In this document: positions 1-64,000 of the stretch, piece after piece
Layout of the letters: each line of letters opens with the position of its first letter
How positions within the stretch are numbered: position 1 is the first letter of the stretch
Source: a virus
DNA length: 64,000 nt
Reading direction: 5' to 3' (one strand)
Virus record (IMG/VR): IMGVR_UViG_3300048672_000970
Location: 62,001 to 126,000 of that record
Notes under the pieces: model-generated
The model's database searches: none
What the model was told of the DNA's origin: nothing
Seen by the model: only the letters and a program-made list of their open reading frames with translations
Position numbers and translations under genes: made by a program

Positions 1-2
1 AA

Positions 3-419
3 ACCGTCCCGCACATTGCTGCCCGCATCAAAGCAGGCGCATCTGCTTATGAAGTCAGGGAAGAATTTTTACCTGAAGCACTGGACATGTATCGTGAGGA
101 ATATACGCGCGTCATCCTGAAAGGTTATGATGGACTGTGTGCCGCCTATAAGCAACTGTGCATCAGTGAAGGCGATGTTTTTTCATCCGAAGATTTTGTC
201 AAGTATCTACTGGTCACTTATAACGTCTGCCCGAAAGTGTTCAAGGATATGATTCACGAAGACGAGACTTTTGCCAAGCATAAGAAGCTGATTGACCGAG
301 TGTTGAGCAAGTATTCAGTTCAATTACTGGACGATGGCATTTATGAAAATCGCATGGACATGTTCTGGCTGCAGCGTCAAGTGCAGATGATACGCGCCGT
401 TTTTAACGTCCATACGTAA
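3..419 (+). CDS. hypothetical protein, 5' end outside window
   Basis: The reading frame is open to the left edge of the window, so the first in-frame ATG (position 87) is probably internal. The visible 138 residues are mostly helical and charged, with no signal peptide, membrane segment or motif I recognise. The gene is followed directly by an early-type promoter, so it ends an operon. Confidence 0.6.
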   Translation, partial: TVPHIAARIKAGASAYEVREEFLPEALDMYREEYTRVILKGYDGLCAAYKQLCISEGDVFSSEDFVKYLLVTYNVCPKVFKDMIHEDETFAKHKKLIDRVLSKYSVQLLDDGIYENRMDMFWLQRQVQMIRAVFNVHT

Positions 420-435
420 CCGAATGTAACAGTGG

Positions 436-464
436 TTGACGAGGGTTGTTGATAGGTTCACAAT
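436..464 (+). promoter_or_regulatory. early promoter (TTGACG-17-CACAAT)
   Basis: The -35 TTGACG and -10 CACAAT are 17 bp apart, preceded by the TGTAACAGTG box and followed by CATTCCATCGAC. It belongs to the repeated early promoter family and drives the ParB-like-fold gene. An imperfect dyad (GTTGATAGG / CCATCGAC) flanks the -10. Confidence 0.75.
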
Positions 465-496
465 TCATTCCATCGACACCCACCCGGTAATTTCAA

Positions 497-892
497 ATGC
501 AAATCGAACTTGCATCCCTCGTTAGCTTTTGCAATCCCGTTTTCCTTTACGTTGAGGCCGGCAATCTTGAAACCCTTCGGGAAAGAGTTGCTGAAGCAAA
601 TTCATCCGAAGGCGCCATTCCTTATTCTGCAATGGTGCCTATTCAAAAACATGAACAATATAACCATTTCGCCCGCATCAAATGGCTGATGGAAAATGGG
701 TGGCAAGAACCCATTTCAATTGAGGTTGGTATTCCTAGTCTGGGGTTCGTTCCGGAATGGATGATTGACGATGGGAATCATCGAACAGCCGCAGCCATGC
801 TGATGGGCCGGGAAACGATTGAAGTTGAGTTCAGCGGGTCAGTAGCCTATTTTGAAGAATTGTTCAAGCCAGAAAAAAGTAACATCGGTTGA
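497..892 (+). CDS. hypothetical protein with ParB/sulfiredoxin-like segment
   Basis: 131 residues. Around residues 92-112 the protein reads IDDGNHRTAAAMLMGRETIE, which resembles the D/E-G-x-HR-x3-A motif of ParB N-terminal and sulfiredoxin-like folds, where it forms a nucleotide or phosphate pocket. The rest is not recognisable. The next promoter begins inside its last codons, so the transcription units are packed end to end. The fold assignment is an inference from this single motif; the role is unknown. Confidence 0.6.
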   Translation: MQIELASLVSFCNPVFLYVEAGNLETLRERVAEANSSEGAIPYSAMVPIQKHEQYNHFARIKWLMENGWQEPISIEVGIPSLGFVPEWMIDDGNHRTAAAMLMGRETIEVEFSGSVAYFEELFKPEKSNIG

Positions 893-917
893 CAGAATTT
901 GGGATGGACGTTAAAAT
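889..917 (+). promoter_or_regulatory. early promoter (TTGACA-17-TAAAAT) with perfect dyad
   Basis: Consensus -35 and near-consensus -10 at ideal spacing, followed by CATCCCATCAACTT. An 8-bp inverted repeat GGGATGGA / TCCATCCC brackets the -10; its right arm starts at the last base of the -10. Confidence 0.85.
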
Positions 918-947
918 CCATCCCATCAACTTACAGGAGAAATTGAA

Positions 948-1400
948 ATGTTTATTCCGATTGGTGAATCACGCACACTGCCGACATGTGGTGGTGGCTC
1001 TATTACCATTCGTCCCATTGCTGAAGTCGGTGGGTGTGTCGGGTGCGTTTTTAACAAATGCAATCGTGAAGATGGTCTGGAATGTACAAAAGCAGTCGTT
1101 CTGATTGGAGACGTGCCGCTCTGCAGCTCTGCTCATCCTCTACCCCTGCACCGCCGCACCGATTCGCAGTCGGTAATTTTTATTGAAACTGATGGTAGCG
1201 ACCCTAACAGTGGAAAAAAGTTTCGGGTGCAAGAGCATGTCCCCGACACCTACTTTTTTGTGTGGTTGGATGGTGAAGCCAAAACCTTTACTGGTAGTCG
1301 AGAACAATGCTATGAACGATACCAACAAATCTCGGCAGAAGGGAAGCAAATTCTTCATGAACTGACCAACATCACTTGGTTGTTTAGTAACAAAGGTTGA
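948..1400 (+). CDS. Cys-cluster protein, paralogue 1 of 3
   Basis: 150 residues with an N-terminal Cys cluster: GCVGCVF around residues 29-35, then further Cys residues and a VIF strand. Residues 100-140 carry a second conserved block (FFVW...F.GS.EQC). The same arrangement occurs in the genes at 1458 and 4261, so the three are paralogues. The CxxC pairs suggest zinc binding, but this is unproven. Start chosen after AGGAG. I do not recognise a named family. Confidence 0.7.
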   Translation: MFIPIGESRTLPTCGGGSITIRPIAEVGGCVGCVFNKCNREDGLECTKAVVLIGDVPLCSSAHPLPLHRRTDSQSVIFIETDGSDPNSGKKFRVQEHVPDTYFFVWLDGEAKTFTGSREQCYERYQQISAEGKQILHELTNITWLFSNKG

Positions 1401-1426
1401 CAGAATTTGGGGGTGGACGATAAAAT
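1397..1426 (+). promoter_or_regulatory. early promoter (TTGACA-18-TAAAAT)
   Basis: Same family as its neighbours, with an 18-bp spacer. GGGTGGA and TCCATTCC pair imperfectly (including G-T pairs) around the -10. CATTCCATCAACTT follows. Confidence 0.8.
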
Positions 1427-1457
1427 CCATTCCATCAACTTTTATTTGGAGTGAAAC

Positions 1458-2063
1458 ATGATTGATTTAGCTATTGGTGAAATTGCAACGATGGTGTTGG
1501 ATGGGGAACAAATTACATACACCGCTCAACTAGCGGGTGTTGGTTGTGATGGTTGTCTTTTCACGAAGACAACCGCTGATGGCGGGATCGGATACGCTAG
1601 TGCCGCCGCTGAAACCAAATGTAAAACCCATGCCTGCGACCATCTTGCGCGGCCTGATGAACGGCCAGTGATTTTTGTTCGCACCACTCCAAAACAGGAA
1701 CAACTCATTTCAACCCAATCACCGACTCTGCTGGAAATTGTCCGCCGTATGATTGTAGGTGAAACTTCTGACACCATTGGCTATCAGATTCAATATGACC
1801 TGGGAAGTGAACCTCTTGTATTCACTAGCTGGGATATGGTGACATACCAAAATCAAATCATGGTTCACGCCATCAGCGGCAAAATCGACTCTGATTGGAA
1901 AGTTGTTCCTGTTAAGAAAACAATTTTCTATTTCAGCTATCAGCAAACACAGGATTCTGAACCGATTTTCTTTCACGGTTCAGAAAATGACTGCGTAGCC
2001 AAACGAACTGAGGTGGTGATGACTAATGCTGTAATTATCAAAGGCATCACCAAGTTGAAGTAA
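1458..2063 (+). CDS. Cys-cluster protein, paralogue 2 of 3
   Basis: 201 residues. The N-terminal block GVGCDGCLF and later Cys residues match the paralogues at 948 and 4261. The C-terminal block (TIFYFSY ... FHGSENDC) also matches theirs. A central insertion of about 60 residues (TLLEIVRRMIVGE...) is shared with the 4261 copy but missing from the 948 copy. Function unknown; a metal-binding role is inferred from the Cys pairs. Confidence 0.7.
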   Translation: MIDLAIGEIATMVLDGEQITYTAQLAGVGCDGCLFTKTTADGGIGYASAAAETKCKTHACDHLARPDERPVIFVRTTPKQEQLISTQSPTLLEIVRRMIVGETSDTIGYQIQYDLGSEPLVFTSWDMVTYQNQIMVHAISGKIDSDWKVVPVKKTIFYFSYQQTQDSEPIFFHGSENDCVAKRTEVVMTNAVIIKGITKLK

Positions 2064-2075
2064 ATGTAACACCGG

Positions 2076-2104
2076 TTGACAGAATTGGGGATGGACGTTA
2101 AAAA
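2076..2104 (+). promoter_or_regulatory. early promoter (TTGACA-17-TAAAAA) with dyad
   Basis: Preceded by TGTAACACC. GGATGG / CCATCC form a 6-bp inverted repeat around the -10. CATCCTATCAAAG follows. It drives the phosphatase gene. Confidence 0.8.
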
Positions 2105-2140
2105 ACCATCCTATCAAAGTTATCTTTCAATGGAACTAAA

Positions 2141-2542
2141 ATGTTCATCACCAATCTGCCGCAAATCGAGGTTGTAAACGGCAACCATCCTGATGCCGAT
2201 ATTTTGATTCAGATTGCCGATCCTGATGTCAAAGCATTCGTCAATCCCGCAAAGCATTTCCGCGAGATTCATCAGTTTCAATTTTGGGATGCGGAAAACG
2301 ATACCCCTGTTCCTGGGGATGAAAAGTTTTCTGTTCGCCAAGCAGAAATCATTGTGGGTGTTCTTCAGTCGGCACTTGAGCGTGAAAAGAATGTTGTGGT
2401 TCACTGTCACGCTGGGCGTTGCCGAAGCGGTGCAGTGGTTGAGGTTGCGGAAATGATGGGGTTCAAGCCGCTGCATAACAATCGTCAACCGAATGTGCGG
2501 GTCAAGACGATGCTGATGCGCGAACTTGGCTGGTACTATTAA
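2141..2542 (+). CDS. tyrosine/dual-specificity phosphatase-like protein
   Basis: 133 residues. The signature HCHAGRCRSG near residue 86 is the HC-x5-R-S/T loop of cysteine-dependent protein tyrosine phosphatases: the Cys is the nucleophile and the Arg binds phosphate. A conserved Asp upstream (around FWDAEND) could be the general acid. The length is short but typical of minimal dual-specificity phosphatases. It could remove phosphate from protein or from RNA 5' ends; the substrate is unknown. Confidence 0.8.
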   Translation: MFITNLPQIEVVNGNHPDADILIQIADPDVKAFVNPAKHFREIHQFQFWDAENDTPVPGDEKFSVRQAEIIVGVLQSALEREKNVVVHCHAGRCRSGAVVEVAEMMGFKPLHNNRQPNVRVKTMLMRELGWYY

Positions 2543-2555
2543 CTAGGAGAAACAA

Positions 2556-2975
2556 ATGAATGGACTTGAAACTGTGAAGGCATACATTGATGCTCATCAT
2601 GTGCTCGAAAAAGCAGAAAACGCAATCCGCGCATACGCGCGGCAGCAAATTGACATTACCGTTTCCGTACTGAATGACGTTGGTATGCCGCAAGAAATGC
2701 CGCAAGACTATGCGTGGCTGGCATATAGATTTTTCGATTACTTTGAAGTGACTTTTTCAGATGGGATTATCAGTGTTGAACTATGGTCGCGCGGCCAACC
2801 TGATGAAAAGATGCGCGAGTTTGACCTTGATGCCGATATTCTGGATGATCACCCAGAAAAGTTTGAGCAACGACTCCGAAATGAGCTTCAGAGGGCAATT
2901 GAGCAAAAGGCTGTAAATGACCGTCAACGGATTCAGAACGAAATCGACCGCCTTCAAAATTTACTAAAGGATTAA
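2556..2975 (+). CDS. hypothetical acidic helical protein
   Basis: 139 residues, with an A-RQQID segment near residue 29 and a HPEKFEQRLRNEL segment followed by a C-terminal coiled coil. The layout (RQQ near the N-terminus, then a beta-rich middle, then G/D-x-EKFEQ.LRN) recalls the paralogous set at 8836-10809. Strong AGGAG before ATG. Function unknown. Confidence 0.65.
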   Translation: MNGLETVKAYIDAHHVLEKAENAIRAYARQQIDITVSVLNDVGMPQEMPQDYAWLAYRFFDYFEVTFSDGIISVELWSRGQPDEKMREFDLDADILDDHPEKFEQRLRNELQRAIEQKAVNDRQRIQNEIDRLQNLLKD

Positions 2976-2979
2976 AAAA

Positions 2980-3414
2980 ATGACCTATCTGCACCTAAAT
3001 GTCAGCAAGTTCACCTGGGAAACCAGACAAGCTGACCCATATGTTCGATATGATCGCGCTGACACGGTTACGCAATGGGACGTGCACGGTATTTCTCTGT
3101 CCGATAAGGATGGAGAGTACGCGCTTCCCGTAGATTTTCCTGTTCAGGTGGGTGATAAAGTTTATGTCGTCTATGCCATTTATAGCAGTGGCGACACATT
3201 TCATCGAGATGTGTCTTCTAACTTTGAAGTGATTTCATTCCATAAAAATTATGACATCGCCATGAAAAATCAGGAAGCTCTACAAGAACTGCACAAAAAT
3301 GCGCAAATGCAAATCGAGTATGACTCTGGTGCAGTCGTTAAGCGATATTGCCCGTGGGATGGCTATTTTGAAAGCCTTGACAATGTGATTGTCGAAGTGT
3401 ACACGGTTGACTAA
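2980..3414 (+). CDS. hypothetical protein
   Basis: 144 residues, mixed alpha/beta with no motif recognised. It is separated from the upstream gene by four bases and is probably co-transcribed and co-translated with it. Its stop codon lies just before the TGTAAC box of the next promoter. Confidence 0.65.
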   Translation: MTYLHLNVSKFTWETRQADPYVRYDRADTVTQWDVHGISLSDKDGEYALPVDFPVQVGDKVYVVYAIYSSGDTFHRDVSSNFEVISFHKNYDIAMKNQEALQELHKNAQMQIEYDSGAVVKRYCPWDGYFESLDNVIVEVYTVD

Positions 3415-3427
3415 AGTGTAACAGTGC

Positions 3428-3456
3428 TGTACTTCCATGATAGATGGATGTACAAT
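3428..3456 (+). promoter_or_regulatory. early promoter (TGTACT-17-TACAAT) with dyad
   Basis: Preceded by GTGTAACAGTGC. The 7-bp dyad GATAGAT / ATCTATC brackets the -10. ATCTATCAACT follows. Its sister at 4853 has the same -35 and -10. Confidence 0.75.
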
Positions 3457-3483
3457 TGATCTATCAACTAATGGAGAATTTTC

Positions 3484-3660
3484 ATGAATATCCCGAATCA
3501 CCTACACCAAGAAATCATGGCAGCGTATGCTGAAATGTTGGATGAATGCCGCGGCGCGGCTCAAGAACTGTGCAACGATGCCTTTTCACAAAAAGTGAAA
3601 AAGTGGGAACAAGTTTTTGAACAGGCTTTATTGACCCCGAGTGATACTGAATTGGCCTAA
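3484..3660 (+). CDS. small helical protein (58 aa)
   Basis: 58 residues from an ATG eight bases after a GGAG. Helical and acidic, starting MNIPNHLHQEIMAAYAEM. It lies directly behind an early promoter of the family, which supports it as a real gene. Function unknown. Confidence 0.65.
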   Translation: MNIPNHLHQEIMAAYAEMLDECRGAAQELCNDAFSQKVKKWEQVFEQALLTPSDTELA

Positions 3661-3750
3661 ATTTGTATAAAGTTTTACCGTTCTCTCGATCAGCTAATGA
3701 AGAATGACTTTTGGAAGGTTGAACCTTTCATTCTGCAAATGTAACGGTTG

Positions 3751-3779
3751 TTGACGCTGATGGAAGAACAACTTACGAT
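3751..3779 (+). promoter_or_regulatory. early promoter (TTGACG-17-TACGAT) with perfect dyad
   Basis: Preceded by TGTAACGGTTG. TGGAAGAA / TTCTTCCA is a perfect 8-bp inverted repeat with a 10-nt loop holding most of the -10. The arm sequence is unrelated to the other promoters while pairing is kept. Confidence 0.8.
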
Positions 3780-3803
3780 TCTTCCATAAAACTGGAGTAA
3801 AAA

Positions 3804-4274
3804 ATGAGCAAGTTTAAGCTGAAGATGTCACCTCACACAGTCGGTCAAAAGCCGACTGATGAGAATTTCCTGGATTTCGGTGTGTATCGCACCAAGGAAT
3901 CGATTGTGAATACATTGTGTTCACGCCTTTGGGGCGAGTTTATTGGGTTTAGTAGTGACCGCCACTACAGCAATGTTATTTCATTTAGCGTGGATGGCGA
4001 GCGAGTTGTTCGTGTCTACTCGCTCGAAAAGCATCGTCGGAAGATGAAGGAAATTACCCCACGCGTTCTGACAAAAGATGAAAAGCGTAAATTCAATACG
4101 ACTGACCGTTCTGCACGAATGACCCGTGAAGCGGTTGTTTCCAGAACTTACTGGACAGCGGTGTACTACGATATTCCTGAAAGAGTGTTGAAGTTTTTCA
4201 ACATTCGAGTTGAACAAGGTAATCGCACTTTTACCATTAAGAAACCTGTAAGGATACATCATGCAATCTTTTGA
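3804..4274 (+). CDS. hypothetical basic protein
   Basis: 156 residues, Lys/Arg-rich (EKHRRKMKEITPRVLTKDEK near the middle), so it may bind nucleic acid, although no motif is diagnostic. The ATG follows TGGAG. Its last codons overlap the start of the next gene, which implies translational coupling. Confidence 0.65.
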   Translation: MSKFKLKMSPHTVGQKPTDENFLDFGVYRTKESIVNTLCSRLWGEFIGFSSDRHYSNVISFSVDGERVVRVYSLEKHRRKMKEITPRVLTKDEKRKFNTTDRSARMTREAVVSRTYWTAVYYDIPERVLKFFNIRVEQGNRTFTIKKPVRIHHAIF

Positions 4275-4836
4275 AAATGGAAAAAGCCCGTATGTGGTGG
4301 GTGAGGTTGGCACTGTCGGGGATGTTATGCTGCGGGTTGAAAAATCTTCGGAATATTCTTGTAACGGGTGCTATTTTGACCAAGCAGACGACGGTAGATG
4401 TCTTCGCCCACTCTCAGTCAGATCATGTTCAGGGCAATACAATAAAGGAACTTACGTTAAGTTCATTCAAATTTTTGAGGAACCGAAAAGTGAGCAGGTT
4501 TCTGCTGAAGCAGTTCTCAAGCGGATTGCCGCTGAAATTATTTCCCCGAATGGCGGTGATAGCATCCTAAATCACTATCACCTAGAGTTCCATGATTCGG
4601 GTAGTAATTCATACTGCCTCATTAACGACCTTAGTAAAATGGACGTGAGTCTACTTGCCAATGTGGTAGCATACGGTTTCAAACCTTCACAATGGACGGT
4701 GATTCCTGTCGATGACCATTACATCGTGTTCATGCAAGGTAACAATGTTCAAACTATTCGTGGCACTTTTGCGCAGTGTGAGAGTGCAGCGAAAGATAAG
4801 CTCATTCTGCATGGCCCAATCCAAATTCCGAAGTGA
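4261..4836 (+). CDS. Cys-cluster protein, paralogue 3 of 3
   Basis: 191 residues. SCNGCYF near residue 34 and Cys residues about 10-18 positions later match the paralogues at 948 and 1458. The central helix (VLKRIAAEII) and the C-terminal block (YIVFMQG...GTFAQCE) also match. Unknown function; zinc binding is inferred. Confidence 0.7.
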   Translation: MQSFENGKSPYVVGEVGTVGDVMLRVEKSSEYSCNGCYFDQADDGRCLRPLSVRSCSGQYNKGTYVKFIQIFEEPKSEQVSAEAVLKRIAAEIISPNGGDSILNHYHLEFHDSGSNSYCLINDLSKMDVSLLANVVAYGFKPSQWTVIPVDDHYIVFMQGNNVQTIRGTFAQCESAAKDKLILHGPIQIPK

Positions 4837-4852
4837 TTAAGTGTAACAGTGA

Positions 4853-4881
4853 TGTACTTTCTTGATAGGTGGATGTACAAT
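4853..4881 (+). promoter_or_regulatory. early promoter (TGTACT-17-TACAAT) with dyad
   Basis: Nearly the same as the promoter at 3428. GATAGGT pairs with ATCTATC, with one G-T pair where the sister promoter has A-T. Confidence 0.75.
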
Positions 4882-4909
4882 TCATCTATCAACTTTCAAA
4901 GGATGCCGC

Positions 4910-5161
4910 ATGAAGTTCTTCGCAATCCAGCATAGTCAACAGCCTGAACTGTTCCTGTGTTTCAATAGTGAATTTGGATACGGCTCTTGGCAGCCTATGT
5001 TCGATTTCACTTCTTGTCGTATTGGTGAAACGTTTGAAAATGTTGAAGATGCCAAAAGGCATTTGGAGATGGTTCGTGGGTTGAAGTTGAGAGACAGTCA
5101 ATTTGCAAAAATTGTCAGCATTGATGTTGCCATCAATGTGCAAGTTTCTGAACTGGAATGA
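4910..5161 (+). CDS. hypothetical protein of the M-K-Y/F-F/Y-x-I/L family
   Basis: 83 residues starting MKFFAIQH. The ATG follows AAAGGATGCCGC. The start (short polar, then F/Y-F/Y-A/V-I/L, then a strand ending F-L) is shared with the genes at 8037, 13565 and 13840, as is a C-terminal VEVS/IDVA-like strand, so these look like diverged paralogues. Function unknown. Confidence 0.65.
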   Translation: MKFFAIQHSQQPELFLCFNSEFGYGSWQPMFDFTSCRIGETFENVEDAKRHLEMVRGLKLRDSQFAKIVSIDVAINVQVSELE

Positions 5162-5201
5162 TTGGTTATACGTGTATTGACCTGAACAAAGGACTTTCAA
5201 A

Positions 5202-5558
5202 ATGATGCAAACTGTTAACACGCGGCTTGACACTTCTAACTGCAAGGGATGGAGCGACGAGAGTCGTTATGAGGAACTGTATAAAATCCTTGGACTCGAC
5301 CTACTTCGAGTCAAAAGCGTGCCACAAATCGGCACCGTTATGGTACTTGACCAAAGCACCATCCGCCCGACCCGATGGGAACAGGTGATGAAACGTGTCA
5401 AAAAAGACTACCCAAATGCAGACACCCACCGTGTCAAACTTGAGTTGACACTGCTGTCTATTGAACAACGGATTTTTTCTCCGTTTGATAATTCGATTTG
5501 TGATCTGGAGCTTGATGAAGCGATGACGCTGGTGTTCAAGATGGACATCAAATTTTAG
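5202..5558 (+). CDS. hypothetical protein
   Basis: 118 residues starting at a double ATG behind AAAGGA. Mixed alpha/beta and Arg/Lys-rich in the middle (QVMKRVKKDYPNAD). No known motif. Likely in one operon with the genes before and after it. Confidence 0.6.
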   Translation: MMQTVNTRLDTSNCKGWSDESRYEELYKILGLDLLRVKSVPQIGTVMVLDQSTIRPTRWEQVMKRVKKDYPNADTHRVKLELTLLSIEQRIFSPFDNSICDLELDEAMTLVFKMDIKF

Positions 5559-5577
5559 GATTGACAAAGGAACTAAC

Positions 5578-5763
5578 ATGAAATTCCTTCAAATGCTTGC
5601 TTCGCCGTGGCTTGCCCTTTACATCCGAATTCGCTACGGCTCAACCCCTGGTCTTGCATATGGCTTTGCAACCGTGATGAACTGGTTCATCGCCATCATG
5701 GAAATCGTTGCCGTCTGTGGCATTTATGCCGCCTACTCTTTCATTTCGTACATCGTTCGTTAA
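5578..5763 (+). CDS. small membrane protein (61 aa)
   Basis: One long hydrophobic segment (about residues 32-58) behind a short amphipathic N-terminus, suggesting a single-pass inner membrane protein. ATG follows AAGGAACTAAC. Function unknown. Confidence 0.6.
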   Translation: MKFLQMLASPWLALYIRIRYGSTPGLAYGFATVMNWFIAIMEIVAVCGIYAAYSFISYIVR

Positions 5764-5774
5764 GGAGAACTCTC

Positions 5775-5900
5775 ATGCAAACTGGAAAGACCATCATCAA
5801 GACTGAAAAGACGAAGGTTCGTAAGGAACCTAATAAGAAGGTTCAGAAGTGGGTTCGCAACAGCAACAAGCGTAACTTTGACATCAAAAAGCTGAGTTAA
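5775..5900 (+). CDS. small strongly basic protein (41 aa)
   Basis: 41 residues, about one third Lys/Arg, from an ATG behind AAGGAG. It starts MQTGKTIIKTEKTKVRKE. Its charge suggests binding to nucleic acid or a ribosomal target. The strong ribosome binding site and tight fit between neighbours support it. Confidence 0.55.
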   Translation: MQTGKTIIKTEKTKVRKEPNKKVQKWVRNSNKRNFDIKKLS

Positions 5901-5945
5901 ACCACGGGGCATTAAATGACGCCCTCAATCATTTAAGGACTTAAC

Positions 5946-6671
5946 ATGTCTTTCGGACAGACTTTCAAGGATTTCGTTGCTAATGGCATCCTCACGCCTG
6001 CCATTAAAACTAATAATCTTCCGCCCGCATTCATTAGCATCCTGGACGCTTTGGCGGAAAAGGCGGAAGCGATGCGACCAATTAATGTCCCAGCCATCAC
6101 GGTTTATGAAAAAGATGGCGTCTACTTTGTCAAATGGGTTACCTACTGGTTCACTAACGACCCACGGTTTCCCGGTATGGAACTTCCAGTGCATATTCTG
6201 GATTATCCCGATGAGCAGATTGTTGCGGCCTATGAAAAGTGGCTAATTGAACAGCGCCAAAAGCAATTGCTTGCTGGAATCCGTGAACTACAAACAGAGT
6301 TCACAGCTCTCAAAGCGTGGCGAGAGGAACTGCAAAACCTTCTCACTACTGCACTGTCTGATGAGCAGAAACGCCAGCTCATGATTGCCGCCAATTCCAC
6401 CGCCATGAATGGCGCGTCAAATCGTGTTCTGCCGAATAGCCAAGAAATCATGCAAATCATTCGTGACCGTTTTTCAGAAGAAGAATGCAAAAACAATCTT
6501 CGTCTATTTCGTGGTTCAGAAGTTATGGGCGTCTACTGGCCGGGCAAGGTTACGGACTATAGTGGAAATTATCATCGTCCAGACTGCATCACGGTTGAAT
6601 ACACTTCTCTTGATGATTCAGAAGAAGATATGTGGCGTCACATTTATAAGCAACTGGAAATTGAGGTTTAA
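5946..6671 (+). CDS. hypothetical protein with central coiled coil
   Basis: 241 residues. The N-terminal 95 residues are alpha/beta, residues 98-150 form a charged coiled coil (EKWLIEQRQKQLLAGIRELQ), and the C-terminal part is beta-rich. ATG follows AAGGACTTAAC. No family recognised. Confidence 0.65.
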   Translation: MSFGQTFKDFVANGILTPAIKTNNLPPAFISILDALAEKAEAMRPINVPAITVYEKDGVYFVKWVTYWFTNDPRFPGMELPVHILDYPDEQIVAAYEKWLIEQRQKQLLAGIRELQTEFTALKAWREELQNLLTTALSDEQKRQLMIAANSTAMNGASNRVLPNSQEIMQIIRDRFSEEECKNNLRLFRGSEVMGVYWPGKVTDYSGNYHRPDCITVEYTSLDDSEEDMWRHIYKQLEIEV

Positions 6672-6672
6672 C

Positions 6673-6777
6673 ATGAGCAAAATAGTAGAGTTGAAAATCA
6701 GTATTGAGAAGTTTGCTAAGAAGCTTCAGCGCAAGCACAATGTAACAACAGTTGACACGGTGTTGACCTTCAGTTAA
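6673..6777 (+). CDS. short basic peptide (34 aa)
   Basis: 34 residues starting right after the upstream stop (TAACATG), with GAGG upstream. Its 3' end contains the -35 of the next promoter (VDTVLTFS is encoded across TTGACA). The coding status is plausible, not certain. Confidence 0.4.
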   Translation: MSKIVELKISIEKFAKKLQRKHNVTTVDTVLTFS

Positions 6778-6780
6778 ACT
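6752..6780 (+). promoter_or_regulatory. early promoter (TTGACA-17-TAAACT)
   Basis: Preceded by TGTAACAACAG, so it belongs to the early family. It lies inside the short basic gene and drives the next gene. Confidence 0.65.
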
Positions 6781-6810
6781 AGCGACTTCAAACTTAAAGG
6801 AGTATGTGAA

Positions 6811-7017
6811 ATGAGTTACACCACCCTTGATGCGGTTATCGCACGTCTGCAAGAGCTGCGCGCAGAAATTGGAAACGCTACATGTCTGACTGATGAGGGC
6901 TACCAGCTTGGCATCGTGCATGCAACTGATTGTCGATTCCTTAATGATGTGGCTGGCGACTGGCAGCTTGATGTAAATGACCTGAAGAACGGTATCATTT
7001 TGATCTGCGCGGATTAA
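6811..7017 (+). CDS. small hypothetical protein (68 aa)
   Basis: 68 residues with an N-terminal helix (LDAVIARLQELRAEIG) and an acidic end. ATG follows AAAGGAG. Function unknown. Confidence 0.6.
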   Translation: MSYTTLDAVIARLQELRAEIGNATCLTDEGYQLGIVHATDCRFLNDVAGDWQLDVNDLKNGIILICAD

Positions 7018-7076
7018 CGCTCGGCGTCACGTGTTCATCTGATAAAATTTGCCAACGTCCACTAAAGGATAATCCA

Positions 7077-7769
7077 ATGTCTCTCCATCCCAATGCTGAT
7101 AAGCTGGTTATTGCAGCCCGCTATTTCCTCGCTGGCGGCAACTACACGAATGCCCAGCGCGCTCTTGAACTTGTGGTATCAACGCTAGATGGACAAGTGC
7201 GCAATGATGGCCGCCCGGCCATCATCCATCAGATTTCGATGTTTCACCATCTGCGAAGCTTCCGGGATACGATTGGAAGTTTCGTCTTGAATGGAAGTTT
7301 CGTCAGTGCCAACCAAAATAGCATAGACGTTGATGCATGGGATTTCGATTGTCTGGCCGCAGCGATCCTGCTACACGATATGCAAGAAGACTTCCCTGAC
7401 ATTTGGGCCGCCAACTCGTTCAAATTTGACGAACCTGTTAGCATGCTGGTGCATCTGCTTTCCAAGCCGGCTGCGAAGGTTGAGTTTCCTGTTTACATCG
7501 AAAGCATCCTTCAACACTCTGCTGCGGCTCCAGCCTATATGCTCAAGCTCATCGACCGGATTAACAACATGAGCACCGCCCCTGGCACGTTCAAAGCCGA
7601 CAGGCTGCAACGTTATCTTGACGAGTCTGAGTACATGATCAAGCAAGTGAAGCGCGTTCGGCGCACGGTGCCGGCTCTGGAAGGCGTCTTCGATGCGTTG
7701 AAAATCAACCTGATTCATTTGGTTGACATCGGCCACACTGTCCTCAAGCTTCGCCAAAATGAAAATTGA
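7077..7769 (+). CDS. SpoT/MESH1-like HD hydrolase
   Basis: 230 residues covering an HD domain of the RelA/SpoT hydrolase type. Visible motifs in order: GRPAIIHQ with the metal His, ILLHDMQED (the HDxxED motif that holds Mn2+ and catalytic acids in (p)ppGpp hydrolases) and KLIDRINNM (K-x2-DR-x2-N). There is no synthetase, TGS or ACT domain, so it resembles a small alarmone hydrolase. It could break down (p)ppGpp or (p)ppApp made by the host or by a toxin. The family call is firm on motifs; the substrate is inferred. Confidence 0.78.
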   Translation: MSLHPNADKLVIAARYFLAGGNYTNAQRALELVVSTLDGQVRNDGRPAIIHQISMFHHLRSFRDTIGSFVLNGSFVSANQNSIDVDAWDFDCLAAAILLHDMQEDFPDIWAANSFKFDEPVSMLVHLLSKPAAKVEFPVYIESILQHSAAAPAYMLKLIDRINNMSTAPGTFKADRLQRYLDESEYMIKQVKRVRRTVPALEGVFDALKINLIHLVDIGHTVLKLRQNEN

Positions 7770-7959
7770 GTTCGTAATCTTTCCGGCCATTTTTGCTCTG
7801 TTGGCGCTACTGGCGTTATGCTTGGTTAGTGCTAACATCCTCATACATGATGAAATGGGCACCCTGTCTCCGTACACTAAAGACGATGTGAAATTGCTCA
7901 TCTGGGCGTTTCTCGGATTCTTTGTGGTAACGGGTGTTATGACTGTATTCACTTTTTGA
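7759..7959 (+). CDS. small two-helix membrane protein (66 aa)
   Basis: Two hydrophobic segments (residues 4-25 and 44-64) separated by a short acidic loop. The start overlaps the end of the HD hydrolase gene, suggesting coupling. Function unknown. Confidence 0.6.
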   Translation: MKIEFVIFPAIFALLALLALCLVSANILIHDEMGTLSPYTKDDVKLLIWAFLGFFVVTGVMTVFTF

Positions 7960-7976
7960 AAGATATGTAACACCTG

Positions 7977-8006
7977 TTGACGAACTTAGGAACGAGGTGT
8001 TAGAAT
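7977..8006 (+). promoter_or_regulatory. early promoter (TTGACG-18-TAGAAT)
   Basis: Preceded by TGTAACACC and followed by TCATTCATCAACTT. AACACC upstream of the -35 pairs with GGTGTT next to the -10, a dyad shifted relative to the others. Confidence 0.75.
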
Positions 8007-8036
8007 TCATTCATCAACTTTTTGAAAGCAGAGAAC

Positions 8037-8315
8037 ATGCAACGCACCTTTTACGTCATCCGAATTGCTGGAACTGATAAGTACATTCAGCCACTCCATG
8101 AAGGAAACCGCTTGGCAGTTCGTGATGATTTTACCTATATGGCCGTCTGCGATACTGGCTATACTGCATGCTGGTATAACGCCCTGAAATTTTCATCAGA
8201 CGAGTTGGCTAATTATTGGTTGCCCGCGCTAGAAGACATTAATGGCGGTTTTCTGAACCTGCAACGTAATGAAGTGGAGATTGTAAAAATCACTGTCAAC
8301 ATGGAGGTGGTCTAA
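8037..8315 (+). CDS. hypothetical protein of the M-x-Y-V-I family
   Basis: 92 residues starting MQRTFYVIRI. The pattern of aromatic strand, charged turn and C-terminal EVEIVKITVNMEVV strand matches the genes at 13840 and 4910. The ATG is the first behind the promoter leader. Function unknown. Confidence 0.65.
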   Translation: MQRTFYVIRIAGTDKYIQPLHEGNRLAVRDDFTYMAVCDTGYTACWYNALKFSSDELANYWLPALEDINGGFLNLQRNEVEIVKITVNMEVV

Positions 8316-8498
8316 ATGACAAAACTTCTTTTCCTAGCGGCCTTGTTTTCATCAGCCGCCTGCTGGGCAATCATTATCGATTTGGTCAACTGTGTTAAAA
8401 TTGACTGGAAACGAGTGGGGTACACCGCTCTGGCGGGAATGCTGTTCGGAGTGTGTGGCCTGATTGTCTATCAAATGTTCACTGAAAAGGTGATGTAA
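8316..8498 (+). CDS. small membrane protein (60 aa)
   Basis: Two hydrophobic stretches (residues 3-22 and 34-54) joined by a basic loop. It follows the previous stop codon directly; GGAGG lies about ten bases upstream. Function unknown. Confidence 0.6.
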   Translation: MTKLLFLAALFSSAACWAIIIDLVNCVKIDWKRVGYTALAGMLFGVCGLIVYQMFTEKVM

Positions 8499-8499
8499 G

Positions 8500-8826
8500 A
8501 TGCTTAAAATTGTTTTCAACGCAGCTATGCAAAAGCCCCGAGACTATGAGGCTCATAACTGCATCATCGCCCATAATGACAGTGTTCTGCTGAAAAATGC
8601 AGAATATGTATTTCGCCGATATGAAGAAAGCGAAGGCGCTTTTACGACGTTCTTCATTTCGCAAGCAACTCAACTTGATGCTCTGCGATTGATTGCGAAA
8701 CGCCGGCAAAAGGATTTTGAACTGGTGATGGATGGCAAGTCGGTGATTATCAGCAAAGGGTATTACACTGAGCCGCATCACTCTTGCTACAATATCTTTG
8801 ATGCCATTCTCAGCGAGCTGCTGTAA
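8500..8826 (+). CDS. hypothetical protein
   Basis: 108 residues, alpha/beta. The ATG is one base after the upstream stop, with AAGGTG as ribosome site. No motif recognised. Confidence 0.6.
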   Translation: MLKIVFNAAMQKPRDYEAHNCIIAHNDSVLLKNAEYVFRRYEESEGAFTTFFISQATQLDALRLIAKRRQKDFELVMDGKSVIISKGYYTEPHHSCYNIFDAILSELL

Positions 8827-8835
8827 GGATTAATC

Positions 8836-9144
8836 ATGCATTCTGAAAAAGTTAAAAACTATCTGCAGGCGCTAGAAGTGCTGGGCGACACGGAACCATT
8901 GCTGGAACAACTTGCTCGCCAGCAAATGAATATCTATGACCAGTGCAAGCATGGTCGAAACTATTGGTTAGGGCAATATTTTGAGTTCCGTCAGCATTAT
9001 GATGGTTCACTGCTGTGTATCAGCTATGAGGAACCTGGAGCCTTTGGTGACCATCCGAGAGAGGTTAATAGATGTATTCTGCACGAGTACATCATTGCTG
9101 GCGAACCGGAAAAATTTGAACAACTGCTAAGGAACGGAAAATGA
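8836..9144 (+). CDS. early array protein, copy 1
   Basis: 102 residues. LARQQM near residue 26, a beta-rich middle and a C-terminal IIAGEPEKFEQLLRN recur, diverged, in the next four genes. This indicates an array built by tandem duplication. The stop overlaps the next start by four bases. Function unknown. Confidence 0.6.
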   Translation: MHSEKVKNYLQALEVLGDTEPLLEQLARQQMNIYDQCKHGRNYWLGQYFEFRQHYDGSLLCISYEEPGAFGDHPREVNRCILHEYIIAGEPEKFEQLLRNGK

Positions 9145-9617
9145 TTGATAAGAAGATTGACTATAAACAGGCCGTTACCGAGTTTGTTGAAGCGCAAAAG
9201 GTCGTCAATGCGAAACATGTGTATATGCAAGACCTTGCTATTAAGCAGTTTCAAATCATGCACGACCTTGAAACCTTAATGAATTTTGATTCTACTTCAA
9301 GCGACTGCATCGATATCTATTGGGAATCAAGAATTGACTGGAAATTTGAGGTTCGTGATTATACCAAATTTCCAGACAGGCTTTTCTGCATTGGATTCAA
9401 CGAACATCGAGATGTGGTATGCAATTTTTGGTTGGACGAGGATATCATCAGTGGGGATGCTGATACATTCCGCGTTAATTATTCTGAATCGCTGGAAGCA
9501 CTGACAAAGAAACGAGAGACTTCACAAAAGAAAGCCGTTAAGCGGGCGAATGCTAAACGCTTGAAAGAACTCCAGACTGAGATTAAACGTCTGCAGCAGC
9601 AAATGGAAGGAAATTGA
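9141..9617 (+). CDS. early array protein, copy 2, with C-terminal coiled coil
   Basis: 158 residues. The LAIKQFQIM helix near residue 32 and IISGDADTFRVNY near residue 112 match the array pattern. A basic coiled coil of about 40 residues is added at the C-terminus. Overlaps the previous gene by ATGA. Function unknown. Confidence 0.6.
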   Translation: MIDKKIDYKQAVTEFVEAQKVVNAKHVYMQDLAIKQFQIMHDLETLMNFDSTSSDCIDIYWESRIDWKFEVRDYTKFPDRLFCIGFNEHRDVVCNFWLDEDIISGDADTFRVNYSESLEALTKKRETSQKKAVKRANAKRLKELQTEIKRLQQQMEGN

Positions 9618-9618
9618 A

Positions 9619-10029
9619 ATGAATACCACCCAACAAACTATGGCAATGATCGGCTCGCAACTTTTTGCGGCCCAAACAACTCACGTGATGCTTATCAAAT
9701 GGGCTAAGGCCCAAGCGGAAATTATTCTGGATGTTCAGAAGGAAACTGGTGTGAATTTATGTTGTCGAGATGGTATTAATGTTTTACCAGAACGATGGAT
9801 TTTCACAAGTGTAGTGGATACTCAGAAACGGTTTTACGATGACGATAATCCATATCACATTTATTGTGATGGATATAAAAACATCGATAGCACTAGTGTT
9901 GCGTTCCCTGATATGACCTTTGCGATGGGGTTTGTGCTGCATCCATTGATTGTGGCCGGAAATACCGTTGGCTATGAAAAGTTTTTTCGGGCAGAACTTA
10001 TTGAGTATGCTGGCCGAAACCTTCGATAA
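9619..10029 (+). CDS. early array protein, copy 3
   Basis: 136 residues. A N-terminal helix, beta-rich middle and C-terminal HPLIVAGNTVGYEKFFRAEL match the array pattern, closest to copy 5 (HPLMLEGNEEAFRAHF). Function unknown. Confidence 0.6.
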   Translation: MNTTQQTMAMIGSQLFAAQTTHVMLIKWAKAQAEIILDVQKETGVNLCCRDGINVLPERWIFTSVVDTQKRFYDDDNPYHIYCDGYKNIDSTSVAFPDMTFAMGFVLHPLIVAGNTVGYEKFFRAELIEYAGRNLR

Positions 10030-10045
10030 CATGAAAGGGCTGAAA

Positions 10046-10453
10046 ATGAACATCAAAGGGCTTTATGAAAATGCGCTTGACGCACTACAGCATGCAGAAC
10101 ATGAGGTTGCTAAAATTGCTGTCCGGCAGCATGCAATTATGCTTGAAGAATGGGAACATACTTCCCCAAATACTAAACCTGAATTTGATGTACAGTTGTT
10201 GTGGCATCTAGGGAATGATTTTCCAAAGGTATTAATCAGACTTGACGCGGATTGTGAATATGCCATAACCCGCCATCCATCTCCATATCGAGGTAAGGGG
10301 CGATTTATGTTTCGTGAAATTATTGACGAAGACTCAGATGGCAGTGTATATGGGGCAACTATCATTATCGATGATAAGATGCTTAACGGTGATGAAGAAG
10401 GTTTTCGCCAAGAGCTTCGCGCTATTATTGAATCCACGCGGGAACGGCAATGA
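10046..10453 (+). CDS. early array protein, copy 4
   Basis: 135 residues. EVAKIAVRQHAIM and EIIDEDSDGSVYGATIII align well with copy 5 (ELAQIAIHQNDIM, QVIDEDSHCGTTYGFHIVI), so the two are clear paralogues. The ATG at the end of AAGGGCTGAAA was chosen for spacing; an in-frame ATG 15 bases upstream is possible. Function unknown. Confidence 0.65.
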   Translation: MNIKGLYENALDALQHAEHEVAKIAVRQHAIMLEEWEHTSPNTKPEFDVQLLWHLGNDFPKVLIRLDADCEYAITRHPSPYRGKGRFMFREIIDEDSDGSVYGATIIIDDKMLNGDEEGFRQELRAIIESTRERQ

Positions 10454-10809
10454 ACCTATACGACCAGTACACACCGGCCAAAATTGCTCTTTCAAATATT
10501 GAAAACGAGCTGGCACAAATTGCCATTCACCAAAATGACATTATGTGGGATGCTTTAGAAAATATGTCTTGGAATGTGTATTGGGTGGGGTGTGAGTTCG
10601 GTGCCGATTTGTACAAACTGGCAAATGGAGAAACCACTTGGGGGTATGAGGTTGAGTTAGAAGATACTCGAATTGTATGCCGTCAAGTGATTGACGAAGA
10701 CTCCCATTGTGGCACTACATACGGTTTCCACATTGTCATCCACCCACTCATGCTAGAAGGTAATGAAGAAGCTTTCCGAGCGCATTTCATTGACTCACTT
10801 AAAGTGTAA
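10450..10809 (+). CDS. early array protein, copy 5
   Basis: 119 residues, clear paralogue of the preceding gene and overlapping it by ATGA. It ends in the codons K-V-stop, whose bases form part of the TGTAACAG box of the next promoter. Function unknown. Confidence 0.65.
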   Translation: MNLYDQYTPAKIALSNIENELAQIAIHQNDIMWDALENMSWNVYWVGCEFGADLYKLANGETTWGYEVELEDTRIVCRQVIDEDSHCGTTYGFHIVIHPLMLEGNEEAFRAHFIDSLKV

Positions 10810-10815
10810 CAGTGC

Positions 10816-10844
10816 TGGACTTCCCGAAGAACCCGAGCTATAAT
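10816..10844 (+). promoter_or_regulatory. early promoter (TGGACT-17-TATAAT)
   Basis: Perfect -10 and ideal spacing, preceded by GTGTAACAGTGC and followed by TCATTCATCAACTTAAGGAG. Unlike most members it has no good dyad. Confidence 0.8.
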
Positions 10845-10870
10845 TCATTCATCAACTTAAGGAGCTTGCG

Positions 10871-11296
10871 ATGATTTACACGATTATTGGTTTCAAGAAC
10901 GGTTATGACGCCTGGCGCAACCGCGAACGAGATTATGAAAACGACAAACCCATGGAATGTCGCATCAAATCATTCCGAGAAAATGAGCGTGAGGCATTCA
11001 TGCAAGAATGGGCGCATGAAGATGTTTTCTGTGAATATGACCATTTTGAAATCCTTTTGAATGGCATCAACGAGCATGATATGACTGACCAAGAGTGGGA
11101 AGAATTTAGCGTGCTTGAAAAGGCAATACGTGAACAGTATATCCCCGCTGTGCGGGCCGCCAAGGTGGCTGCTGAGGCTGAAGAACGCGAACGGCGTGCA
11201 AATGCTGCTGTTGAACAGGCTAGGCGGCTCGCGGCGCAAAACCGTGAAAATGACCTTCGAGCCTTCAACGAACTGAAGCGTAAATTGAACATGTAA
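10871..11296 (+). CDS. hypothetical protein with Ala/Arg/Glu-rich coiled coil
   Basis: 141 residues. The first 80 are alpha/beta; the C-terminal 50 (AAKVAAEAEERERRANAAVE and on) form a long charged coiled coil. Strong AAGGAG leader. Function unknown. Confidence 0.65.
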   Translation: MIYTIIGFKNGYDAWRNRERDYENDKPMECRIKSFRENEREAFMQEWAHEDVFCEYDHFEILLNGINEHDMTDQEWEEFSVLEKAIREQYIPAVRAAKVAAEAEERERRANAAVEQARRLAAQNRENDLRAFNELKRKLNM

Positions 11297-11338
11297 CAGT
11301 GCTTGATTTGCTGCAACGGTAAAACCGTGTTACAATAC

Positions 11339-11395
11339 GTTTGAAACAGTTATGAGATGGATGCAAACCGGCGTTAGCTTGTAACTGTTTTGAAC
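11339..11395 (+). other. long hairpin upstream of the tRNA cluster
   Basis: GTTTGAAACAGTTA and TAACTGTTTTGAAC pair over 14 positions with two G-U pairs, around a 29-nt loop. It lies in the 146-bp gap between the last protein gene and the first tRNA, behind a possible TACAAT -10 at 11331. It could be a small RNA, a processing signal or a tRNA relic; no cloverleaf can be drawn. Confidence 0.45.
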
Positions 11396-11444
11396 GTGTA
11401 AATAATTGATGAACACTGTGTTATAATTGAAATGTGTGCATAGT

Positions 11445-11529
11445 CCGCCATTGTCGAAACTAGAAAACGAAGTGGACTTAAAATCCACCGCCCTTGACGG
11501 GCTTGCAGGTGCAAATCCTGTATGGCGGA
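11445..11529 (+). tRNA. tRNA-Leu (anticodon TAA)
   Basis: Acceptor CCGCCAT/ATGGCGG, anticodon stem GTGGA/TCCAC with loop CTTAAAA, class II variable arm GCCC-TTGAC-GGGC and T arm GCAGG/CCTGT. The long variable arm and TAA anticodon fit leucine (codon UUA). CCA is not encoded. Confidence 0.8.
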
Positions 11530-11543
11530 CTATGCGCATATTT

Positions 11544-11618
11544 GCGGGTATAGTTTAGTTGGAAAAACTACTGCCTTCCAAGCAGAAGTCGCCGGTTCGA
11601 TTCCGGCTACCCGCTCCA
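11544..11618 (+). tRNA. tRNA-Gly (anticodon TCC)
   Basis: Acceptor GCGGGTA/TACCCGC, anticodon loop CTTCCAA, T arm GCCGG-TTCGATT-CCGGC, discriminator T and encoded CCA. Reads GGA codons. Confidence 0.85.
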
Positions 11619-11621
11619 AAT

Positions 11622-11709
11622 GGGAACGTATACCTCTAAGGAGAAGGCCCGGACTGTAAATCCGGTGTCCGAAAGGACTCGCTGTGATCGTTACACAGAG
11701 TTCCCACCA
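11622..11709 (+). tRNA. tRNA-Tyr (anticodon GTA)
   Basis: Acceptor starting GGGAAC and ending GTTCCC, anticodon stem CCGGA/TCCGG with loop CTGTAAA, class II variable arm (GTCC-GAAA-GGAC) as in bacterial tRNA-Tyr, discriminator A and encoded CCA. Confidence 0.85.
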
Positions 11710-11716
11710 GAACAAC

Positions 11717-11791
11717 GCGTCTATCATACAATGGATAGTATAACGGTCTTCTAATCCGTAAATTTAGGTTCAATTCCTAATAGACGCCCCA
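11717..11791 (+). tRNA. tRNA-Arg (anticodon TCT), copy 1
   Basis: Acceptor GCGTCTA/TAGACGC, D arm ATAC/GTAT with A at position 20 (a known arginine identity base), anticodon loop CTTCTAA, T arm TTAGG/CCTAA. The discriminator reads C before CCA, which is unusual. Reads AGA codons. Confidence 0.75.
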
Positions 11792-11798
11792 GAACAAA

Positions 11799-11874
11799 TG
11801 GGGTATAATTCAATTGGTTAGAATAGAAAACTTCTAATTTTCCTATCAGGGTTCGATTCCCTGTGCCCCAACCA
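11799..11874 (+). tRNA. tRNA with anticodon TCT, copy 2, different body
   Basis: Acceptor TGGGGTA/TGCCCCA beginning with U1-A72 as in many glutamine tRNAs, D arm ATTC/GAAT without A20, anticodon stem GAAAA/TTTTC with loop CTTCTAA, T arm CAGGG/CCCTG, discriminator A and encoded CCA. The anticodon predicts Arg, but the body differs from copy 1, so charging identity is open. Confidence 0.7.
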
Positions 11875-11880
11875 AATAAA

Positions 11881-11906
11881 AAGAGACTCCAACGAGTCTC
11901 TTTTTC
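11881..11906 (+). terminator. rho-independent terminator after the tRNA cluster
   Basis: AGAGACTC-CAAC-GAGTCTCT followed by TTTTTC. Confidence 0.85.
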
Positions 11907-12018
11907 ATTCCAACATCATGCGTTTCATAACGGCCGTAAAAACTGTGCTCACGATGGTGCTTAAACTTTGTTTTTGCCAGAACTGGTAATGTCGGTCAAA
12001 ACCAGTTTAACCATCCGT

Positions 12019-12024
12019 TAAATA
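12019..12024 (+). promoter_or_regulatory. late promoter (TAAATA)
   Basis: GTTAAATAC resembles the T4 late promoter TATAAATA. It begins 24 nt before the ATG of the next gene, the same spacing as at five other such sites, with no Shine-Dalgarno sequence between. Confidence 0.6.
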
Positions 12025-12042
12025 CCTAAAACCAATACTCCT

Positions 12043-12663
12043 ATGCTTCTCAAACAACTTCTTTCTGAAATGCCAGTAGCTATTAACACCGAATTGGTCG
12101 ATTCTGGTGATGAACCTTTTACGGTCTTTTTCATGTCTGATGACACTATGAAACGCCGTGGATATAGAGAGATAGGTAAAAAGGGTAAAGTTCATATCAT
12201 GCTCAGTAAAAACAATCAAATCTGCGTGGCTGGATTTGAAGATATTCGGCATGATGGAACTTCTGGTTTCAAGGTTTTAGGGATGTTAGAGTTCAAAATG
12301 CAGCTCAATCTGGGCATCGACCTGCATACACAAGGGCAAATGGTGCAGGTGGAACTGGTTGAGGTATCTGACCAATTCAAAGAGCTTGGATTGGGCAGTT
12401 TCATGTATCATCGGGTGGTGCAGTCTGGCTTGACGTTGGTTTCAGACAATCAACAATATCTTGGCGGACAATCACTCTGGCGAAAGATTGCGAAAGCGCA
12501 TATGGCTGATGAAGTGGTCTATGTCATGCAGAAAGGGAAGTTACTCTCTGATAGTGATGGACAACCTATCGAGTATGATGGCAAGAACATTCCGGATTCG
12601 AGTATTTGGAGTGAAGATGCTACTCACAAGCACACCTTGCTGATTTACACAAAACGGGGGTGA
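12043..12663 (+). CDS. GNAT-like acetyltransferase with capsid-targeting-like N-terminus
   Basis: 206 residues. Residues 1-9 (MLLKQLLSE) end in L-S-E, matching the (L/I)-x-E cut site of T4-type prohead proteases. VEVSDQFKELGLGSFMY near residue 106 resembles the acetyl-CoA loop (Q/R-x2-G-x-G/A) of GNAT enzymes, and the following LVSDNQQYLGGQSLWRKI is typical of a GNAT tail. It sits alone behind a late promoter. The acetyl target is unknown. Proposed: head-packaged acetyltransferase. Confidence 0.65.
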   Translation: MLLKQLLSEMPVAINTELVDSGDEPFTVFFMSDDTMKRRGYREIGKKGKVHIMLSKNNQICVAGFEDIRHDGTSGFKVLGMLEFKMQLNLGIDLHTQGQMVQVELVEVSDQFKELGLGSFMYHRVVQSGLTLVSDNQQYLGGQSLWRKIAKAHMADEVVYVMQKGKLLSDSDGQPIEYDGKNIPDSSIWSEDATHKHTLLIYTKRG

Positions 12664-12770
12664 TGGATGTTGGGTATGCTAAAGAAGGGGTGTTTGAACT
12701 TACTGCGCCGGAGCTGAAAAAGATGCAACAAATGCTTGAAGCGCGTTTCAGAATCCATTACAATCGATGA
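12663..12770 (+). CDS. short peptide (35 aa)
   Basis: The start overlaps the stop of the GNAT-like gene (TGATG) and the end overlaps a possible start of the next gene. The sequence MDVGYAKEGVFELTAPELKK is well formed for a small helical protein. Coding is likely but not certain. Confidence 0.4.
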   Translation: MDVGYAKEGVFELTAPELKKMQQMLEARFRIHYNR

Positions 12771-12796
12771 ATCGAAACCAACTGGAGAAAAATTTC

Positions 12797-13489
12797 ATGG
12801 CTGACCAGCAACCGCCGAAACCGGCACGAAATGAAATTGATGAAGAAGAACGTTCGGCACTTAAGCAATGGTCTGAAAATACTCTACTTCTTTCACGCGC
12901 TGAAGCTGATGTCTTCATGAAGGAGAACGCTGAACACATTTATTATAAGTACGGCCTCGGAATGGAAATCATTCAGCGATGTGATACACGCGAACAGTTT
13001 ATTAGTTTCATGCTACGCTCTGCCGTACATTATGACCCGCACAGTTGGATGAACGGTACGCCATATTTTGTGAACGCTGGGGAAAAGCGGAATCTGTGGC
13101 TGTCGACGGAAGCTATTGAACGTATCGTCAAGGAGCATCCAGAGCAATGCTTGGTGGATTCGTGTACGTTTGACTCTGAAGAATTGGATAACGTTTTTGG
13201 GTTTGAAGAATACCGAGTGATGCCTTACAAGGTAGCATCTGAACCGCAATACCTGTTTGATTTCAATAGATTCTATTGGGATGAGCGTGGCGACCGGCGT
13301 TTTCATTTTCAAAAAGTTGAAATGCCTGTTTATGACATCGCCGATTTTGAAGTGGCGGCGGATTTGGAATTTCCGTTAATGGTCAGTTTGATTTCGCATG
13401 ACACGTTTGACCGCTGTGGGTCGATTACGGGGTGCCAAGTGACCATTTACCCGGTAGACCTTGAACCTGGGATTATTCGGGTGGTGTAA
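12797..13489 (+). CDS. hypothetical protein
   Basis: 230 residues from the ATG behind TGGAG; an in-frame ATG 30 bases upstream overlaps the previous stop. The N-terminus is acidic and helical (NEIDEEERSALKQWSENTLL), then alpha/beta. The C-terminal ITGCQVTIYPVDLEPGIIRV resembles a closing strand seen in other genes of this region. Function unknown. Confidence 0.65.
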   Translation: MADQQPPKPARNEIDEEERSALKQWSENTLLLSRAEADVFMKENAEHIYYKYGLGMEIIQRCDTREQFISFMLRSAVHYDPHSWMNGTPYFVNAGEKRNLWLSTEAIERIVKEHPEQCLVDSCTFDSEELDNVFGFEEYRVMPYKVASEPQYLFDFNRFYWDERGDRRFHFQKVEMPVYDIADFEVAADLEFPLMVSLISHDTFDRCGSITGCQVTIYPVDLEPGIIRVV

Positions 13490-13505
13490 TAAAGTGTAAC
13501 GAGGC

Positions 13506-13534
13506 TTGACCGTTGTGAAAACCATTGGTATCAT
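13506..13534 (+). promoter_or_regulatory. early promoter (TTGACC-17-TATCAT)
   Basis: Preceded by AAAGTGTAACGAGG. A weak dyad (ATTGGT / ACCAT) surrounds the -10. Confidence 0.75.
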
Positions 13535-13564
13535 TAACCATCTAATCCCAAACAGGAGCAACCT

Positions 13565-13837
13565 ATCAACTATTTCGCCATCCGCCACAAACCTAGCAGT
13601 TTGTTCCTCACGCCCCGCTCATCTAAAACCGTTGCAACCGATGTTAAAAACATCCTTGACGGTGCAACGTTCACGCTTGGGCAAGGGAGTGAGTTAGCGG
13701 TCAAATTTTCCACAAAGCCGCTGGCCGAAGCGGCGCTAAAGTTCAACTACCCTAGCGAAATTTATTACGTCTGGGTGGGTACAGTGTGTCACATCGTTTC
13801 TGCTGAAACGCTTGAAATCATTGAATTGGAGTGGTAA
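13565..13837 (+). CDS. hypothetical protein with probable ATC start codon
   Basis: 90 residues if translation starts at ATC six bases after AGGAG. The resulting N-terminus (M/I)NYFAIRHKPSSLFL matches the paralogues at 4910 (MKFFAIQH...LFL) and 13840 (MKYYVLQL). The first standard-type start in frame, a TTG 12 codons downstream, would remove this conserved strand and has no ribosome site. Either AUC is used as a rare start or the ATG is mutated. Function unknown. Confidence 0.6.
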   Translation: MNYFAIRHKPSSLFLTPRSSKTVATDVKNILDGATFTLGQGSELAVKFSTKPLAEAALKFNYPSEIYYVWVGTVCHIVSAETLEIIELEW

Positions 13838-13839
13838 CC

Positions 13840-14136
13840 ATGAAATACTATGTTCTGCAACTTCTTGGAGACAATGTGTTCCTGTCGCCGTGGAACACCG
13901 GCGTTGATCAAGCCTATAACACATCAAGAGATTTGTCCGCAGTATGTAGCGATACGCTCGTTAGCGCCCTTTCCGAAGCACTTCAATTTGCCTCGTTGTC
14001 AGACATCATTTTGGCATTCTATCGATGCGAGAGCATCAACATCTTTTGCCCATTCACCAAAAGGTTCAGATATGTCACCCTGGAAGACTTTGAAGTGATT
14101 GAAGTCTCTGTTAAAATGAAGACTGTTGAAATCTAA
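13840..14136 (+). CDS. hypothetical protein of the M-K-Y-Y-V-L family
   Basis: 98 residues starting MKYYVLQLLGDNVFLSP and ending in strands EDFEVIEVSVKM, like the gene at 8037. It starts two bases after the preceding paralogue, suggesting tandem duplication. Function unknown. Confidence 0.65.
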   Translation: MKYYVLQLLGDNVFLSPWNTGVDQAYNTSRDLSAVCSDTLVSALSEALQFASLSDIILAFYRCESINIFCPFTKRFRYVTLEDFEVIEVSVKMKTVEI

Positions 14137-14142
14137 CATCGG

Positions 14143-14171
14143 TTGCAAAACATTGCAGCCGGTGTTAGAAT
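14143..14171 (+). promoter_or_regulatory. promoter of the CAT tRNA (TTGCAA-17-TAGAAT)
   Basis: Ten bases upstream of the tRNA. AACATCGG and CCGGTGTT pair over 8 positions with one G-T around the spacer, again a dyad promoter. Confidence 0.65.
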
Positions 14172-14180
14172 AAAGTTTTA

Positions 14181-14255
14181 GGGCCGGTAGCTCAATGGCA
14201 GAGCAGCGAACTCATAATTCGACGGTCAATGGTTCAATTCCATTCCGGCCTACCA
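14181..14255 (+). tRNA. tRNA-Met or tRNA-Ile2 (anticodon CAT)
   Basis: Acceptor GGGCCGG/CCGGCCT with a G-T end pair, D arm GCTC/GAGC, anticodon loop CTCATAA, T arm AATGG/CCATT, discriminator A and encoded CCA. It lacks obvious initiator features. Sequence alone cannot separate elongator Met from lysidine-modified Ile (AUA). Confidence 0.8.
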
Positions 14256-14277
14256 CTCATCTTGAAAAGGAAATATC

Positions 14278-14850
14278 ATGAACATGGAAGCTATCAAGGA
14301 AGTTCTGGCGCGCGCCAGTCAATACATGAATGAACATTGGCAGCAACCCAATGGTCAGTTGACTGTTTGCGCAGAAGCATGGTTCCAAGGCGAACTTGTC
14401 CGAGAAGATTCAGCTACCAACGCTTTTCGGGTTACGTATCTCTATCGTGACTCAGAAGGCGATCTTGAAAGTGAACCAGTTTGTTCATTTTTCGTGTCTG
14501 AGACTGAGACTGGAAAGGTCGCTGGATTTTATGAGTTTTTTGGTATTGATAGCCTGGATAATTTCACGATGTTTCATACTGGCGGTTTCACTGATGAACT
14601 TCTGGCAGCAGCTAAAATGGATGCAACCTCAGCTCCCAAGTGGGCTGCCAATTTTGATGGTGACGAATTTGAAATCTATCAATTGAGTCAAGCGGACATC
14701 ATGTTTGATGTTACTGGATACGATACGCCAGAAGAAGCAAAAGCGGCACTGCTGCGCGAGTATGCCGATGGTGCCCAAAAGTGGCGTGCTCACGCAGACC
14801 TGCAAGAACAGCGCCTGCAACGCTTGCAGCAAGCGATTAACGAAGGCTGA
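14278..14850 (+). CDS. hypothetical protein with C-terminal coiled coil
   Basis: 190 residues, acidic alpha/beta domain followed by a helix rich in Gln/Arg (LQEQRLQRLQQAINEG). The overall plan is like the gene at 16344. Two ATGs (14278, 14284) are possible starts behind AAGGAAATATC. Function unknown. Confidence 0.6.
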   Translation: MNMEAIKEVLARASQYMNEHWQQPNGQLTVCAEAWFQGELVREDSATNAFRVTYLYRDSEGDLESEPVCSFFVSETETGKVAGFYEFFGIDSLDNFTMFHTGGFTDELLAAAKMDATSAPKWAANFDGDEFEIYQLSQADIMFDVTGYDTPEEAKAALLREYADGAQKWRAHADLQEQRLQRLQQAINEG

Positions 14851-14896
14851 TATGGTTTTGTGAACCGAAAAACGAACTGGCTTGAAAGGAATGAAA

Positions 14897-15550
14897 ATGG
14901 GAATTAAGACTGTTGCTGCAAATCTGAAAAAGGCACTTGAGGCGAATGGTTTCAGTGTAACGTCCGTTGACGTTGATTATTCAAATGGACATGACCTGTG
15001 GGTTTGTGTTAGTGGGGAACGGATCGGCCGATATGAAAAAACGGATGGTGAATGGTGGTATGAGCACCACTCGATTAATTACATTGCTATTCGTCCGGTT
15101 TTCCGTGTTTTTGCGGAAAAGCATATTACTGAATGGTTCATGGCCGCTGATGAAAGGCAGCCTAATGCCTATACATGGTACTGGTGCCCTGAACCGGAAC
15201 GTGCCTATATCAGCAATAATGGAGAGCTTACAAGTGGCTATATCAGCAATGATGGAGAGCTTACTAGCGAACTTCGCATTTTCAGTATTTCAGCACCATA
15301 CTCTTGTGAAGCTGACGACTGTACCAACACAGCGGGTTTTACGAAAAATCAACACTTCGTTTTGTTTAACATTTGGCTGGAGAACTCGATTATTGCGGAT
15401 TCCCTTGATGAGTTGCGTGATAAACTACAGCAGCGCATCGCCAACGAATTCAATGTTATACGGGCACAGTTGGCACAGATTGACAAGCGTGAACTCAGTA
15501 TCATTAATTCGCTGTCATCTATCCCCGTGGAGAACATGAATGAAAATTGA
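14897..15550 (+). CDS. hypothetical protein with an 11-residue tandem repeat
   Basis: 217 residues. Residues near 104-125 repeat YISNNGELTSG then YISNDGELTSE, encoded by a 33-bp tandem duplication with four changes. The N-terminus resembles that of alpha/beta small phage proteins; the C-terminal 60 residues are helical. The ATG seven bases after GAAAGGA was chosen. Function unknown. Confidence 0.6.
   Translation: MGIKTVAANLKKALEANGFSVTSVDVDYSNGHDLWVCVSGERIGRYEKTDGEWWYEHHSINYIAIRPVFRVFAEKHITEWFMAADERQPNAYTWYWCPEPERAYISNNGELTSGYISNDGELTSELRIFSISAPYSCEADDCTNTAGFTKNQHFVLFNIWLENSIIADSLDELRDKLQQRIANEFNVIRAQLAQIDKRELSIINSLSSIPVENMNEN
15206..15271 (+). repeat. 33-bp tandem duplication inside a gene
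   Basis: Two consecutive 33-bp units differ at only a few positions and keep the reading frame, indicating a recent in-frame duplication. Confidence 0.85.
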
Positions 15551-15854
15551 AGACCTTGCAGACTACATTCAGTATTTCAATGAACGGGAATACTCTCGTA
15601 TGTGGCCTAAAATAGAGCAATTGCTAGAACGCTACCCGACTGCAAATTTTGGTCACGCATGGAACGAAACTGACAATACCATTTTGATTTACTCTCGGAC
15701 TGCGGGTAATTATTTCAGTGTGGAGTTTTACCCGGATGGTGAACATGTTTTCGCGGTGATGGCTAATGGTGGTGTTGTTGTTAAAACAGGACTTTGGTAT
15801 CTCGCTGATGACCTCCCTGAAGAATTTTGTGAAAGGATTCAAAATGACAATTAA
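15540..15854 (+). CDS. hypothetical protein
   Basis: 104 residues, alpha/beta, acidic. It overlaps both neighbours and so is probably coupled to them. GTGGAGAACATGA supplies the ribosome site. Function unknown. Confidence 0.6.
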   Translation: MKIEDLADYIQYFNEREYSRMWPKIEQLLERYPTANFGHAWNETDNTILIYSRTAGNYFSVEFYPDGEHVFAVMANGGVVVKTGLWYLADDLPEEFCERIQNDN

Positions 15855-16314
15855 ACATTTAGAAACCGCGCTGCAATCTTGTCAAACTGAAAATTATTGG
15901 ATTGATTTTGACCCGTCTAGGCTAGGCTCATTTCAAATCCTGATTGATGATATTATGGATATTTTTGTAATGGAATTGCAAAATGATGGCTCTGTTGTTC
16001 GGGCTACCAATAACATTGAGGTGTTAACTAACTTTCTCAAATGTTTCCCTCTTGCAAAAATTCAAGAGCTACTTGCTTTTGATGATGCTGTTCAAATTCG
16101 TTATAACGCGTATATTGATGAGCATGATAATCTAGTTGTCAAATCTGTTCCACATGACCACATGACTTATCCTGATGCGAAACTGGCAGTGCTTGAAGCG
16201 CTTGAAGATTTGGAACGCGTTTACAATCGGGCTATTGTTGACAATCACCATCGACTTATTCAACTTCAGCATGGAATGGAAATCATCAAAAAGGAAATTT
16301 TGAACCGTAGGTAA
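15844..16314 (+). CDS. MTIKHLE family protein, copy 1
   Basis: 156 residues starting MTIKHLETAL behind AAAGGATTCAAA. The gene at 16910 has the same first seven residues, identical codons there, and the same plan (acidic strand, FPLAKIQELL helix, C-terminal coiled coil). Function unknown. Confidence 0.65.
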   Translation: MTIKHLETALQSCQTENYWIDFDPSRLGSFQILIDDIMDIFVMELQNDGSVVRATNNIEVLTNFLKCFPLAKIQELLAFDDAVQIRYNAYIDEHDNLVVKSVPHDHMTYPDAKLAVLEALEDLERVYNRAIVDNHHRLIQLQHGMEIIKKEILNRR

Positions 16315-16343
16315 ATAAATTTCTTTAAGAAAGGTACTGAACA

Positions 16344-16907
16344 ATGTATATCGCTAAGATACAAGAACTTTTGGATACTGTAAGTAACCGGATTAATGCT
16401 GGATACGCCACCCCTATTGGTAAACTGGCTATTACCGTTGATGCTCATGAGTGCGCTCCCGACCTACAGGTTGCAGAGATTTATTTCAATTATTTTCAAG
16501 GTCGTCTTTCACGAGCATGTATCTGCAACATCATAGTGACCGAAATTGATGGTGGTTGGTATTCTGGGATCACCTCTGTCAATCCCTCTCCGGTAATGGG
16601 TTTTGGTATTTTCACGTCTACTGAAATCAATTTACTGCTTGATTATGCACGTGAAAACCCTAATCTCCAGGTTATGTTTGTTGCTGATATTGTTGATGGG
16701 GTAATTGAAGTTAAAGAGATTTCGGCAATTCATCCACTGTATGATCACTCAAGTTACGCGGCATCAAATCCAGAAAAAGCAGTTGAACTTCTGTTAAAGA
16801 ATTCTCAATATGAATTGCAAAACCTAAGGAAACGTGTTGAAGCGCAAATGGATGAAGTTGCAATGATTGAATCTCATCTCTTAGGAATTCAAAAAGGGGG
16901 CTTTTGA
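16344..16907 (+). CDS. hypothetical protein with C-terminal coiled coil
   Basis: 187 residues, alpha/beta followed by a helix (LLKNSQYELQNLRKRVEAQM). It lies between the two MTIKHLE paralogues and resembles the gene at 14278 in layout. GAAAGG precedes the ATG. Function unknown. Confidence 0.6.
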   Translation: MYIAKIQELLDTVSNRINAGYATPIGKLAITVDAHECAPDLQVAEIYFNYFQGRLSRACICNIIVTEIDGGWYSGITSVNPSPVMGFGIFTSTEINLLLDYARENPNLQVMFVADIVDGVIEVKEISAIHPLYDHSSYAASNPEKAVELLLKNSQYELQNLRKRVEAQMDEVAMIESHLLGIQKGGF

Positions 16908-16909
16908 AA

Positions 16910-17395
16910 ATGACAATTAAACATTTAGAAGCGGCACTTCTCAAGACATTTGGTGATCTGTTTCTTGTAGATAAGCACGACACTTTTTTCTTCATTAAAT
17001 GTGAGGGAGAAATGGTAATTGAAATGCTATATGATGGTCAAGTGCTTGATATCTCAGAAGCCTCTGGTCAGCTTGAGCATTTGTTAAAGTTTATGCCACT
17101 TAAGAGCATTCGACAATTTCTTGAAATGCCTGAGTCCACAGTTATTGAGCCACGTTACCGCATCACCCATAATCCTCTTATAAAGAACGGTTTGTTTGGA
17201 TTGGAGGCAGTTCCAGTTTATTTTGATGAACCCGGATTTATTGAGGCCATGTCATCGGAGTATGGCGCATGGGTTGTTTATCAGCAGCAGGTTGCGAAAC
17301 AGCTAGATGAGCTTGAAGCTCATAAAAAGCTAGTGGAACTCATTCTGAACTATGCCACAAAAGGCCGAGAACTTGCTGAACCAACTAAAGTGTAA
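16910..17395 (+). CDS. MTIKHLE family protein, copy 2
   Basis: 161 residues, paralogue of the gene at 15844 (shared MTIKHLE start, FMPLKSIRQFL helix and C-terminal coiled coil). It ends K-V-stop, overlapping the next TGTAAC box. Function unknown. Confidence 0.65.
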   Translation: MTIKHLEAALLKTFGDLFLVDKHDTFFFIKCEGEMVIEMLYDGQVLDISEASGQLEHLLKFMPLKSIRQFLEMPESTVIEPRYRITHNPLIKNGLFGLEAVPVYFDEPGFIEAMSSEYGAWVVYQQQVAKQLDELEAHKKLVELILNYATKGRELAEPTKV

Positions 17396-17401
17396 CAGTG
17401 C

Positions 17402-17430
17402 TGGACTTGCCTGATGAATGAATGTAAAAT
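17402..17430 (+). promoter_or_regulatory. early promoter (TGGACT-17-TAAAAT) with perfect dyad
   Basis: Preceded by GTGTAACAGTGC. GATGAATG / CATTCATC is a perfect 8-bp inverted repeat around the -10. TCAACTTACAGGAG follows. Confidence 0.85.
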
Positions 17431-17461
17431 TCATTCATCAACTTACAGGAGAATGTGATGG

Positions 17462-17707
17462 ATGAGTTTAAGGAATGTAATGCAGAGTAAAATCCAATCA
17501 ATCATGGAATCTGCTGTAAATGTAGGTTCCGGCTTCATTATCAGCTTCATTGTACAGACGCTCATCATGAGCGCATACGGCGTGAATTTCACTTTGGCAC
17601 AAAATTTCTCCATCACGGTAATTTTCACCGTGACATCGTTTATCCGGTCGTATATAATCCGTCGAGTGTTTAACAAATGGAGCGTCCATCATGCAACGCA
17701 GAACTAA
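17462..17707 (+). CDS. small membrane protein (81 aa)
   Basis: Two hydrophobic segments (about residues 20-42 and 48-65) flanked by basic residues (SYIIRRVFNK). This layout recurs in small phage inner membrane proteins. An overlapping ATG four bases upstream opens only a 10-codon frame. Function unknown. Confidence 0.6.
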   Translation: MSLRNVMQSKIQSIMESAVNVGSGFIISFIVQTLIMSAYGVNFTLAQNFSITVIFTVTSFIRSYIIRRVFNKWSVHHATQN

Positions 17708-18224
17708 CGCCATGACCGGGATGGTTAATTTCCCGGTGGACTCGGTTAAGAGTTCAGGGGAAGGCGGAATGATTGTCCGCCTATGGGCTGAAATGGGGTT
17801 TGAAGATGAAATGTGCTGTGGGCACACTTTTCGAGAAACCATTTCGGTGTGCGTTGTTGGTGAGCATACGCTAATTACACCCACTCTCGACTGCTATACC
17901 AACGAACCCGGTTGGCTGTACGAATTAGAAGAACGGGAACCGCTCCCCTGGGAAAACCCAAATCAAACCGCGTTTAAGACTAGCCAATGGTGTGAATTTT
18001 CACCATCGTTAGTTGCGTCTGTCACTCTGGGTGCTACCGGCTGGAGTGGAAGTTATTATTCAAGTGATGGTTCGGAAATGGAAATTCCTGGACGAGCCAA
18101 AGATTTCGTTTATTGGGTTTGTCATTTTGATGACTTGACACAAGAAGGAAAAGATGTGGTACACTTGATGCAACGGTTGTACCCAATGGCTGTCATCCGA
18201 ATTGTTACTTTTCTTGATACCTGA
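17691..18224 (+). CDS. hypothetical protein
   Basis: 177 residues, beta-rich, with several Trp and a CCGH motif near residue 42. The start overlaps the upstream gene. No family recognised. Confidence 0.6.
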   Translation: MQRRTNAMTGMVNFPVDSVKSSGEGGMIVRLWAEMGFEDEMCCGHTFRETISVCVVGEHTLITPTLDCYTNEPGWLYELEEREPLPWENPNQTAFKTSQWCEFSPSLVASVTLGATGWSGSYYSSDGSEMEIPGRAKDFVYWVCHFDDLTQEGKDVVHLMQRLYPMAVIRIVTFLDT

Positions 18225-18233
18225 AAGTTAACC

Positions 18234-18458
18234 ATGCAACAAATCCTGAAGCAACTTGAGTTATACGAACGACATGCTCTGATTGAACTTTTTCGTGAAG
18301 GGCCATTTGGTGACGAAAACCGTCCTCTTTTCAGTAAAGAACGGGCCATTCTGATTAACCTCGGATTGGCGAGCAAAATCGTTTGTAAGGGTGTTACTGG
18401 TTTCGCCGCCTGTACCGAACTCGGTGCCCAAATTTATCATGAACTGATGGAGTGCTAA
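18234..18458 (+). CDS. small helical protein, possible winged-helix fold
   Basis: 74 residues: helix (LKQLELYERHALIELF), helix (SKERAILINLGLASKI), a strand with Gly, and helix (TELGAQIYHELM). The order resembles a small DNA-binding winged helix, as in other phage regulators, but this is an inference. Overlaps the next start (TAATG). Confidence 0.5.
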   Translation: MQQILKQLELYERHALIELFREGPFGDENRPLFSKERAILINLGLASKIVCKGVTGFAACTELGAQIYHELMEC

Positions 18459-18970
18459 TGAAAGTATCAATTGAAACCATCCTGTACAACGTTGAACTGT
18501 GGGTTCAGGATTCAGAGCAACCAATGCCAGCCAATCTCGCACATATCGTTGGTAGCACCATTGCTCATATACTTACTCCTTTTCAAGAAACCGACCTCAG
18601 TCATTTGGAATGCTGGTCTTACTCATTCCAGCCGGAACTGATTGAAATTCCTGAATGCATGGAATGTTCCGACCTAGCTAACACATACGAATACCAAATC
18701 GAATTTGAAAATTATGATTTCGATTTGGAACAAACTGCAGAAGAACGGGCGGTAAATTTCCGTCCATCCTTTGATTTGAATTTCAAGTCCATTCCGATTG
18801 AAGGTGGAACTATGGGCATCATCTCCACTTTTTGCCACCGAACGCTAGCTGAAGAACCGAGGATTTCCGAAGTTATTTTTCCGCTAGATGCCGATGTTGC
18901 TATTCAACTAACTCCCTCAATCTGCCAGTCGGCAATTGAGGCTTTCAATTATTTCATCAAAGGAGAATAA
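18458..18970 (+). CDS. hypothetical acidic protein
   Basis: 170 residues, strongly acidic in the middle (FENYDFDLEQTAEERAVNF). Start overlaps the preceding stop. Function unknown; the charge could suggest a DNA mimic, but there is no further support. Confidence 0.6.
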   Translation: MKVSIETILYNVELWVQDSEQPMPANLAHIVGSTIAHILTPFQETDLSHLECWSYSFQPELIEIPECMECSDLANTYEYQIEFENYDFDLEQTAEERAVNFRPSFDLNFKSIPIEGGTMGIISTFCHRTLAEEPRISEVIFPLDADVAIQLTPSICQSAIEAFNYFIKGE

Positions 18971-18971
18971 A

Positions 18972-19418
18972 ATGGCTACTCGCTGCACGATTTCAGTTGT
19001 TATGGACGATGGCTCCATTGTTGGCACTTACTGTCATTTCGATGGTTATCTGTCCCATGTTGGCAGGCTTTTGAACCAGTGTTATGCTTCATACGAAATG
19101 GCCGGCGCCCTGGTTGCTGTCGGCGACATTGCAAGTCTGACGGAATCCATTGAATCCTCAGAGATTAACGGCGATTCGCGCCGACCATATTACAATTTCC
19201 CTCCGCTGGCTAATGGTCAACCGGATTTGCAGCGTTATCGTTACACGGGTGGGCAGGAATATAACTACCTGTTCATTGATGGCCGCTGGCACGTTTGCGC
19301 AGATGACGTTGACGATAATGGAGACGAAACTGAAATTTGTTCTCCTGACACGCTGATGTCATTCGGGTTTTTGCGCCCTCTATCTGCATTCCCGATTTGT
19401 AATGTCTCCCGAAGCTGA
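18972..19418 (+). CDS. conserved phage hypothetical protein
   Basis: 148 residues starting MATRCTISVVMDDGSIVG, beta-rich with a YCHFDGYLSHVG motif. A similar protein occurs in many large phages, but its role is not established. The ATG follows AAAGGAGAATAAA. Confidence 0.65.
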   Translation: MATRCTISVVMDDGSIVGTYCHFDGYLSHVGRLLNQCYASYEMAGALVAVGDIASLTESIESSEINGDSRRPYYNFPPLANGQPDLQRYRYTGGQEYNYLFIDGRWHVCADDVDDNGDETEICSPDTLMSFGFLRPLSAFPICNVSRS

Positions 19419-19881
19419 AGACAAACTCTATTTCGATTTTGCTTCGAGGGTTGCAGAAGAATCATCAGCTATCCGGTTGAAAGTGGGTGCAGTCATTGTT
19501 AAAGACCATAACATCCTTTCATATGGGTGGAATGGCACTGCGCCGGGTGAAGATAATGCATGTGAATACGTTGACGCAACTGGCAACTTGATTACTAAAT
19601 GGGAAGTTAGGCACGCGGAGTGGAATGCTATTGCAAAGCTTCTCAGACATGGTACACTTGGCATCACTGGCGCAACGATGTACATCACGCACAGTCCTTG
19701 TAAAGAATGTTCCAAGCTGATTGAAGGAACAGGTATCAATCGGGTTGTCTACGGGCAAGTTTATCGAGATGCTGATGGTCTAGCATATCTGGACAGGCGA
19801 GGAATCTTTACTCAGTTGTTTAACTATGAAGGGGACTCAAATGCCAATTCCGAAACCAATCGAACAGTTCAACCCTGCTAA
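19402..19881 (+). CDS. dCMP deaminase
   Basis: 159 residues of the zinc-dependent cytidine deaminase superfamily. HAEWNAIAK supplies the zinc His and catalytic Glu; PCKEC supplies the two zinc Cys. The GAVIVKDHNILSYGWNGT segment is typical of deoxycytidylate deaminases (T4 cd type). It converts dCMP to dUMP for dTTP synthesis and pairs functionally with the DHFR at 47776. Its start overlaps the preceding gene. Confidence 0.88.
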   Translation: MSPEAEDKLYFDFASRVAEESSAIRLKVGAVIVKDHNILSYGWNGTAPGEDNACEYVDATGNLITKWEVRHAEWNAIAKLLRHGTLGITGATMYITHSPCKECSKLIEGTGINRVVYGQVYRDADGLAYLDRRGIFTQLFNYEGDSNANSETNRTVQPC

Positions 19882-20026
19882 TAAAAAGCATGTCGAAGCC
19901 TTGAAAATCTGGCTGCAAACTGGCATATGGAAAATCCAGTTTGCAGTCGAAGCGCCCTATCTGGATGTGCCAACTCTGGCTAAAGACCGTTACGTCAAGT
20001 TTATTCTAAATGTTCAATCTGCCTGA
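19841..20026 (+). CDS. small hypothetical protein (61 aa)
   Basis: Starts MPIPKPIEQF behind GAAGGGG, overlapping the deaminase gene at its front and the DnaE-like gene at its end. Function unknown; the coupling suggests co-expression with the polymerase-like gene. Confidence 0.55.
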   Translation: MPIPKPIEQFNPANKKHVEALKIWLQTGIWKIQFAVEAPYLDVPTLAKDRYVKFILNVQSA

Positions 20027-20531
20027 CCGAGTTTTACACCCAAACGGGCAATCAATTGTCTCGGCTGAACAGTGTGTTAATTTCCTTCTAAGGGGATTGA
20101 CACCTGTTCATTTTGCGGTTGAAGAACTTACTCCAGATATTATTGAGCATAACCGGCGTAGCGTAGACAAGATACTGTCGGTATCTGAGCTTAAAGAGCC
20201 TGATTTTGATTTATCTTACGCTATCCCCGTTGAATATCAACAACTTGACGTGTGTAAATACTTTTTAGACAAACTTGAAGCTCGGGAAGAATGGCGGTTG
20301 AATGATGCTATAATTGACCGGGTAGAAAATGAATTGGTCTTCATTCAGCGAACCAGTGCAGAAAACTATTTTCGGACAATCATTTACATTGTGGATAGAT
20401 TGAATGCGGAAAAGGTTGTGTACGGTATTGGGCGGGGATCTTCTTGTGCGTCATTTCTCTTGTACATGATTGGGCTACACACTGTTAATCCGATTGAGTA
20501 TGAGATTCCGATGGAAGAATTTTTCCATTGA
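20010..20531 (+). CDS. DnaE-like polymerase core, N-terminal piece
   Basis: 173 residues that align with the thumb/palm entry region of bacterial DNA polymerase III alpha. RVENELVFI matches R-x-E-x-EL-x-VI of DnaE. YGIGRGSSCASFLLYMIGL matches the G-x-GRGS-G-S-x3-Y palm motif, and PIEYEIPMEEFF matches DP-L-x-FERF. It stops exactly where DnaE continues to its PDFDVDF catalytic motif; that motif occurs at the start of the gene at 24176. The PHP and beta-binding domains are absent. Homology is strong by motif; activity of the split pair is inferred. Confidence 0.75.
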   Translation: MFNLPDRVLHPNGQSIVSAEQCVNFLLRGLTPVHFAVEELTPDIIEHNRRSVDKILSVSELKEPDFDLSYAIPVEYQQLDVCKYFLDKLEAREEWRLNDAIIDRVENELVFIQRTSAENYFRTIIYIVDRLNAEKVVYGIGRGSSCASFLLYMIGLHTVNPIEYEIPMEEFFH

Positions 20532-20556
20532 CGCTAATTTATAAAGGAGCATAGCG

Positions 20557-20742
20557 ATGGCTACCACATCACGCCGAGGTGCTAAACTGGTTGATTTTGA
20601 TTTGATGGCGATTAAAGCTGCGCTTGCGCAGCAGGAATCGAACAAAGCGCCAGTGGAGCAACCCGTAGAAACACCAGTGGAACAAAATCCACTACCACCA
20701 GAACCAAAGAAAGGAAAAAATGCTAAAGCCACTCAAGAATAA
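20557..20742 (+). CDS. small Pro/Glu-rich protein (61 aa)
   Basis: A short basic helix, then a disordered tail with repeats EQPVETPVEQ and a Lys-rich end. ATG follows AAGGAG. Overlaps the co-chaperonin gene by 23 bases. Function unknown. Confidence 0.55.
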   Translation: MATTSRRGAKLVDFDLMAIKAALAQQESNKAPVEQPVETPVEQNPLPPEPKKGKNAKATQE

Positions 20743-21049
20743 CGTACTAATCCAGTTCCTTGACGAAACTCAGGGGCCGAAGGGAAAGTTTGTGGAACGC
20801 GGTTCCAAGTTTCTCATTATCCCTGCACTAGACTCTAACCAACATGGCGTGCCACGATGGGCGAAGGTTGTTGCTGTCGGCCCTGAAGCTGACGGTGTTG
20901 CTGTCGGTGATTTCGCCCTGGTTGAACCGATGCAATGGTCATTCCGAACTGAGCCGATGGAAGAATTTGGCAACGCGCCCATCTGGCGGACGTTTGACCA
21001 TAACATCCTCATGGTTACTGACGATGAAAGCTTGACGTATCAGTTCTAA
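20720..21049 (+). CDS. GroES-like co-chaperonin (gp31-like)
   Basis: 109 residues. LKPLKNNVLIQFLDE at the N-terminus is the GroES signature strand; a mobile-loop region (residues 15-30) and GVAVGDFALVE strand follow, as in phage co-chaperonins such as T4 gp31. It would replace GroES on host GroEL to fold large phage proteins such as the capsid protein. ATG follows AAAGGAAAAA. Its 3' end carries a promoter. Confidence 0.75.
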   Translation: MLKPLKNNVLIQFLDETQGPKGKFVERGSKFLIIPALDSNQHGVPRWAKVVAVGPEADGVAVGDFALVEPMQWSFRTEPMEEFGNAPIWRTFDHNILMVTDDESLTYQF

Positions 21050-21060
21050 GCTGTCAGAAT
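21032..21060 (+). promoter_or_regulatory. early promoter (TTGACG-17-CAGAAT)
   Basis: The -35 lies in the last codons of the co-chaperonin gene. TCATTCCATCG follows, as in the first promoter of the window. No TGTAAC box is visible. Confidence 0.6.
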
Positions 21061-21095
21061 TCATTCCATCGCAACACGAACCGCCGAGTTAACAA

Positions 21096-22037
21096 ATGAT
21101 CGCTTACTTCTGCTTCATCGCCGCTGCTCTCATCGAAGCCCTGGCGATGATTATTTCTGTCAACGGTATGGCAGCATATTTCGGCATGAACCTGATCATC
21201 ATGGCCCTGGCGGCGACGATTGACATTGGCGCCATTGCTTGCTGGATTGGCACCTATCAATACTGGAACAAACTCAATGCCAAAATGAAAACCATTGGCG
21301 TCGCGCTCTGCGCTGGCACGATGATTTTCTCTGCATCGGGTGTTGCTAGTTTCCTGATGGCTGACTTCCAAAAGGCAGCGGTCGGTGTTAAGGAATCTGC
21401 ACTGCGTATCGACCAACTGCAAGTTGAACGTCAGCGCCTGATTGCTCGCAAGACCAGCATGGAACAGCAAGTTGCTGCTCTGCGCGAAGACATGGTGACG
21501 GCGAAGATTCGTATGCAAAATACGTTCGCTGCTGAAAAGCAAACCGTAGACAACCGTCTTAACGCCGTTGAAACCGAGCTGAACACGCTTGAACAGCAGC
21601 ACGTCACTACGGCTGCTAAGGGTGGCACCATCATGTTTGTTGCTGAAATGTTCGGTCTGACTGAAATGCAAGCTACCAAGTGGGTTGTCGGCTTCGTGGT
21701 GTCCATCTTCACGCCGCTGGCTTTCTTCCTGATGCTGCTGGGCAATTTCATCAAGAACCAATCGGACGAAAAGCCGGCTGAAGAAAAGGTTGTTGCTGAA
21801 GAAAAGGTTGCACCGGAAGTTGAACCGGAAGTTACTGAAGAACCGGCGCCGGAAGTTCACATCGAAGAACTGTACCCGGAACTGACGTTCACGTCGAAGT
21901 TCTCTGCCCCGGCCAAGCCTGCCGCCAAGCGTGGCCGGCCGACCAATGCTGAACGTGCTGCCCGCCTGGCTGCTCAACAAGCCGCTGAAGCTGCAGCGCA
22001 AGAATCTGGCTCGACTCGTCACCTGTACGCTGACTGA
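21096..22037 (+). CDS. multi-pass membrane protein with coiled coil and AT-hook-like tail
   Basis: 313 residues. Three hydrophobic segments lie in the first 80 residues, then a coiled coil (about 85-165), another hydrophobic segment (about 188-212), a Pro/Glu-rich stretch, and a basic tail KRGRPTNAERAARLAA. The GRP core is AT-hook-like. It could tie DNA to the membrane; this is inferred. Codon use is unusually regular and GC-rich compared with neighbours. Expressed from its own promoter and followed by a terminator. Confidence 0.7.
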   Translation: MIAYFCFIAAALIEALAMIISVNGMAAYFGMNLIIMALAATIDIGAIACWIGTYQYWNKLNAKMKTIGVALCAGTMIFSASGVASFLMADFQKAAVGVKESALRIDQLQVERQRLIARKTSMEQQVAALREDMVTAKIRMQNTFAAEKQTVDNRLNAVETELNTLEQQHVTTAAKGGTIMFVAEMFGLTEMQATKWVVGFVVSIFTPLAFFLMLLGNFIKNQSDEKPAEEKVVAEEKVAPEVEPEVTEEPAPEVHIEELYPELTFTSKFSAPAKPAAKRGRPTNAERAARLAAQQAAEAAAQESGSTRHLYAD

Positions 22038-22056
22038 ACCGAAACTGTGCTAAACT

Positions 22057-22080
22057 AAAAGCCCGCATCTGCGGGCTTTT
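22057..22080 (+). terminator. rho-independent terminator
   Basis: AAAAGCCCGC-ATCT-GCGGGCTTTT, between the membrane protein and the clamp loader. Confidence 0.9.
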
Positions 22081-22100
22081 ACACTTTTGAAAGGATAGCT

Positions 22101-23006
22101 TTGCTCAACAAAAATTCTCTTTGGGTCGAAAAGTATCGACCGGCCCACGTGGCAGATGTCGTGTTTTCGTCAGCGGACGTTAAGGCAAAGTTTGCCGCGT
22201 ATGTTGAAAAGAAAACCATCCCTAACCTATTGTTTTACGGTTCACCCGGAACAGGCAAATCATCCATCAGTTCCGCATTGCTCACAGACCTTCTAATCGA
22301 CCCTGATGACATCCTACGTGTCAATTGCTCGAAGGATAAGATTGATGCCCTACGTGACCGTGTAGACCTGTTCTCGCGGTCTATGCCGCGCGGCGAGCTG
22401 AAAATTGTACAGCTTGAAGAACTGGACGGGATGAGTTTGGATGGGCAACGTCTGCTTAAAACCCTGGTTGAAGACGTGTCGGAATATTGTCGGTTCATTG
22501 CGACCTGTAACGAACCCCATAAAATCATTCCTCCCATCAAATCTAGATTCACTTCATTCCATTTCGCCAAACCAGATTTCGACCAAGTATTTTTTAGACT
22601 GGCTGACATTCTCATTGCTGAACAGGTATCATTCACTCCTGAAGATTTTGACAAAATCATTCAGATGCATTACCCGGATATTAGACAGACCATTCAAGCT
22701 TTGCAGGATTCGTCTATTTCTGGCGCATTAACAATTAACACCGATACACTGGAAGCTGACTGGAAACCTGCACTCCTTAATGCACTTTCTAATTCAGATT
22801 GGCAGGCCGCTCGGCAAGTTGTTTGTTCTTCACTCAGTAAAGAAGATTTGCCAATGATTTACCCATTCCTGTTCACGGCTCTGCGCAATCATCAAAAATT
22901 TAACGTGATGTGCAAAATCATCGCTGAATACCAGTATCGAAGTGCGTTTGTGGCAGACCCTGAAATTCAACTGGCTGCAATGTTTTTCTCGCTGGCGGAT
23001 TGCTGA
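22101..23006 (+). CDS. clamp loader ATPase subunit (gp44-like, RFC/DnaX type), TTG start
   Basis: 301 residues. SLWVEKYRP is the classic RFC/gp44 N-terminus; GSPGTGKSS is Walker A; RFIATCNE is sensor 1; IKSRF stands where most have SRC. Walker B reads IVQLEELD, with Glu where Asp is usual. It would load the sliding clamp with the small subunit next door. The only start that keeps WVEKYRP is TTG, six bases after AAGGATAG. Confidence 0.85.
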   Translation: MLNKNSLWVEKYRPAHVADVVFSSADVKAKFAAYVEKKTIPNLLFYGSPGTGKSSISSALLTDLLIDPDDILRVNCSKDKIDALRDRVDLFSRSMPRGELKIVQLEELDGMSLDGQRLLKTLVEDVSEYCRFIATCNEPHKIIPPIKSRFTSFHFAKPDFDQVFFRLADILIAEQVSFTPEDFDKIIQMHYPDIRQTIQALQDSSISGALTINTDTLEADWKPALLNALSNSDWQAARQVVCSSLSKEDLPMIYPFLFTALRNHQKFNVMCKIIAEYQYRSAFVADPEIQLAAMFFSLADC

Positions 23007-23008
23007 AA

Positions 23009-23521
23009 ATGGCTTATAACGTCGATTTGTTCGGTTTTCTTAATAGCTTGTCAAAGGGTGTTAATCCGTATAGAGAGATGACGGAAATAGAACAGAAAGA
23101 ACTGCAACCAGTCATCATTTATCGATGGCTTTCCGGATGCAGTTCAGGGCATCAAGTTCAAAAACTGGCCGAGCTGAACCATTTCATTTTCACCATCTCT
23201 GATAAAGCGACTCTGTTCGATTTGATGGCCGCTGCATGCGATGGGAAAAGCTATCGGTACAAATGGATTAAACCGGCTGGCTCACAATCTGCGCCCATCT
23301 GCTTGAAAGTGATAATGACGGCTTATAATTGCAGTGAGAGGGAAGCAATCGGTTATCTTCCTAAGTTAGATGCAAATGATATCTATGAATCTGCTGAAAT
23401 GCAGGGAATGGATGATGCGACGTTAACCAAGCTTATTCAGGAGTTGAAAAATGGACATGCAAAAACTACGTTCACAGGCAGCGAGCCGACGAAACGAGCA
23501 AAGCGAACAAAAAGAGCCTGA
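23009..23521 (+). CDS. clamp loader small subunit (gp62-like)
   Basis: 170 residues. LMAAACDGKSYRYKWIKP followed by ICLKVIMTAYNCSEREAIGY matches the conserved core of T4 gp62 (M-A-x-x-GK-x-Y-x-KW ... N-x-x-x-AI-x-Y). It directly follows the gp44-like gene, as in T4. The C-terminus is basic (PTKRAKRTKRA). No good ribosome site, so coupling to the upstream gene is likely. Confidence 0.75.
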   Translation: MAYNVDLFGFLNSLSKGVNPYREMTEIEQKELQPVIIYRWLSGCSSGHQVQKLAELNHFIFTISDKATLFDLMAAACDGKSYRYKWIKPAGSQSAPICLKVIMTAYNCSEREAIGYLPKLDANDIYESAEMQGMDDATLTKLIQELKNGHAKTTFTGSEPTKRAKRTKRA

Positions 23522-24197
23522 AATTTCTGGATGGAAGTGTGAGTATTGCCAGAAATCATTTGCCCGAGAATCTACATTCATGCGGCATTCATGTCGGGAG
23601 CGTGAGCGAGCCATTGAACTGAAATCGTTTGTTGGGCAAAAAGCGTATGGGTATTATGGTGAATGGATGAAACAACGTCATCGCAGTGTTCCAAAAATAG
23701 AAACGTTTGCCACGTCGCAATACTACACGTCGTTCGTTAAATTTGCCAAATGGGCCGAGCAAGTAAATCTACCTTCAATCACTAATTACATCAAGGTGAT
23801 GATTGACCAAGGATTTGATAACCCCCACTATTGGGTTGATGCTGAACGGCATGCCATGTATCTAGAATGGTACGATAACGCAAAATCGCCCCAAGATGCA
23901 TTTGTTGATTCAATCGAGTATATTGAAAGCTACCTAGAATCCAATCATGTTACTGGCAATGTCTTTGAGCATTTAGGAATCAGAGAACTCGGCCAGCTAA
24001 TCAAGAAACGGAAAATATCTATGTGGTTTGTGTTAGCATCACCCGCCTGCAAAGATTTTATCATCCGTGCCAAATCAGACCCGGACTTTAATCAATTCAT
24101 TTCGGCATACGATGTTAACGCATGGGGAATCAGAATCAAAAATAACACAGCGATGATTAAGGAGTTTGCCGAAGTATGCAAAGCGATGAATCTGTAA
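23451..24197 (+). CDS. zinc-finger protein between clamp loader and polymerase piece
   Basis: 248 residues. Near residue 30 CEYCQKSFARESTFMRHSC has the spacing of a C2H2/C2HC zinc finger (C-x2-C-x12-H-x2-C here). The remaining 200 residues are helical and basic with no named domain. The start overlaps the clamp loader gene by about 70 bases and the end overlaps the DnaE-like piece. This position suggests a replication or late-transcription accessory role. Confidence 0.7.
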   Translation: MDMQKLRSQAASRRNEQSEQKEPEISGWKCEYCQKSFARESTFMRHSCRERERAIELKSFVGQKAYGYYGEWMKQRHRSVPKIETFATSQYYTSFVKFAKWAEQVNLPSITNYIKVMIDQGFDNPHYWVDAERHAMYLEWYDNAKSPQDAFVDSIEYIESYLESNHVTGNVFEHLGIRELGQLIKKRKISMWFVLASPACKDFIIRAKSDPDFNQFISAYDVNAWGIRIKNNTAMIKEFAEVCKAMNL

Positions 24198-24775
24198 TTT
24201 TTTCAGCCGACGTTGATATTGATACTTGTTCCTCGTTCAACGCCTCATCTTTTTTCGGATGGACGAGAGCATCAGTCATTGATGAAAATATCTCTCCGCA
24301 TCCATGCGGAGTTTATCCACAACCCATTCCGGTTGACCACTTAACGGGACTGGCGGCGATGCCATACGATTTTGCCGAGCTGGCCGGCTACAATAAAATA
24401 GATTTCCTTCATTTGGCCGTCTATGATAATTTCACATCTAGACAAGAGATTTTAGAACTGGACGCGAAAGAACCGAAATGGGAGTTACTTACGAAAGCTT
24501 CCGTCTGCCCCAAATTGTTCCAGTTGGCTAAACATCATGCGTTGCTGGCAAAAATTAAACCGACTTCGGTGTTAGAATTGGCCGATGTCCTTGCACTCAT
24601 CAGACCTGCAAAACGGCAGTACGAAGATTTGTATCTGGCGCAACGAGGGAAAATTCGACCTTTGCTCTTTTTGAAAGAATTGTCGGAAGCGTATGCATTC
24701 AAGAAATCGCACGCGATTAGCTATGCGAAAGTAATCTGTTTGCAACTGCACCTAATTGAGCTTAACAGGCTCTGA
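24176..24775 (+). CDS. DnaE-like polymerase core, C-terminal piece with catalytic residues
   Basis: 199 residues. FSADVDID near residue 9 matches the catalytic PDFDVDF of DnaE. HPCGVYPQ matches HAGGV; YNKIDFLHL matches VKFDFLGL with the catalytic Lys and third Asp; KPTSVLELADVLALIRP matches the F-x-D-x-IAL-x-RPGP block; and AYAFKKSHAISYA matches GYGFNKSHS-AYA. The loop between DVDID and HPCG is about 28 residues against roughly 90 in E. coli. With the gene at 20010 it rebuilds a PHP-less palm/fingers core. Whether it polymerises is untested. Confidence 0.75.
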   Translation: MQSDESVIFSADVDIDTCSSFNASSFFGWTRASVIDENISPHPCGVYPQPIPVDHLTGLAAMPYDFAELAGYNKIDFLHLAVYDNFTSRQEILELDAKEPKWELLTKASVCPKLFQLAKHHALLAKIKPTSVLELADVLALIRPAKRQYEDLYLAQRGKIRPLLFLKELSEAYAFKKSHAISYAKVICLQLHLIELNRL

Positions 24776-25148
24776 AAATTGCTTTACGTCTGCGAATTTT
24801 AACTTCGGTGTCAAACTCAAACTTGAACATTTTACCGTGAAAGCGATTGATGGTATGGATATCAAATGATTTGTAAATGCGGGAGGTGGCGGATGTTAAT
24901 CCTCGGCGGGAGAATTCGATTGACAGAGGATGTTTTGCTGAGTTTGTTTGTTCCCATTCTTTCGCCACTGCAATAATTTTGTGCGGGTCTAACCCTTCAG
25001 AATCGGCATAGTCGAGAATGTATGCGAACAAAACTTCATCTTTGATGTTGTCCACGATTGCCAAATACGAGTTGTTATCATGGTCGATAAAACTGAGAAT
25101 GAATTGGTTAGACTCGTCGCTCACATATACAAATTTTGAATCAATCAT
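24762..25148 (-). CDS. hypothetical protein on the minus strand
   Basis: 128 residues, alpha/beta (FVYVSDESNQFILSFIDHDN at the start), Arg/Lys-rich at the end. It is the only minus-strand gene in the replication block and has its own late promoter exactly 24 nt from the ATG with no Shine-Dalgarno sequence. It lacks the (L/I)-x-E peptide of other such genes. Function unknown. Confidence 0.65.
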   Translation of the reverse strand: MIDSKFVYVSDESNQFILSFIDHDNNSYLAIVDNIKDEVLFAYILDYADSEGLDPHKIIAVAKEWEQTNSAKHPLSIEFSRRGLTSATSRIYKSFDIHTINRFHGKMFKFEFDTEVKIRRRKAIFRAC

Positions 25149-25166
25149 CGTTTTTCACATTTTCAT

Positions 25167-25172
25167 TATTTA
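25167..25172 (-). promoter_or_regulatory. late promoter (TAAATA, minus strand)
   Basis: Reads AGTAAATAATG on the minus strand, 24 nt from the ATG. Confidence 0.6.
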
Positions 25173-25197
25173 CTTCACCAAAACAGGAGAATCCTCA

Positions 25198-26517
25198 ATG
25201 AGTAAAACCAACTTTTTTGAAATCATGCACGCTTGCGAATCCACTTCCGGGAAGGGAGCAAAGGAACGCATTCAGCAACAACTAACCCTGCTGGATGAAA
25301 CGGGCCAAAAGCTCGTAGAAGCCGCGCTAAACCCGTTTAGGACGTTTGGAGTGAAGAAGGTGAAGGTGAAAGGTTCTAACGGCTCTGGCAGCGTTCTAGA
25401 CCCCTTCCTGAGCCTTTTGGACAAGCTGGAAAAGCGAGAATTGACGGGGAATGCCGCGAAGGACAGTATCGAATCTGTACTCAGTCAATACAGTAAAGAA
25501 GAACAGAATTGGCTTATTCGAGTCATTATGAAGAATCTTCGAGCCGGTTTTACGGAGAACACTTATAACAAAGTGTTCCCGGATGCTGTCCCCGTTTTTG
25601 ATATCATGCTGGCTGATAAATATGATACGGATGAACAACTGAAACAAAACATTAAGTTCCCGGTATATGCTGAACACAAACTTGATGGGCAGCGGACAAT
25701 CGCGTTCCATTGTAATAATAACTCAACCGTGTATTATGCCCGAGGCGGCAGGCTGTCTGAACATCTGAATGGGTTGTTTGATTCGGAATTGCAACTACTG
25801 CGTGATATGTATGGATATGATATTGTCATTGACGGTGAAGTGATGGGTGAGTATTTCACCCAAACCATTAATGCCAAGAAGGGTGGTAATGACGATGCAA
25901 AACAAGCACTGGTGTTCCATGTTTTCAATATCATCCCAATGGATGAATGGAAAACTCGAAAGGTTTCTAGTAAGCTTTATGCGATGGCAACTGAACGCAA
26001 TGCCATGCTGGCCGCGCTGCATCAAGTTATGGCTCCCGCAAAATCTAAAATCGTGCCAGTAGAAGGAAAGATTGTTAACTCATTTGAAGAAGCTCAGGAA
26101 TTCTTTTCAGAAGTCATTGAATTTGCAGAAGGTCTTATCCTGAAAAATCCAATGGCTCACTATGAATTCGACCGTTCTCGTGAGTCTCGTGCGTGGATTA
26201 AATGGAAACCGTTTTTTGATGTAGACCTTGAAATCTATGATTGGTATTATGGCAATCCCGGTACTCGTCTAGAACATACTGTCGGTGGAATTAAATGCCG
26301 GGGTGCTGATGAGCATGGTAATAAAATCGATACCAATGTTGGCTCAGGTTTTTCTGATGAATTGCGTGCTGATATCCTCACCAACTTTGCTTCAAAGTAT
26401 TGCAACAAGATGGTTGAACTTCGTTACCAAGAATTGACCCTTGCTGAAAATGCATCAACCTACTCGCTCCGATTCCCGACTTTTAGAAAGATGCGTCCTG
26501 ATAAATTCGCCATGTGA
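25198..26517 (+). CDS. ATP-dependent DNA ligase
   Basis: 439 residues. AEHKLDGQR holds the lysine that is adenylated (motif I, K-x-DG); VIDGEVM is motif III; EGLILKNP is motif IV; WIKWKP is motif V. This gives a complete nucleotidyltransferase domain with a C-terminal OB fold region (YDWYYGNPGTRLEHTVGG), as in T4 gp30. It seals nicks in replication and recombination. The ATG behind CAGGAGAATCCTCA is chosen; an upstream in-frame extension has no ribosome site and overlaps the minus-strand gene. Confidence 0.9.
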   Translation: MSKTNFFEIMHACESTSGKGAKERIQQQLTLLDETGQKLVEAALNPFRTFGVKKVKVKGSNGSGSVLDPFLSLLDKLEKRELTGNAAKDSIESVLSQYSKEEQNWLIRVIMKNLRAGFTENTYNKVFPDAVPVFDIMLADKYDTDEQLKQNIKFPVYAEHKLDGQRTIAFHCNNNSTVYYARGGRLSEHLNGLFDSELQLLRDMYGYDIVIDGEVMGEYFTQTINAKKGGNDDAKQALVFHVFNIIPMDEWKTRKVSSKLYAMATERNAMLAALHQVMAPAKSKIVPVEGKIVNSFEEAQEFFSEVIEFAEGLILKNPMAHYEFDRSRESRAWIKWKPFFDVDLEIYDWYYGNPGTRLEHTVGGIKCRGADEHGNKIDTNVGSGFSDELRADILTNFASKYCNKMVELRYQELTLAENASTYSLRFPTFRKMRPDKFAM

Positions 26518-26519
26518 TG

Positions 26520-26525
26520 TAAATA
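26520..26525 (+). promoter_or_regulatory. possible late promoter (TAAATA)
   Basis: TGTAAATAG immediately after the ligase stop and 28 nt before the next ATG. Unlike other late sites it is followed by a GGGAG ribosome site. Confidence 0.45.
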
Positions 26526-26547
26526 GAGAAAACCAAATGGGAGTTAT

Positions 26548-26892
26548 ATGGAATTTGAACGTCTAGTTGAATTGGCTGGCATCAGTAACGAAGGGACATC
26601 AATCTCTGAACAAATGCTTGAAGAAGGTATCATCAGTAAGGTTGCACGGGTTGGTATCCTGATGGGTGAATCTGACGACCTTAAGACGACCGGCAAGGTG
26701 TTTTTCATCAAGAATGATAATCCGGCCGTTGAACTACTGGTACAGACACTCGGTATTCCGGGTGATGGCACCGCATTTCGTACAGGTATGCAAGGTTTCG
26801 CGTGCTATCACGAAGACCGGCAATTACTGTTTTTTGCGAAGTACAAGCGTGACCTGCCTGTGTACATTGACACGATGAATAAAAAGAAGTAA
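26548..26892 (+). CDS. hypothetical protein with possible capsid-targeting N-terminus
   Basis: 114 residues. MEFERLVE ends in L-V-E, fitting the (L/I)-x-E pattern of the other candidates, although the peptide is more acidic. The remainder is alpha/beta with a GIPGDGTAFRTGMQGF loop. Function unknown. Confidence 0.6.
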   Translation: MEFERLVELAGISNEGTSISEQMLEEGIISKVARVGILMGESDDLKTTGKVFFIKNDNPAVELLVQTLGIPGDGTAFRTGMQGFACYHEDRQLLFFAKYKRDLPVYIDTMNKKK

Positions 26893-26909
26893 GATGGTGT
26901 GATAAGTTT

Positions 26910-26935
26910 AGCCCCGGCAAAGCCGGGGCTTTTTC
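26910..26935 (+). terminator. rho-independent terminator
   Basis: AGCCCCGGC-AAA-GCCGGGGCTTTTT. Confidence 0.9.
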
Positions 26936-26963
26936 TTTAGGTGGGACAAAAGTGTAACAGTCC

Positions 26964-26992
26964 TTGACTTGCAGCCTCGTTCTTGGCACAAT
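26964..26992 (+). promoter_or_regulatory. early promoter (TTGACT-17-CACAAT)
   Basis: Preceded by AAGTGTAACAGTCC and followed by TCAATCACTGTCTATCAAG. It opens the membrane protein operon. Confidence 0.8.
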
Positions 26993-27032
26993 TCAATCAC
27001 TGTCTATCAAGTTCTCTTTTTTCGGAGCTACC

Positions 27033-27287
27033 ATGCAAGAAGTTATCGTTTATCGCAATCCGCTCGAAGCTGCGATGTGGCATGCCATCGCTAATACAGA
27101 GGCAAGCATTTGGCAGTACATTCTGTTCGGCGCACTGGTTGCTTTCATCATTCCGGTGCTGACCAATTACATTGCTGGTTGGCTCAAAATCCCGATGTAC
27201 AAGAAACAACAAATTCTGGCGAAGGGTGTTTACGTTGGCATCATTGTCGGTCTGGTAACGATGTTCATCGCCCCTTGGTTCATGTGA
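27033..27287 (+). CDS. two-helix membrane protein (84 aa)
   Basis: Hydrophobic segments at about residues 27-48 and 63-82 with a basic linker (KIPMYKKQQ). ATG follows CGGAGCTACC. Function unknown; it heads an operon of membrane proteins. Confidence 0.6.
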   Translation: MQEVIVYRNPLEAAMWHAIANTEASIWQYILFGALVAFIIPVLTNYIAGWLKIPMYKKQQILAKGVYVGIIVGLVTMFIAPWFM

Positions 27288-27296
27288 AAGGAAAAT

Positions 27297-27488
27297 ATGA
27301 ACGAAAATCAGCAAACGCTTTGTAAAGTGATTGCATACCAAATGTATGCAGCCCTGAAGAAAATTCCACCTGACAATCCGCAGCTTGCCAGTCAAATGCA
27401 GGAACTGGTGATGCGTCATTTGAATCGATTTCTGCATGGTGAGCAGGGTGGAATAGAATCAACCTGTAGTGAAGTGAAGGATTCATAA
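27297..27488 (+). CDS. small hypothetical protein (63 aa)
   Basis: Helical, with NENQQTLCKVIAYQMYAALK at the start. AAAGGAAAAT precedes the ATG. Its last base is shared with the next start. Function unknown. Confidence 0.55.
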   Translation: MNENQQTLCKVIAYQMYAALKKIPPDNPQLASQMQELVMRHLNRFLHGEQGGIESTCSEVKDS

Positions 27489-28609
27489 TGGACATGTTCC
27501 TGTGCGGAATCATTTTGCTGGTTGTAACGGGCGTTGTCGCTTTTCGAGTCAACAAGACCAGTTATGCACTGGTCGTTCCGATTTGTTTTTTCGTTGGTGG
27601 GCTGGCCCTATTGGTAATGATTTGGGGAATGAACGTATATGCTCAAGCGGCCGATGTTGAAATTTGGAATGGGATGGTGAACACTAAACACCGGGTGCAC
27701 GATAGTTATACCCGGCGTTATGACTGTAATTGCCACCAAGTTTGCTCCGGGTCTGGAAAGGATAGGTCGTGCTCAAATCGGTGTGATACCTGTACGGAAG
27801 AACATTACACGGTCAAGTGGTGGCTCAACACAACTATCGGAAAAATGTCGGTCAAAGAACTGGACAGCACTTCCCAATCCGTTTATAATGCCCCTGACCC
27901 GCAGTTGTTCATTGCCACTCAGCCCGGACAGCCAGTTGCAAAAACGCATACTTACATGAATTGGGTGAAAGCAAATGAACATTCCATTTTGAATCAACAG
28001 GCAATGGATATGTTCAAGCAGCATATCCCGCCTTACCCGAGTGGTGTGTATAACTTGTATCAAGTTGATCGTGTCCTGTGGGTGAACATGCCTGTAGTAA
28101 ATGCGCAACGGTGGAATAACGCCTTAGCAGAAATGCTGAAATTACGTGGCAATTCCGAGCAAGTGAACGTGGTACTTGTGTTTGCAAATCTGGACGATTC
28201 GATGTATAGTGAGGCACTGGAAGCCGCATGGAATCGTGCGAAAAAGAATGATGTCGTCATTGTCGTTGGTGTCACTGCAGAATTCAACGAACCGAAATGG
28301 GTGCGTGTGTTTTCGTGGACTGATGCGGCCGAATTCAAAATTATGCTCGCTGATGAATTGCTAACCACTCCGCTGAATCATGTTGACTTCATGCGTGTTA
28401 TCGGTGATAATATCGATAAGCGATTCGTTCGTAAGCAGATGAAAGATTTTGCTTACATGCAAGGGATGATTGAACTGCCCTGGTGGGCGGTCATGATTTA
28501 TCTGGCAATGCTGTGCGGTGCTGCGGTCTGGACGGTTGCATCGTATGGATACAGCGGATACAATAACCGCAAAAAGTTTTCTCCCAAGTCGTTCCGTAAC
28601 TTCCGTTGA
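27488..28609 (+). CDS. membrane protein with Cys-rich loop and TPM-like domain
   Basis: 373 residues. Two N-terminal hydrophobic segments (4-20, 27-52), then a Cys-rich loop with eight Cys (CNCHQVCSGSGKDRSC...CDTC), an alpha/beta domain (about 190-290, NVVLVFANLDDSMYSEALEA), and a C-terminal membrane helix before a basic tail. The Cys cluster may bind metal or form disulphides outside the cytoplasm. The likeness of the middle domain to TPM domains is only suggestive. It precedes the LemA-like gene. Confidence 0.6.
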   Translation: MDMFLCGIILLVVTGVVAFRVNKTSYALVVPICFFVGGLALLVMIWGMNVYAQAADVEIWNGMVNTKHRVHDSYTRRYDCNCHQVCSGSGKDRSCSNRCDTCTEEHYTVKWWLNTTIGKMSVKELDSTSQSVYNAPDPQLFIATQPGQPVAKTHTYMNWVKANEHSILNQQAMDMFKQHIPPYPSGVYNLYQVDRVLWVNMPVVNAQRWNNALAEMLKLRGNSEQVNVVLVFANLDDSMYSEALEAAWNRAKKNDVVIVVGVTAEFNEPKWVRVFSWTDAAEFKIMLADELLTTPLNHVDFMRVIGDNIDKRFVRKQMKDFAYMQGMIELPWWAVMIYLAMLCGAAVWTVASYGYSGYNNRKKFSPKSFRNFR

Positions 28610-28621
28610 AAGGAAATGAAA

Positions 28622-29170
28622 ATGTCGAAGATGATTATGATTGGTGCTGGTATTGCACTGGCAGTTGTCGCGGTCGCCGGTTATGTTGGTGCGGCCAATT
28701 CTGGCAACACCTTTGAACAGCAAATCAAGTACAAGTTCAAGGACAATGAAAACGTCCTTGCGCAGTATGGGCAAAAGATTACTGAGGCGGCGGGCGTGAC
28801 GGGGCTTGCTGCTGAAGACCTGCAAAAGACCATCAAGTCGGCCATTTCCGGCCGATACGGTGAAAACGGGTCTACTGCCGTCATGCAGATGATTACCGAA
28901 CAAAATCCGACTATCGCCCCCACGCTGTATCGCAATCTGCAAACCATGATTGCTGCCGGTCGTGACCGGTTTGAAAGTGCGCAAACGCAGCGAATGGCTA
29001 TTTGTCAAGCCTATGAAACGAAGCTTGGCACGGTTTTTGGTGGCACTATGATGCGCATTGCCGGCTATCCCCGTATTGACCTTGACAAATACTGTAAGGT
29101 CATCACTACTGTCCGAGCTGATGAAGCTTTCCGAACCGGCATTGAATCCGGCCCGTTGCTCAAGCGTTAA
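28622..29170 (+). CDS. LemA-like membrane-anchored protein
   Basis: 182 residues. An N-terminal hydrophobic segment (3-24) is followed by a helical domain resembling LemA proteins, with the conserved tail region (about 95-150). LemA proteins are often encoded beside TPM-domain proteins, as may be the case here, but their role is poorly defined. ATG follows AAAGGAAATGAAA. Confidence 0.5.
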   Translation: MSKMIMIGAGIALAVVAVAGYVGAANSGNTFEQQIKYKFKDNENVLAQYGQKITEAAGVTGLAAEDLQKTIKSAISGRYGENGSTAVMQMITEQNPTIAPTLYRNLQTMIAAGRDRFESAQTQRMAICQAYETKLGTVFGGTMMRIAGYPRIDLDKYCKVITTVRADEAFRTGIESGPLLKR

Positions 29171-29184
29171 CCCAGGAGACTAAC

Positions 29185-29379
29185 ATGTTCACGCCCGATA
29201 AGTCCCCTGAACAACGCGATAATCAGCTCGTTTCATTAAAGGCACAGCTTCATCAGGCTGAAGCCAATCTGAAGGCAGCTACCCATCCTTTCGCTATTCA
29301 AGCCTTTTCGGAACTGCGTGACATGTTGGTCAAGCGTATCACCACCATCGAAAAGACGTTTTCTAGTATTCCCAGCTAA
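29185..29379 (+). CDS. small helical protein (64 aa)
   Basis: Helical hairpin (LVSLKAQLHQAEANLKAA and ELRDMLVKRITTIEKTF). ATG behind AGGAGACTAAC. Function unknown. Confidence 0.55.
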   Translation: MFTPDKSPEQRDNQLVSLKAQLHQAEANLKAATHPFAIQAFSELRDMLVKRITTIEKTFSSIPS

Positions 29380-29382
29380 CAT

Positions 29383-29411
29383 TTGCATTCCGTTAGCGGG
29401 TATGGTAGAAT
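29383..29411 (+). promoter_or_regulatory. sigma70-like promoter (TTGCAT-17-TAGAAT)
   Basis: Good spacing and -10. It lacks the TGTAAC box and the CATCAACTT start region of the early family. Confidence 0.6.
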
Positions 29412-29436
29412 GAATTAAATTGAACGAAAGGACACT

Positions 29437-29625
29437 ATGGCACAACTCGAAATCTTTGACATCAATAACCCGGACATGTATGACGAAACCGGCGTGTTGA
29501 AGAAAGAGTATTTTGAGCATATTTTCCGATTGACCACTTTGCAACCGAGTGATGTAATTGGTAAGGTTGCTAACAGCATCTTCCAGCTTGGTGAGATTCT
29601 AAATCCTGAGCTACATACAGAATAA
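29437..29625 (+). CDS. small acidic protein (62 aa)
   Basis: 62 residues, acidic N-terminal half and helical C-terminal half. ATG behind GAAAGGACACT. Function unknown. Confidence 0.55.
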   Translation: MAQLEIFDINNPDMYDETGVLKKEYFEHIFRLTTLQPSDVIGKVANSIFQLGEILNPELHTE

Positions 29626-29647
29626 CATCTAATAAATGTTATACTAG

Positions 29648-29670
29648 GCATCGGGAGGGGTTCTCGATGC
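29648..29670 (+). promoter_or_regulatory. hairpin in the leader of the NAD gene
   Basis: GCATCG and CGATGC pair and can extend inward with G-U pairs around a GGG loop. It lies 30 bases before the nadM-like start and just after a TATACT -10-like element. It is not followed by a T run, so it is not a terminator. Confidence 0.4.
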
Positions 29671-29699
29671 TTCATTAACCCTCATTCAAGGAGTCAAGA

Positions 29700-30749
29700 A
29701 TGAAAATGAAAAAAGTAAAAGTAGTTATTGGCCGTTTTAGTGGCCTACACAATGGGCACATCAATCTACTGAATGTTGCTGCATCCGATGCTGACCTTGT
29801 GATCGTTGTTATTGGGAGTAGTTTCATCGCCCCGAATCCAAAAAATCCGTTTTCTTTTAGTGACCGGCGATACATGCTCCAAGAAGCAGTTGAAGCGATG
29901 CCATCAATGAATAACGTCGGTCTGCGAGTGGTTGGCGTTCGTGATTATGCTAACAACTCAAAGTGGATTGCCGAAACGGAACGAGTCGTCCATGAAGCCA
30001 TCACCGAATTTATGCCCGGTGAAAATCATGAAATCACACTGGTTGGATATGAGAAGGATGAAACTTCTTCTTATGTACACATGTTCAAGTGGAAGAAATA
30101 TCTGCTGTCCGACGCTGTCAATTTCAATAACCGGGTACTGTCTGCTACCGATATTCGTGAAGCACTGTTTAACGGGCAGCTAGAAAGTATCAAAGAGGGT
30201 GTGCCGGAAAGTACCTATCGGTTTCTATCCCGATATGCACAATCTGATGCGTTCAATTTGATGCGAGCTGAAAAGCAGTATTATACGGATTACCAAGCAG
30301 CGGCATCGGTGGCACCTTATCCTATCATTTACCAAACGTCTGATGCGGTGGTTGTCCAATCTGGACACATTCTACTAATCGAACGTAAGCACATTCCGGG
30401 CCAAGGACTTCTCGCGCTCCCTGGTGGATTCCTGCACACGAATGAACTGCGGATTGACGGGATGGTTCGTGAACTGCGGGAAGAAACTAGGATGAAAGTT
30501 CCCGAACCCGTTATTCGGCGGTCGGTGGTTAAATCTGAAGAATTTGAAGATCCGAATCGAAGCCTTCGGGGCCGTGTCATCACGAAAGCTTTTCTGGTAC
30601 AATTGGACGATACAAAAGACCTGCCGGCCGTCAAGGCGGCAGATGATGCAAAGAAGGCGTTTTGGTTCCCTTTGAGCCGCATTGATGAAATTCAGGACAG
30701 GTTCTTTGAAGACCATTACGACATTATCAAAACGTTGACTGGAGTCTAA
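29700..30749 (+). CDS. nadM: bifunctional NMN adenylyltransferase / Nudix hydrolase (NadM-Nudix)
   Basis: 349 residues. The N-terminal domain has GRFSGLHNGH (the nucleotidyltransferase G-x-F-x3-H-x-GH motif) and VLSATDIRE (the S/T-x-x-R motif) and would make NAD from NMN and ATP. The C-terminal domain carries a Nudix box near residue 245 (GGFLHTNELRIDGMV then RELREETRM), with Arg-Met where Gly-hydrophobic is usual. The same fusion is known from bacteria and T4-like phages. With the NAMPT gene nearby it forms a two-step nicotinamide-to-NAD route. ATG follows AAGGAGTCAAGA. Confidence 0.88.
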   Translation: MKMKKVKVVIGRFSGLHNGHINLLNVAASDADLVIVVIGSSFIAPNPKNPFSFSDRRYMLQEAVEAMPSMNNVGLRVVGVRDYANNSKWIAETERVVHEAITEFMPGENHEITLVGYEKDETSSYVHMFKWKKYLLSDAVNFNNRVLSATDIREALFNGQLESIKEGVPESTYRFLSRYAQSDAFNLMRAEKQYYTDYQAAASVAPYPIIYQTSDAVVVQSGHILLIERKHIPGQGLLALPGGFLHTNELRIDGMVRELREETRMKVPEPVIRRSVVKSEEFEDPNRSLRGRVITKAFLVQLDDTKDLPAVKAADDAKKAFWFPLSRIDEIQDRFFEDHYDIIKTLTGV

Positions 30750-30947
30750 ATGTTTTACACCTTGGTGCAAATGGCGTGCGTTTCTATCTGCTGGGCCGCC
30801 CTTTATGATAGAATGACTGAACATGAATTGCCGTTCCTTCGCAAAAGCTTTCTGGCAACGGTATTCAGTTCATTTGCACTTATCCCAATTTTCGGATGGC
30901 TGCTTGTGTGGCTGGCGATTATCGACTTGTTCGTTAAGCGCAAGTGA
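30750..30947 (+). CDS. small membrane protein between the NAD genes (65 aa)
   Basis: Two hydrophobic segments (2-20, 34-60). It starts right after the NadM-Nudix stop with GGAG at good distance. Function unknown; a transport-related role for the NAD operon is possible but unsupported. Confidence 0.6.
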   Translation: MFYTLVQMACVSICWAALYDRMTEHELPFLRKSFLATVFSSFALIPIFGWLLVWLAIIDLFVKRK

Positions 30948-30965
30948 TGGTAGTCGATTCTGAAA

Positions 30966-31013
30966 TGAACTGAGAAATCAGTTCACACCAGTTATCAAGG
31001 GGGTCTTGATAAC
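30966..31013 (+). promoter_or_regulatory. two hairpins in the NAMPT leader
   Basis: TGAACTGA-GAAA-TCAGTTCA (8 bp, GNRA-type loop) and GTTATCAAG-GGGGT-CTTGATAAC (9 bp) stand in tandem 33-80 bases before the NAMPT start. They may stabilise the mRNA or act as a control element; I do not recognise a known NAD riboswitch. Confidence 0.55.
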
Positions 31014-31045
31014 TGTTCTCTCAACTAAAGTAAAGGAGTTTTACT

Positions 31046-32455
31046 ATGAATGCAAATAATCCCGCCCTCCGTTTCATGAACACGAATCTCATCCTGGCCG
31101 CTGACTCGTATAAGACGAGCCAGTATCCGATTTTCCCGGATAGCCAAGAAGGGCTGTATGTGTACATTGAGGCGCGGAGTAAGGGTGATATCATTGTTCC
31201 AGCCGGCATTAAGGCCATGCTTGAACGGTATCTCAGTACGCCAATCACTCAGGAAATGATTGATGAAGCCGAACAGTTCATCACCGGGCATGGCGAGCCG
31301 TTTAACCGTGAAGGATGGGAATACATCCTGAATCAATATGGCGGTTGGCTTCCGTTCACGATTCGAGCTATTCCGGAAGGCATGCCGGTTCCGTCGAGCA
31401 TTCCGCTGTTCACGGTTGAATGCTCTGACAAGAAGGCTAAATTCGCTGCGACGTATATTGAAACATGGTGTCAGCGAGGTGTGTGGTATCCTACTACCAT
31501 TGCTTCGCAAGGCTATGAAGCGAAAAAGGAAATCAAGCGGTATTACGAAATTTCTGGCGCAGAAATGAGTGATCTGGCGTTTGGTCTTCTAGATTTTGCT
31601 GGCCGCGGTTTTACTTGTGGCGAACAGGCGCAACTTGGCACGATGGCGCACATGTACAATTGGCTCGGCACTGATACGATGGAAGGTGTTCTGTTCACTA
31701 ACAACCTGTACGGCTGTGAAATGGCAGGATTTTCTGTCCCAGCGTCCGAACACAATAATCAAATTTCGTTTGGGGAAGAAAACGAATATGAATATGTGAA
31801 AAAGATGCTGGACACGTATGCCAAGCCTGGAAAGGTCGTTAGCATTGTCATTGATGGATATAATGCACACCAGTGTGTTGACATGCTGTGTGAACAGTTT
31901 GGCGATTTCATCAAAACGAGTGGTGCTTTGGTTTGTGCACGTCATGATTCCGGCCTCGCCGAAGAACAGATTAGCTGGCTGCTGAATCGACTGGCTAAGA
32001 CGTTCGGTTATACCATTAACGCGAAGGGGTACAAAAAGCTCAATTGCGTGAAGGTGCTGTGGGGTGATGGCATCAATCAAATGACCATTCGGAGCCTGTA
32101 CGGTTTCGTTGTGGCTAACGGATGGGCTGCAAATAACATCACTCTCGGTTCTGGTGGTGGTCTGATGCAATCGTGCACCCGTGACACTTACAAGTTTGCC
32201 ATGAAGGGTTCTGCCCAACTGGTGAATGGTGTTTGGAAGGGTATGTCGAAGCGGCCGATTACTGACCCTGGCAAGCGCAGCAAGGAAGGTCGTGTTGCGG
32301 CTTGCCAGATGGCGGATGGAAGTTATGGTTGGTATGACCTTGATATTGGTCTGCCGGAAGGTGCTTCTGATATCATGGAAACCATCTATGATTGCGGAAA
32401 GCGGTTTGAAATGGCAAATCTGGATACCATCCGTGCTCGCACGGGACTGTGGTGA
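31046..32455 (+). CDS. nadV: nicotinamide phosphoribosyltransferase (NAMPT)
   Basis: 469 residues, full length. Visible family motifs: DSYKTSQYP near the start, FGLLDFAGRGF (F-G-x-R-G region), SVPASEHN with the catalytic His, ARHDSG (usually RPDSG), WGDGIN and LGSGGGLMQ. It joins nicotinamide and PRPP to give NMN, which the NadM-Nudix protein turns into NAD. ATG follows AAAGGAG. A terminator follows it. Confidence 0.93.
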   Translation: MNANNPALRFMNTNLILAADSYKTSQYPIFPDSQEGLYVYIEARSKGDIIVPAGIKAMLERYLSTPITQEMIDEAEQFITGHGEPFNREGWEYILNQYGGWLPFTIRAIPEGMPVPSSIPLFTVECSDKKAKFAATYIETWCQRGVWYPTTIASQGYEAKKEIKRYYEISGAEMSDLAFGLLDFAGRGFTCGEQAQLGTMAHMYNWLGTDTMEGVLFTNNLYGCEMAGFSVPASEHNNQISFGEENEYEYVKKMLDTYAKPGKVVSIVIDGYNAHQCVDMLCEQFGDFIKTSGALVCARHDSGLAEEQISWLLNRLAKTFGYTINAKGYKKLNCVKVLWGDGINQMTIRSLYGFVVANGWAANNITLGSGGGLMQSCTRDTYKFAMKGSAQLVNGVWKGMSKRPITDPGKRSKEGRVAACQMADGSYGWYDLDIGLPEGASDIMETIYDCGKRFEMANLDTIRARTGLW

Positions 32456-32463
32456 TTCAGCAG

Positions 32464-32490
32464 AAAAGGGGCTTCGGCCCCTTTTCTTTT
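32464..32490 (+). terminator. rho-independent terminator
   Basis: AAAAGGGGC-TTCG-GCCCCTTTTCTTTT, with a stable UUCG loop. Confidence 0.9.
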
Positions 32491-32502
32491 TCTAACCCCA
32501 TG

Positions 32503-32508
32503 TAAATA
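32503..32508 (+). promoter_or_regulatory. late promoter (TAAATA)
   Basis: TGTAAATAAT, 24 nt before the ATG of the next gene, with no Shine-Dalgarno sequence between. Confidence 0.65.
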
Positions 32509-32526
32509 ATAAAAACTATCATTGGC

Positions 32527-34146
32527 ATGGCAGCATTCAAACAATTTTTAGCTGAGATGAAATTTACCGAAGTGATGCCGAAAGGCTTCAAAGAGTTTCA
32601 CGACAAGTACAAGACGAAACAATTCAAAGACGAGCATCTATTTGTCAACTTTTCAAACCATATTGGTAACGTTGATGACAAAACTTCTTATGCAAATCCA
32701 GACCATCATGACCCGCAAGGCACATATGGCTATCCACTGAAATATGTGATTGACCATCCGAGTGACCTGATGTATGGGGTGTCGGCGAAGTTTTTACGGG
32801 TGTTACAACCTTCTTCTAATGCAAACATTCTCTGGCTTCAACATATGATGCCAAACCAACAGCGGAAAATGTTCAACCAGTTTTTTCATAAGATTGAAAT
32901 GGAAACGGCGATTAAAGCCATGCGCACTCATCGGAATCTAGAAAATGATAACTCAGCTTGGTTTTCGTGTATGCAGCTACCCGAGACTGAAATGGATACA
33001 CTGATTAGCTGGTATAAAACTAAAAAACAAAACAGGGAACGAATTGACCTGAAAATTTTATCTGCTGGCGAGCAAACAAAAAGATTCCGAATGTTTGACA
33101 TTGACGCCATTCTAGATACGGCGTCTAATCTCAAAAAAGCCATTATCAACGACCGTGAGCCGGAACAAATTGTGTTCCTACACCGAGGCGCTTTCAAAAC
33201 TGTGGAAGTGTTTAATCTAAGGGACGTTAAAGAAACTCGTGGTGAAAGTATCACTAACATTTCTTCTGCGCACGAGCAAGAAACTTGTAGAAAGATTGCT
33301 GCTGAAGTTGCATTGCGTATCGGTGAAAAGTTACTTTCAACTGCACCAATGACTAATAACATGGGCGGCTATAACGTATTTTTCACGAAGTCTGGACAAC
33401 TCATTTGGGTTGACATGCAGAATTCTGCCGAACGAGAGGGTTTGAAAATGGGGCAGAAGAAACATAAAGAATTTAAGAAGAATGACAGGCATGAAGTGGC
33501 TATTCGAGTTACTGGAAAGAAACAAAAGGTTGAGGGAAAGTTTGGTATTGATTACTCGATTGAGGAAATGGCTAATATTATCAAGCGGTATTATGAAATG
33601 GCTGATGACGTTGAAACCTTTACCCCGTTCCATTCTGCCAAAGAATATACAGACCATCAGGCCAAATTGAGTAGTCTGGCCGCCAAAAAACGTGCGCGCG
33701 CCGAATACATGGCTGCAGGTACGGAGAAGATTAAAGAAGGTGTAGAAAAGTTCTATCATGCTTTCGGAGTGACCCCTGATAACTTAGCTACAGAAGCTGA
33801 TGTGTTATGGGTATTCAAAAACATTCAAATGGCGTTACCGTTCTATTTTGATTCTAAAGAGTCAGTGCAAGATGAGGCATTACAGCAAGAATCATACCTC
33901 AGAAATATTGGCACCAAAATTGCTCGTAATTTTGTAATGTCGTTGGCTGATGAGTTACCCGCCCGGATGGATTTGCCACAGCTTGAAAAGGTGTTAGATA
34001 AAATTCGTGTAATGGCGAAGGATTGGGATGAATCGACTTTAAGACGGATTAAACATCTGGCGTTTAGCGGCGGGATGTCAAGTACGCCGAACTACTCCTA
34101 TCCAGAGCATGTTGTAGACCTGCTGACTCGTGAAAAGTTGATTTAA
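32527..34146 (+). CDS. large unknown protein with capsid-targeting-like N-terminus
   Basis: 539 residues. MAAFKQFLAE ends in L-A-E and resembles the T4 internal protein leader MKTYQEFIAE. The rest is helical and basic-acidic mixed: a His-rich stretch near residue 55, an alpha/beta middle (EQIVFLHRGAFKTVEVFNL) and a Lys-rich segment near 310. No enzyme motif recognised. Proposed: late, packaged head protein of unknown activity. Confidence 0.65.
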   Translation: MAAFKQFLAEMKFTEVMPKGFKEFHDKYKTKQFKDEHLFVNFSNHIGNVDDKTSYANPDHHDPQGTYGYPLKYVIDHPSDLMYGVSAKFLRVLQPSSNANILWLQHMMPNQQRKMFNQFFHKIEMETAIKAMRTHRNLENDNSAWFSCMQLPETEMDTLISWYKTKKQNRERIDLKILSAGEQTKRFRMFDIDAILDTASNLKKAIINDREPEQIVFLHRGAFKTVEVFNLRDVKETRGESITNISSAHEQETCRKIAAEVALRIGEKLLSTAPMTNNMGGYNVFFTKSGQLIWVDMQNSAEREGLKMGQKKHKEFKKNDRHEVAIRVTGKKQKVEGKFGIDYSIEEMANIIKRYYEMADDVETFTPFHSAKEYTDHQAKLSSLAAKKRARAEYMAAGTEKIKEGVEKFYHAFGVTPDNLATEADVLWVFKNIQMALPFYFDSKESVQDEALQQESYLRNIGTKIARNFVMSLADELPARMDLPQLEKVLDKIRVMAKDWDESTLRRIKHLAFSGGMSSTPNYSYPEHVVDLLTREKLI

Positions 34147-34150
34147 CCCC

Positions 34151-34179
34151 TTGTGTTTCCCTCGATAGTCTTTTACAAT
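34151..34179 (+). promoter_or_regulatory. early promoter (TTGTGT-17-TACAAT)
   Basis: Followed by AACGTCCATCAACAACTT, the start region of the early family, but lacking the TGTAAC box. Confidence 0.65.
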
Positions 34180-34213
34180 AACGTCCATCAACAACTTTGC
34201 GAGGAACCGAATC

Positions 34214-34525
34214 ATGATTACTGCACATCTGGCCGACTACCTGCACAATGAGGTGGACGTTTGTAAGCTGACCACAGCAAAGCTGGCCGCCAATATTGAC
34301 CATTTCCTATCAGCGGATGTTGATGGGACGGTTGAACTGATGGACAATCTGCTGTCTTCGTTTGAGAACCGGGTACGAAACAATATCGACAAGGTATGGT
34401 CTTTCTGCCATGAACAGGGGTATCATCTTTCAACCGTCAACATCTTTTCTGAAGATGGTATTGCGAAGGTAATGCTAGTTTGGAATGATGAATGGATTGA
34501 ACAGTTCAATCTGTCCGATTTTTGA
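34214..34525 (+). CDS. hypothetical protein (103 aa)
   Basis: Helical N-terminal two-thirds, beta hairpin at the end (LSTVNIFSEDGIAKVMLVW). ATG behind GCGAGGAACC. Function unknown. Confidence 0.6.
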   Translation: MITAHLADYLHNEVDVCKLTTAKLAANIDHFLSADVDGTVELMDNLLSSFENRVRNNIDKVWSFCHEQGYHLSTVNIFSEDGIAKVMLVWNDEWIEQFNLSDF

Positions 34526-34532
34526 GTAATGT

Positions 34533-34570
34533 GTTATACTCCTACAACAAAAATTACATAGGAGTATAAC
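34533..34570 (+). promoter_or_regulatory. 12-bp perfect inverted repeat covering the ribosome site
   Basis: GTTATACTCCTA and TAGGAGTATAAC are perfectly complementary with a 14-nt loop. The right arm holds the AGGAG ribosome site and abuts the ATG of the next gene; the left arm contains a TATACT -10-like hexamer. It could hide the ribosome site in RNA that starts upstream, or be a dyad at a promoter. Confidence 0.75.
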
Positions 34571-34837
34571 ATGTGGAAAGTAGCAGAATTGACTGAGGTT
34601 TCAAAGGGCATTTTTTCAAAGCATTTTTATGGTGGGCAAGTATTTTGCAGAGAGTATGAATACATGCCAGGAAGGAAGAAAGTTTTGATTACGCCGAGAA
34701 TTGCTGAAACCTCAGTGAAAGTGCTTTCAGCCGTATTAGCCAAAAACTTTTACAACATCGTCGGAGATACAACGCCTGAACAGCAGGAGAAACTGATTGC
34801 ATTAGAGCAAGTGTTCGTTAATAGCGGTCGATTATAA
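34571..34837 (+). CDS. hypothetical protein (88 aa) behind a sequestering hairpin
   Basis: Alpha/beta, basic in the middle (EYMPGRKKVLITPRI). The ATG directly follows the right arm of a 12-bp inverted repeat that contains its AGGAG. Function unknown. Confidence 0.6.
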   Translation: MWKVAELTEVSKGIFSKHFYGGQVFCREYEYMPGRKKVLITPRIAETSVKVLSAVLAKNFYNIVGDTTPEQQEKLIALEQVFVNSGRL

Positions 34838-34850
34838 GGAGAATAGAGAC

Positions 34851-35093
34851 ATGCACCATCTTGAGTTTCATCTAAAAAGTGCCATTGATAAAGTGGTCGT
34901 CATTTTGTGGGTTATAGCCATGATGGTGTGTGTTTTAGACTTATTGGTTTTTAAATTCGTCCCCGGATTAGCGGCCATCGTGTTAATGGTCAACGGAATT
35001 TCCGGTAGTTCTTGGTGTTTTATCAAGAAGTACCTCTATGATAAAGAAGAAACGCAGACAGAAAAAACACCAACTGACCGCAACGGTCTTTGA
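34851..35093 (+). CDS. two-helix membrane protein (80 aa)
   Basis: Hydrophobic segments at about residues 14-35 and 37-57, then a charged tail. AAGGAGAATAGAGAC precedes the ATG. Its end overlaps the deaminase-like gene by 56 bases. Function unknown. Confidence 0.6.
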   Translation: MHHLEFHLKSAIDKVVVILWVIAMMVCVLDLLVFKFVPGLAAIVLMVNGISGSSWCFIKKYLYDKEETQTEKTPTDRNGL

Positions 35094-35364
35094 TAAGAAA
35101 GGCAATGTGTTGAGCATTGCCGGCAATAGTTTTTCCAAAACCCATCCTGAACAGAAACGATTAGCGTATCGGTGTGGCTTACACCATAAAATTTTCCTCC
35201 ACGCGGAAATCGCGGCGCTTATCAAAGTAAGAAATGGAACACCGTACAAGATAAAAGTTGAACGGTATGATAATTGTGGCAATCCGGTGTTAGCAAAACC
35301 GTGCCCAATTTGCGAGCTGGCTATCAAAGAAGCCGGCATTAAATTCGTTGAATACACCATGTAA
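35038..35364 (+). CDS. zinc-dependent nucleoside deaminase-like protein
   Basis: 108 residues. HAEIAAL (zinc His plus catalytic Glu) and PCPICE (two zinc Cys) define a cytidine/deoxycytidylate deaminase fold. It lacks the longer inserts of the dCMP deaminase at 19402. Substrate could be a nucleoside, nucleotide or nucleic acid. The N-terminus is very basic (MIKKKRRQKKH), which may favour nucleic acid contact. Confidence 0.7.
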   Translation: MIKKKRRQKKHQLTATVFDKKGNVLSIAGNSFSKTHPEQKRLAYRCGLHHKIFLHAEIAALIKVRNGTPYKIKVERYDNCGNPVLAKPCPICELAIKEAGIKFVEYTM

Positions 35365-35369
35365 GGAAA

Positions 35370-35774
35370 ATGATGAATCTCATTCAAACCCTGAAAATTG
35401 AACTGTTCACCCATCGACGTGCTAATAACGTCGTTGCCCGGAACCTGCTAACCACCCTGATTGGTGAAGCTGAAATGGTCGGCAAGAACGCCGGTAATCG
35501 AGAAACGACAGACGCAGAAGTAATCGCCATTGTTAAAAAGTTCATTGACAAGAATCGTGAATTTGCACAACTGGCGGGTGATTCTGACGTGCTGAAAGAA
35601 GAACTGGACATCCTGCAAAAGATTATGCCACCGCAACTGAGTTATAACGAATTGGTTGCCATCTTCCAAGAACTGAACGCGATGAATCTTGGCGAGGCGA
35701 TGAAATGGCTCAAACAAAATTATCCCGGCCGCTATGACGGCAAAGAGGCCAAGAAGGCTTTTGAGGCACAATGA
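35370..35774 (+). CDS. GatB/YqeY-like protein
   Basis: 134 residues. The order RNLLTTLIGEAE..., TTDAEVIAIVKKFIDKNRE, ELDILQKIMPPQLSYNELVA and GEAMKWLKQNYPGRYDG matches YqeY and the tail domain of GatB, a tRNA-binding module. Role in a phage unknown; tRNA or amidotransferase interaction is possible. Confidence 0.75.
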   Translation: MMNLIQTLKIELFTHRRANNVVARNLLTTLIGEAEMVGKNAGNRETTDAEVIAIVKKFIDKNREFAQLAGDSDVLKEELDILQKIMPPQLSYNELVAIFQELNAMNLGEAMKWLKQNYPGRYDGKEAKKAFEAQ

Positions 35775-36367
35775 TGCGTTCAGTAGTCATCAACCTATTC
35801 GCCGGCCCTGGAGCTGGTAAATCAACCACTGCGGCTCGTTTGTTTTCATCCCTGAAGCTGCTGGGTAAGAATGCTGAACTGGTGCAGGAATTTGCCAAAG
35901 GGGCTGTGTGGGAAAAGCGAAGTCAAAAGCTGTTTGCTTGCCAACCGTATATCACAGGTAAACAAATTTGGCAACAGGCTCGGCTAGCCGATGAAGTGGA
36001 ATTCATGGTATCCGATTCGCCGATTCTGCTAGGGCTGGCTTATATTTCTGACGATGAACCCTCCGAGTATAAATCAGCTTTCCAGACGGTTTTGCTTCAC
36101 GAGTTCAATCGCCATACCAACATCAATTTCTTCATCAAGCGGGCCAAAGCTTATAACCCGAAAGGACGGAATCAAACTGAGCAGGAAGCGATTGAGAAGG
36201 ATAATGAAGTGAAAGCATTCCTGAATTCTCTTAACATTCCGTTCATTGAAATTTCGGGCGATGCTTCGGCGGACATGCAAATTATCGACCACCTTATTTT
36301 GAAGGGCGTTATCAATGAAGTAAATAATGGAAACACCCTCCATTATGAAACTTCGCCAAATTATTGA
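35771..36367 (+). CDS. P-loop nucleotide kinase-like ATPase (NadR/AAA_28 type)
   Basis: 198 residues. NLFAGPGAGKSTTAARLF is Walker A; EFAKGAVWEKR and VSDSPILLGLAY resemble the acceptor and Walker B regions of deoxynucleoside or NadR-like ribosylnicotinamide kinases. A similar protein is found in many T4-like phages. In this genome a ribosylnicotinamide kinase role would fit the NAD genes, but that is inference. Its end overlaps the next gene and contains that gene's late promoter. Confidence 0.65.
   Translation: MMRSVVINLFAGPGAGKSTTAARLFSSLKLLGKNAELVQEFAKGAVWEKRSQKLFACQPYITGKQIWQQARLADEVEFMVSDSPILLGLAYISDDEPSEYKSAFQTVLLHEFNRHTNINFFIKRAKAYNPKGRNQTEQEAIEKDNEVKAFLNSLNIPFIEISGDASADMQIIDHLILKGVINEVNNGNTLHYETSPNY
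36321..36326 (+). promoter_or_regulatory. late promoter (TAAATA) inside the upstream gene
   Basis: AGTAAATAATG, 24 nt before the ATG of the kinase-like gene, no Shine-Dalgarno sequence. The spacing supports the MKLRQIIE start over an ATG 18 bases earlier. Confidence 0.6.
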
Positions 36368-37196
36368 GTCACCTATTCCTGACGCCGACCCCCTGAATGA
36401 TTTCTATCATCATTCAGGGAGTTTTTCATTTCGTGAAAACATCGGCCGTTTCAAGAAACGATTTCCGATTATTGGGCAAGGGTCATCGAGAGTAGTTTTC
36501 TCCGCACCAATCGATATCAGTTGGTTGAAAGCAAATGATATAGAGAAGGTTGGTAACAAACAAACCGGCATTAAAACCGCCATCAAACTAGCTAAAAATG
36601 CTAAAGGCTTATTTCAGAACGCGGAAGAACTGCGTATCTATGAAATAGCAAAACACATGGGTAAAGAAAGGTTCCTATGCCCTATCATCGATTGGGCTGG
36701 TAATCCAGCTTATAAGAATGATATCGTTTATACCATTTCCAGTGGGCATGATTTTGAAGCGAAGAATGGTTCTAGAAAAGCTCCATTCTGGCTCCAAATG
36801 CCGCAGGTGGTATCTCCATCTGTATCCACCTTCGATAAGTTTTTCAGCAAGCAATTTGGTTTTGTGCCAGAGTTTAGTTTGACTGAATATAATTACATGT
36901 CATCCGATGAGGCTCATGCTGAAATGGCGGCGGATGTATATGCACAGGCGTGCGACCAGTTTTCTAGCACGAAAGAGCAAGAGGATGAATTTGCCGATTT
37001 CCTTTCGTTAGCTAACGCAGTATTTGGTACAGGAATCGTAGACATGAACAACCCCGCTAATTGGGGCATTTTAGATGGGAAGCTGGTCATCATCGATTTC
37101 GGATATTCGGAAGACGTGCAGGATACTTATTCCGGGCATGTCAACATGGAAACTGCCGTTGTAAATAACGAAATAGTTATAAGTATTGAAGAATGA
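36345..37196 (+). CDS. kinase-like protein with capsid-targeting-like N-terminus, paralogue A
   Basis: 283 residues. MKLRQIIE ends in I-I-E. A kinase fold follows: IGQGSSRVVFSAP (Gly-rich loop), TAIKLA (ATP lysine), NAEELRIYE (helix C Glu), DMNNPANWGILDG (catalytic Asp and Asn) and VIIDFG (metal Asp). It is compact, with a short C-lobe. Substrate unknown. It overlaps its paralogue by ATGA. Proposed: packaged protein kinase-like effector. Confidence 0.7.
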   Translation: MKLRQIIESPIPDADPLNDFYHHSGSFSFRENIGRFKKRFPIIGQGSSRVVFSAPIDISWLKANDIEKVGNKQTGIKTAIKLAKNAKGLFQNAEELRIYEIAKHMGKERFLCPIIDWAGNPAYKNDIVYTISSGHDFEAKNGSRKAPFWLQMPQVVSPSVSTFDKFFSKQFGFVPEFSLTEYNYMSSDEAHAEMAADVYAQACDQFSSTKEQEDEFADFLSLANAVFGTGIVDMNNPANWGILDGKLVIIDFGYSEDVQDTYSGHVNMETAVVNNEIVISIEE

Positions 37197-37999
37197 AACT
37201 GCGCGCATTGTTAGAAACTCCCATTGATGATGGGGCAGAAATGCACACGACTAAATCTTGGTTTTCATCTCACACCAAGATGGATTTCAAGAAGACCACT
37301 AAATCATTTTCAAAAACCTACCAAGTATTAGGAAAGGGGTCATCAAGAATTGCTTTCTCAGCCCCTATGAATATTGATGTATTCAAAGCCGATGATTTAA
37401 CGAACGTTAGTCAAAAAGATGGCAAAGCTGATACAGTCATCAAACTGGCATTCAATGAAAAAGGATTGGCTCAAAACATTGAAGAACTGAAACTATGGCA
37501 TCTGGCGAAACAACTTGGGCATGAGACGTTACTTTGCCCTATCATTGATTGGGCCGGTAATCCAGCGTATAAGAATGATACGAAGTACGTTATCGACGGG
37601 CAAAACTTTGCGGCGAAGAACGGAGATAAGAAAGCCCCTTTTTGGATTCAGTTGGCGGCGGTAAAACAGTTAACGTCCGACGCACAATTGTCCAAACTTT
37701 TTGAAGATGAGTTTGGGTTTTCAATCGAAGAACTTCGCTTACTAGCTCTGCACGCTAAACAAACTGGTAAAAAGAATTATACCAAGTCGAATGCCAGCGA
37801 GTTTTTACGGATGTGCGATTCACTCAAAATGTCGGCGGGTGATTTATTCGCGTATGAAAATTGGGGATTGCTGAAAGGTAATTTAGTTATTATCGACTAC
37901 GGTCTAACAGATGCCAATGAACACTTGTACGATTCGGAGGCGGGAGATGTTAAAATCTATTCCTCCGTTGAAAACGGAGAAGTCACTATAAGGATTTGA
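37193..37999 (+). CDS. kinase-like protein with capsid-targeting-like N-terminus, paralogue B
   Basis: 268 residues. MKLRALLE ends in L-L-E. The same kinase-type motifs appear: LGKGSSRIAFSAP, TVIKLAFNEKG, IEELKLWHL, ENWGLLKG and VIIDYG. LCPIIDWAGNPAYKNDT is almost identical to paralogue A, so this is a tandem duplication. The C-lobe is shorter. Substrate unknown. Confidence 0.7.
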   Translation: MKLRALLETPIDDGAEMHTTKSWFSSHTKMDFKKTTKSFSKTYQVLGKGSSRIAFSAPMNIDVFKADDLTNVSQKDGKADTVIKLAFNEKGLAQNIEELKLWHLAKQLGHETLLCPIIDWAGNPAYKNDTKYVIDGQNFAAKNGDKKAPFWIQLAAVKQLTSDAQLSKLFEDEFGFSIEELRLLALHAKQTGKKNYTKSNASEFLRMCDSLKMSAGDLFAYENWGLLKGNLVIIDYGLTDANEHLYDSEAGDVKIYSSVENGEVTIRI

Positions 38000-38002
38000 A
38001 AG

Positions 38003-38797
38003 ATGCGTACAATTATTGCTGGGTCGAGAACAGTTACTAACTATGGGGCGTTAACTCACGCCCTCCGATATGTTGATTGGGAAATCACTGAAGTGGTGTC
38101 AGGTACTGCAAATGGCGCGGACAAACTCGGCGAGCAATATGTGTATCAGCGGGATTTGATGTGTAAGAAATTTCCGGCCGATTGGGATAGGTATGGAAAA
38201 CGCGCGGGGATGATGAGAAATCAGAAGATGGCTGGATACGCAAACGCTTTAATCGCGCTCTGGGACATGAAATCAGCCGGGCCAGCTAACATGATAGGTC
38301 TGGCCGAAGAAATGGGCCTGAAGGTCGTTATCATGCCTTGCATCCTTGGATTTCAGGATGAATTCAGATGGTTGAGTAATTTTGCACCATGCGGTATCGA
38401 AATGGATGGCGACCGTTATCCATCAGTTGAACATGCCTATCAAGCTGCTAAAATGCCGGCAGGGTATCACCGTGAGCAAATTAAATTTCGGTCTGCAGGC
38501 GCTGCTAAAAAATATGTGCAGCAACCATCGGTGTGCCGATTACTTGACCCAGAATGGCATTCATATAAAATAGATATCATGCTCGATTGCTTGATGCAAA
38601 AATATACGGATGGTATCTATTATGAATTACTTCTAGCTACAGAAAATTATTACATCGAGGAAACTAACGCCTGGAAAGACACGTTCTGGGGAGTTTATAA
38701 CGGCCGAGGGAAAAATGTGTTGGGTGAAATGATCATGGCAATCCGGGATGAGCTTGCAGCCATGCAGTCGGATGTGCTACAATGCAGTCATTGCTAA
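38003..38797 (+). CDS. SLOG (DUF2493)-NADAR fusion protein
   Basis: 264 residues. Residues 1-110 resemble a DUF2493/SLOG Rossmann domain (IIAGSRT, GTANGADKLGEQY, MMRNQKMAGYANALIALWD), which binds nucleotides. Residues 112-255 are a NADAR/YbiA-type domain (FRWLSNFAPCGIEMDG, YPSVEHAYQAAK, FWGVYNGRGKNVLGEMIM). NADAR enzymes cleave N-glycosidic bonds in ADP-ribose-type or riboflavin-pathway substrates, and some remove ADP-ribose from guanine in DNA. It may process NAD-derived molecules or reverse a DarT-type defence. Domains are clear; substrate is inferred. Confidence 0.8.
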   Translation: MRTIIAGSRTVTNYGALTHALRYVDWEITEVVSGTANGADKLGEQYVYQRDLMCKKFPADWDRYGKRAGMMRNQKMAGYANALIALWDMKSAGPANMIGLAEEMGLKVVIMPCILGFQDEFRWLSNFAPCGIEMDGDRYPSVEHAYQAAKMPAGYHREQIKFRSAGAAKKYVQQPSVCRLLDPEWHSYKIDIMLDCLMQKYTDGIYYELLLATENYYIEETNAWKDTFWGVYNGRGKNVLGEMIMAIRDELAAMQSDVLQCSHC

Positions 38798-38813
38798 CTT
38801 CTAGAGGATCAAC

Positions 38814-39362
38814 ATGGCTACGTCTTTTTTCATTTCCGACCTGCACTTTGGTCACGAAAACGCCATTCGGACATTTATGCGGGAAGACGGAACGAAGCTT
38901 CGCAATTTTTCGTCAGTTGAAGAAATGAACGAATTCATCATTGACCGCATTAACTCAGTTGTCAAGCCGAATGACCATCTTAACATCGTTGGTGATTTGG
39001 CAATGAGCAAAAAGTATATCTACCTCGCTGGCCGTCTGAACGGACATAAGCGGCTGGTGCTTGGCAATCATGACATTTTTAACATGGAGCTGTACGCACC
39101 ATATTTTGAAAAGATTGTGGGTTATCGTCAGTTTGACAAAGACATCATTGTCAGTCATATCCCCGTCCATCCGAGTCAACTTGAACAACGGTTCAAGTTC
39201 AACATTCATGGACATCTGCATGATAAAAATGTGCGGCATGCTAATCTTTTTACCGATGTCCGTTATTTCAATGTCTCTTGTGATAACGACCTTATGCAGT
39301 ATGTCCCTAAGAGTCTGGAAGAACTGAAAGAGATTGCATACAATAGGGGGATTGACCTGTGA
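38814..39362 (+). CDS. calcineurin-like metallophosphoesterase
   Basis: 182 residues. SDLHFGH, VGDLAM, LGNHD, VSHIPVHP and HGHLHD are the five metal-binding motifs in order. Similar small proteins are common in large phages; substrates could be cyclic nucleotides or phosphoproteins. It is coupled to the spanin gene by overlap. Confidence 0.85.
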   Translation: MATSFFISDLHFGHENAIRTFMREDGTKLRNFSSVEEMNEFIIDRINSVVKPNDHLNIVGDLAMSKKYIYLAGRLNGHKRLVLGNHDIFNMELYAPYFEKIVGYRQFDKDIIVSHIPVHPSQLEQRFKFNIHGHLHDKNVRHANLFTDVRYFNVSCDNDLMQYVPKSLEELKEIAYNRGIDL

Positions 39363-39694
39363 ATTTCACGATTGCTAAAATTTGTTTAGTTATTGGCCTG
39401 TTAGGTATTGCCTATGTTAATGGCAAAAAGTTTGGCATTGCCGAACAGGCGATGGTTACTCATCGAGTGCAAGCCGAATATGATGCTTACCGACTTGAAC
39501 AAGAGTCGGCGATGAATGAACTACAAGCCAAAGCAAATGAGCAAGTAGCAATTGCAGACATGGCTAGTATCAAAAAGTCGGCGACCATTACTAAAATCGT
39601 TACGCAATTTGTTGACCGGCCGCCCGAACCTACGGAATGCTTTTTGTCTTCGCCGGCCATCAAAACCCTTAACGAATTGATTGCCATTCCATGA
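39359..39694 (+). CDS. inner membrane spanin (Rz-like), GTG start
   Basis: 111 residues. An N-terminal membrane helix (residues 4-20), a coiled coil (30-75) and a Pro-containing end, as in i-spanins. The start is GTG overlapping the phosphoesterase stop. With the o-spanin it would fuse inner and outer membranes in the last step of lysis. Confidence 0.7.
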   Translation: MNFTIAKICLVIGLLGIAYVNGKKFGIAEQAMVTHRVQAEYDAYRLEQESAMNELQAKANEQVAIADMASIKKSATITKIVTQFVDRPPEPTECFLSSPAIKTLNELIAIP

Positions 39695-39951
39695 AATACA
39701 TATTAGCTGTTTTACTTTCCATTTTAGCGGGATGTGCATCACCAGTAAAAGCACCCGTGCAAGTAGTTTTACCCGTTAAGAAACTATCGATAAATCCTGA
39801 ACTGACTAAACCTTGTGTGCCATATACCACACCATTACAGCACGGCACTGAAGCAGAGTTGGTCATTTGGGTTGGAAATCTGGTAAAATCCTATTCTGAT
39901 TGTGCTATCATGCATGAAGCACTTGTAACTACATTAAAGGAGTATCAATGA
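39691..39951 (+). CDS. outer membrane lipoprotein spanin (Rz1-like)
   Basis: 86 residues. A signal peptide with lipobox ILAGC (cleavage before Cys15) and a Pro-rich mature start (ASPVKAPVQVVLPV), partner of the i-spanin. The genes overlap by ATGA. It indicates a Gram-negative host. Confidence 0.75.
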   Translation: MKYILAVLLSILAGCASPVKAPVQVVLPVKKLSINPELTKPCVPYTTPLQHGTEAELVIWVGNLVKSYSDCAIMHEALVTTLKEYQ

Positions 39952-40211
39952 GCGAAAATGAACAAGTAAAGCGGTCGCGTGGTCGTCCACGCAAGATTCG
40001 TCCAGAAGACGCCAATGCGGCGAAGATAGATGCATTTAACGTCTTTTGCGAACAGCTTCACTTCGCTTATGATTTTGGGCAAGACACTAAACCGTTCTTT
40101 GTTCGGTTAGTCAACTATGCGAAAGAGGTGTCAGATACTGGTAAAGAATCTGAACAAGATTATCAATCGCGGCTTGATGCCGCATTCAAGAAATTCATTG
40201 GAGATTTTTAA
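39948..40211 (+). CDS. small protein with AT-hook motif (87 aa)
   Basis: KRSRGRPRKIRPED near residue 8 is an AT-hook (RGRPRK), which binds the minor groove of AT-rich DNA. A helical acidic remainder follows. It overlaps the o-spanin gene by ATGA. Role unknown, perhaps a DNA-binding accessory. Confidence 0.65.
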   Translation: MSENEQVKRSRGRPRKIRPEDANAAKIDAFNVFCEQLHFAYDFGQDTKPFFVRLVNYAKEVSDTGKESEQDYQSRLDAAFKKFIGDF

Positions 40212-40447
40212 TGACTGCGTATAACGACATTACTGGTGATGCAATTCAATCGAAGCTGGCTACTGAAGCTTATGTTTCAAATCATGCATCCATTTTTACT
40301 CAGAAGCGTGAGCAATGGTTTTACCATTCGTCGAATGGTAAGGTTCCGTGTGAAGTGATTGGTCGAACTGGTGCTGATTTTATTATCAAGGTGGGCGAAG
40401 AATCTGTTACTGTGCCGTTCAGTCTTTTATCAAAGGAACGACTATGA
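40211..40447 (+). CDS. small hypothetical protein (78 aa)
   Basis: Helical start, then a beta-barrel-like C-terminal half (KVPCEVIGRTGADFIIKVGE). Linked by TAATG to the previous gene and by ATGA to the next. Function unknown. Confidence 0.6.
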   Translation: MTAYNDITGDAIQSKLATEAYVSNHASIFTQKREQWFYHSSNGKVPCEVIGRTGADFIIKVGEESVTVPFSLLSKERL

Positions 40448-41322
40448 TTCATACTCTAGAGCAAAATCATAACGGGCGAGATTTCGTGGTTGGAGATTTG
40501 CATGGCAATTATGACATGTTCATGGCTGGCCTTGATTTCTTAAAATTTGACCCGGCGAATGATCGGGTCATTTCGGTGGGTGATGTAATCGATCGTGGCC
40601 CGAAGTCGATGGAGTGCCTGCAATTGAATTTCCAGCCGTGGTTCCGCCAAATCAAAGGTAATCATGAGCATCTGATGATGCAAGCTGTCAAGCATGAAGG
40701 GCATCGTGATTTGTTCTTTTATAACGGCGGTGAATGGGCGATGGAATATCTGGGCGAGATTTATCGGAATGAAGTTTATCTAGATGAATCTGCCGACCTG
40801 CTCGCTTTAACGGCCATCCTAGAGTCTGCACCAGATGTTATTCGTATGAAGGTAAATGGCGAATGGAAATACATCGTTCATGCGGAATTGCCGTATTATC
40901 GACCAATCACCGCATATTCTGATACAGCCGAATATCAGACTAAATGGACGGATGAGTTGATGGCGTCAGAATGCATTAACGATATTTTGATGACTAAAGA
41001 TTCTTCTGGGTCATTACCGATTACTTGGGATAGAAACATTTGGCGGCAAATTGCTTGGACTGAACTAACACCCGTTCGTCTAAACGGTTTGCGTGCCGTT
41101 TTTGATGAATACATTGCCCCGCATATTGGTGAGCAGTTTGGCACGGTAATTTCTGGTCATACCATTCTACGAGAGCCTGTCAGATTACCTCATCATGTAA
41201 ATATCGACACTGGTGCATTTATGCCGTCTGGAAATCTAACGTTCCTTGAACTAGGAACAGACCGTGTTTTCAGTGTGGACAAACAGAACAATGTGCGAGA
41301 AACCGTTTTTAGGGAAGCATGA
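40444..41322 (+). CDS. PPP-type protein phosphatase (lambda phosphatase-like)
   Basis: 292 residues. GDLHGNYD, GDVIDRGPKS and KGNHEH are the PPP-family metal motifs; VHAELP, SGHTI and NIDTGA complete the active site. Lambda phosphatase and related phage enzymes remove phosphate from Ser/Thr or Tyr/His. It may counter the kinase-like proteins or reset host phosphoproteins. Confidence 0.85.
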   Translation: MIHTLEQNHNGRDFVVGDLHGNYDMFMAGLDFLKFDPANDRVISVGDVIDRGPKSMECLQLNFQPWFRQIKGNHEHLMMQAVKHEGHRDLFFYNGGEWAMEYLGEIYRNEVYLDESADLLALTAILESAPDVIRMKVNGEWKYIVHAELPYYRPITAYSDTAEYQTKWTDELMASECINDILMTKDSSGSLPITWDRNIWRQIAWTELTPVRLNGLRAVFDEYIAPHIGEQFGTVISGHTILREPVRLPHHVNIDTGAFMPSGNLTFLELGTDRVFSVDKQNNVRETVFREA

Positions 41323-41549
41323 TTACTGAACTTGAATTTAGTGATTGCCAATGGGACATCATTGAAGCATACGCTGCAGATGAAATTGATGAGCTGGGTG
41401 TAGACCCTGACGAATACAAACGGCTAATCAAATTTGTCAATGAAACTTACCCCGGCCATATAATCGTGTCGGCAGACCTTGATTTAGAAATTGGAGTATG
41501 GAGAATAGAGCATGAAAAAGCGAACAAAGAAAATCGAGAAGCCGGGTAA
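41319..41549 (+). CDS. small acidic protein (76 aa)
   Basis: Strongly acidic helical protein with EIDELGVDPDEYKRLIKFV. Overlaps the phosphatase gene by ATGA. Function unknown. Confidence 0.55.
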   Translation: MITELEFSDCQWDIIEAYAADEIDELGVDPDEYKRLIKFVNETYPGHIIVSADLDLEIGVWRIEHEKANKENREAG

Positions 41550-41652
41550 AAATCATGCGGCAGCTCGGGTAGTGAACGACATTCTTCGGGCAAAGAAAGG
41601 TGGTAAAATGGCGGACAAGCGGAAGGAGCCAAACGATGCTTTCTTTCATTGA
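41512..41652 (+). CDS. small basic protein (46 aa)
   Basis: 46 residues, about one third Lys/Arg (MKKRTKKIEKPGKNHAAARV). ATG follows GGAGAATAGAGC. Overlaps both neighbours in another frame. The strong ribosome site supports it. Confidence 0.5.
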   Translation: MKKRTKKIEKPGKNHAAARVVNDILRAKKGGKMADKRKEPNDAFFH

Positions 41653-42031
41653 AGAATTGCAAAACGAATGCACAACCGTTTTATCCAATGCGCTTCTTAA
41701 CAAAGAAGTGTTTGCTTTTGGCGTGGATGGATATGGGAAATATGGCAAGTCATCAAGTGCTTTTTATTTCACAATCTCCAATGTCAATGTTTCCATCGAT
41801 GCGGATAATGACGATGATTTGCCGCCAGCGGTGCTAACAATCGTTCTGGATAACTATTCTTGTTTAACGTGTGGTGATATTTGCACTGACCAAAATTTTC
41901 AGCATGCGCTAAATAATTTACTTTCATCAGCCAAGATTAAAACGGATTGTTGGTCTTGGATGCCGATTGGACAGCAAGGCGGGAACTATGTTCAGCTTTG
42001 GCTAGATGTTCGGAAACTGATGAATCTGTGA
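41636..42031 (+). CDS. hypothetical protein with Cys pair
   Basis: 131 residues, alpha/beta; NYSCLTCGDICTD gives three Cys that might bind metal. ATG behind GGAAGGAGCC. Function unknown. Confidence 0.6.
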   Translation: MLSFIEELQNECTTVLSNALLNKEVFAFGVDGYGKYGKSSSAFYFTISNVNVSIDADNDDDLPPAVLTIVLDNYSCLTCGDICTDQNFQHALNNLLSSAKIKTDCWSWMPIGQQGGNYVQLWLDVRKLMNL

Positions 42032-42070
42032 GGGGATTCCCTCAAAACCGGGTTGCCGAAAGGAACCCAA
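42031..42070 (+). promoter_or_regulatory. tandem hairpins in the Hsp20 leader
   Basis: GAGGG-GATT-CCCTC, then GGGTT and AACCC around GCCGAAAGG. They precede the Hsp20 ribosome site by about 25 bases. A temperature-sensing role is only speculation. Confidence 0.4.
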
Positions 42071-42103
42071 ATTTCAACCTAACTTGCTTTTAAGGAGTTT
42101 TAC

Positions 42104-42508
42104 ATGTCTGATTTCCAAGCTATTGTTTCTAGTATTTTCAACGAATTTGACCGCGCCAGTGGTCATTCATTCCCTCCGACTAATTGCTATCGGCAGGAAA
42201 ACGGTTTTCTGATTGAGCTGGCTGTAGCTGGCTATCCGAAGGCCGGATTGAAGGTTGTGCATGACAAAGCACGCGAGACGCTTACCGTCTCCTACACCAC
42301 CCCAGAAGGGCTTGAAAAGGCCGAGAAGGGTGAACTGCAGCGCGGCTCATCTATCGCTCAACGCGAGTTCGTTCGGCGCTGGTCAACTGCCGCAGAGTAT
42401 GACCGTTATGACCTTGAAGATACCTCCCTTGTTGATGGTATTCTTTCAATGAAGCTGGTCAAGCGGCCGGAAAACCCGGAGCAAAAGCGCACGGTAACGT
42501 TCGATTAA
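42104..42508 (+). CDS. Hsp20-like small heat shock protein
   Basis: 134 residues. An alpha-crystallin-type domain: NCYRQENGFLIELAVAGYPK, an ETLTVSY strand, QREFVRRW and a closing DGILSMKL strand. Small heat shock proteins hold unfolding proteins; phages such as T4-like cyanophages carry them too. Followed by a terminator. Confidence 0.8.
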   Translation: MSDFQAIVSSIFNEFDRASGHSFPPTNCYRQENGFLIELAVAGYPKAGLKVVHDKARETLTVSYTTPEGLEKAEKGELQRGSSIAQREFVRRWSTAAEYDRYDLEDTSLVDGILSMKLVKRPENPEQKRTVTFD

Positions 42509-42510
42509 CA

Positions 42511-42531
42511 AAAGGGGCTTCGGCCCCTTTA
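42511..42531 (+). terminator. rho-independent terminator
   Basis: AAAGGGGC-TTCG-GCCCCTTT; the T run is short. Confidence 0.75.
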
Positions 42532-42543
42532 GCATTTACTATC

Positions 42544-42753
42544 ATGAGTTATTCAATCAAAGACATCGCTAAAGATTTTCTGCGTGGTAAATTACCAGTT
42601 ATCACCCAAGAAGAAATTGCCGTAGAACGCATGAAAGTCTGTAACGACTGTTCGTACAAAACTAAATTATCGAATCAATGTTCGCTGTGCCATTGCTTTC
42701 TCGACCTGAAAACAAAACTTGTTCAATCATCTTGCCCGATTGACAAGTGGTAA
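42544..42753 (+). CDS. small zinc-ribbon-like protein (69 aa)
   Basis: Six Cys in the C-terminal half: CNDC, QCSLCHC and a final SSCPIDKW. This Cys pattern with a terminal CP-x-x-KW is common in small phage zinc proteins. No promoter seen; only 13 bases after the terminator. Role unknown. Confidence 0.65.
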   Translation: MSYSIKDIAKDFLRGKLPVITQEEIAVERMKVCNDCSYKTKLSNQCSLCHCFLDLKTKLVQSSCPIDKW

Positions 42754-42756
42754 ATA
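42751..42756 (+). promoter_or_regulatory. late promoter (TAAATA)
   Basis: GGTAAATAATGG overlaps the upstream stop codon, 31 nt before the next ATG, no Shine-Dalgarno sequence. Confidence 0.6.
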
Positions 42757-42781
42757 ATGGCTAACAAGTAAAATACTCCAT

Positions 42782-43585
42782 ATGGGTTCATTCAAAAACT
42801 TTCTTACCGAGTATGATTTCTCGGGTAACTTTGCCAACGATATTCGACATGCACATTTTCCGGGGGTGCATGCCATTGAGCGGGCTGTAATGTCATCAGG
42901 ATATTCAACTAACATTCCGAGCATGATTAATTTGATTGCTCAGAAATTGTTGTCACCCCATGTTTCGTTAGAATCTTTTGAAGGGCTAGAACGAACGAAT
43001 GACGCGACCAAAACTGCCTTTCTTAATGCGTTAAAGAAAATCTCGGATAACCTTGAGAAGTTCAAAAGTAAAACTTATTTGCAGAGTTTGAAAAAAGACC
43101 CTGAATTAAATGGAATCGTGGCGGATGTCTCCCATCGGCAAAAGATTTCAAAGGACTTTACACAGGCTGAAAAACGAGCATGTGAAAAATTTGGTTCTAC
43201 TTCCAATCCGCAGCAGCGCGAGCTGTACATCAAATTAATGCGTGGCACTGCTCCAGATGCAGTGGGCGAAGCTTTCAAAAATTCCATTAAAGTGAAAGTT
43301 GATTCAATTGGTGATTCAGATGGTCTGCCACGAGAAGACAATCTCGTGAAATATATTCGTGTGGCTTATATCAGGTTTTCTATTTTACACACACGGGCAA
43401 CTGCACTAATCGCCGAAATGGCTGATTTGATGGGGATGGTTGATGCGTCAGATACCGTCAATTATGACGCCAGTACCGACCCGGATGCTAACACCAATAA
43501 CACCCCTCAAACAAATCAACCGGCTCAAGCGACTGCAGCAGCGTCTGTAGCACCTTCACCGGCACCAGCACAAACTAAACCATAA
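42782..43585 (+). CDS. unknown protein with capsid-targeting-like N-terminus and Pro/Ala tail
   Basis: 267 residues. MGSFKNFLTE ends in L-T-E. A helical middle follows, and the last 35 residues are a disordered Asn/Gln/Pro/Ala-rich tail (APSPAPAQTKP). No enzyme motif. Proposed packaged head protein of unknown activity. Confidence 0.65.
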   Translation: MGSFKNFLTEYDFSGNFANDIRHAHFPGVHAIERAVMSSGYSTNIPSMINLIAQKLLSPHVSLESFEGLERTNDATKTAFLNALKKISDNLEKFKSKTYLQSLKKDPELNGIVADVSHRQKISKDFTQAEKRACEKFGSTSNPQQRELYIKLMRGTAPDAVGEAFKNSIKVKVDSIGDSDGLPREDNLVKYIRVAYIRFSILHTRATALIAEMADLMGMVDASDTVNYDASTDPDANTNNTPQTNQPAQATAAASVAPSPAPAQTKP

Positions 43586-43590
43586 AAACA

Positions 43591-43616
43591 AAAGCCGGGC
43601 TTTGCCCGGCTTTTTT
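43591..43616 (+). terminator. bidirectional terminator
   Basis: AAAGCCGGGC-TTT-GCCCGGCTTTTTT between converging genes; the A run upstream serves the minus strand. Confidence 0.9.
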
Positions 43617-43854
43617 ATTCAGAGAGTTGGTGTTTTACGACCAGTTGATAGAAATCTTCTACAGTCTCGATGAGTAACAGAGCTTGCTTCAAATCTGCCG
43701 CAGCTTTAGTTTGAACATAATGAGTTGATGCGATGCCAACTTTCTTCAGTAAGTTAGTTAACACATTTTGCTGGGCCGGTGATAATTGTAATTCAGCGCG
43801 AACTGCAGCTTTTCGCATGTCAAGAGAAGTGGTCATATGCTTAGAATCAGTCAT
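43615..43854 (-). CDS. small helical protein on the minus strand (79 aa)
   Basis: All-helical (KAAVRAELQLSPAQQNVLTN and on). A TAAATA element stands 30 nt before its ATG on the minus strand, no Shine-Dalgarno sequence, so it is probably late. Function unknown. Confidence 0.6.
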   Translation of the reverse strand: MTDSKHMTTSLDMRKAAVRAELQLSPAQQNVLTNLLKKVGIASTHYVQTKAAADLKQALLLIETVEDFYQLVVKHQLSE

Positions 43855-43878
43855 GTGCGAGTAAGGGTTATCAACCAG

Positions 43879-43884
43879 TATTTA
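43879..43884 (-). promoter_or_regulatory. late promoter (TAAATA, minus strand)
   Basis: Reads TGTAAATACTGG on the minus strand, back to back with a plus-strand copy ten bases away. Confidence 0.55.
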
Positions 43885-43893
43885 CAGGGCGCG

Positions 43894-43899
43894 TAAATA
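43894..43899 (+). promoter_or_regulatory. possible late promoter (TAAATA)
   Basis: CGTAAATACATG facing the next plus-strand gene, 56 nt from its ATG, a longer leader than usual. Confidence 0.45.
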
Positions 43900-43949
43900 C
43901 ATGTAACCAAATTTATCTCAAATTATTTTGTCTTTAGGGAAAGAAGTTC

Positions 43950-44327
43950 ATGGCAGATACATTAGAAACCAGAGTTGCGCTATTGGAGCAAAAAACTGCT
44001 TTTATTGAAGAACAGATGGATACCTCGTATAAAACGGTCAGCAAGTTAGGGGATCGGGTTGAGGTACATATCCAAGATGGACTTAATAAAGACGCCCAGA
44101 TGCAAATTGACCTAAATCGTGTCACTGATGCCGTAACTAACTTATCGCAAGTGATGGCGACGGCCACCGATAGTCTTAAATTGATTGCTGACAGCTCGAA
44201 CAACTATCAGCAAAAAATTATGAAGTACGAAACGGTCGCAGAAACGTTAATGAAAATTGGCTCAATCGCCATGGTGCTCTGTTCGGCTGGTTGGGCGCTC
44301 TACACTTATTTCGCTGACAAGATATAA
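43950..44327 (+). CDS. coiled-coil protein with C-terminal membrane helix
   Basis: 125 residues. A long coiled coil (residues 1-95) precedes one membrane segment (102-120). The layout resembles XhlA-type haemolysin/holin accessory proteins, so a role in lysis or membrane attachment is possible. No close motif. Confidence 0.6.
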   Translation: MADTLETRVALLEQKTAFIEEQMDTSYKTVSKLGDRVEVHIQDGLNKDAQMQIDLNRVTDAVTNLSQVMATATDSLKLIADSSNNYQQKIMKYETVAETLMKIGSIAMVLCSAGWALYTYFADKI

Positions 44328-44400
44328 TTTCGTCCTACACATGCTACAATCTCCGTGTGAGAAATCACATGCTTAACAAAATTTTGATAGGAGAAATAGC

Positions 44401-44886
44401 ATGTTTGACGAAAGTGAAAGCACATACGAAAAGCGCGCCCGCGCTGGCCTAATTCCTTATACCCGTAACGAACGTGGGGAACTGATTTATCTGTTGATGG
44501 TCGCTTCAGACCCGATGTTTGGTGGGCCGAAGCCGATGATTAGTAAAGGCAAAATTGAAGAAGGTGAAGCGCCAATGGAAACTGCGCTTAGAGAAGCACA
44601 AGAAGAACTCGGCCTTCTTGAATCAAATATCAAGGGTGATATTAAACTGGTGGCTGAAGAACAAGTTAGGCTGCGTAGCGGTACTTATTTTCTGTCGGTG
44701 TATGCAGTGGAAGTTATCAGTCGCCGAGATTTTGGCATGTGGGAAGATGAAACTGAATATACCCAATGGATGACTCTTGCTGAATTCAAAGAAAATGGAC
44801 GGAAAGACCATTACAAGTATCTGGAAATGATTGAGCATAACATCGGTTTCGGTCGGTCATTCATGAATGTGACTCAAGCTGCATAA
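44401..44886 (+). CDS. Nudix hydrolase
   Basis: 161 residues. GKIEEGEAPMETALREAQEELG gives the full Nudix box (G-x5-E-x7-RE-x2-EE-x-G) in the usual place, read here as its conserved residues. PMISKGKIEEGE resembles the diadenosine polyphosphate and NADH/RNA-cap subgroups. Substrate unknown. ATG follows TAGGAGAAATAGC. Confidence 0.85.
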   Translation: MFDESESTYEKRARAGLIPYTRNERGELIYLLMVASDPMFGGPKPMISKGKIEEGEAPMETALREAQEELGLLESNIKGDIKLVAEEQVRLRSGTYFLSVYAVEVISRRDFGMWEDETEYTQWMTLAEFKENGRKDHYKYLEMIEHNIGFGRSFMNVTQAA

Positions 44887-44906
44887 GTAACAAAGTGTAA
44901 CAAGCA

Positions 44907-44935
44907 TGGACTTTCTTCTTCCATGCTTTTACACT
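44907..44935 (+). promoter_or_regulatory. early promoter (TGGACT-17-TACACT) with 9-bp dyad
   Basis: Preceded by AAGTGTAAC. AAGCATGGA / TCCATGCTT pair perfectly; here the left arm overlaps the -35 and the right arm ends before the -10. Confidence 0.7.
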
Positions 44936-44968
44936 AACCAAGTGGTTTTTCAACGGAGAAAAATTGAA

Positions 44969-45553
44969 ATGCGAAATGTGCTCATGCTAACTGAAGATGG
45001 ATTCCCGGCCGGGTGGATTTCACCTGAACGAGCCATTTCATATCACGCCTCAGAAAAGGTGGCGTGGGAACTTGGTTCCCCAAAATTTCTGTTCCGGGGT
45101 GGAGAACAAAATGGCCGGCAATCTGTATTGAAAACTGCCGCTGTAATTGCAGTCAAGGGTGCACCTGGGCCATACAAACGATATGCCCCTACCACCATTT
45201 TTTCCAACAAGCAATTGTTCGCCAGAGATAACTGGACATGCTGCTATTGCAATGAACAATTCGCCACGTCTGAATTGACGCGGGATCATGTCATCCCAAC
45301 GTCGAGAGGTGGACTTGATACCTGGAAAAATGTGGTGTCGGCATGTCTTCCGTGTAATCGATTCAAGGGCAATCGACTGATTCAGCGAACCGGCATGCAA
45401 ATGCATTATCAACCGTATGCACCGAGCTATGTGGAAAATTTCGTTCTAAAGGGCCGACATCTGTTCAATGAACAGGCTGAATACCTGCGGACTTTTCTTC
45501 CAGAGCAAAGTGAAGTACACTACGTCCTCGACCAAATCACTGTTGGAGATTAA
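44969..45553 (+). CDS. HNH endonuclease
   Basis: 194 residues. FARDNWTCCYCNEQF and DHVIPTSRGGLDTWKN form the H-N-H core with two CxxC zinc pairs (CCYC and CLPC), followed by NRFKGNR. Such stand-alone HNH proteins may be homing enzymes or take part in packaging. It has its own early promoter, and the ATG behind GGAGAAAAATTGAA is used. Confidence 0.82.
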   Translation: MRNVLMLTEDGFPAGWISPERAISYHASEKVAWELGSPKFLFRGGEQNGRQSVLKTAAVIAVKGAPGPYKRYAPTTIFSNKQLFARDNWTCCYCNEQFATSELTRDHVIPTSRGGLDTWKNVVSACLPCNRFKGNRLIQRTGMQMHYQPYAPSYVENFVLKGRHLFNEQAEYLRTFLPEQSEVHYVLDQITVGD

Positions 45554-45966
45554 TGATGCCTCTCATTCCTTCGCTTGTTTTATTCGGCTTTCTTGCCGCA
45601 TGGTTGACAGATTGGGATTTCGGCACATTCATTGCCGCATGGATTGTGTTGACTTTTGTCGAGATTTCAGTTGCGACTTTCATCGCAATGCATCGCCGGC
45701 AACCGGCGCATGAAGCATCGGATGAAGCAGACTTTTCGGACGAAGTGATTGACATGAACACGGGTGGGGTGGTAATTGGCCGGTTTAACGACCAAGACAT
45801 TTTTGAGTTCATGACCGTCAAACTTTCTTCTGGAAAGCTGTTGACATTACCGTACCATTCGTGTTTTAATTCGCCTGCGGACGTTCCTGAGAGTCTGCTC
45901 GCCAAGCAAGATTGTTCGACAGTCGTGCTTACTTCCGGAATTTGCTATCACGGAGAAGATAAATGA
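45553..45966 (+). CDS. membrane protein (137 aa)
   Basis: Two N-terminal hydrophobic segments (4-18 and 22-45), then an acidic domain with strands (FMTVKLSSGKLLTLPY). Overlaps the HNH stop (TAATG). Function unknown. Confidence 0.6.
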   Translation: MMPLIPSLVLFGFLAAWLTDWDFGTFIAAWIVLTFVEISVATFIAMHRRQPAHEASDEADFSDEVIDMNTGGVVIGRFNDQDIFEFMTVKLSSGKLLTLPYHSCFNSPADVPESLLAKQDCSTVVLTSGICYHGEDK

Positions 45967-46211
45967 TTGCCTCTTATTTCAACTACGAAACCATGCAGCC
46001 GCATAACATCCACGCCCATATGCCGACTCATTCGGCGTTTGATGTGGATAAGGCGCTCGACGCGGCGGTGAACGGGGCGAATGATTACATCACGTTGCTG
46101 ACGCTGCAGCGAGCCGGCTCCCTGTTTTACCAGCTTGATTGCAATAACCTGTCGGCGAAGGAAATCGCCGATTTCATCATCGGACAAGAACAACAAAATC
46201 AATTTACCTGA
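45963..46211 (+). CDS. small hypothetical protein (82 aa)
   Basis: Helical. Overlaps the previous gene by ATGA; its middle is more GC-rich than its neighbours. Function unknown. Confidence 0.55.
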   Translation: MIASYFNYETMQPHNIHAHMPTHSAFDVDKALDAAVNGANDYITLLTLQRAGSLFYQLDCNNLSAKEIADFIIGQEQQNQFT

Positions 46212-46219
46212 AAGGTTAT

Positions 46220-46531
46220 ATGGATGAAGTGATTTTTCAATCAATCCTTGGCGTGTGGTTTATCCTCGCGCTGCTTGACACGGTTTACACCGTCACCGAA
46301 CTGGAGTTCAATTTCTATTTGCTGAAAGATAGGTTGCAGCTTCAGACGGCAAAAGTACGTTACACGGTTTTGGCAATTTGTTCCATTGGCATTTTCGTGT
46401 CAACCATTCTTTACGTGCCTATCGTGCTTGTTAAAAGCATGATTGACCGTGAACTTTGGTACCCGGGCAAGTATTCCACCACGTATTCTGCGTACCTGAT
46501 TAGAAAACTCAGGCGCAAGTTCCACAACTGA
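46220..46531 (+). CDS. membrane protein (103 aa)
   Basis: Two hydrophobic segments (5-24, 46-70) and basic ends (RKLRRKFHN). AAAGG precedes the ATG. Ends at a terminator. Function unknown. Confidence 0.6.
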   Translation: MDEVIFQSILGVWFILALLDTVYTVTELEFNFYLLKDRLQLQTAKVRYTVLAICSIGIFVSTILYVPIVLVKSMIDRELWYPGKYSTTYSAYLIRKLRRKFHN

Positions 46532-46555
46532 AAAGCCGGGCAATGCCCGGCTTTT
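46531..46555 (+). terminator. bidirectional terminator
   Basis: AAAAGCCGGGC-AAT-GCCCGGCTTTT between converging genes. Confidence 0.9.
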
Positions 46556-46556
46556 C

Positions 46557-47147
46557 TCATTCATACTTCTGTTTTTCTCGCATCACCTTTGCTGAATAGC
46601 GCGGATTCTTTCTTTTACCCGTCTTATAACTCGTGATACCGACGTTATACGCTTCCAGTGCAGCTTTCTCTGAGCCAAGCTGGCGATAATAATCTGCAAG
46701 CATTTGCGCACCGACTTTAATCTGATAGTCAATATCCGAGCCAATTTTCACCGCGTCCAAATCATTAACACCCGGTCGAATTTGCATCAATCCTAACGCC
46801 GGGTCGGATGCTAACTTTGATTTGGCCCGAGGGTTAAATTCTGATTCAACCCCAATCACAGCTAACAAATCTTCCGCTTTAGGAAAATCAGGTTTGGCAT
46901 GCCGTGATACCGATTTCATGATTTTGTCCACTAGACTAGGAGCGACATCATATGAATCAATGACAACTTGCTTCAAATTTTCTAACGCAGCTTTTTGCTG
47001 CTGCACCATTTTATGAACAGTATTCTGTTGCTGATGCATTTTCCCGCCATGCATCAATAATGCAGCGGCCGTCGCTACCGTCGCCACACCCGTTTTTAAC
47101 TTACCTTCCTCCAGGCGAGTTTGGTACAGTTCCTTGATGAGCTTCAT
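46557..47147 (-). CDS. lytic transglycosylase with capsid-targeting-like N-terminus
   Basis: 196 residues. VIGVESEFNPRAKS holds the catalytic Glu of the soluble lytic transglycosylase fold; ALGLMQIRPG and AYNVGITSYKTGK are the other two signature blocks. The N-terminus (MKLIKELYQTRLEE) ends in L-E-E, then a hydrophobic stretch (VATVATAAALLMHG). It would cut peptidoglycan. Together these fit an enzyme carried in the virion and delivered at entry, though a lysis role is possible. Overlaps the gene before it by ATGA on the minus strand. Confidence 0.75.
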   Translation of the reverse strand: MKLIKELYQTRLEEGKLKTGVATVATAAALLMHGGKMHQQQNTVHKMVQQQKAALENLKQVVIDSYDVAPSLVDKIMKSVSRHAKPDFPKAEDLLAVIGVESEFNPRAKSKLASDPALGLMQIRPGVNDLDAVKIGSDIDYQIKVGAQMLADYYRQLGSEKAALEAYNVGITSYKTGKRKNPRYSAKVMREKQKYE

Positions 47148-47737
47148 ACCATTTCTTTAATGGATGCCAGCTTGCGGTCATACGACCGTCCCCATACCGT
47201 CATAGACCGCGTTAAACCGGCCAAAATAACTTTAACCTGCCCGAACACTTCTTTAAGACCTTCATCCAATTTGGTGACCCGTAACGCCGGTTCCTTCTTC
47301 GCCACTTGAACAATTTTCGTGTATTTGGCGACAATTTCTTCCACTTGCGGCTGAAGGTCATCTTCAATCAGTTCTGATAACGCCCGTGCAACTGCTTCCC
47401 AATCAGTATCAGATTTGGTACTAGCCTTTTCTACATTTTTAGCTACTGATGCGGAAAATCGAGCAGTTTCAACTACTCGGGTATATACTTCGTCGGTCGC
47501 GTCAAATAACTCAGTTACTTTCACTCGCACATCGGCGTGCAACGATTTTTGTAAGGATGAAAGCCGGTCAAGTAATGTCGAAATTTTGTTATACTTGGCA
47601 AGCATTTTAGTGATGCTGGTTGCCGTAGAACCTTCGGCGGCGAGAGTAACTTTATCAATAGCACCTTTAGCTATCTTTTCAGTATATTTCGCACCAGGGA
47701 TACGCGCTTCAGAGAGTAGTTGTTGAATGAGAATCAT
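47144..47737 (-). CDS. coiled-coil protein with capsid-targeting-like N-terminus
   Basis: 197 residues. MILIQQLLSE ends in L-S-E. The rest is almost all helical (ITKMLAKYNKISTLLDRLSS and on). The second in-frame ATG is chosen: it gives the conserved leader and lies 31 nt from the late promoter. Co-transcribed with the transglycosylase. Function unknown. Confidence 0.65.
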   Translation of the reverse strand: MILIQQLLSEARIPGAKYTEKIAKGAIDKVTLAAEGSTATSITKMLAKYNKISTLLDRLSSLQKSLHADVRVKVTELFDATDEVYTRVVETARFSASVAKNVEKASTKSDTDWEAVARALSELIEDDLQPQVEEIVAKYTKIVQVAKKEPALRVTKLDEGLKEVFGQVKVILAGLTRSMTVWGRSYDRKLASIKEMV

Positions 47738-47762
47738 CTTATGGTAGAATTGTTGCAAACAG

Positions 47763-47768
47763 TATTTA
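47763..47768 (-). promoter_or_regulatory. late promoter (TAAATA, minus strand)
   Basis: Reads TGATAAATACTG on the minus strand, 31 nt from the chosen ATG of the coiled-coil gene. Confidence 0.6.
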
Positions 47769-47775
47769 TCAAAAA

Positions 47776-48300
47776 ATGCGGGAAATGATTTTAGCTATTG
47801 ATAGAAGTAACGCGATTGGCTATCATGATGGCAGATTGGCATGGCGAATCAAAGCGGACATGCAACATTTCAAACAGAACACGATGGGTAAAACAGTCGT
47901 CATGGGGCACAAGACATTTGTAAGTCTTTGTAACAAGACTGGACTTCCGGGTCGAACTAACGTAGTATTGAGTTCAAGAAATCGAGAAGAACTTCAGCTA
48001 GACCAGGCGGTTGAGTTGATTCATTCGATACGAGACATTCCTGAAAATTGCGTTATCATTGGCGGCGCTTCGTTATACGACCAAGTGCTAGATGCGAAAA
48101 TAATAGATGTAATAAATGTAACATTGATAGGAGAGTCATCGAATGCTGATGTAAAATTGACCCATCAACTAGGAACACTAGATGTGTTCCTCAAAAGTCA
48201 GGCAGAATCTGGCGTTCAATGGCAAGTGACCAATTCCGAATCAGTCAAGATGACTGATTCTCATCCAAGTTTTAAGTTTGTTAATCTTAGGCGTATTTGA
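47776..48300 (+). CDS. dihydrofolate reductase
   Basis: 174 residues. MILAIDRSNAIGYHDGRLAW, KTVVMGHKTFVSL, LPGRTNVVLSSR and VIIGGASLYDQ match DHFR motifs for folate and NADPH. An acidic residue in RIKADM sits where the catalytic Asp is expected. It makes tetrahydrofolate for thymidylate synthesis, alongside the dCMP deaminase. The true start may be the second ATG, nine bases in. Confidence 0.88.
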   Translation: MREMILAIDRSNAIGYHDGRLAWRIKADMQHFKQNTMGKTVVMGHKTFVSLCNKTGLPGRTNVVLSSRNREELQLDQAVELIHSIRDIPENCVIIGGASLYDQVLDAKIIDVINVTLIGESSNADVKLTHQLGTLDVFLKSQAESGVQWQVTNSESVKMTDSHPSFKFVNLRRI

Positions 48301-48348
48301 AGCAGACGGGTACGTTCTATTTTTTATCTCTGCGTGAAAGGAAACCCA

Positions 48349-50304
48349 ATGAGTCTCCCCATGAGTATTACCGCCCTGGCCGCCCGCGTTGCGGAAAAGT
48401 ATGAAACCGTTGCGCTGTCTGTCGAGCAATGGTACGAACAAGCGGCTTCCGCGCCGGATATGTATGCTGGGGTTCATGCCCGGCTCCTGAAGGCAATTGG
48501 TGATCCAATCATCATTGACACGAAGGCAGACGCGCGGCTAAGTCGCATTTTCTCGGGTCGCAAGATCCGGGTTTATGAGCCGTTCAAGGATTTCTTCGGC
48601 ATCGAAGAAACGATTGATGAAATTATCAGCAAGCTGCGCGCTGGCGCGCAAAATCAAGAACCGGCTCGCCAAGTTCTTGACCTTGTTGGCCCGGTTGGTT
48701 CGGCAAAGTCTTCACTGGCTCGCCGTCTCGTCAGCCTAATTGAAAAGGAACCAATCTGGGTGGTAGCTACCGCGAAGGGTGACGTTAGCCCCGTTAATGA
48801 CAATCCGCTGGCGTTCCTGCGACTGCTAGGCGATGCTGAATCACTGTGCAAGGATTTTAACATTCCTGTCTCGGTCATGTCAAAGGTTTTCCCGTCGCCG
48901 TGGCTTGTTCAGCAATTCAAGGATGCTAAGTCTGACCTGACCAAGTTCCAAATTCGCAAGGTTTATCCGAGCGTGCTGGAGTCGATTGCAGTTGCTCGCA
49001 TCGAACCGGGTGATGAAAACAATCAGGATATTTCCACGATTGTTGGTAAGACTGACCTTCGCTCGCTGGAAAAGTATCCTCAAGAGCACCCGTATTCGTA
49101 CAGCTATTCGGGCGGTCTGTGCCGCGCCAACCGGGGCGTCGCTGAATTTGTCGAAATCTTCAAGGCACCGACGAAGGCTCTGCATCCCATTCTGACCGCA
49201 ACTCAGGAGTACATTTATAACGGCACTGAAAACATTGGCGCCCTTCCTTTCGATGGCCTGATTATCGCCCACCACAATTCGAGTGAATGGGACGAATTCC
49301 GCACCAATCCGAAGAATGAAGCATTCCTCGACCGACTGTGTGTTGTTCAAGTACCGTACACGCTTCGTCACGCTGAAGAAGCCGCCATCTACAAGAAGAT
49401 GATTGACCAGAGCACCACGCCAAATGTGCCGATTGCTCCGGGTACGATTGAAATGCTGGCAAAGTGGAGTGTTCTTTCTCGCCTGTCGGCTCCGGCTAAT
49501 TCGTCCATCATTGCCAAGCTGCATGTCTATAACGGCGAAAACGTCAAGGATCGTATGCCGACTGCCAAGCCGATTGGCGAATACCGAGACGCCGCCGGCC
49601 TGCATGAAGGTATGACGGGGATGTCTACCCGGTTCGCGTTCAAGGTGCTGGCAGATACGTTTGACCTTCGTCCGGAAGAAATGCAAGCGAATCCGGTTGA
49701 CCTGATGTTTGTCCTGCAAGAAGCCATTAAGAAGGATTCAACGCTGGCTGACGCTCGACGGGAAGAACTGCTCAACTTCATTGAAAGCCACCTGAAAGTT
49801 GAGTATTTCGAGCTGCTGGATAAGCAACTGCGCGAAGCGTACATGGAAAGTTTTGGCGCCTATGGGCAAAATATGTTCGACCGATACGTCAGTCTGGCCG
49901 CCGCGTGGATTGATGCTGAAGTCATTCGAGATCCTGAGACTCACATGACTCTCGACCGACAAGCCATTAACGGCAAGCTTGAAGAAATTGAAAGGCCAGC
50001 CGGTGTTATGAATGTTAGTGATTTCCGCCATAACATCGTGACCTATGTGCTCCGGTATCAGGCGCGTAATGCCGGTGCGTCACCGCGTTGGCAGGATTAT
50101 GAGAAGATCAAGACGGTCATTGAAAAGAAGCTGTTCACCGGCACGCAAAACATTCTGCCGGTCATTTCGTTCGGCACGAAGCAAGATTCTGAAATTGAAT
50201 CGAAGCATCATGCATTCGTTGACCGAATGATTGCAATGGGGTACACCAAGCACCAGATTGAAATTCTGGTTGCATGGTGGAGTGCCAATACAAAGGCAGC
50301 CTAA
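48349..50304 (+). CDS. prkA: PrkA-type serine protein kinase (YeaG-like)
   Basis: 651 residues, the usual length of PrkA/YeaG. SRIFSGRKIRVYEPFKDFFG, Walker A GPVGSAKSSLARRL, the NRGVAEFVEIFKAP block and SSEWDEFRTNPKNEAFLDR are family features of the AAA-plus kinase. In E. coli YeaG acts with YeaH in starvation and stress responses. YeaH and SpoVR homologues follow here, so the whole bacterial set is present. ATG behind AAAGGAAACCC. Ends at a terminator. Confidence 0.92.
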   Translation: MSLPMSITALAARVAEKYETVALSVEQWYEQAASAPDMYAGVHARLLKAIGDPIIIDTKADARLSRIFSGRKIRVYEPFKDFFGIEETIDEIISKLRAGAQNQEPARQVLDLVGPVGSAKSSLARRLVSLIEKEPIWVVATAKGDVSPVNDNPLAFLRLLGDAESLCKDFNIPVSVMSKVFPSPWLVQQFKDAKSDLTKFQIRKVYPSVLESIAVARIEPGDENNQDISTIVGKTDLRSLEKYPQEHPYSYSYSGGLCRANRGVAEFVEIFKAPTKALHPILTATQEYIYNGTENIGALPFDGLIIAHHNSSEWDEFRTNPKNEAFLDRLCVVQVPYTLRHAEEAAIYKKMIDQSTTPNVPIAPGTIEMLAKWSVLSRLSAPANSSIIAKLHVYNGENVKDRMPTAKPIGEYRDAAGLHEGMTGMSTRFAFKVLADTFDLRPEEMQANPVDLMFVLQEAIKKDSTLADARREELLNFIESHLKVEYFELLDKQLREAYMESFGAYGQNMFDRYVSLAAAWIDAEVIRDPETHMTLDRQAINGKLEEIERPAGVMNVSDFRHNIVTYVLRYQARNAGASPRWQDYEKIKTVIEKKLFTGTQNILPVISFGTKQDSEIESKHHAFVDRMIAMGYTKHQIEILVAWWSANTKAA

Positions 50305-50307
50305 ATC

Positions 50308-50330
50308 AAAGGGGCTTCAGCCCCTTTTTC
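50308..50330 (+). terminator. rho-independent terminator
   Basis: AAAGGGGC-TTCA-GCCCCTTTTTC between prkA and the dadA-like gene. Confidence 0.85.
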
Positions 50331-50345
50331 TTTACAGGAAAAGTT

Positions 50346-51695
50346 ATGAATAAAATGTCTGCATATGTCATCGGAGCCGGCGTGATTGGCATTAACACCG
50401 CTCACCGACTCGCTGCCGATGGTTTTAACGTTACTGTTTTCGATTCGGAACATGATGTCGCCCTTGACACTTCTTATAGAAATGGCGGCCAGCTTTCTGT
50501 CGGCCATTGTGTTCCGTGGAGTAATCCATCTGCGCCTGCTAAAGTCCTTAAGTGGCTCTTTCAAAAAGATGCACCCCTCCTTTTCACGCCACGTTTTTCT
50601 GTTAAGCAACTGAAATGGATTGCCAATTTCTTCCGGCAATGTACTCGGTCTAATACCGATTTCAATACCGAATCCCTTATCAATCTTGGCATGCTGTCAC
50701 GAGATGCGATGCAAAATCTTCAAGCGGCATATCCTGAAGTTCTAGCTAATGAAAAATTTAGCAAACTGGACAACGGTATTATCCATTTCTATCGCAATGA
50801 AAAAGAATACAATGATGCGGTTAGGGATGTTATCTTCATGAATGGATGTGACCTTGAACGAAAACTGATTTCCAGAGAGAAAGTTTTTGAACTTGAGCCT
50901 AGTTTGCAAATGAATGAAAACATTATCGGCGGCACATATACTCCTGGTGATGCGTCGTGCGATGTCCATCAGTTCACAAAAGCTATTGCATCCATTACCG
51001 AGTTTCCAAATTCCGGTGGGTCAATCAGATATAAACTCCGGCATTACGTTCGTGAGCTGGTCTGTGATGAAGATAGTGGTCGAATTGTTTCTTTAACCGT
51101 GTATGACGAAGACAACGATGGTATCGTTCATTTTGCCGATAATCCGGATGTCGTTGTAGTTGCAGCGGCCAATTCGACATATGATTTGGTTAAGCCGTTA
51201 GGTATCAATCTGACCATGTATCCGGCCAAGGGGTATTCAGCTACTATCAAACTTCACCCTGATGAACTTGATAAAGCCCCTTACGTCAGTTTGACCGATG
51301 ATGAAAACAAACTAGTGTTTTCTCGTCTAGGCGATACTTTGCGAGTTGCGGGCACAGCCCATCTGACAGACGAGCCGACATGGATGTTGGACATGGTTCG
51401 GTGCAATTCTCTGATTGAAAAAACTAGAAGCATCTTTGACATTCGAGCCGATGAGTATGAATTCTGGTCGGGTGCTAGACCGCTAACACCTAGTAACAGA
51501 CCTTACATCTGTTCAACTGACTATGAAAATCTGTTTCTGAACACCGGGCATGGGTCACTTGGCCTTACAATGTCAGCAGGTTCAGCAGAATTACTTTCTT
51601 ACATTATTGCCAATAGCCTTTACGGCGTAAGTATGCTACAGTGTGATGAAATGGATGCTATGGTGAAAGCTTTCTCCCTGGACATCGCCCATTGA
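50346..51695 (+). CDS. D-amino acid dehydrogenase-like FAD oxidoreductase (DadA-like)
   Basis: 449 residues. VIGAGVIGINTAHRLAADG is the FAD Rossmann motif (GxGxxG); ALDTSYRNGGQLSVGHCVPW matches the DadA ALETSFANAG(Q)...PW block; GAMP-type ends appear as FWSGARPLTPSNRPYI and NTGHGSLGLTMSAGSAELL. It would oxidise D-amino acids such as D-alanine to keto acids, passing electrons to the respiratory chain. It is not part of the bacterial PrkA-YeaH-SpoVR set and is an unusual gene for a phage. Confidence 0.85.
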   Translation: MNKMSAYVIGAGVIGINTAHRLAADGFNVTVFDSEHDVALDTSYRNGGQLSVGHCVPWSNPSAPAKVLKWLFQKDAPLLFTPRFSVKQLKWIANFFRQCTRSNTDFNTESLINLGMLSRDAMQNLQAAYPEVLANEKFSKLDNGIIHFYRNEKEYNDAVRDVIFMNGCDLERKLISREKVFELEPSLQMNENIIGGTYTPGDASCDVHQFTKAIASITEFPNSGGSIRYKLRHYVRELVCDEDSGRIVSLTVYDEDNDGIVHFADNPDVVVVAAANSTYDLVKPLGINLTMYPAKGYSATIKLHPDELDKAPYVSLTDDENKLVFSRLGDTLRVAGTAHLTDEPTWMLDMVRCNSLIEKTRSIFDIRADEYEFWSGARPLTPSNRPYICSTDYENLFLNTGHGSLGLTMSAGSAELLSYIIANSLYGVSMLQCDEMDAMVKAFSLDIAH

Positions 51696-51701
51696 ACCGA
51701 C

Positions 51702-51722
51702 GACCCGCTTCGCGGGTCTATT
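51702..51722 (+). terminator. possible terminator
   Basis: GACCCGC-TTC-GCGGGTC followed by TATTA, a weak T run, so partial read-through into yeaH is likely. Confidence 0.55.
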
Positions 51723-51739
51723 ACACGAAAGGAATTGAA

Positions 51740-53056
51740 ATGAGTGTGCAACCTTCGCAACCTTCGCTAATTTTCATCGACCGAACCAAGACTGGTCGCG
51801 GTAGTTCGGCCGCCAATCGAGACAAGTATCTGAAGCGCATTAAGGCATCAGTAAAGGCTGCGCGAAATATTGCCCTCGGCGGGCTGACATCTGACACGAA
51901 GCAAACGGTCAATCCGATCACCGTCGCCCGGCAAAAGCTTAATGAACCGTCTTTCCATTATGACCATTCAACGGGCGTCATTACGAACGTTTTGATTGGC
52001 AACCAAATTTTTGAACGAGGTGATGAAATTCCCATGAAGAATTCGTCGGAAGGGCAAGGGGACGGTTCGGGAAATGGTGCTGGCAATGGTGGCAATGGCG
52101 AAGATGATTTCATCGTGCATGTCACGAAAGATGAATTTCTCAATATCTTCTTTGAAGATTGTGAGCTGCCGAACATGCAGCATAACTCAAAGAAGCAATT
52201 GAAGCTGCCAACCTTCCACAAAGCCGGGTATCGAACGTCCGGCAGTCCGGCCACTCTGTCTGTTATCAAGAGCTTCAAAAACTCTCTCGGACGCAGAATT
52301 GCCATCAAGGGGTCTTTCCAGTCGCGGATTGATGAACTGACCGAACAAGATAACGTCCTTGCCGAACTGATTCAAAGCCAGGATATTGAACTTGAACGAG
52401 CTTGTATCAAGGAAGAAATTACTGAACTGACTTCCCGAAAAGGCAAAGTCATGTTTTTTGACGACATGGATTTGCGGTATCGGAAAATGGAGCAAGAGAC
52501 GAAACGAACGGCTGATGCTATTTTCGTGATGATCATGGACGTTTCCGGGTCGATGGATCAGGAACGCAAAACGATGGCACGCAAGTTTTTCAGTCTGCAA
52601 TACGCTTTCCTGAAGCGACATTATCCTGACACTCAACTGGTCTTCATTGCTCATACTGAAACTGCTGAAGAAATGGATGAGGATGAATTTTTCTCCACTC
52701 GCATTTCTGGTGGCACGGTCGTTTCCCCTGCATACGAACTGGCTCTGGAAATCATTCAGGAACGATTTGATGCAAATGTTTCAAATATCTACTTGTCACA
52801 AGCGAGTGATGGTGATAACATGGAGTCTGACAATGCGAATCTAATTCCGGCTCTGGAACAGTCGGGACTTCTGAGCAAGATTCGGCACATGAGTTACATT
52901 CAAACGTGCCCGAAATCTCAATGGCATTATTCGCATGGGATGTGGGACGTACTGCAAAGTATCGCCCACACCCATCCGGAAAAGTTTGGTATGCAGCAAA
53001 TCACATCTGATGCAGAAGTGTTCGACGCATTCAAGGCAATTTATCACAAGCAATGA
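51740..53056 (+). CDS. yeaH: YeaH/YhbH-type protein (DUF444) with VWA-like domain
   Basis: 438 residues. A disordered Gly/Asn stretch (SEGQGDGSGNGAGNGGNGED) is followed by the DUF444 body. MDVSGSM (MIDAS DxSxS), GGTVVSP and SDGDNM are metal-ion-dependent adhesion site motifs of a von Willebrand A fold. In bacteria YeaH is the partner of PrkA. ATG behind GAAAGGAATTGAA. Confidence 0.9.
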   Translation: MSVQPSQPSLIFIDRTKTGRGSSAANRDKYLKRIKASVKAARNIALGGLTSDTKQTVNPITVARQKLNEPSFHYDHSTGVITNVLIGNQIFERGDEIPMKNSSEGQGDGSGNGAGNGGNGEDDFIVHVTKDEFLNIFFEDCELPNMQHNSKKQLKLPTFHKAGYRTSGSPATLSVIKSFKNSLGRRIAIKGSFQSRIDELTEQDNVLAELIQSQDIELERACIKEEITELTSRKGKVMFFDDMDLRYRKMEQETKRTADAIFVMIMDVSGSMDQERKTMARKFFSLQYAFLKRHYPDTQLVFIAHTETAEEMDEDEFFSTRISGGTVVSPAYELALEIIQERFDANVSNIYLSQASDGDNMESDNANLIPALEQSGLLSKIRHMSYIQTCPKSQWHYSHGMWDVLQSIAHTHPEKFGMQQITSDAEVFDAFKAIYHKQ

Positions 53057-53067
53057 AAGGATTGATG

Positions 53068-54576
53068 ATGGAGCAAATTACTAGCAAGACCGTCTGGTCT
53101 GAACAGCTCATTCGAGCTGTTTGGGAAGAAATTAAAATCGTTGCAGAAGAAGAACTGGAAATTAGTTTTCCGGAGCATCTGTACCCATTTCAAATCGAGA
53201 TGATTACGGCTGATTCAATGATTAATGCCTATGCGAGTATTGGCATGCCCATCATGTACTCACACTGGAGTTTTGGTAAGGAATATATGCGCAATAAGCA
53301 CGCATATGACAACGGGCAGTCGGGGCTAGCTCTAGAGCTGATCACAAACGATTCCCCGTGTTCCACAATGCTGATGGAAGATAACGCCATGTACCAACAG
53401 GCGATGGTCATTGCGCATTGTGTCGGTCATAACAGCTTTTTCAAGTGCAATGATTATTTCGTCCAATGGACTAACGCCGGTTCCATCATTGATTACCTAG
53501 CGTTTGCCAAGCGGTACATCACGCAATGTGAACTGCGGTACGGTGAAGAAGAAGTTGAACGGGTACTTGATGCCGCGCATTCTCTAGCTCAACATGGTGT
53601 TGACAAGCATCCCCGCAAGTCGGCCCGAAAGATGACTGAATCTCAGTACCTGCAAATGCTTGTTGAAAAAGAAGAACGTGAGATGCAGGAATCGGACTAT
53701 ATCCTGAACCGGACGAAGCTGAAATCATCTGACAAGGATGAACCGAGTCCAGATTGGATGGATGAAACTTATGACCCGCTCGTCGGGGAAGAAAACCTGC
53801 TTTATTACATCATGAAGCGGGCGCCCAACATGCCGACCTGGAAACGTGAAATTCTGCGTATCGTCTGGAAGATTAACCAATATTTCTATATTCAGGGGCA
53901 GACGAAGATTAGCAATGAAGGGTGGGCCAGTTTCTGCCACTATTTCATCATGACTCGACTTGAAGAAAAGGGCGTTATTAGCAGTGATGCGTTCCTCGCT
54001 TTCCTGCGCGACCATTCGGGTGTTATTTTCCAACCGACGTTTGACAAGCAGTATTATTCCGGCGTGAATCCTTACGCAGTGGGTTTTGCCATCTATCAAG
54101 ACATCAAGCGGATTTGCGAAAATCCAACTAATGAAGATAAGAAATTTATGCCGCATCTCATTGGGCAGAAATGGCAAGATGCTGTTACGCGGGCCGCTTT
54201 TGAATATCGTGATGACAGTTTCATCATGCAATTCATGTCTCCGAAAGTGGCGCGGGATTTGGCGCTGTTTTCAGTAGAAATTAGTACCAAGCAAAATGTC
54301 CTTGGGCAGAAAAAGCAAACTGCTCTGGTAACGGACGTCGCCGATTTGGACGGGTTTCGCAACCTGCGCAATATGATGGCTGAGAATACTCAACGGATTG
54401 AGCACGTGCCTGAAATCAGGGTTAGTGGTGCTGATTTTGAGGGCGATCGAACGCTGGTGCTGCACTATCATCCGTACAAAAATCGAGAACTGGACGTTGA
54501 AGATACGCAAGCAGTCATTTCGTACATTGATGAACTGTGGGGATATCCGGTTGAACTTTACACGGTGACGGGTTAA
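53068..54576 (+). CDS. spoVR: SpoVR/YcgB family protein
   Basis: 502 residues. YPFQIEMITADSMINAYASI then GMPIMYSHWSFGK matches the SpoVR N-terminal signature; AHCVGHNSFFK and YNPYAVGF-like VNPYAVGFAIY are further family blocks. The molecular role is unknown, but it is almost always linked to prkA and yeaH. An ATG 15 bases upstream overlaps the yeaH stop and could also serve. Confidence 0.9.
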   Translation: MEQITSKTVWSEQLIRAVWEEIKIVAEEELEISFPEHLYPFQIEMITADSMINAYASIGMPIMYSHWSFGKEYMRNKHAYDNGQSGLALELITNDSPCSTMLMEDNAMYQQAMVIAHCVGHNSFFKCNDYFVQWTNAGSIIDYLAFAKRYITQCELRYGEEEVERVLDAAHSLAQHGVDKHPRKSARKMTESQYLQMLVEKEEREMQESDYILNRTKLKSSDKDEPSPDWMDETYDPLVGEENLLYYIMKRAPNMPTWKREILRIVWKINQYFYIQGQTKISNEGWASFCHYFIMTRLEEKGVISSDAFLAFLRDHSGVIFQPTFDKQYYSGVNPYAVGFAIYQDIKRICENPTNEDKKFMPHLIGQKWQDAVTRAAFEYRDDSFIMQFMSPKVARDLALFSVEISTKQNVLGQKKQTALVTDVADLDGFRNLRNMMAENTQRIEHVPEIRVSGADFEGDRTLVLHYHPYKNRELDVEDTQAVISYIDELWGYPVELYTVTG

Positions 54577-54577
54577 A

Positions 54578-54808
54578 ATGAGCAAGCATGATCTGATGAA
54601 CGCCTGTTTGAGCATGATGGGCGTCTCTCATGTGTCAATGCTTGCACCCTGTTTTAATTTGGCGAGCGACTTTATCAAAACACGCGTAGATGCGGATAAT
54701 TTGGTCGAGGCGCTTTCCAAGATGCAGGAACGTGATCTACAATCTGTCTTCCAACTTCTCACTTTGAAAGGTAATCATGAACAAGTTTTTTCAATCCCTC
54801 AACTATAA
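54578..54808 (+). CDS. small helical protein (76 aa)
   Basis: Helical, with DLMNACLSMMGVSHVSML at the start. It follows the spoVR stop by one base and overlaps the next gene. Function unknown. Confidence 0.55.
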   Translation: MSKHDLMNACLSMMGVSHVSMLAPCFNLASDFIKTRVDADNLVEALSKMQERDLQSVFQLLTLKGNHEQVFSIPQL

Positions 54809-55160
54809 ACTGTTTGCGATGGCTGTCGCAGTTGGCACAATGATGTATTTCCTGCAAGATGCCGGGAAAGCCATTCAGCTTTGGGCCTGTGTATATTTTG
54901 CCGTAGCCTGCATGTTCATGATGGAACTGCTTATGTTTCAATACACCAATAACACCCTTGGCCTGAAAACCATGCTTGATAAACTTCCAAAGTTGAATTT
55001 CTGGGGAACCACTCGCACTACTGGTGATTTGGCATGGCTGGTCGTCTCGGCCGTTATTCTTCTTTCTCCAATTGGTACAGTTTTCGTCCTGTTCCCGATT
55101 GCCATCGTGTGTGCAGTAACCGGGCAAAGTGCAGAAGAACTTATCGGATTCATCAAGTGA
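54777..55160 (+). CDS. multi-pass membrane protein (127 aa)
   Basis: Three to four hydrophobic segments (11-28, 32-56, 85-115). GAAAGGTAATC precedes the ATG. Ends at a terminator. Function unknown; it closes the PrkA operon region. Confidence 0.6.
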   Translation: MNKFFQSLNYKLFAMAVAVGTMMYFLQDAGKAIQLWACVYFAVACMFMMELLMFQYTNNTLGLKTMLDKLPKLNFWGTTRTTGDLAWLVVSAVILLSPIGTVFVLFPIAIVCAVTGQSAEELIGFIK

Positions 55161-55192
55161 AAAAGCCGGGCATTGCCCGGCTTTTCTTTTTC
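55160..55192 (+). terminator. rho-independent terminator
   Basis: AAAAAGCCGGGC-ATT-GCCCGGCTTTTC plus more T residues. Confidence 0.9.
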
Positions 55193-55202
55193 CTGATTGG
55201 AG

Positions 55203-55208
55203 TAAATA
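55203..55208 (+). promoter_or_regulatory. late promoter (TAAATA)
   Basis: AGTAAATAGATG, 25 nt before the MAKFKDFL start; it opens the three-gene late operon to 56971. Confidence 0.6.
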
Positions 55209-55227
55209 GATGAAACCAACATACATA

Positions 55228-55560
55228 ATGGCTAAATTCAAAGATTTTCTTGCGTCGGTGAATGCCGATTTGAAGAAGTACAAAGTCATCCCGGTCAATA
55301 AATCAGCATTCAAGCCGGCTGCTCCACTCGACCAGTTTTCGTCAGATTCTGAAATCGAGCATCGAATCAAAGAGGTGAAAAAACAAATTGCTGCGCTGGA
55401 ACGAGCACATACTGATTTCCATAATTTAGTGTCACCAACCCCTGAGCAAGCTAAAAAGTATCGCAAGACCATTGAACACTGGCCCGCCCTCAACTTTGAA
55501 TTAGAGCGCCTAGAAGCCGATTTGCATGGTAAGGTGCCAGACACCATCAAGAAGGGTTGA
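55228..55560 (+). CDS. helical protein with a leader-like N-terminus lacking the Glu
   Basis: 110 residues. MAKFKDFLAS resembles the packaged-protein leaders but has Ser where the cut-site Glu stands, so it may be uncut. The rest is coiled coil (HRIKEVKKQIAALERAH). The start is set by the late promoter spacing; an ATG 18 bases upstream is less likely. Function unknown. Confidence 0.6.
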   Translation: MAKFKDFLASVNADLKKYKVIPVNKSAFKPAAPLDQFSSDSEIEHRIKEVKKQIAALERAHTDFHNLVSPTPEQAKKYRKTIEHWPALNFELERLEADLHGKVPDTIKKG

Positions 55561-55569
55561 AAAGCGCGT

Positions 55570-56106
55570 ATGGGCCGTTTTAGAGCGTTTCTGATTGAGG
55601 CTAATGAGTTGACTTTCAGTGATGAAACCACCGGATATCATCATGGGCAAACTGATGCTCGCCTGCACATTGCTGTTAATGGTGAAGCAGTTGGGTATAT
55701 CGACTATGTTATCTATGAGGACAAAATTCATATCTCAATGATTGAGATTTCTGCCTCAGCTAAACGTAAGGGGTATGCGACGGCCGCATTAAAGCATCTT
55801 CAAAAAAATAATCCTGATACTGAGATTGATTTTGGCATGCTAACCTCTGATGGGTCAGCTTTACATCAATCATTGTCATTTGTTAAAGTCCCTAACAAAC
55901 TTTATGCTGAAGACTTTGAAAAGTTAGACCAGATGAAACTTGACCGGGAACGGTTGACCCAGCAGCAAAAGGTATTATCTAAAAAAGATGATAAGTATTG
56001 GGAGCTTGAAAACGAGATTGATGACCTAGCGTATGAAATCGAGAAAGAAGAAACTTATTTCTCAATTCGCAAAATCAAACCGTATAAAACATTAATTAAG
56101 GTGTAA
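55570..56106 (+). CDS. GNAT acetyltransferase with capsid-targeting-like N-terminus
   Basis: 178 residues. MGRFRAFLIE ends in L-I-E. IHISMIEISASAKRKGYATAALKHL is the acetyl-CoA binding motif A of GNAT enzymes (R/K-x-x-GYA), shown here in pieces: ISASAKRKGYATAA. A coiled coil covers the last 60 residues. It lies in a late operon with the nucleotidyltransferase. Acetyl target unknown. Proposed packaged effector. Confidence 0.72.
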   Translation: MGRFRAFLIEANELTFSDETTGYHHGQTDARLHIAVNGEAVGYIDYVIYEDKIHISMIEISASAKRKGYATAALKHLQKNNPDTEIDFGMLTSDGSALHQSLSFVKVPNKLYAEDFEKLDQMKLDRERLTQQQKVLSKKDDKYWELENEIDDLAYEIEKEETYFSIRKIKPYKTLIKV

Positions 56107-56107
56107 C

Positions 56108-56971
56108 ATGTCATTCAAGCAATTTCTATTCGAGGGCGGAAAAGCTACTGCCAAATTTCATACTAAGCGGGCGACAAAACCAGATATTGAGGCAGCAATC
56201 GAGTTTGTTTCTTCGACGTTAGGTATTGACAAGCAATCTATCATTGATAATTTGGTTGGCTCAACGGTGTTAACTTATAACGGAGATAGGGAAGATTCCG
56301 GCGACATTGATATCGTCTTTGAGTCTGAGCATAAAGATGAGTATGTCAAAAAGATGTCTGAAGCCACTAACGAACCCTGTGTTATCGCTAACGTCACTTA
56401 CTCATTCCCTGTACCAGTTTCAGATACCAAAATGGTTCAAGTGGATTTTACTTTCTCTGACAATATCGAATGGGCAAAATTTTCTTATCACGCGGACAAG
56501 AACTCGAAATACAAATCTGGCGTAAGGAACGAGTTTTTACATTCAGTCGTCAAATACACGCCGAAAGATGGGGAAGATTTGAAGGTCAAGGATGAGAATG
56601 GCAACCTTATCGTGAAAGCTGCCAGAAGTTTCAGGCTTGATAAAGGATTTGAGCGAGTGTTCAAAATTGCACCTGAGAGAAAAGATGGGAAAGGACGTGT
56701 CAAATCCATGCAATCAGTGGAACCGGATGCCATTGATGCCGAGCTGAAAAAACTAGACAAAGAAGGGTCTTACAGTAAAGACGCCGATTTGATTACAGAC
56801 CCGGATAAATTTGCGAGTATGCTTTTTGGCGAAGGTGTTAAAGCAAAAGACATCATGACGGCAGAGCAAGTTATTGCGTTGATTAAAAAACGCCCGGATG
56901 CTGTCAAAGTATTCGCTGATGCTAAAAAAGGATTGGAGAAACGGAAACTAGAAATTCCGGAAGGGATATAA
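56108..56971 (+). CDS. nucleotidyltransferase with capsid-targeting-like N-terminus
   Basis: 287 residues. MSFKQFLFE ends in L-F-E. GSTVLTYNGDREDSGDIDIV has the G-S-x9+-D-x-D pattern of the polymerase-beta type nucleotidyltransferase fold, and MVQVDFTF supplies the third Asp. NTases of this kind modify tRNA, proteins or small molecules, including in toxin-antitoxin systems. Starts one base after the GNAT stop. Target unknown; proposed packaged effector. Confidence 0.72.
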   Translation: MSFKQFLFEGGKATAKFHTKRATKPDIEAAIEFVSSTLGIDKQSIIDNLVGSTVLTYNGDREDSGDIDIVFESEHKDEYVKKMSEATNEPCVIANVTYSFPVPVSDTKMVQVDFTFSDNIEWAKFSYHADKNSKYKSGVRNEFLHSVVKYTPKDGEDLKVKDENGNLIVKAARSFRLDKGFERVFKIAPERKDGKGRVKSMQSVEPDAIDAELKKLDKEGSYSKDADLITDPDKFASMLFGEGVKAKDIMTAEQVIALIKKRPDAVKVFADAKKGLEKRKLEIPEGI

Positions 56972-56996
56972 AAAGAGGGCCAATGGCCCTCTTTTT
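56971..56996 (+). terminator. bidirectional terminator
   Basis: AAAAAGAGGGCC-AAT-GGCCCTCTTTTT between converging genes. Confidence 0.9.
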
Positions 56997-59019
56997 AGTT
57001 TGGAGCACCCCACTCCAAGTAGCAGAATCCGGGCTTGCCCGGTGATGATAATTGCGCACCAACTTGCGAGTATCCTCCCATGCCCATGTTATTTTGAGTA
57101 TAAGTACCAGTAACATCTGTTCCAGTACCAGGGAAAATTAACGTGGTGGTTGAAGGGAAATACCAGTTATAACGAATGGTCGTCGTCGGAATTGAATAGC
57201 CCGGCACGCCATACGCCAAACCGGGATTCTGAGTGCTCATGGCTAATGATGCCAGTTGCGTACATCCTAGCATCACATAGTCAAAGCCATTGGTGCCAGC
57301 CGCGCCGGCCGTATTACCAAATCCACCAATTGCGCCACCAAGACCTGCGCCACCACCGCCACCACCTGCGCCACCGCCGTTATCCGGGCCATTTGGCACT
57401 GAGTTGCCATACACATCATCCGTGAAAAAGCCAAACGTATTGACAGAAAACCCTTCAGTTGCGCGGCGGAAAGCAGTAGTCCCGTTTCCGATTGAAGTTG
57501 AAAAATCTTGACTCAATCCTCTCAATGATTCATTACCCGGATGGTAATATCCACCATCACCACCTGCACCACCTGCACCGCCACCGCCACCTGCTAACGC
57601 AATGACAGAAAACTTGACTGATGCGACGTTAGTCGATTCAATATCTTCAATCTCCATGATGTAAGAGGCGCCGCCGCCTCCGCCGCCTGAGGCCGATGTA
57701 CCAAAAAATCCTGAAGTGCCACCCGCAGCCCCTTTTCCAACCGCTGAAATAGCCCCAATTCCTTGAGGGTAATTATCCCGAGTAGTCCATACGATAGTGC
57801 CACTGGCATTTTTGATGACAATAGCAAACATACAAGGATTGAACGATGGATATGGTGAATTGGCATTCTCAACAAACACATTCAGGCCAATTAACATATA
57901 TTTGCCATCACCACCCGATGAATGTTTTGTGGAAGGTAGGACAGAAAAATCTAACGACTGGTCAATAACTGTACTGTGTAAATTTGCCGTTCCAAGCATA
58001 CCTGTACTGCTTCCCGTAATAGGGTCGAACAGTTGAAATTTCATAATGTCATCCGCTTCATATGAAATGGTATAACCTGTCAATTCAGCATCGGCCGTGT
58101 ATGGAACATAAAAAACGAATCGATGGTTGAATTGCGAAAGTCCGTTCGTGATAATGTCTTTCACCATTCCATTTTCAGTGGTGGACAAGATATTGCTATC
58201 CCAATGATTTGCGTTAACAATCACTGGCCGCGTCATGTATGGATTCTCGCGCCGCTTATAACTCACTGCATATGTTTTCAGAAACGTTGAATAAGGCGCC
58301 ATACTATTCGCTTCTGGGTAATTCAGAATGATATCATCCACCGGGAAAATTTCTCCGGAATTTCCACCCATTCCACCTTCCACCCATGTCCCACCAAGCC
58401 CGCTAAATCCGGGCGTACCTGCCACCATCACATATCGACGCCACCGGGTAGCCGATGCAGAAATATCAAGTTTGCCAGTGACAAAATTGCCGGCGCCGCC
58501 GACCGCTCCTTCTGCCACATCTGACAACGTGCCGCCGCCCCCAGCTCCTACTAACATGAATGACAGTTCTTTCACACCGGGCGGCACATCAACCACTCTA
58601 ACAAATCCTGCATCATATCCTCGATAGGGATAATGACTGTTTACCTCCTGTGTTACTGACCCACCGACATAATGCTTAACTCGGGCGTCATTCAAATAAG
58701 ACATTCGCATCTGATTAGAAGCAACCGGCACATTTGAATAAGTAGAAACGCCCGGTAATTTTGAAATAGTGGAATTGATAAGGTAATCATTCTTGTTAAA
58801 GAAACCGGGCGAAGCCATGTGCATAAATGAGTTATACACATTTGAATAAGTACCCAACTCTGACGATGCGGAATATTTGGAAGGATTGGCTGCATAGAAA
58901 ATAGTAGGGCCGCCAGCATTAGTTTGCCAACTTGTCCGGTAATAATGTTTTGCTGACCCACTTGCACTGGTTGAATAATTTGCCCCTAATCGGGCAACAT
59001 CATTTTTCATACTAGGCAT
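56995..59019 (-). CDS. glycine-rich tail tip adhesin
   Basis: 674 residues. Several poly-glycine blocks (GAGGGG, AGGGGGAGGAGGDGG, GGGAGGGGGGAGLGGAIGG) resemble the polyglycine helix sandwich of phage adhesins such as S16 gp38, where exposed loops bind the receptor. The middle region is beta-rich. It follows the S74 fibre gene by two bases, so it is likely the fibre-associated receptor-binding protein. The gene is late (minus-strand operon). Confidence 0.7.
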   Translation of the reverse strand: MPSMKNDVARLGANYSTSASGSAKHYYRTSWQTNAGGPTIFYAANPSKYSASSELGTYSNVYNSFMHMASPGFFNKNDYLINSTISKLPGVSTYSNVPVASNQMRMSYLNDARVKHYVGGSVTQEVNSHYPYRGYDAGFVRVVDVPPGVKELSFMLVGAGGGGTLSDVAEGAVGGAGNFVTGKLDISASATRWRRYVMVAGTPGFSGLGGTWVEGGMGGNSGEIFPVDDIILNYPEANSMAPYSTFLKTYAVSYKRRENPYMTRPVIVNANHWDSNILSTTENGMVKDIITNGLSQFNHRFVFYVPYTADAELTGYTISYEADDIMKFQLFDPITGSSTGMLGTANLHSTVIDQSLDFSVLPSTKHSSGGDGKYMLIGLNVFVENANSPYPSFNPCMFAIVIKNASGTIVWTTRDNYPQGIGAISAVGKGAAGGTSGFFGTSASGGGGGGASYIMEIEDIESTNVASVKFSVIALAGGGGGAGGAGGDGGYYHPGNESLRGLSQDFSTSIGNGTTAFRRATEGFSVNTFGFFTDDVYGNSVPNGPDNGGGAGGGGGGAGLGGAIGGFGNTAGAAGTNGFDYVMLGCTQLASLAMSTQNPGLAYGVPGYSIPTTTIRYNWYFPSTTTLIFPGTGTDVTGTYTQNNMGMGGYSQVGAQLSSPGKPGFCYLEWGAPN

Positions 59020-59021
59020 GA

Positions 59022-60416
59022 TTATTCACCCATCTTCTTTTTCAGCTCTTGCACTTGGGCCGACAATTCTTTAACAGCTTCTACCAGTAACGAAGTTAAC
59101 CGTTCATACCTGACTGTAATATAGTCCGGATTGAAAGCAGTTGGAGCAACCATATCTGGCGCGACCATCTGCACATCTTGTGCAATCAATCCATGCTCAT
59201 GAGTCCTACTCGGTTTATAACCTGCAGACTGACAAACTTCCACATCCCAATCATATTCAACACCTGTCAGCGAAGAAACTTTATCTAACGCATTTTCAAT
59301 CCGTTTGATATTCTTTTTCAGACGAACATCTGAAGCGCCAAAAATAACATCACCGGCCGCAGATACATCACCCCCTGAATAGATATTTCCGCCAACTGCC
59401 ATGCCGCCTGTCAGGATAACTGCCCCGGTACTGGTACTTGTTGAGTTAGTCGCATTGGACGAAATAAGTACACCCGTCATTGTGTCACCCGCTTTTTGAA
59501 CATATCCGGCCAGTGAGGAACTGTTAACAGTGGCAGTTAACGTCACATCAGATGACCCATTGAACGCGACACTTCCCGCCAAATCTCCAGCAAGGGTAAT
59601 TGTTCTGGCAGTCTGTAACTTAACTGCATCGGTGGCAAGAGTTGCCGTTCCGGCATTTCCCGAAATTGAAATTCCATACGAACCGGACAACCGAGCAGCA
59701 GGAACTACACCGGACGTTAAATTATCTGCATTCTGATAGAAACTGGCTAATTGGCCGTTTAGTTGAGATGCTGACCCGGAAATACTGATTGAGTAAGTTC
59801 CGGCCAGTCTACCCGATGGAACTGTACCAGCATTCAGATTGCCAGCATTTTGATAGAAGGCGCCATGTTGTCCATCCAGTAAATCAGCATCAAGTCCAGA
59901 AGCAGCACCGTCATTAGCGGAATGCCATACTTGATTAGACCTGAATGTCAGGCCCGTATCAGAGGATGCATCGATAACTAATCCATTGGTGAGAGTGCCC
60001 CCATTCCCAACCCATGAATTGCCCTGTCCAATCGACACAATACCATTCTGTCCCGAGATTATAGCAGGTTTGTTCAAACCTCCTGAATCTTTGTTACCAA
60101 TCAGTAACCGTTGTTCACCCGTCGCGGCAGTCAGTGAAAGCAAATTTGGCACAGAAAGCGGGCCGGTCATTGTGTCACCCGCGATAGCAACATAAACGCC
60201 TACTAAATCTGCCGGCGATAAACCAACGCGTTGCCATGCTTGACCCACTTGTGAACCGGGCGTGGATGGAAGTAAATCCTGCACGAACCCATATAGATAC
60301 AGGCCAGTAGGTTGAGAGTCAGAGATAGTTTTGTAATACAGCGCGCCATCGTAGCTGTCTGCATTGTTCGGGAGAGTGTCCCCATAAGCGGCGGCCGAGC
60401 CTGAAAGAGTCTTCAT
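59022..60416 (-). CDS. tail fibre with S74 intramolecular chaperone
   Basis: 464 residues. The C-terminal 110 residues are a peptidase S74 chaperone: FGASDVRLKKNIKRIENALD with the self-cleaving Ser, then GLIAQDVQ and a final coiled coil VEAVKELSAQVQELKK. Upstream are fibre repeats, GDTMTG twice and three copies of a GxYxISISG unit (for example FYQNADNLTSGVVPAARLSG). The chaperone drives trimer folding, then is cut off. Late promoter 30 nt upstream. Confidence 0.85.
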   Translation of the reverse strand: MKTLSGSAAAYGDTLPNNADSYDGALYYKTISDSQPTGLYLYGFVQDLLPSTPGSQVGQAWQRVGLSPADLVGVYVAIAGDTMTGPLSVPNLLSLTAATGEQRLLIGNKDSGGLNKPAIISGQNGIVSIGQGNSWVGNGGTLTNGLVIDASSDTGLTFRSNQVWHSANDGAASGLDADLLDGQHGAFYQNAGNLNAGTVPSGRLAGTYSISISGSASQLNGQLASFYQNADNLTSGVVPAARLSGSYGISISGNAGTATLATDAVKLQTARTITLAGDLAGSVAFNGSSDVTLTATVNSSSLAGYVQKAGDTMTGVLISSNATNSTSTSTGAVILTGGMAVGGNIYSGGDVSAAGDVIFGASDVRLKKNIKRIENALDKVSSLTGVEYDWDVEVCQSAGYKPSRTHEHGLIAQDVQMVAPDMVAPTAFNPDYITVRYERLTSLLVEAVKELSAQVQELKKKMGE

Positions 60417-60440
60417 TGTGGCTTTTTCCTTGTTTGCCTT

Positions 60441-60446
60441 TATTTA
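60441..60446 (-). promoter_or_regulatory. late promoter (TAAATA, minus strand)
   Basis: Reads CCTAAATAAAGG on the minus strand, 30 nt from the tail fibre ATG, with a weak AAGG ribosome site between. Confidence 0.6.
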
Positions 60447-60617
60447 GGATGACGGCTGAAGCCAGTTGGACTGTGTCTGGTGGCGACGGTGTTCGGATGC
60501 TGAAACCAAACGGGCTAAAACGCGCTAGGAGCGATTTGTTGGTGGAAGGTAGGCATGGGTAGCTTGACGGATGAAATCGGCTCTATGACCCGTTTAAGTG
60601 CCTTCGCGGCCCATGCT

Positions 60618-60641
60618 CTTATTTGTCACCTATAGGAGTTT
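60618..60641. repeat. core repeat 1 of the non-coding region
   Basis: CTTATTTGTCACCTATAGG then AGTTT. The CCTATAGG centre is palindromic. On the minus strand it reads TATAGGTGACAAATAAG. Confidence 0.8.
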
Positions 60642-60850
60642 ATTGAATGAATGGAAAAGCCGGTAGGTCAGTCGGTTGGTTCCGTTCAGAGAAAGGCTGG
60701 TAGCCGGTTTGTGTGATTGGTTAGCTCAAGCGAGTTAGCTACATGTTGGTTTAACGGCTGTTAGCGCGTTCGTTGACCTGTTGGCTACCTGGGTAGTCTG
60801 TTGAGAGAAAACGGCGCTAATGCCCGTTAAACGCATTCTGGTAGCATGTT

Positions 60851-60874
60851 CTTATTTGTCACCTATAGGTATTT
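60851..60874. repeat. core repeat 2 of the non-coding region
   Basis: Identical to copy 1 over CTTATTTGTCACCTATAGG, then TATTT. Confidence 0.8.
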
Positions 60875-61167
60875 CTCAAATGAGTGGAGAGAGCTTGGTG
60901 GGTGGCTTAGGTTGATTAGCTCTCAGAAAAGCTCGGTCAAGCAGTGGCGTGAGTCGGCTTGCAGCCGGTAGGCTCAAGGTGCGAAAGAACTGCTTGACTG
61001 CTGAAGCCCTAACGGGCTGAGGTTATGTGTACAGATAGGTTAACAAACGGATGTCTAGTATCTGATAGATGAGCCTATAGAGCGATTAGGTAGAGAGGTA
61101 GCTACCCTGGTAGCCTAACGGATGAAAACGGCTCTAAAGCCCGTTAAGGCTCATTACGAGTCAATTC

Positions 61168-61191
61168 CTTATTTGTCACCTATAGGAGTTA
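61168..61191. repeat. core repeat 3 of the non-coding region
   Basis: Identical to copy 1 over CTTATTTGTCACCTATAGG, then AGTTA. Confidence 0.8.
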
Positions 61192-61314
61192 GTCGAAGAA
61201 ATGAGAGGAAGGGTGGTTGGTTAGGTTGGTTCAGAGAAAAGTTAGCCGGAGTGATCAGGGCTGGCTTGACTGCTTGTTAGAGCAGCAAACAGCGAATGAC
61301 TACCCCGGCTACTG

Positions 61315-61333
61315 AAAAGCCCTTTAGGGCTTA
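61315..61333 (-). terminator. terminator of the minus-strand gene
   Basis: On the minus strand AAGCCC-TAAA-GGGCTTTT, just after the stop of the gene at 61344. Confidence 0.75.
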
Positions 61334-61343
61334 AGGTTAGGTG

Positions 61344-62813
61344 TTAATAGCCTCTAAGTTCGATTCTGTCATGTTCGTCAAGGAAACGCATGAACACCAC
61401 ATTTTGAAGAAGTTCATAGTTGGTGATGTCTAACTCAGTATTTTGGTATTCATCCATAGTTTCTTTAACCTTTTTTCGGATGGCAGTCGGTTCTGCTAAA
61501 AACTTTTTAACTTGGGTTAAACGATGTTCGTTGAATTGATTTGTCCAAGTGATGACATCTCGCGGAAGATAATCGGCAATGTCAATTGAGTATTCATCAA
61601 ATTCTTCGTCGTTTTCTATAGCGGCATCACGCGCCGCATCAACATCTTGTTCATACCTCTTATACCCGTCGTTGTATTCTTCCACCTGTGCATTTACATA
61701 TGGCTGCAGGTCACGGTCGAAATATTCAGCACCATGCTTTTTCATATCTTCATCAGATACAACCAATATGTGATTAACTAAATCTGGTGAAGTTCGTACA
61801 TACTCGCGCACGATATCCATATGGGGATACTTCTGTTCAAACTCAAGTGCCCATAAAATCTGTCCATTAAACTCATTCTGTGGTTCGTCAATCATGGCTA
61901 GTTGTTCACCATCTTGTTGAATGACAGCCAAATCAGCCAAATCAGATTTTTGAAGCACGATGATGTTCTTTGCTGGGTTTGCGTTATCGATGAAAAACCA
62001 GTGTCGTGAATAATCATTCCAGAAAGATTTTGTTTCAGCGGCGGCTAAAGAAGCATTGGCGAACGCTGACAGAAGTTTTGAATCTCCATCAAGTTTGAAA
62101 TGTTCTTTGATGATGCGTTGCATGATGGCAGGGGTGTTATAATGGGTGTCATAGACAGTCACGCCATGTTCAGCATGTGGTCGTTCAGCCAATACAGCTT
62201 TGTGTTTTGATTTCTGAATGGCATTGATGATAAATGTCATCATGTTTTTTACTGCGCCAACCGTAGGATTCATTTTCCCCCAGATGAATCGACGGAATGA
62301 AAACGCCCCCTTAACAATACCATTTTCCGATTGCTCGACCCGTTCGGTAATGTCTCGATTGGCTTGGTTGTACCGTTGCATAAATTCGGTGGCAAGGTCA
62401 TCAATCGCGTCTTCAAGTTCGTCAGAATCCACGTCTACATCTTCTTCAACTGTCGTGACGATTTTTTCCCATTTGAAACGGAATGATTGGCGGTCAAATC
62501 TATTCAGAAAATAAGTGAAATGTGGATCAAGTGCCGGGTCGGTTGCACGATTATAGTTGGTGAATTGCATGGCCAGCGCGGAAAAGTTATGTGTACCGCT
62601 GCTATTATCCGCCGTGATATTAACGTAAGGTGTGACGATTGCCCCAATCAACCCTTGGGCATATTTCTCTTTCCCATATACTCCTGGCATAAAATAAACG
62701 TTCTCTTTTCGATGTTTGGAAAACTGCTTGTAATAATCTGAATAATCAGTTCCCCAATATGATTCACGTAACACAGGGTCGGTGAATGCTTCCAAAATAT
62801 GCTTTAGCTTCAT
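61344..62813 (-). CDS. large unknown protein with capsid-targeting-like N-terminus
   Basis: 489 residues. MKLKHILE ends in I-L-E; this start, four codons after another ATG, lies 25 nt from the late promoter. The protein is acidic with Asp/Glu-rich patches (EEDVDVDSDELEDAIDDL; ENDEEFDEYSIDIADYL) and otherwise helical. No enzyme motif recognised. Proposed packaged head protein. Confidence 0.65.
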   Translation of the reverse strand: MKLKHILEAFTDPVLRESYWGTDYSDYYKQFSKHRKENVYFMPGVYGKEKYAQGLIGAIVTPYVNITADNSSGTHNFSALAMQFTNYNRATDPALDPHFTYFLNRFDRQSFRFKWEKIVTTVEEDVDVDSDELEDAIDDLATEFMQRYNQANRDITERVEQSENGIVKGAFSFRRFIWGKMNPTVGAVKNMMTFIINAIQKSKHKAVLAERPHAEHGVTVYDTHYNTPAIMQRIIKEHFKLDGDSKLLSAFANASLAAAETKSFWNDYSRHWFFIDNANPAKNIIVLQKSDLADLAVIQQDGEQLAMIDEPQNEFNGQILWALEFEQKYPHMDIVREYVRTSPDLVNHILVVSDEDMKKHGAEYFDRDLQPYVNAQVEEYNDGYKRYEQDVDAARDAAIENDEEFDEYSIDIADYLPRDVITWTNQFNEHRLTQVKKFLAEPTAIRKKVKETMDEYQNTELDITNYELLQNVVFMRFLDEHDRIELRGY

Positions 62814-62832
62814 AGGTCTATTCATTTAGAAG

Positions 62833-62838
62833 TATTTA
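62833..62838 (-). promoter_or_regulatory. late promoter (TAAATA, minus strand)
   Basis: Reads TGATAAATACTT on the minus strand, 25 nt from the chosen ATG; divergent from the next one. Confidence 0.6.
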
Positions 62839-62842
62839 TCAA

Positions 62843-62848
62843 TAAATA
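62843..62848 (+). promoter_or_regulatory. late promoter (TAAATA)
   Basis: CAATAAATAACT, 24 nt before the ATG of the kinase-like gene, no Shine-Dalgarno sequence. Confidence 0.65.
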
Positions 62849-62866
62849 ACTCAAAATGACAATGGT

Positions 62867-63679
62867 ATGCAACTTCTTCAAGAACTCATCGGTATCAAGA
62901 AATATTCCGGGATGACCATCATCAATGCTATCAAGCAAATTGTGCAACGAACACCAGCCGGAATCAAAACTTTCAGCGGGTCATTTGGTATCACTTTGGT
63001 TGCAGATGCATTACCGTATGTGTACAAAGTTTGGTTAGCTGACGCGGCGTATGAAAAATATATTGAACTGGTGTTAGCTCACCAAGATAACCCATTTTTC
63101 CCAAAAGTGATTGGAGATGTAGTTGAGTTGAAAAACATCTTTGCTGAAGGAAAACCACCTATTCCAACTATCAAAGTAATTCGATTGGAAAAGCTGAAAC
63201 ATGGAAATTTGTCAGAATTGAAAAATGAGGCGTTAGCCAGTGTCATTCGAGCTGGATTCGTATCGCTGGAACGTGATACCAATAAAGACCGTGTGAAAGA
63301 AAAAGTAATTCAGCGTATCAAGGAATTAGAAATTGCCTATAACGGATTCAAGACTGATTCTAAAACTGGCGCCAATCTGGCTTATATACAAAAAGCTAAT
63401 GGTAATCCGACACGCACGTTTGTCGCTTCAAATGAAGTGATGAAAGGTCGCAGTAAAGCGGCGGCGTATCTGGCTATTTCAAAAATGGATGTTGATAAGC
63501 TGGTTGACACCATTATTCAAATCCATGAAGCCTGTACTGCTCTGAACAAAATCGACCCGGAATATGATGTCTATGCGGACATGCACGAAGGCAACATCAT
63601 GTTCCGGGCGAATGGTGAATTAGTTATCACCGACCCGATGACATCTAGTAAAGGTACATACCCATTGACTCTGTTTTAA
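62867..63679 (+). CDS. kinase-like protein with possible capsid-targeting N-terminus
   Basis: 270 residues. MQLLQE contains L-Q-E at residues 4-6. The late part reads YADMHEGNIMFRANGELVITDPM: Asp and Asn of a catalytic loop (D-x4-N) and a TDP in place of DFG, a pattern of atypical kinases, listed here as DMHEGNIMF and LVITDPM. The N-lobe has a loose Gly-rich loop (FSGSFGITL) and YKVW lysine. Distant from the pair at 36345 and 37193. Substrate unknown. Confidence 0.65.
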   Translation: MQLLQELIGIKKYSGMTIINAIKQIVQRTPAGIKTFSGSFGITLVADALPYVYKVWLADAAYEKYIELVLAHQDNPFFPKVIGDVVELKNIFAEGKPPIPTIKVIRLEKLKHGNLSELKNEALASVIRAGFVSLERDTNKDRVKEKVIQRIKELEIAYNGFKTDSKTGANLAYIQKANGNPTRTFVASNEVMKGRSKAAAYLAISKMDVDKLVDTIIQIHEACTALNKIDPEYDVYADMHEGNIMFRANGELVITDPMTSSKGTYPLTLF

Positions 63680-63700
63680 CAATTGGTTACAAAGACGGTG

Positions 63701-63729
63701 TTGACAGTCGATGAATGCTTTGATAAAGT
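63701..63729 (+). promoter_or_regulatory. early promoter (TTGACA-17-TAAAGT) with dyad
   Basis: GATGAATG pairs with CATCCATC at seven of eight positions. Followed by CATCCATCAACAACT. A new early operon begins here. Confidence 0.8.
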
Positions 63730-63761
63730 TCATCCATCAACAACTGCTCTAGGAGCTTTCC

Positions 63762-64000
63762 ATGGACTCATCCAACTTTTTCAATTCTACCACCACCATT
63801 TCCAATTTCAAGCCGCATGAACTGGTGGCGCATATTTATGCTCGTTTGGAAAAAGAAAAAACTCACCCCGGAACGAGTGGGATGGTTATCGACCATGATT
63901 TCAAAATGGTTGTCATCGACCGCATTGTCATGGCTGCAGCAAGTGAATTTAACGGGCACGAAAACCTGCTTCGCAATCCGCAATTTGAGACAGTATCGGC
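63762..64000 (+). CDS. hypothetical protein, 3' end outside window
   Basis: The first 79 residues (MDSSNFFNSTTTISNFKPHE...) start behind AGGAGCTTTCC and an early promoter. Alpha/beta; no motif recognised. The gene continues past the window. Confidence 0.65.
   Translation, partial: MDSSNFFNSTTTISNFKPHELVAHIYARLEKEKTHPGTSGMVIDHDFKMVVIDRIVMAAASEFNGHENLLRNPQFETVS

What the first reader, a model, noticed from the sequence alone, without database searches (positions are those of the whole stretch)
20010..24775. Split, minimal DnaE-like polymerase core in two separate genes
The gene at 20010 (173 aa) aligns with DnaE up to FERF, including G-x-GRGSS. The gene at 24176 (199 aa) starts with the next block (DVDID) and continues through HPCGV, NKIDFL, ALIRP and KKSHAISYA. 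All three catalytic Asp and the key Lys/Arg residues seem kept, yet PHP, tau- and clamp-binding domains are missing and 3.6 kb with six other genes lies between. The pieces flank the co-chaperonin, clamp loader and zinc-finger genes. A two-chain C-family polymerase or primase-like enzyme of about 370 residues would be new as far as I know.
Basis: partly seen in the sequence, partly recalled or inferred. Interest (0 to 1): 0.86.

Follow-up and report, generated by a model that had tools for sequence, protein, structure and literature searches.

The report
Two-gene minimal DnaE-like polymerase, jumbo phage
This large bacterial virus carries the heart of a bacterial DNA-copying enzyme as two small separate genes that probably assemble into one active site; the arrangement is real and widespread in jumbo phages, but it was already described in 2021 and nobody seems to have tested what it does.

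Summary
Gene 20010-20531 (173 aa) is the N-terminal half, and gene 24176-24775 (199 aa) the C-terminal half, of a stripped-down C-family (DnaE / Pol III alpha) catalytic core. They are separated by 3.6 kb and six genes. Sequence families, profile alignment and confident AlphaFold models (pLDDT 94) of each half all point to DnaE and nothing else. The split runs through the active site: the GRGSS loop is on one chain, the three catalytic Asp and the steric-gate His on the other. So neither chain should work alone.

The novelty claim does not hold. Iyer et al. 2021 (PMC7824862) described exactly this 'split minimal Pol III alpha' in group 2.2 jumbo phages, beside a B-family replicase. I found both halves, once each, in 11 of 11 phage genomes checked, with a uniform breakpoint and invariant catalytic residues.

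Corrections: not every key residue is kept. DnaE's Arg390 position is Glu/Asp, the fingers segment with LRRAMGKK is gone and the thumb is missing. Steric-gate conservation argues against a primase.

Best reading: a two-chain auxiliary DNA polymerase working beside PolB; activity is untested. No PolB was found in this 200-kb record, which may be incomplete. New member of a known kind.

The parts
20010..20531 (+). N-terminal half of the split minimal DnaE-like core (173 aa): palm N-part with the GRGSS loop (G139-S145)
   Evidence: PF07733 1.1e-13; phrog_11127 1.9e-30; HHalign to E. coli DnaE 322-393; AF2 pLDDT 94.1; Foldseek to DnaE/PolC
24176..24775 (+). C-terminal half (199 aa): DVDID (D12, D14, D16), HPCGV, K74-x-D76, R143-P144, steric-gate H179
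   Evidence: phrog_11778 1.1e-50; AF2 pLDDT 94.3; Foldseek to DnaE E=1.5e-4; invariant residues
20557..20742 (+). short ORF (61 aa) between the halves, no family match
20720..21049 (+). GroES-like co-chaperonin; also lies just after the N-half in relatives
   Evidence: Cpn10 E=0.016 and phrog_931 E=7e-4; synteny
21096..22037 (+). putative membrane/coiled-coil protein (313 aa), no confident family
22101..23006 (+). clamp loader large subunit, T4 gp44-like
   Evidence: phrog_168 1.8e-71
23000..23521 (+). clamp loader small subunit, T4 gp62-like
   Evidence: phrog_225 1.1e-8, PF16790 0.0036
23451..24197 (+). C2H2-like zinc-finger protein; overlaps the start of the C-half gene
   Evidence: phrog_11058 2.4e-32
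24762..25148 (-). conserved convergent gene that overlaps the end of the C-half gene; a minus-strand gene sits in the same place in relatives
   Evidence: phrog_11637 7e-11; synteny

Best explanation
The two genes encode the two chains of one auxiliary DNA polymerase of the C family. SHOWN: chain 1 is the first part of the DnaE palm with the GRGSS loop. Chain 2 carries the metal-binding Asp pair (401/403 equivalents), the third Asp (555), Lys553, the RP arginine and the steric-gate His760. The cut falls between the GS loop and the DxD strand, so a working site should need both chains. PHP, thumb, most of the fingers, and the beta-, OB- and tau-binding parts are absent. INFERRED: the chains bind each other and build one palm/fingers site that adds dNTPs to a primer. 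Lacking a thumb, the enzyme should be weakly processive on its own. It would work beside the phage's T4-like replisome (PolB gp43, clamp loader gp44/62, primase-helicase) on short tasks such as gap filling, primer extension or repair.
For: Family and profile matches. High-confidence models whose best PDB matches are all C-family polymerases. Invariant D12/D14/D16 (121 of 121 readable), K74, D76, R143, H179 in 123 distinct C-halves; R142/G143/S144 in 80 of 80 N-type ORFs. Their roles in E. coli: Asp401/403/555 catalytic, His760 steric gate (PMC11253446); Mtb Arg667 and His787 line the nucleotide site (PMC8922275). One copy of each half in 11 of 11 phage genomes. Distance matrices of the halves correlate, r=0.75, n=24, p<0.001. 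Next to replisome genes in relatives. PolB present in 11 of 11 of those genomes.
Against: No biochemical test was found. No complex could be modelled here. The thumb is missing: 23-28 residues between D16 and H42, against about 100 in E. coli. The fingers segment with DMLRRAMGKK is missing. The Arg390 position is Glu/Asp in all true N-halves. No PolB or DnaQ was found in the 200-kb record itself, which may be incomplete. The link to repair or lagging-strand work is inference.
Confidence: 0.6

Rival explanations
1. The pair forms a two-chain nucleotidyltransferase on the DnaE/Pol-beta fold that is not a template-directed polymerase, for example an end-tailing, nucleotide-modifying or primer-making enzyme.
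For: Thumb and much of the fingers, which grip duplex and template in DnaE, are absent, and the Arg390 position is acidic in all true N-halves. PolB already provides replication in relatives.
Against: The RP arginine and steric-gate His, which line the nucleotide site in DnaE, are invariant. The pair lies with replisome genes.
Confidence: 0.22
2. Catalytically dead remnant or regulatory scaffold, for example a dNTP sensor or a partner of PolB.
For: Loss of several DnaE domains and of fingers basic residues.
Against: Metal-binding Asp, GRGS and His are invariant across sequences only 23-57% identical to the window proteins; decay or a purely structural role would not be expected to keep exactly these.
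Confidence: 0.12
3. One polypeptide made by trans-splicing (split intein, as in cyanobacterial DnaE, or a split intron), so that a normal single-chain enzyme results.
For: Split polymerase genes with inteins occur in related phages: the PolB of MIJ3 (PMC6892783).
Against: N-halves stop only 3-11 residues after E170 and C-halves start 1-11 residues before D12, too short for intein halves. No fused form among the N-type and C-type ORFs collected. Both genes have their own start and stop codons.
Confidence: 0.03

Closest known systems
Split minimal DNA polymerase III alpha of group 2.2 jumbo phages (Iyer et al. 2021, PMC7824862; PHROGs phrog_11127 and phrog_11778)
   Same: Two stand-alone genes, NTP-binding half and metal/template-binding half; no other Pol III domains; T4-like replisome genes; PolB in the relatives
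   Different: The halves are unusually close here (3.6 kb; about 11 to 224 kb in the named phages read); no PolB found in this 200-kb record
Bacterial DnaE (E. coli Pol III alpha)
   Same: Palm motifs GRGS, DxD, KxD, steric-gate His, RP arginine; same fold by Foldseek
   Different: About 370 residues in two chains against 1160 in one; no PHP, thumb, full fingers, beta, OB or tau regions; Arg390 position acidic
Contiguous PHP-less mini-DnaE (about 565 aa) of marine phages and huge phage LR756508
   Same: Phage-borne, no PHP, same motifs
   Different: Single chain, keeps a thumb-length insert, the MYRRAFAKK fingers segment and the ARF arginine; found together with the split C-half in a marine lineage
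Truncated Pol III alpha of phage CBB (CBB_328, 172 aa; PMC5259590)
   Same: A RaK2-like phage homologue of the N-half
   Different: That paper read it as a truncation; the passages found do not name the C-half

Membership tests
Split minimal Pol III alpha of group 2.2 jumbo phages | Catalytic core divided into two separate genes at the same point | tested here: met
   uniform breakpoint, no fused form
Split minimal Pol III alpha of group 2.2 jumbo phages | No other Pol III alpha domains | tested here: met
   No PHP match in the own record or 11 phage genomes, while 14 of 14 control genomes ring; both ORFs end at the core
Split minimal Pol III alpha of group 2.2 jumbo phages | Accompanied by a family B replicase | tested here: inconclusive
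   Met in 11 of 11 phage genomes; not found in the 200-kb own record, which may be a fragment
Split minimal Pol III alpha of group 2.2 jumbo phages | RFC-type clamp loader with small subunit | tested here: met
   phrog_168 and phrog_225 at 22101-23521
C-family DNA polymerase (DnaE/PolC) | Catalytic Asp triad (E. coli 401, 403, 555) | tested here: met
   D14, D16, D76; no substitution in 123 distinct homologues
C-family DNA polymerase (DnaE/PolC) | GRGS loop and steric-gate His760 | tested here: met
   R142-G143-S144 in 80 of 80; H179 in 123 of 123; role from PMC11253446
C-family DNA polymerase (DnaE/PolC) | Palm/fingers fold | tested here: met
   Foldseek of each half: only C-family hits with probability above 0.9; the assembled pair was not modelled
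C-family DNA polymerase (DnaE/PolC) | Thumb domain and complete fingers | tested here: not met
   23-28 residues replace the stretch that holds the thumb; the R143-F175 spacer is 31 residues against 116 in E. coli
C-family DNA polymerase (DnaE/PolC) | Template-directed DNA synthesis | not testable with these tools
   Needs purified proteins
Split-intein DnaE (cyanobacterial type) | Intein halves on the two fragments | tested here: not met
   Extensions at the breakpoint are 1-11 residues only

The most novel reading that the evidence does not exclude
The pair is a working two-chain enzyme on the DnaE fold that has lost the thumb and part of the fingers. It would do a chemistry or task different from any characterised C-family polymerase (for example thumb-less, clamp-independent short-gap synthesis or end tailing), with its active site assembled only when the two chains meet.
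Probability: 0.25. Interest if true: 0.7.

Novelty: new member of a known kind. Interest (0 to 1): 0.38.

Why it matters
If active, it would be among the smallest C-family catalytic cores and a natural split through a polymerase active site, carried by phages that already have a B-family replicase. Iyer et al. suggest it resembles an ancestral form of the bacterial replicase. The pair is small and uniform across phages, so the question is ready for a bench test. As a sequence observation it has been in print since 2021.

Tried and rejected
Split intein or trans-splicing: rejected, no extensions at the breakpoint. Chance resemblance: rejected by E-values and fold matches. Pseudogene: rejected by invariance of catalytic residues across distant phages. 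A separate gene supplying PHP: no PHP hit in any of 12 records. A DnaQ partner: above the family cut-off in 8 of 11 relatives but not found in this record, so not a fixed partner. PolB in the own record: not found with Pfam or with the XacN1 protein; in relatives PolB lies about 58 to 176 kb from the N-half and the record has 82 kb upstream of it, so absence is not shown.

Full report
What is there. The two ORFs are real and correctly placed: 20010-20531 (173 aa) and 24176-24775 (199 aa), same strand, six genes between them. The N-half matches PF07733 (1.1e-13) and phrog_11127 (1.9e-30). The C-half matches phrog_11778 (1.1e-50) but only weakly PF17657 (0.007). Each occurs once in the 200,363-bp IMG/VR record that contains the window.

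How it maps on DnaE. HHalign puts the N-half on E. coli DnaE 322-393, ending at FERF. The C-half begins at the PDFDVDF motif, passes KHAGG (510), VKFDF and ALFRP (636-640), and ends just after FNKSH (756-760) (positions). The VKFDF-RPGP stretch is aligned by HHalign; the outer motifs (DVDID, HPCGV, KKSH) are placed by motif and by HMMER segments. So D14/D16 correspond to Asp401/403, K74 and D76 to Lys553 and Asp555, R143 to the RP arginine (Mtb DnaE1 Arg667) and H179 to the steric gate His760. The roles are taken from PMC11253446 and PMC8922275. The cut lies between the GRGS loop and the DxD strand, so each chain holds only part of the active site. The position of Arg390 is Glu or Asp in every true N-half. 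The fingers stretch with DMLRRAMGKK, which the contiguous phage mini-DnaE keeps as MYRRAFAKK, is gone. That these arginines contact the dNTP triphosphate is from my own knowledge, not tested here. The thumb is replaced by a spacer of 23-28 residues.

Structure. AlphaFold models from alignments of 62 and 72 sequences are confident (pLDDT 94.3 and 94.1; pTM 0.87 and 0.71). Foldseek against the PDB gives C-family polymerases as the first 14 hits for the C-half and the first 12 for the N-half. E-values are modest (1.5e-4 and 0.011) and TM-scores about 0.5, as expected for reduced pieces of a large enzyme. The complex could not be modelled with these tools.

Distribution. tblastn finds the C-half in 90 phage records, 89 of them nearly full length, and the N-half nearly full length in 45, among many longer DnaE matches. 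All 11 phage genomes checked (XacN1, RAS14, GAP32, 121Q, XaC1, Atu_ph07, Phosso, SCTP-2, Paride, Vibrio phage 2.275.O, Slicko01) have exactly one of each. The Vibrio record is labelled a partial genome. In fragmentary IMG/VR records one half is sometimes found without the other (G010, G024, G032), which such records cannot decide. The distance between the halves runs from about 11 kb (Slicko01) to more than 220 kb (Phosso), so 3.6 kb here is the shortest among the phages read in detail. Order varies: the N-half precedes the C-half in XacN1, RAS14, Slicko01 and this window; the reverse holds in GAP32, XaC1, Paride and others. Neighbourhoods are conserved: N-half, short ORF, GroES-like, gp44; and C-half, convergent small gene, primase, gp41 helicase. 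N and C distance matrices correlate (r = 0.75, 24 pairs, permutation p < 0.001), as expected for co-inherited genes. This does not by itself prove contact.

Is the site kept? In 123 distinct C-halves K74, D76, R143, K146 and H179 are invariant, and D12, D14 and D16 are present in all 121 sequences that cover them. In 80 distinct N-type ORFs R142, G143 and S144 are invariant; the single odd sequence at G139, G141 and E170 appears to be a frameshifted mini-DnaE fragment. Invariance across proteins 23-57% identical to the window argues for catalysis. The steric-gate His argues for dNTPs, against a primase.

Replication context. PolB is present in all 11 genomes, so the split enzyme is an addition, not the only replicase. 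It was not found in the window's own 200-kb record. Relatives place PolB about 58 to 176 kb from the N-half, and the record ends 82 kb upstream of it, so this is inconclusive. A DnaQ-like exonuclease passes the family cut-off in 8 of 11 relatives, in XacN1 and RAS14 close to the C-half, but is not seen here. No PHP domain was found anywhere in the 12 records.

Prior knowledge. Iyer et al. [quoted passage not shown] Earlier the N-half of CBB was called a truncated Pol III alpha. A later search of the library showed no experimental work. The finding is therefore correct as an observation and not new as a kind. What this analysis adds is the exact breakpoint and its uniformity, residue invariance in a larger set, the acidic replacement at Arg390, loss of thumb and fingers segment, exclusion of inteins, one-to-one co-occurrence in 11 genomes, and a marine lineage that also carries a contiguous mini-DnaE (33 of 33 loci with enough upstream sequence).

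Judgement. That the two genes are the halves of one C-family-derived enzyme: about 0.85. That it synthesises DNA on a primer-template as an auxiliary polymerase: about 0.6. The specific task (gap filling, primer extension, repair) is inference.

Noticed in passing
L094:16079-17806, L201-L279 (IMG/VR marine contigs): A contiguous PHP-less mini-DnaE of about 565 aa lies 4-8 kb downstream of a split C-half homologue in 33 of 33 loci with enough upstream sequence; no split N-half was found in these fragments (35-91 kb contigs checked). Such phages may carry split and contiguous DnaE cores together.
   Followed up: partly
L282 (LR756508.1, 46361-50016): A 484-kb uncultured phage has the contiguous mini-DnaE and neither split half.
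   Followed up: partly
L199, L200 (records G011, G009): PolB ORFs of 1265-1270 aa with an insertion of about 400 residues near residue 590 of the 882-aa XacN1 PolB, probably an intein.
   Followed up: no
L008 record (Slicko01), L009 record (Paride), L006 record (Atu_ph07): PolB matches lie in two separate open frames (578+322, 825+379, 578+418 aa), so PolB itself seems split in several of these phages.
   Followed up: no
window 29700-30749 and 31046-32455: NadM-Nudix-like protein (read from the sequence) and nicotinamide phosphoribosyltransferase (phrog_448, 8.6e-116) side by side: a phage NAD salvage pair.
   Followed up: no
window 25018-26517: Probable ATP-dependent DNA ligase downstream of the C-half, read from the sequence only.
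   Followed up: no
window 36327-37196 and 37193-37999: Two adjacent proteins of the same unknown family (phrog_4301), a possible tandem duplication.
   Followed up: no
window 11445-14255: Five tRNA genes (Leu, Gly, Arg, Arg, Met); the two Arg genes share anticodon TCT.
   Followed up: no

Follow-up and report, generated by a model that had tools for sequence, protein, structure and literature searches.

The window, a stretch of 64,000 nucleotides, belongs to the 200,363-b record of a T4-related large phage and gave no nucleotide match among known phages. It contains the following genes and signals.

47776–48300, plus strand: DHFR, lying upstream of the module; most kin loci likewise have it near prkA.
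48349–50304, plus strand: prkA, coding for a PrkA/YeaG-type AAA+ protein of 651 aa with the P-loop GPVGSAKS at residues 114–121; K432 corresponds to K426 of YeaG.
50308–50327, plus strand: terminator-like hairpin with a T-run, 3′ of prkA.
50346–51695, plus strand: gene for a DadA-like FAD oxidoreductase (Pfam DAO) of 449 aa in the prkA–yeaH junction, a putative passenger.
About 51702–51718, plus strand: GC hairpin without a T-run in the dadA–yeaH gap.
51740–53056, plus strand: yeaH, coding for a DUF444 protein (VWA/MIDAS protein) of 438 aa.
53053–54576, plus strand: spoVR, coding for 507 aa with HxxxH (122–126) and NEGWA (288–292); its start overlaps yeaH (ATGA).
56108–56971, plus strand: open reading frame without a Pfam match, found 3′ of the module in some kin too.

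The original prediction of a complete prkA, yeaH and spoVR set in a phage is confirmed: all three genes are full length, lie on the plus strand and have exactly these coordinates, with yeaH and spoVR sharing 4 bases. The prediction had also placed the dadA-like gene between terminators of its own. A good terminator does follow prkA, but the hairpin 3′ of dadA lacks a T-run. Because of the terminator behind prkA, this gene and yeaH-spoVR probably do not form a single unbroken transcription unit in this phage. A TATAAATA late promoter was not found within the window.

The family assignments of the four proteins differ in strength. PrkA exceeds the cut-offs for both of its Pfam domains (AAA_PrkA, 408 bits; PrkA C-terminal, 188 bits; cut-off 25) and for NCBIfam NF011999 (805 bits, cut-off 576). 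YeaH scores 384 bits against DUF444 (cut-off 27) and just misses NF003707 (377, cut-off 396), while SpoVR passes Pfam SpoVR (399, cut-off 27) and SpoVR_C (60, cut-off 27.6) and misses NF008737 (541, cut-off 679). The DadA-like protein matches Pfam DAO with 154 bits. Since it misses the DadA family NF001933 (345, cut-off 383), we keep its name to "DadA-like, DAO family". To judge from these scores, the three proteins below the NCBIfam cut-offs are clear, if diverged, relatives. The MIDAS motif of YeaH (DxSxS, T, D) is kept as predicted, with D267, S269, S271, T326 and D357 invariant across 13 aligned sequences (window plus 12 relatives).

Viral contigs contain 112 distinct prkA loci, and all three genes are present at 97 of them. 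The three-gene set is therefore not unusual in viruses. At the mapped viral loci the genes keep a single order on a single strand; the nearest kin read DHFR-prkA-yeaH-spoVR, and DHFR and other neighbours from the window recur next to the set in kin. The large terminase gene TerL scored above cut-off in 21 of 45 records, the window record (G000) included, and a T4-type capsid gene was found in 13 of 45. Among kin, TerL occurs in 5/5 records longer than 300 kb and in 5/22 overall; those IMG/VR records that lack TerL could be fragmentary or of cellular origin. The terminase-related phages PA5oct/Paride, XacN1 and Atu_ph07 gave no PrkA match, and the module is thus dispensable for this phage type in general.

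Carriage of the module by phages was already known. The Ralstonia jumbo phage RsoM2USA (2021; PMC8504454), which we compared by description, resembles the window phage in encoding PrkA (ORF30) and SpoVR (ORF28) close together, two ORFs apart on the same strand; the accessible part of that report files the two proteins separately and does not discuss a module. The Thermus phages MN1, phiLo and Lalka and three uncultured phages of 634–642 kb (PrkA about 45%) contain PrkA/VWA/SpoVR-like families as well. MN1 differs from the window phage in having the order VWA-SpoVR-PrkA, with identities of 21–33%. No dadA match was found by tblastn in any of these six phages. In viromes from the ETNP oxygen minimum zone, spoVR is an abundant gene (PMC8940887). 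There, too, viral spoVR is taken to act on the physiological state of the host, but through sporulation, and the term prkA is absent from the text as far as it is accessible. A literature search returned no paper joining prkA, phage and auxiliary metabolic genes, and none joining D-amino acid dehydrogenase with the latter two. What we regard as new at this locus are the dadA insertion and a fold hint for SpoVR.

The inserted gene was predicted to encode a D-amino acid dehydrogenase with an FAD motif between prkA and yeaH. Its place and the GxGxxG motif stand, whereas the assignment to DadA proper falls short of NF001933. Like bacterial DadA, to which it is 31–41% identical, the protein belongs to the DAO fold family and keeps the KGYS and NTGHG motifs; the columns of GxGxxG, PxKGYS and NTGHG are invariant or nearly so in comparison with 7 bacterial DadA sequences. 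Bacterial dadA adjoins a racemase gene at the loci read, and the phage gene lies between prkA and yeaH. No dadA occurs at any of the 112 viral prkA loci. In kin, the junction holds a GIY-YIG-like ORF, a DUF7487 ORF or a DUF6036/AbiEii-like ORF, or is near-empty or without any insert. Gene order therefore identifies dadA as a passenger at a variable site, outside the three-gene set, and its proposed role as a linked part of the module is not upheld. Of the outcome named beforehand as refuting such a role, a random recent insertion lacking in all relatives, the absence holds at this site in all relatives compared. Recency itself is without support, because the codon usage of dadA is typical of the window (rank 8/54) and identity reaches at most about 43% to any sequence found. 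No recent donor emerged: the best bacterial identity is 41% among the matches listed and 43% by alignment.

Is the junction also a coincidental seat? A scan of viral contigs with a DadA alignment returned 136 relatives, and we retained 80. These 80 genes form one virus-specific clade that is absent from PHROGs (19 were retaken in a second tree), and their neighbours encode ribonucleotide reductase, PTPS/QueD-like proteins, GTP cyclohydrolase I and SHMT. The same scan disposes of the idea that DadA is unique to this phage. Scans with single SpoVR and DadA proteins had found no relatives in viral contigs, which marks a limit of that method, and tblastn with DadA against 50,697 phage records matched only 4, all named Acinetobacter phage MD-2021a; the stretches read in two of these hold typical genes of a chromosome, among them fumC, argF and dadX. 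The window gene might replace the virus-specific enzyme in nucleotide, pterin or one-carbon metabolism, its place beside prkA being accidental. We consider this possible but doubtful. Two kin records do carry a clade member away from the prkA junction, one clade record (G070) also has a clear PrkA, and the window record has the junction copy as its sole DadA-like gene. On the other hand, the window protein falls outside the clade on a long branch whose place depends on the method (sister of the viral clade with support 86 in one tree, on the bacterial side in the other), and 20 of 22 kin records, most of them fragments, have no full-length DAO of the clade kind. The window protein might alternatively be an FAD enzyme for hypermodification of DNA.

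PrkA is the most altered member of the trio. Catalytic motifs were predicted to be kept, and the P-loop lysine K120 is indeed invariant, but the last glycine, immediately before this lysine, is replaced by alanine. Ala or Ser at this position is normal in MCM, MoxR and RavA proteins. It is also present in 20 of the 94 non-identical PrkA rows, all 20 of them viral, and in the tree set, where some contigs are repeated, in 32/160 viral and 0/22 other rows. For this reason we rejected a damaged P-loop as sole proof of inactivity. The FVE.FK and FLDR motifs are retained, and a lysine occupies the YeaG K426 position in 118/118 PrkA rows, including K432 of the window. The tree places the window protein in a virus-only clade of 10 viral rows (SH-aLRT 99); a position beside the Thermus outgroup, seen in an earlier tree from which the nearest kin were absent, was rejected as a long-branch effect. 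Window PrkA is 50–55% identical to its nearest kin. At 52% identity to kin that are mutually 75% identical it is unusually diverged, with 23 changes at conserved positions as compared to 0–7 in kin. This acceleration, stronger than in YeaH or SpoVR, could reflect relaxed constraint. By splitting the operon, dadA might have set PrkA on a course toward loss, as the odd codon usage of prkA (rank 48/54 among window genes) would also suggest. We think this unlikely, given 651 open codons, the retained P-loop lysine, FVE.FK, FLDR and K432, and partners YeaH and SpoVR that are conserved nearly as in kin.

The proposal that PrkA phosphorylates host targets is weakly founded. The activity is disputed in print, and a 2026 study describes purified PrkA with no kinase and negligible protease activity (PMC13001217, accessible part), although K426A abolishes the effect of YeaG overexpression in E. 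coli (PMC10954441, likewise). The missing kinase activity of the purified protein also weighs against a reading of all four genes as one functional unit, in which PrkA acts as a kinase on host proteins and DadA serves respiration or wall loosening by oxidising D-alanine. The four genes are intact and on one strand, and both K432 and the DAO-family motifs are retained. Against the zero of 112 loci with dadA and the terminator between prkA and dadA, this reading is very improbable.

SpoVR offers a structural clue. H122, H126, E289 and G290 are invariant among 58 SpoVR sequences; little or no variation is seen at the HxxxH and NEGxA positions. The glutamate of the gluzincin HExxH motif is replaced by alanine (cysteine in the window); SpoVR is therefore not filed as a gluzincin zinc peptidase (M1, M61 and kin). 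M1-type zinc peptidases and relatives top the VIA lists for both the full-length model (Z 12.0, 195 residues, rmsd 3.5) and the domain-alone model (Z 7.1, 147 residues, rmsd 4.0), although Z scores of such size are reachable by chance for helical models. One list is headed by M1, M32, ACE-type and DPP III enzymes and the other by M1 and M61; the absence of a peptidase family from a list is no evidence either way. Foldseek returned nothing significant (best E 0.39 and 1.5). Neither did hhalign with M1 and M32 profiles (probability 0.2 and 0.1 per cent), built from 20 and 4 sequences, respectively, after a motif filter had removed 2 of 6 M32 loci, so SpoVR was rejected as a peptidase by sequence. 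From the models, a zincin-like helical structure is probable for SpoVR, in which the zinc-site positions (two His, one Glu) are kept and the catalytic Glu is lost. The likeness may instead be a common helical arrangement only, with the trio acting as a chaperone or remodeller that has no peptidase-like part. The empty Foldseek and profile searches and the missing HExxH glutamate make this a serious contender; several peptidase families topping both lists and the conserved HxxxH and NEGxA speak for the zincin-like reading, and we lean slightly toward the latter.

How may the set work? MoxR and RavA ATPases act together with VWA partners. By analogy, PrkA would most likely be an AAA+ ATPase that partners the MIDAS protein YeaH, with SpoVR as the predicted zincin-like member. 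YeaG and YeaH of E. coli are described as a metabolic brake linked to starvation and quiescence in the accessible part of the report (PMC10954441). The phage shares with this system (and YcgB) the PrkA and DUF444 families, the functional lysine K426 and the prkA-yeaH order, the last seen in an Enterobacter LAU1 record. Unlike E. coli, it has a PrkA of about 50% identity whose P-loop is altered, an adjacent and overlapping spoVR, and dadA between the first two genes. Thus, from an original prediction that combined a set for use, a starvation link, a kinase and dadA, we retain a module that is real, complete and apparently used, together with the starvation and quiescence connection known from E. 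coli; the kinase and the dadA linkage find no support.

On balance we favour the following explanation. Synteny and trees show that prkA-yeaH-spoVR is a host-derived stress module that large phages have long retained as one block, usually after DHFR. During infection its ATPase, MIDAS and zincin-like parts would probably act like YeaG and YeaH in starved E. coli, braking host metabolism or holding back competing responses and so allowing a slow infection in poorly growing cells. The DadA-like gene would be a separate passenger, read from its own putative ribosome-binding site downstream of the terminator, and most likely provides an FAD amino-acid dehydrogenase activity for which other large phages appear to use a different, virus-specific lineage. 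More speculatively, and with some scepticism on our part, the three proteins could form a machine of AAA+ ATPase, metal-dependent adaptor and zincin-like (pseudo)peptidase, a portable dormancy switch of phages in which a re-tooled PrkA with altered P-loop and fast divergence may act apart from or against the host copy. A literature search found no paper joining SpoVR, peptidoglycan and YeaH.

Bacteria conserve all three proteins, PrkA, YeaH and SpoVR, yet even the kinase claim is disputed. That large phages keep the trio together makes one shared task likely and supplies natural sequence variation for testing it. The zincin-like reading of SpoVR points to three residues to mutate (H122, H126 and E289), and the viral DadA-like clade beside nucleotide genes is a separate lead. 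If the set is a metabolic brake, it would be directly relevant to phage multiplication in starved hosts.

The original prediction placed a complete prkA–yeaH–spoVR set in a phage, with a DadA-like FAD gene (dadA) between prkA and yeaH. All four genes lie at the positions predicted:

48349–50304: prkA, ATG start at 48349 (Pfam, NCBIfam)
50346: ATG start of the DadA-like gene, with a ribosome site (AGGAAAAG) upstream
51740: ATG start of yeaH (Pfam)
53053: start of spoVR, overlapping the yeaH stop (Pfam)

The four proteins pass their Pfam cut-offs with margin, and PrkA alone also meets its own, stricter NCBIfam cut-off. The protein encoded by dadA shares its FAD and substrate-side motifs with bacterial DadA; since it misses the NCBIfam DadA cut-off, we call it DadA-like. 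The window (bases 62001–126000 of a 200,363-base virus record, G000) also encodes a phage-type clamp loader, a DNA ligase and a tail fibre. The terminase large subunit (TerL) lies outside it, at L371:45–1937 (G000:C1:177544–179436). Its match is weak (24.7 bits against a cut-off of 22), and its nearest relatives, at 32–39%, are from a Nitratidesulfovibrio phage and the large phages PA5oct/Paride, Atu_ph07 and XacN1. An intein-like insert interrupts this gene. The T4-type capsid family has no match in G000. Elsewhere, the window carries five tRNA genes (11445–14255: Leu, Gly, two Arg(tct), Met) and two closely spaced genes for an NMN adenylyltransferase/Nudix-like protein (29700–30749) and a nicotinate/nicotinamide phosphoribosyltransferase-like protein (31046–32455), likely an NAD salvage pair.

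Of 50,697 known phage records, 16 carry PrkA; Thermus phages account for 11 of these and uncultured phages of 595–642 kb for four. Scanning viral contigs with the PrkA protein gave 143 relatives; among the 80 loci kept, yeaH is present in 79, spoVR in 72 and dadA in none. A scan with a PrkA alignment returned 253 relatives, of which 80 were kept. The 157 loci read represent 112 that are distinct at prkA: 97 hold all three genes, 11 prkA and yeaH, and four prkA alone, while dadA is found in none of the 112, several of which are cut by a contig end. Gene order in relatives, proposed as a check on the original prediction, thus upholds the set but not dadA as part of it. The viral origin of these loci rests on 45 records, G000 and 44 that were picked by length from the 80 kept: TerL scores above cut-off in 21 and a T4-type capsid in 13. 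The only DAO-family gene in these 45 is the window's own.

The loci with PrkA closest to that of the window (kin) share 50–55% identity with it in PrkA, mostly 39–48% in YeaH and 45–57% in SpoVR. Around their sets recur the window's DHFR, NUDIX and HNH ORFs, ORF 56108 and tail-fibre pieces. TerL is present in five of 22 kin records, the five longer than 300 kb. A 58-row PrkA tree puts the window in a virus-only clade (SH-aLRT 99), with the remaining viral and bacterial proteins intermixed. The set has therefore been viral since long ago, with repeated transfer between viruses and bacteria.

The window PrkA has diverged from its kin: mean identity is 75% among kin and 52% between window and kin. 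The corresponding values are 63 and 52 for SpoVR, 42 and 37 for DHFR, and 52 and 44 for YeaH, where one misaligned row depresses both. At columns conserved in at least 95% of 118 PrkA rows, the window carries 23 changes and kin 0–7. The codon usage of prkA is atypical for the window (rank 48 of 54). The open frame, the P-loop lysine and the MIDAS of the partner YeaH are intact. The lysine equivalent to K426 of E. coli YeaG, without which YeaG has no effect in that species (PMC10954441), is present in all 118 rows. Fast change with key residues retained would fit an altered partner or target and relaxed constraint equally well. Separately, the window protein and other viral PrkA have the P-loop GPVG[STA][AS]KS in place of GPVGGGKS; this form occurs in 20 of 94 non-identical rows, every one of them from a virus.

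Measured from the prkA stop to the extrapolated yeaH start in 108 loci, the junction is at most 60 bases in 65 and exceeds 600 in 12; in the window it is 1,435 bases. Kin carry other inserts there, the rest being small unknown ORFs:

L309: GIY-YIG-like ORF (E 0.0004, slightly below the Pfam cut-off)
L298: DUF7487 ORF
L301: DUF6036/AbiEii-like ORF (weak match)

These varied inserts show that the junction gains and loses genes and that dadA is one such guest. In codon usage it resembles the rest of the window (rank 8 of 54). A terminator-like hairpin upstream of dadA (50308–50327; stretch −13.4 kcal/mol) would separate prkA from the downstream genes; such sites as a class show no excess in the window (14 versus 11.4 in shuffles). 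L298 (9957–15334) holds two DUF7487 ORFs, one in the prkA–yeaH gap and one before spoVR, and its yeaH is in two parts with a 181-codon ORF between; these ORFs are probably mobile elements.

A viral contig scan with a DadA-like alignment returned 136 relatives, of which 80 were kept; TerL occurs in 13 of 40 records holding them. A tree that includes the 80 best bacterial relatives unites the 80 viral proteins in one clade (support 100) that leaves the window out. A smaller tree (19 viral, 34 bacterial and five outgroup rows) again gives the viral clade 100 and places the window protein as its sister (support 86), on a long branch flagged by the program. The clade is absent from PHROGs: all four members scanned gave only short weak matches or none. 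Neighbours of this virus-only clade of FAD enzymes (loci L097–L176) include, by Pfam, ribonucleotide reductase subunits (nrdA/nrdB), PTPS (QueD-like), GTP cyclohydrolase I, SHMT and class II aldolase; a presumed QueE has no Pfam match. Two records titled Acinetobacter phage MD-2021a (CAKLQF020000006, CAKLQH020000009) contain ordinary bacterial chromosomal genes in the stretches read. A clade member occurs elsewhere in the genome in two of 22 kin records, and one of 40 clade-bearing records has a clear PrkA; a second passes the PrkA cut-off only together with its neighbours. Large phages of this sort have therefore gained a DadA-like enzyme repeatedly or out of a deep split, a hint that the activity is of use to them.

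Two SpoVR models (full length and domain alone; pLDDT 85.9 and 84.7) were compared with solved structures. Foldseek found nothing significant for either. In VIA, zinc peptidases of several families lead for the full-length model (Z 12.0, 10.3, 10.2). With the domain alone, M1 or M61 enzymes fill the first ten rows (Z 7.1–5.6), and an unrelated chain follows (Z 5.4 over 73 residues). In SpoVR, one helix bears HxxxH and a later one NEG(W)A, both invariant or almost so; these residues correspond to the ligands that hold zinc in M1 enzymes. In place of the HExxH Glu, SpoVR has Ala, or Cys in the window, and profile comparison with zinc peptidase families gave no support. On these models, we lean slightly towards a real likeness.

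Single members of the set have been reported in phages, in work on RsoM2USA (PMC8504454) and ETNP viromes (PMC8940887). In literature mostly excluding subscription papers, we found nothing that treats prkA–yeaH–spoVR as a module of phages, describes a phage DadA or reads SpoVR as a zincin. Of the original prediction, the tie of the stress module to starvation is supported; phosphorylation of host targets is not. In E. coli starved of nitrogen, YeaG and YeaH jointly damp metabolism, and mutants are quicker to recover (PMC10954441); YeaG works via mqsRA/dinJ–yafQ repression and rpoS (PMC4664914). Bacillus anthracis PrkA showed no kinase and negligible protease activity (PMC13001217). A yeaG change swept, alongside others, in one T7-resistant E. 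coli population, a weak link (PMC10044975). A relative of PrkA has been solved (PDB 9xip and two further entries); among the structures searched by sequence there is none for YeaH or SpoVR. For the module in viruses, our comparisons establish gene order, conservation and a long viral history; within it, PrkA would act as an ATP-driven machine with YeaH as its MIDAS partner.
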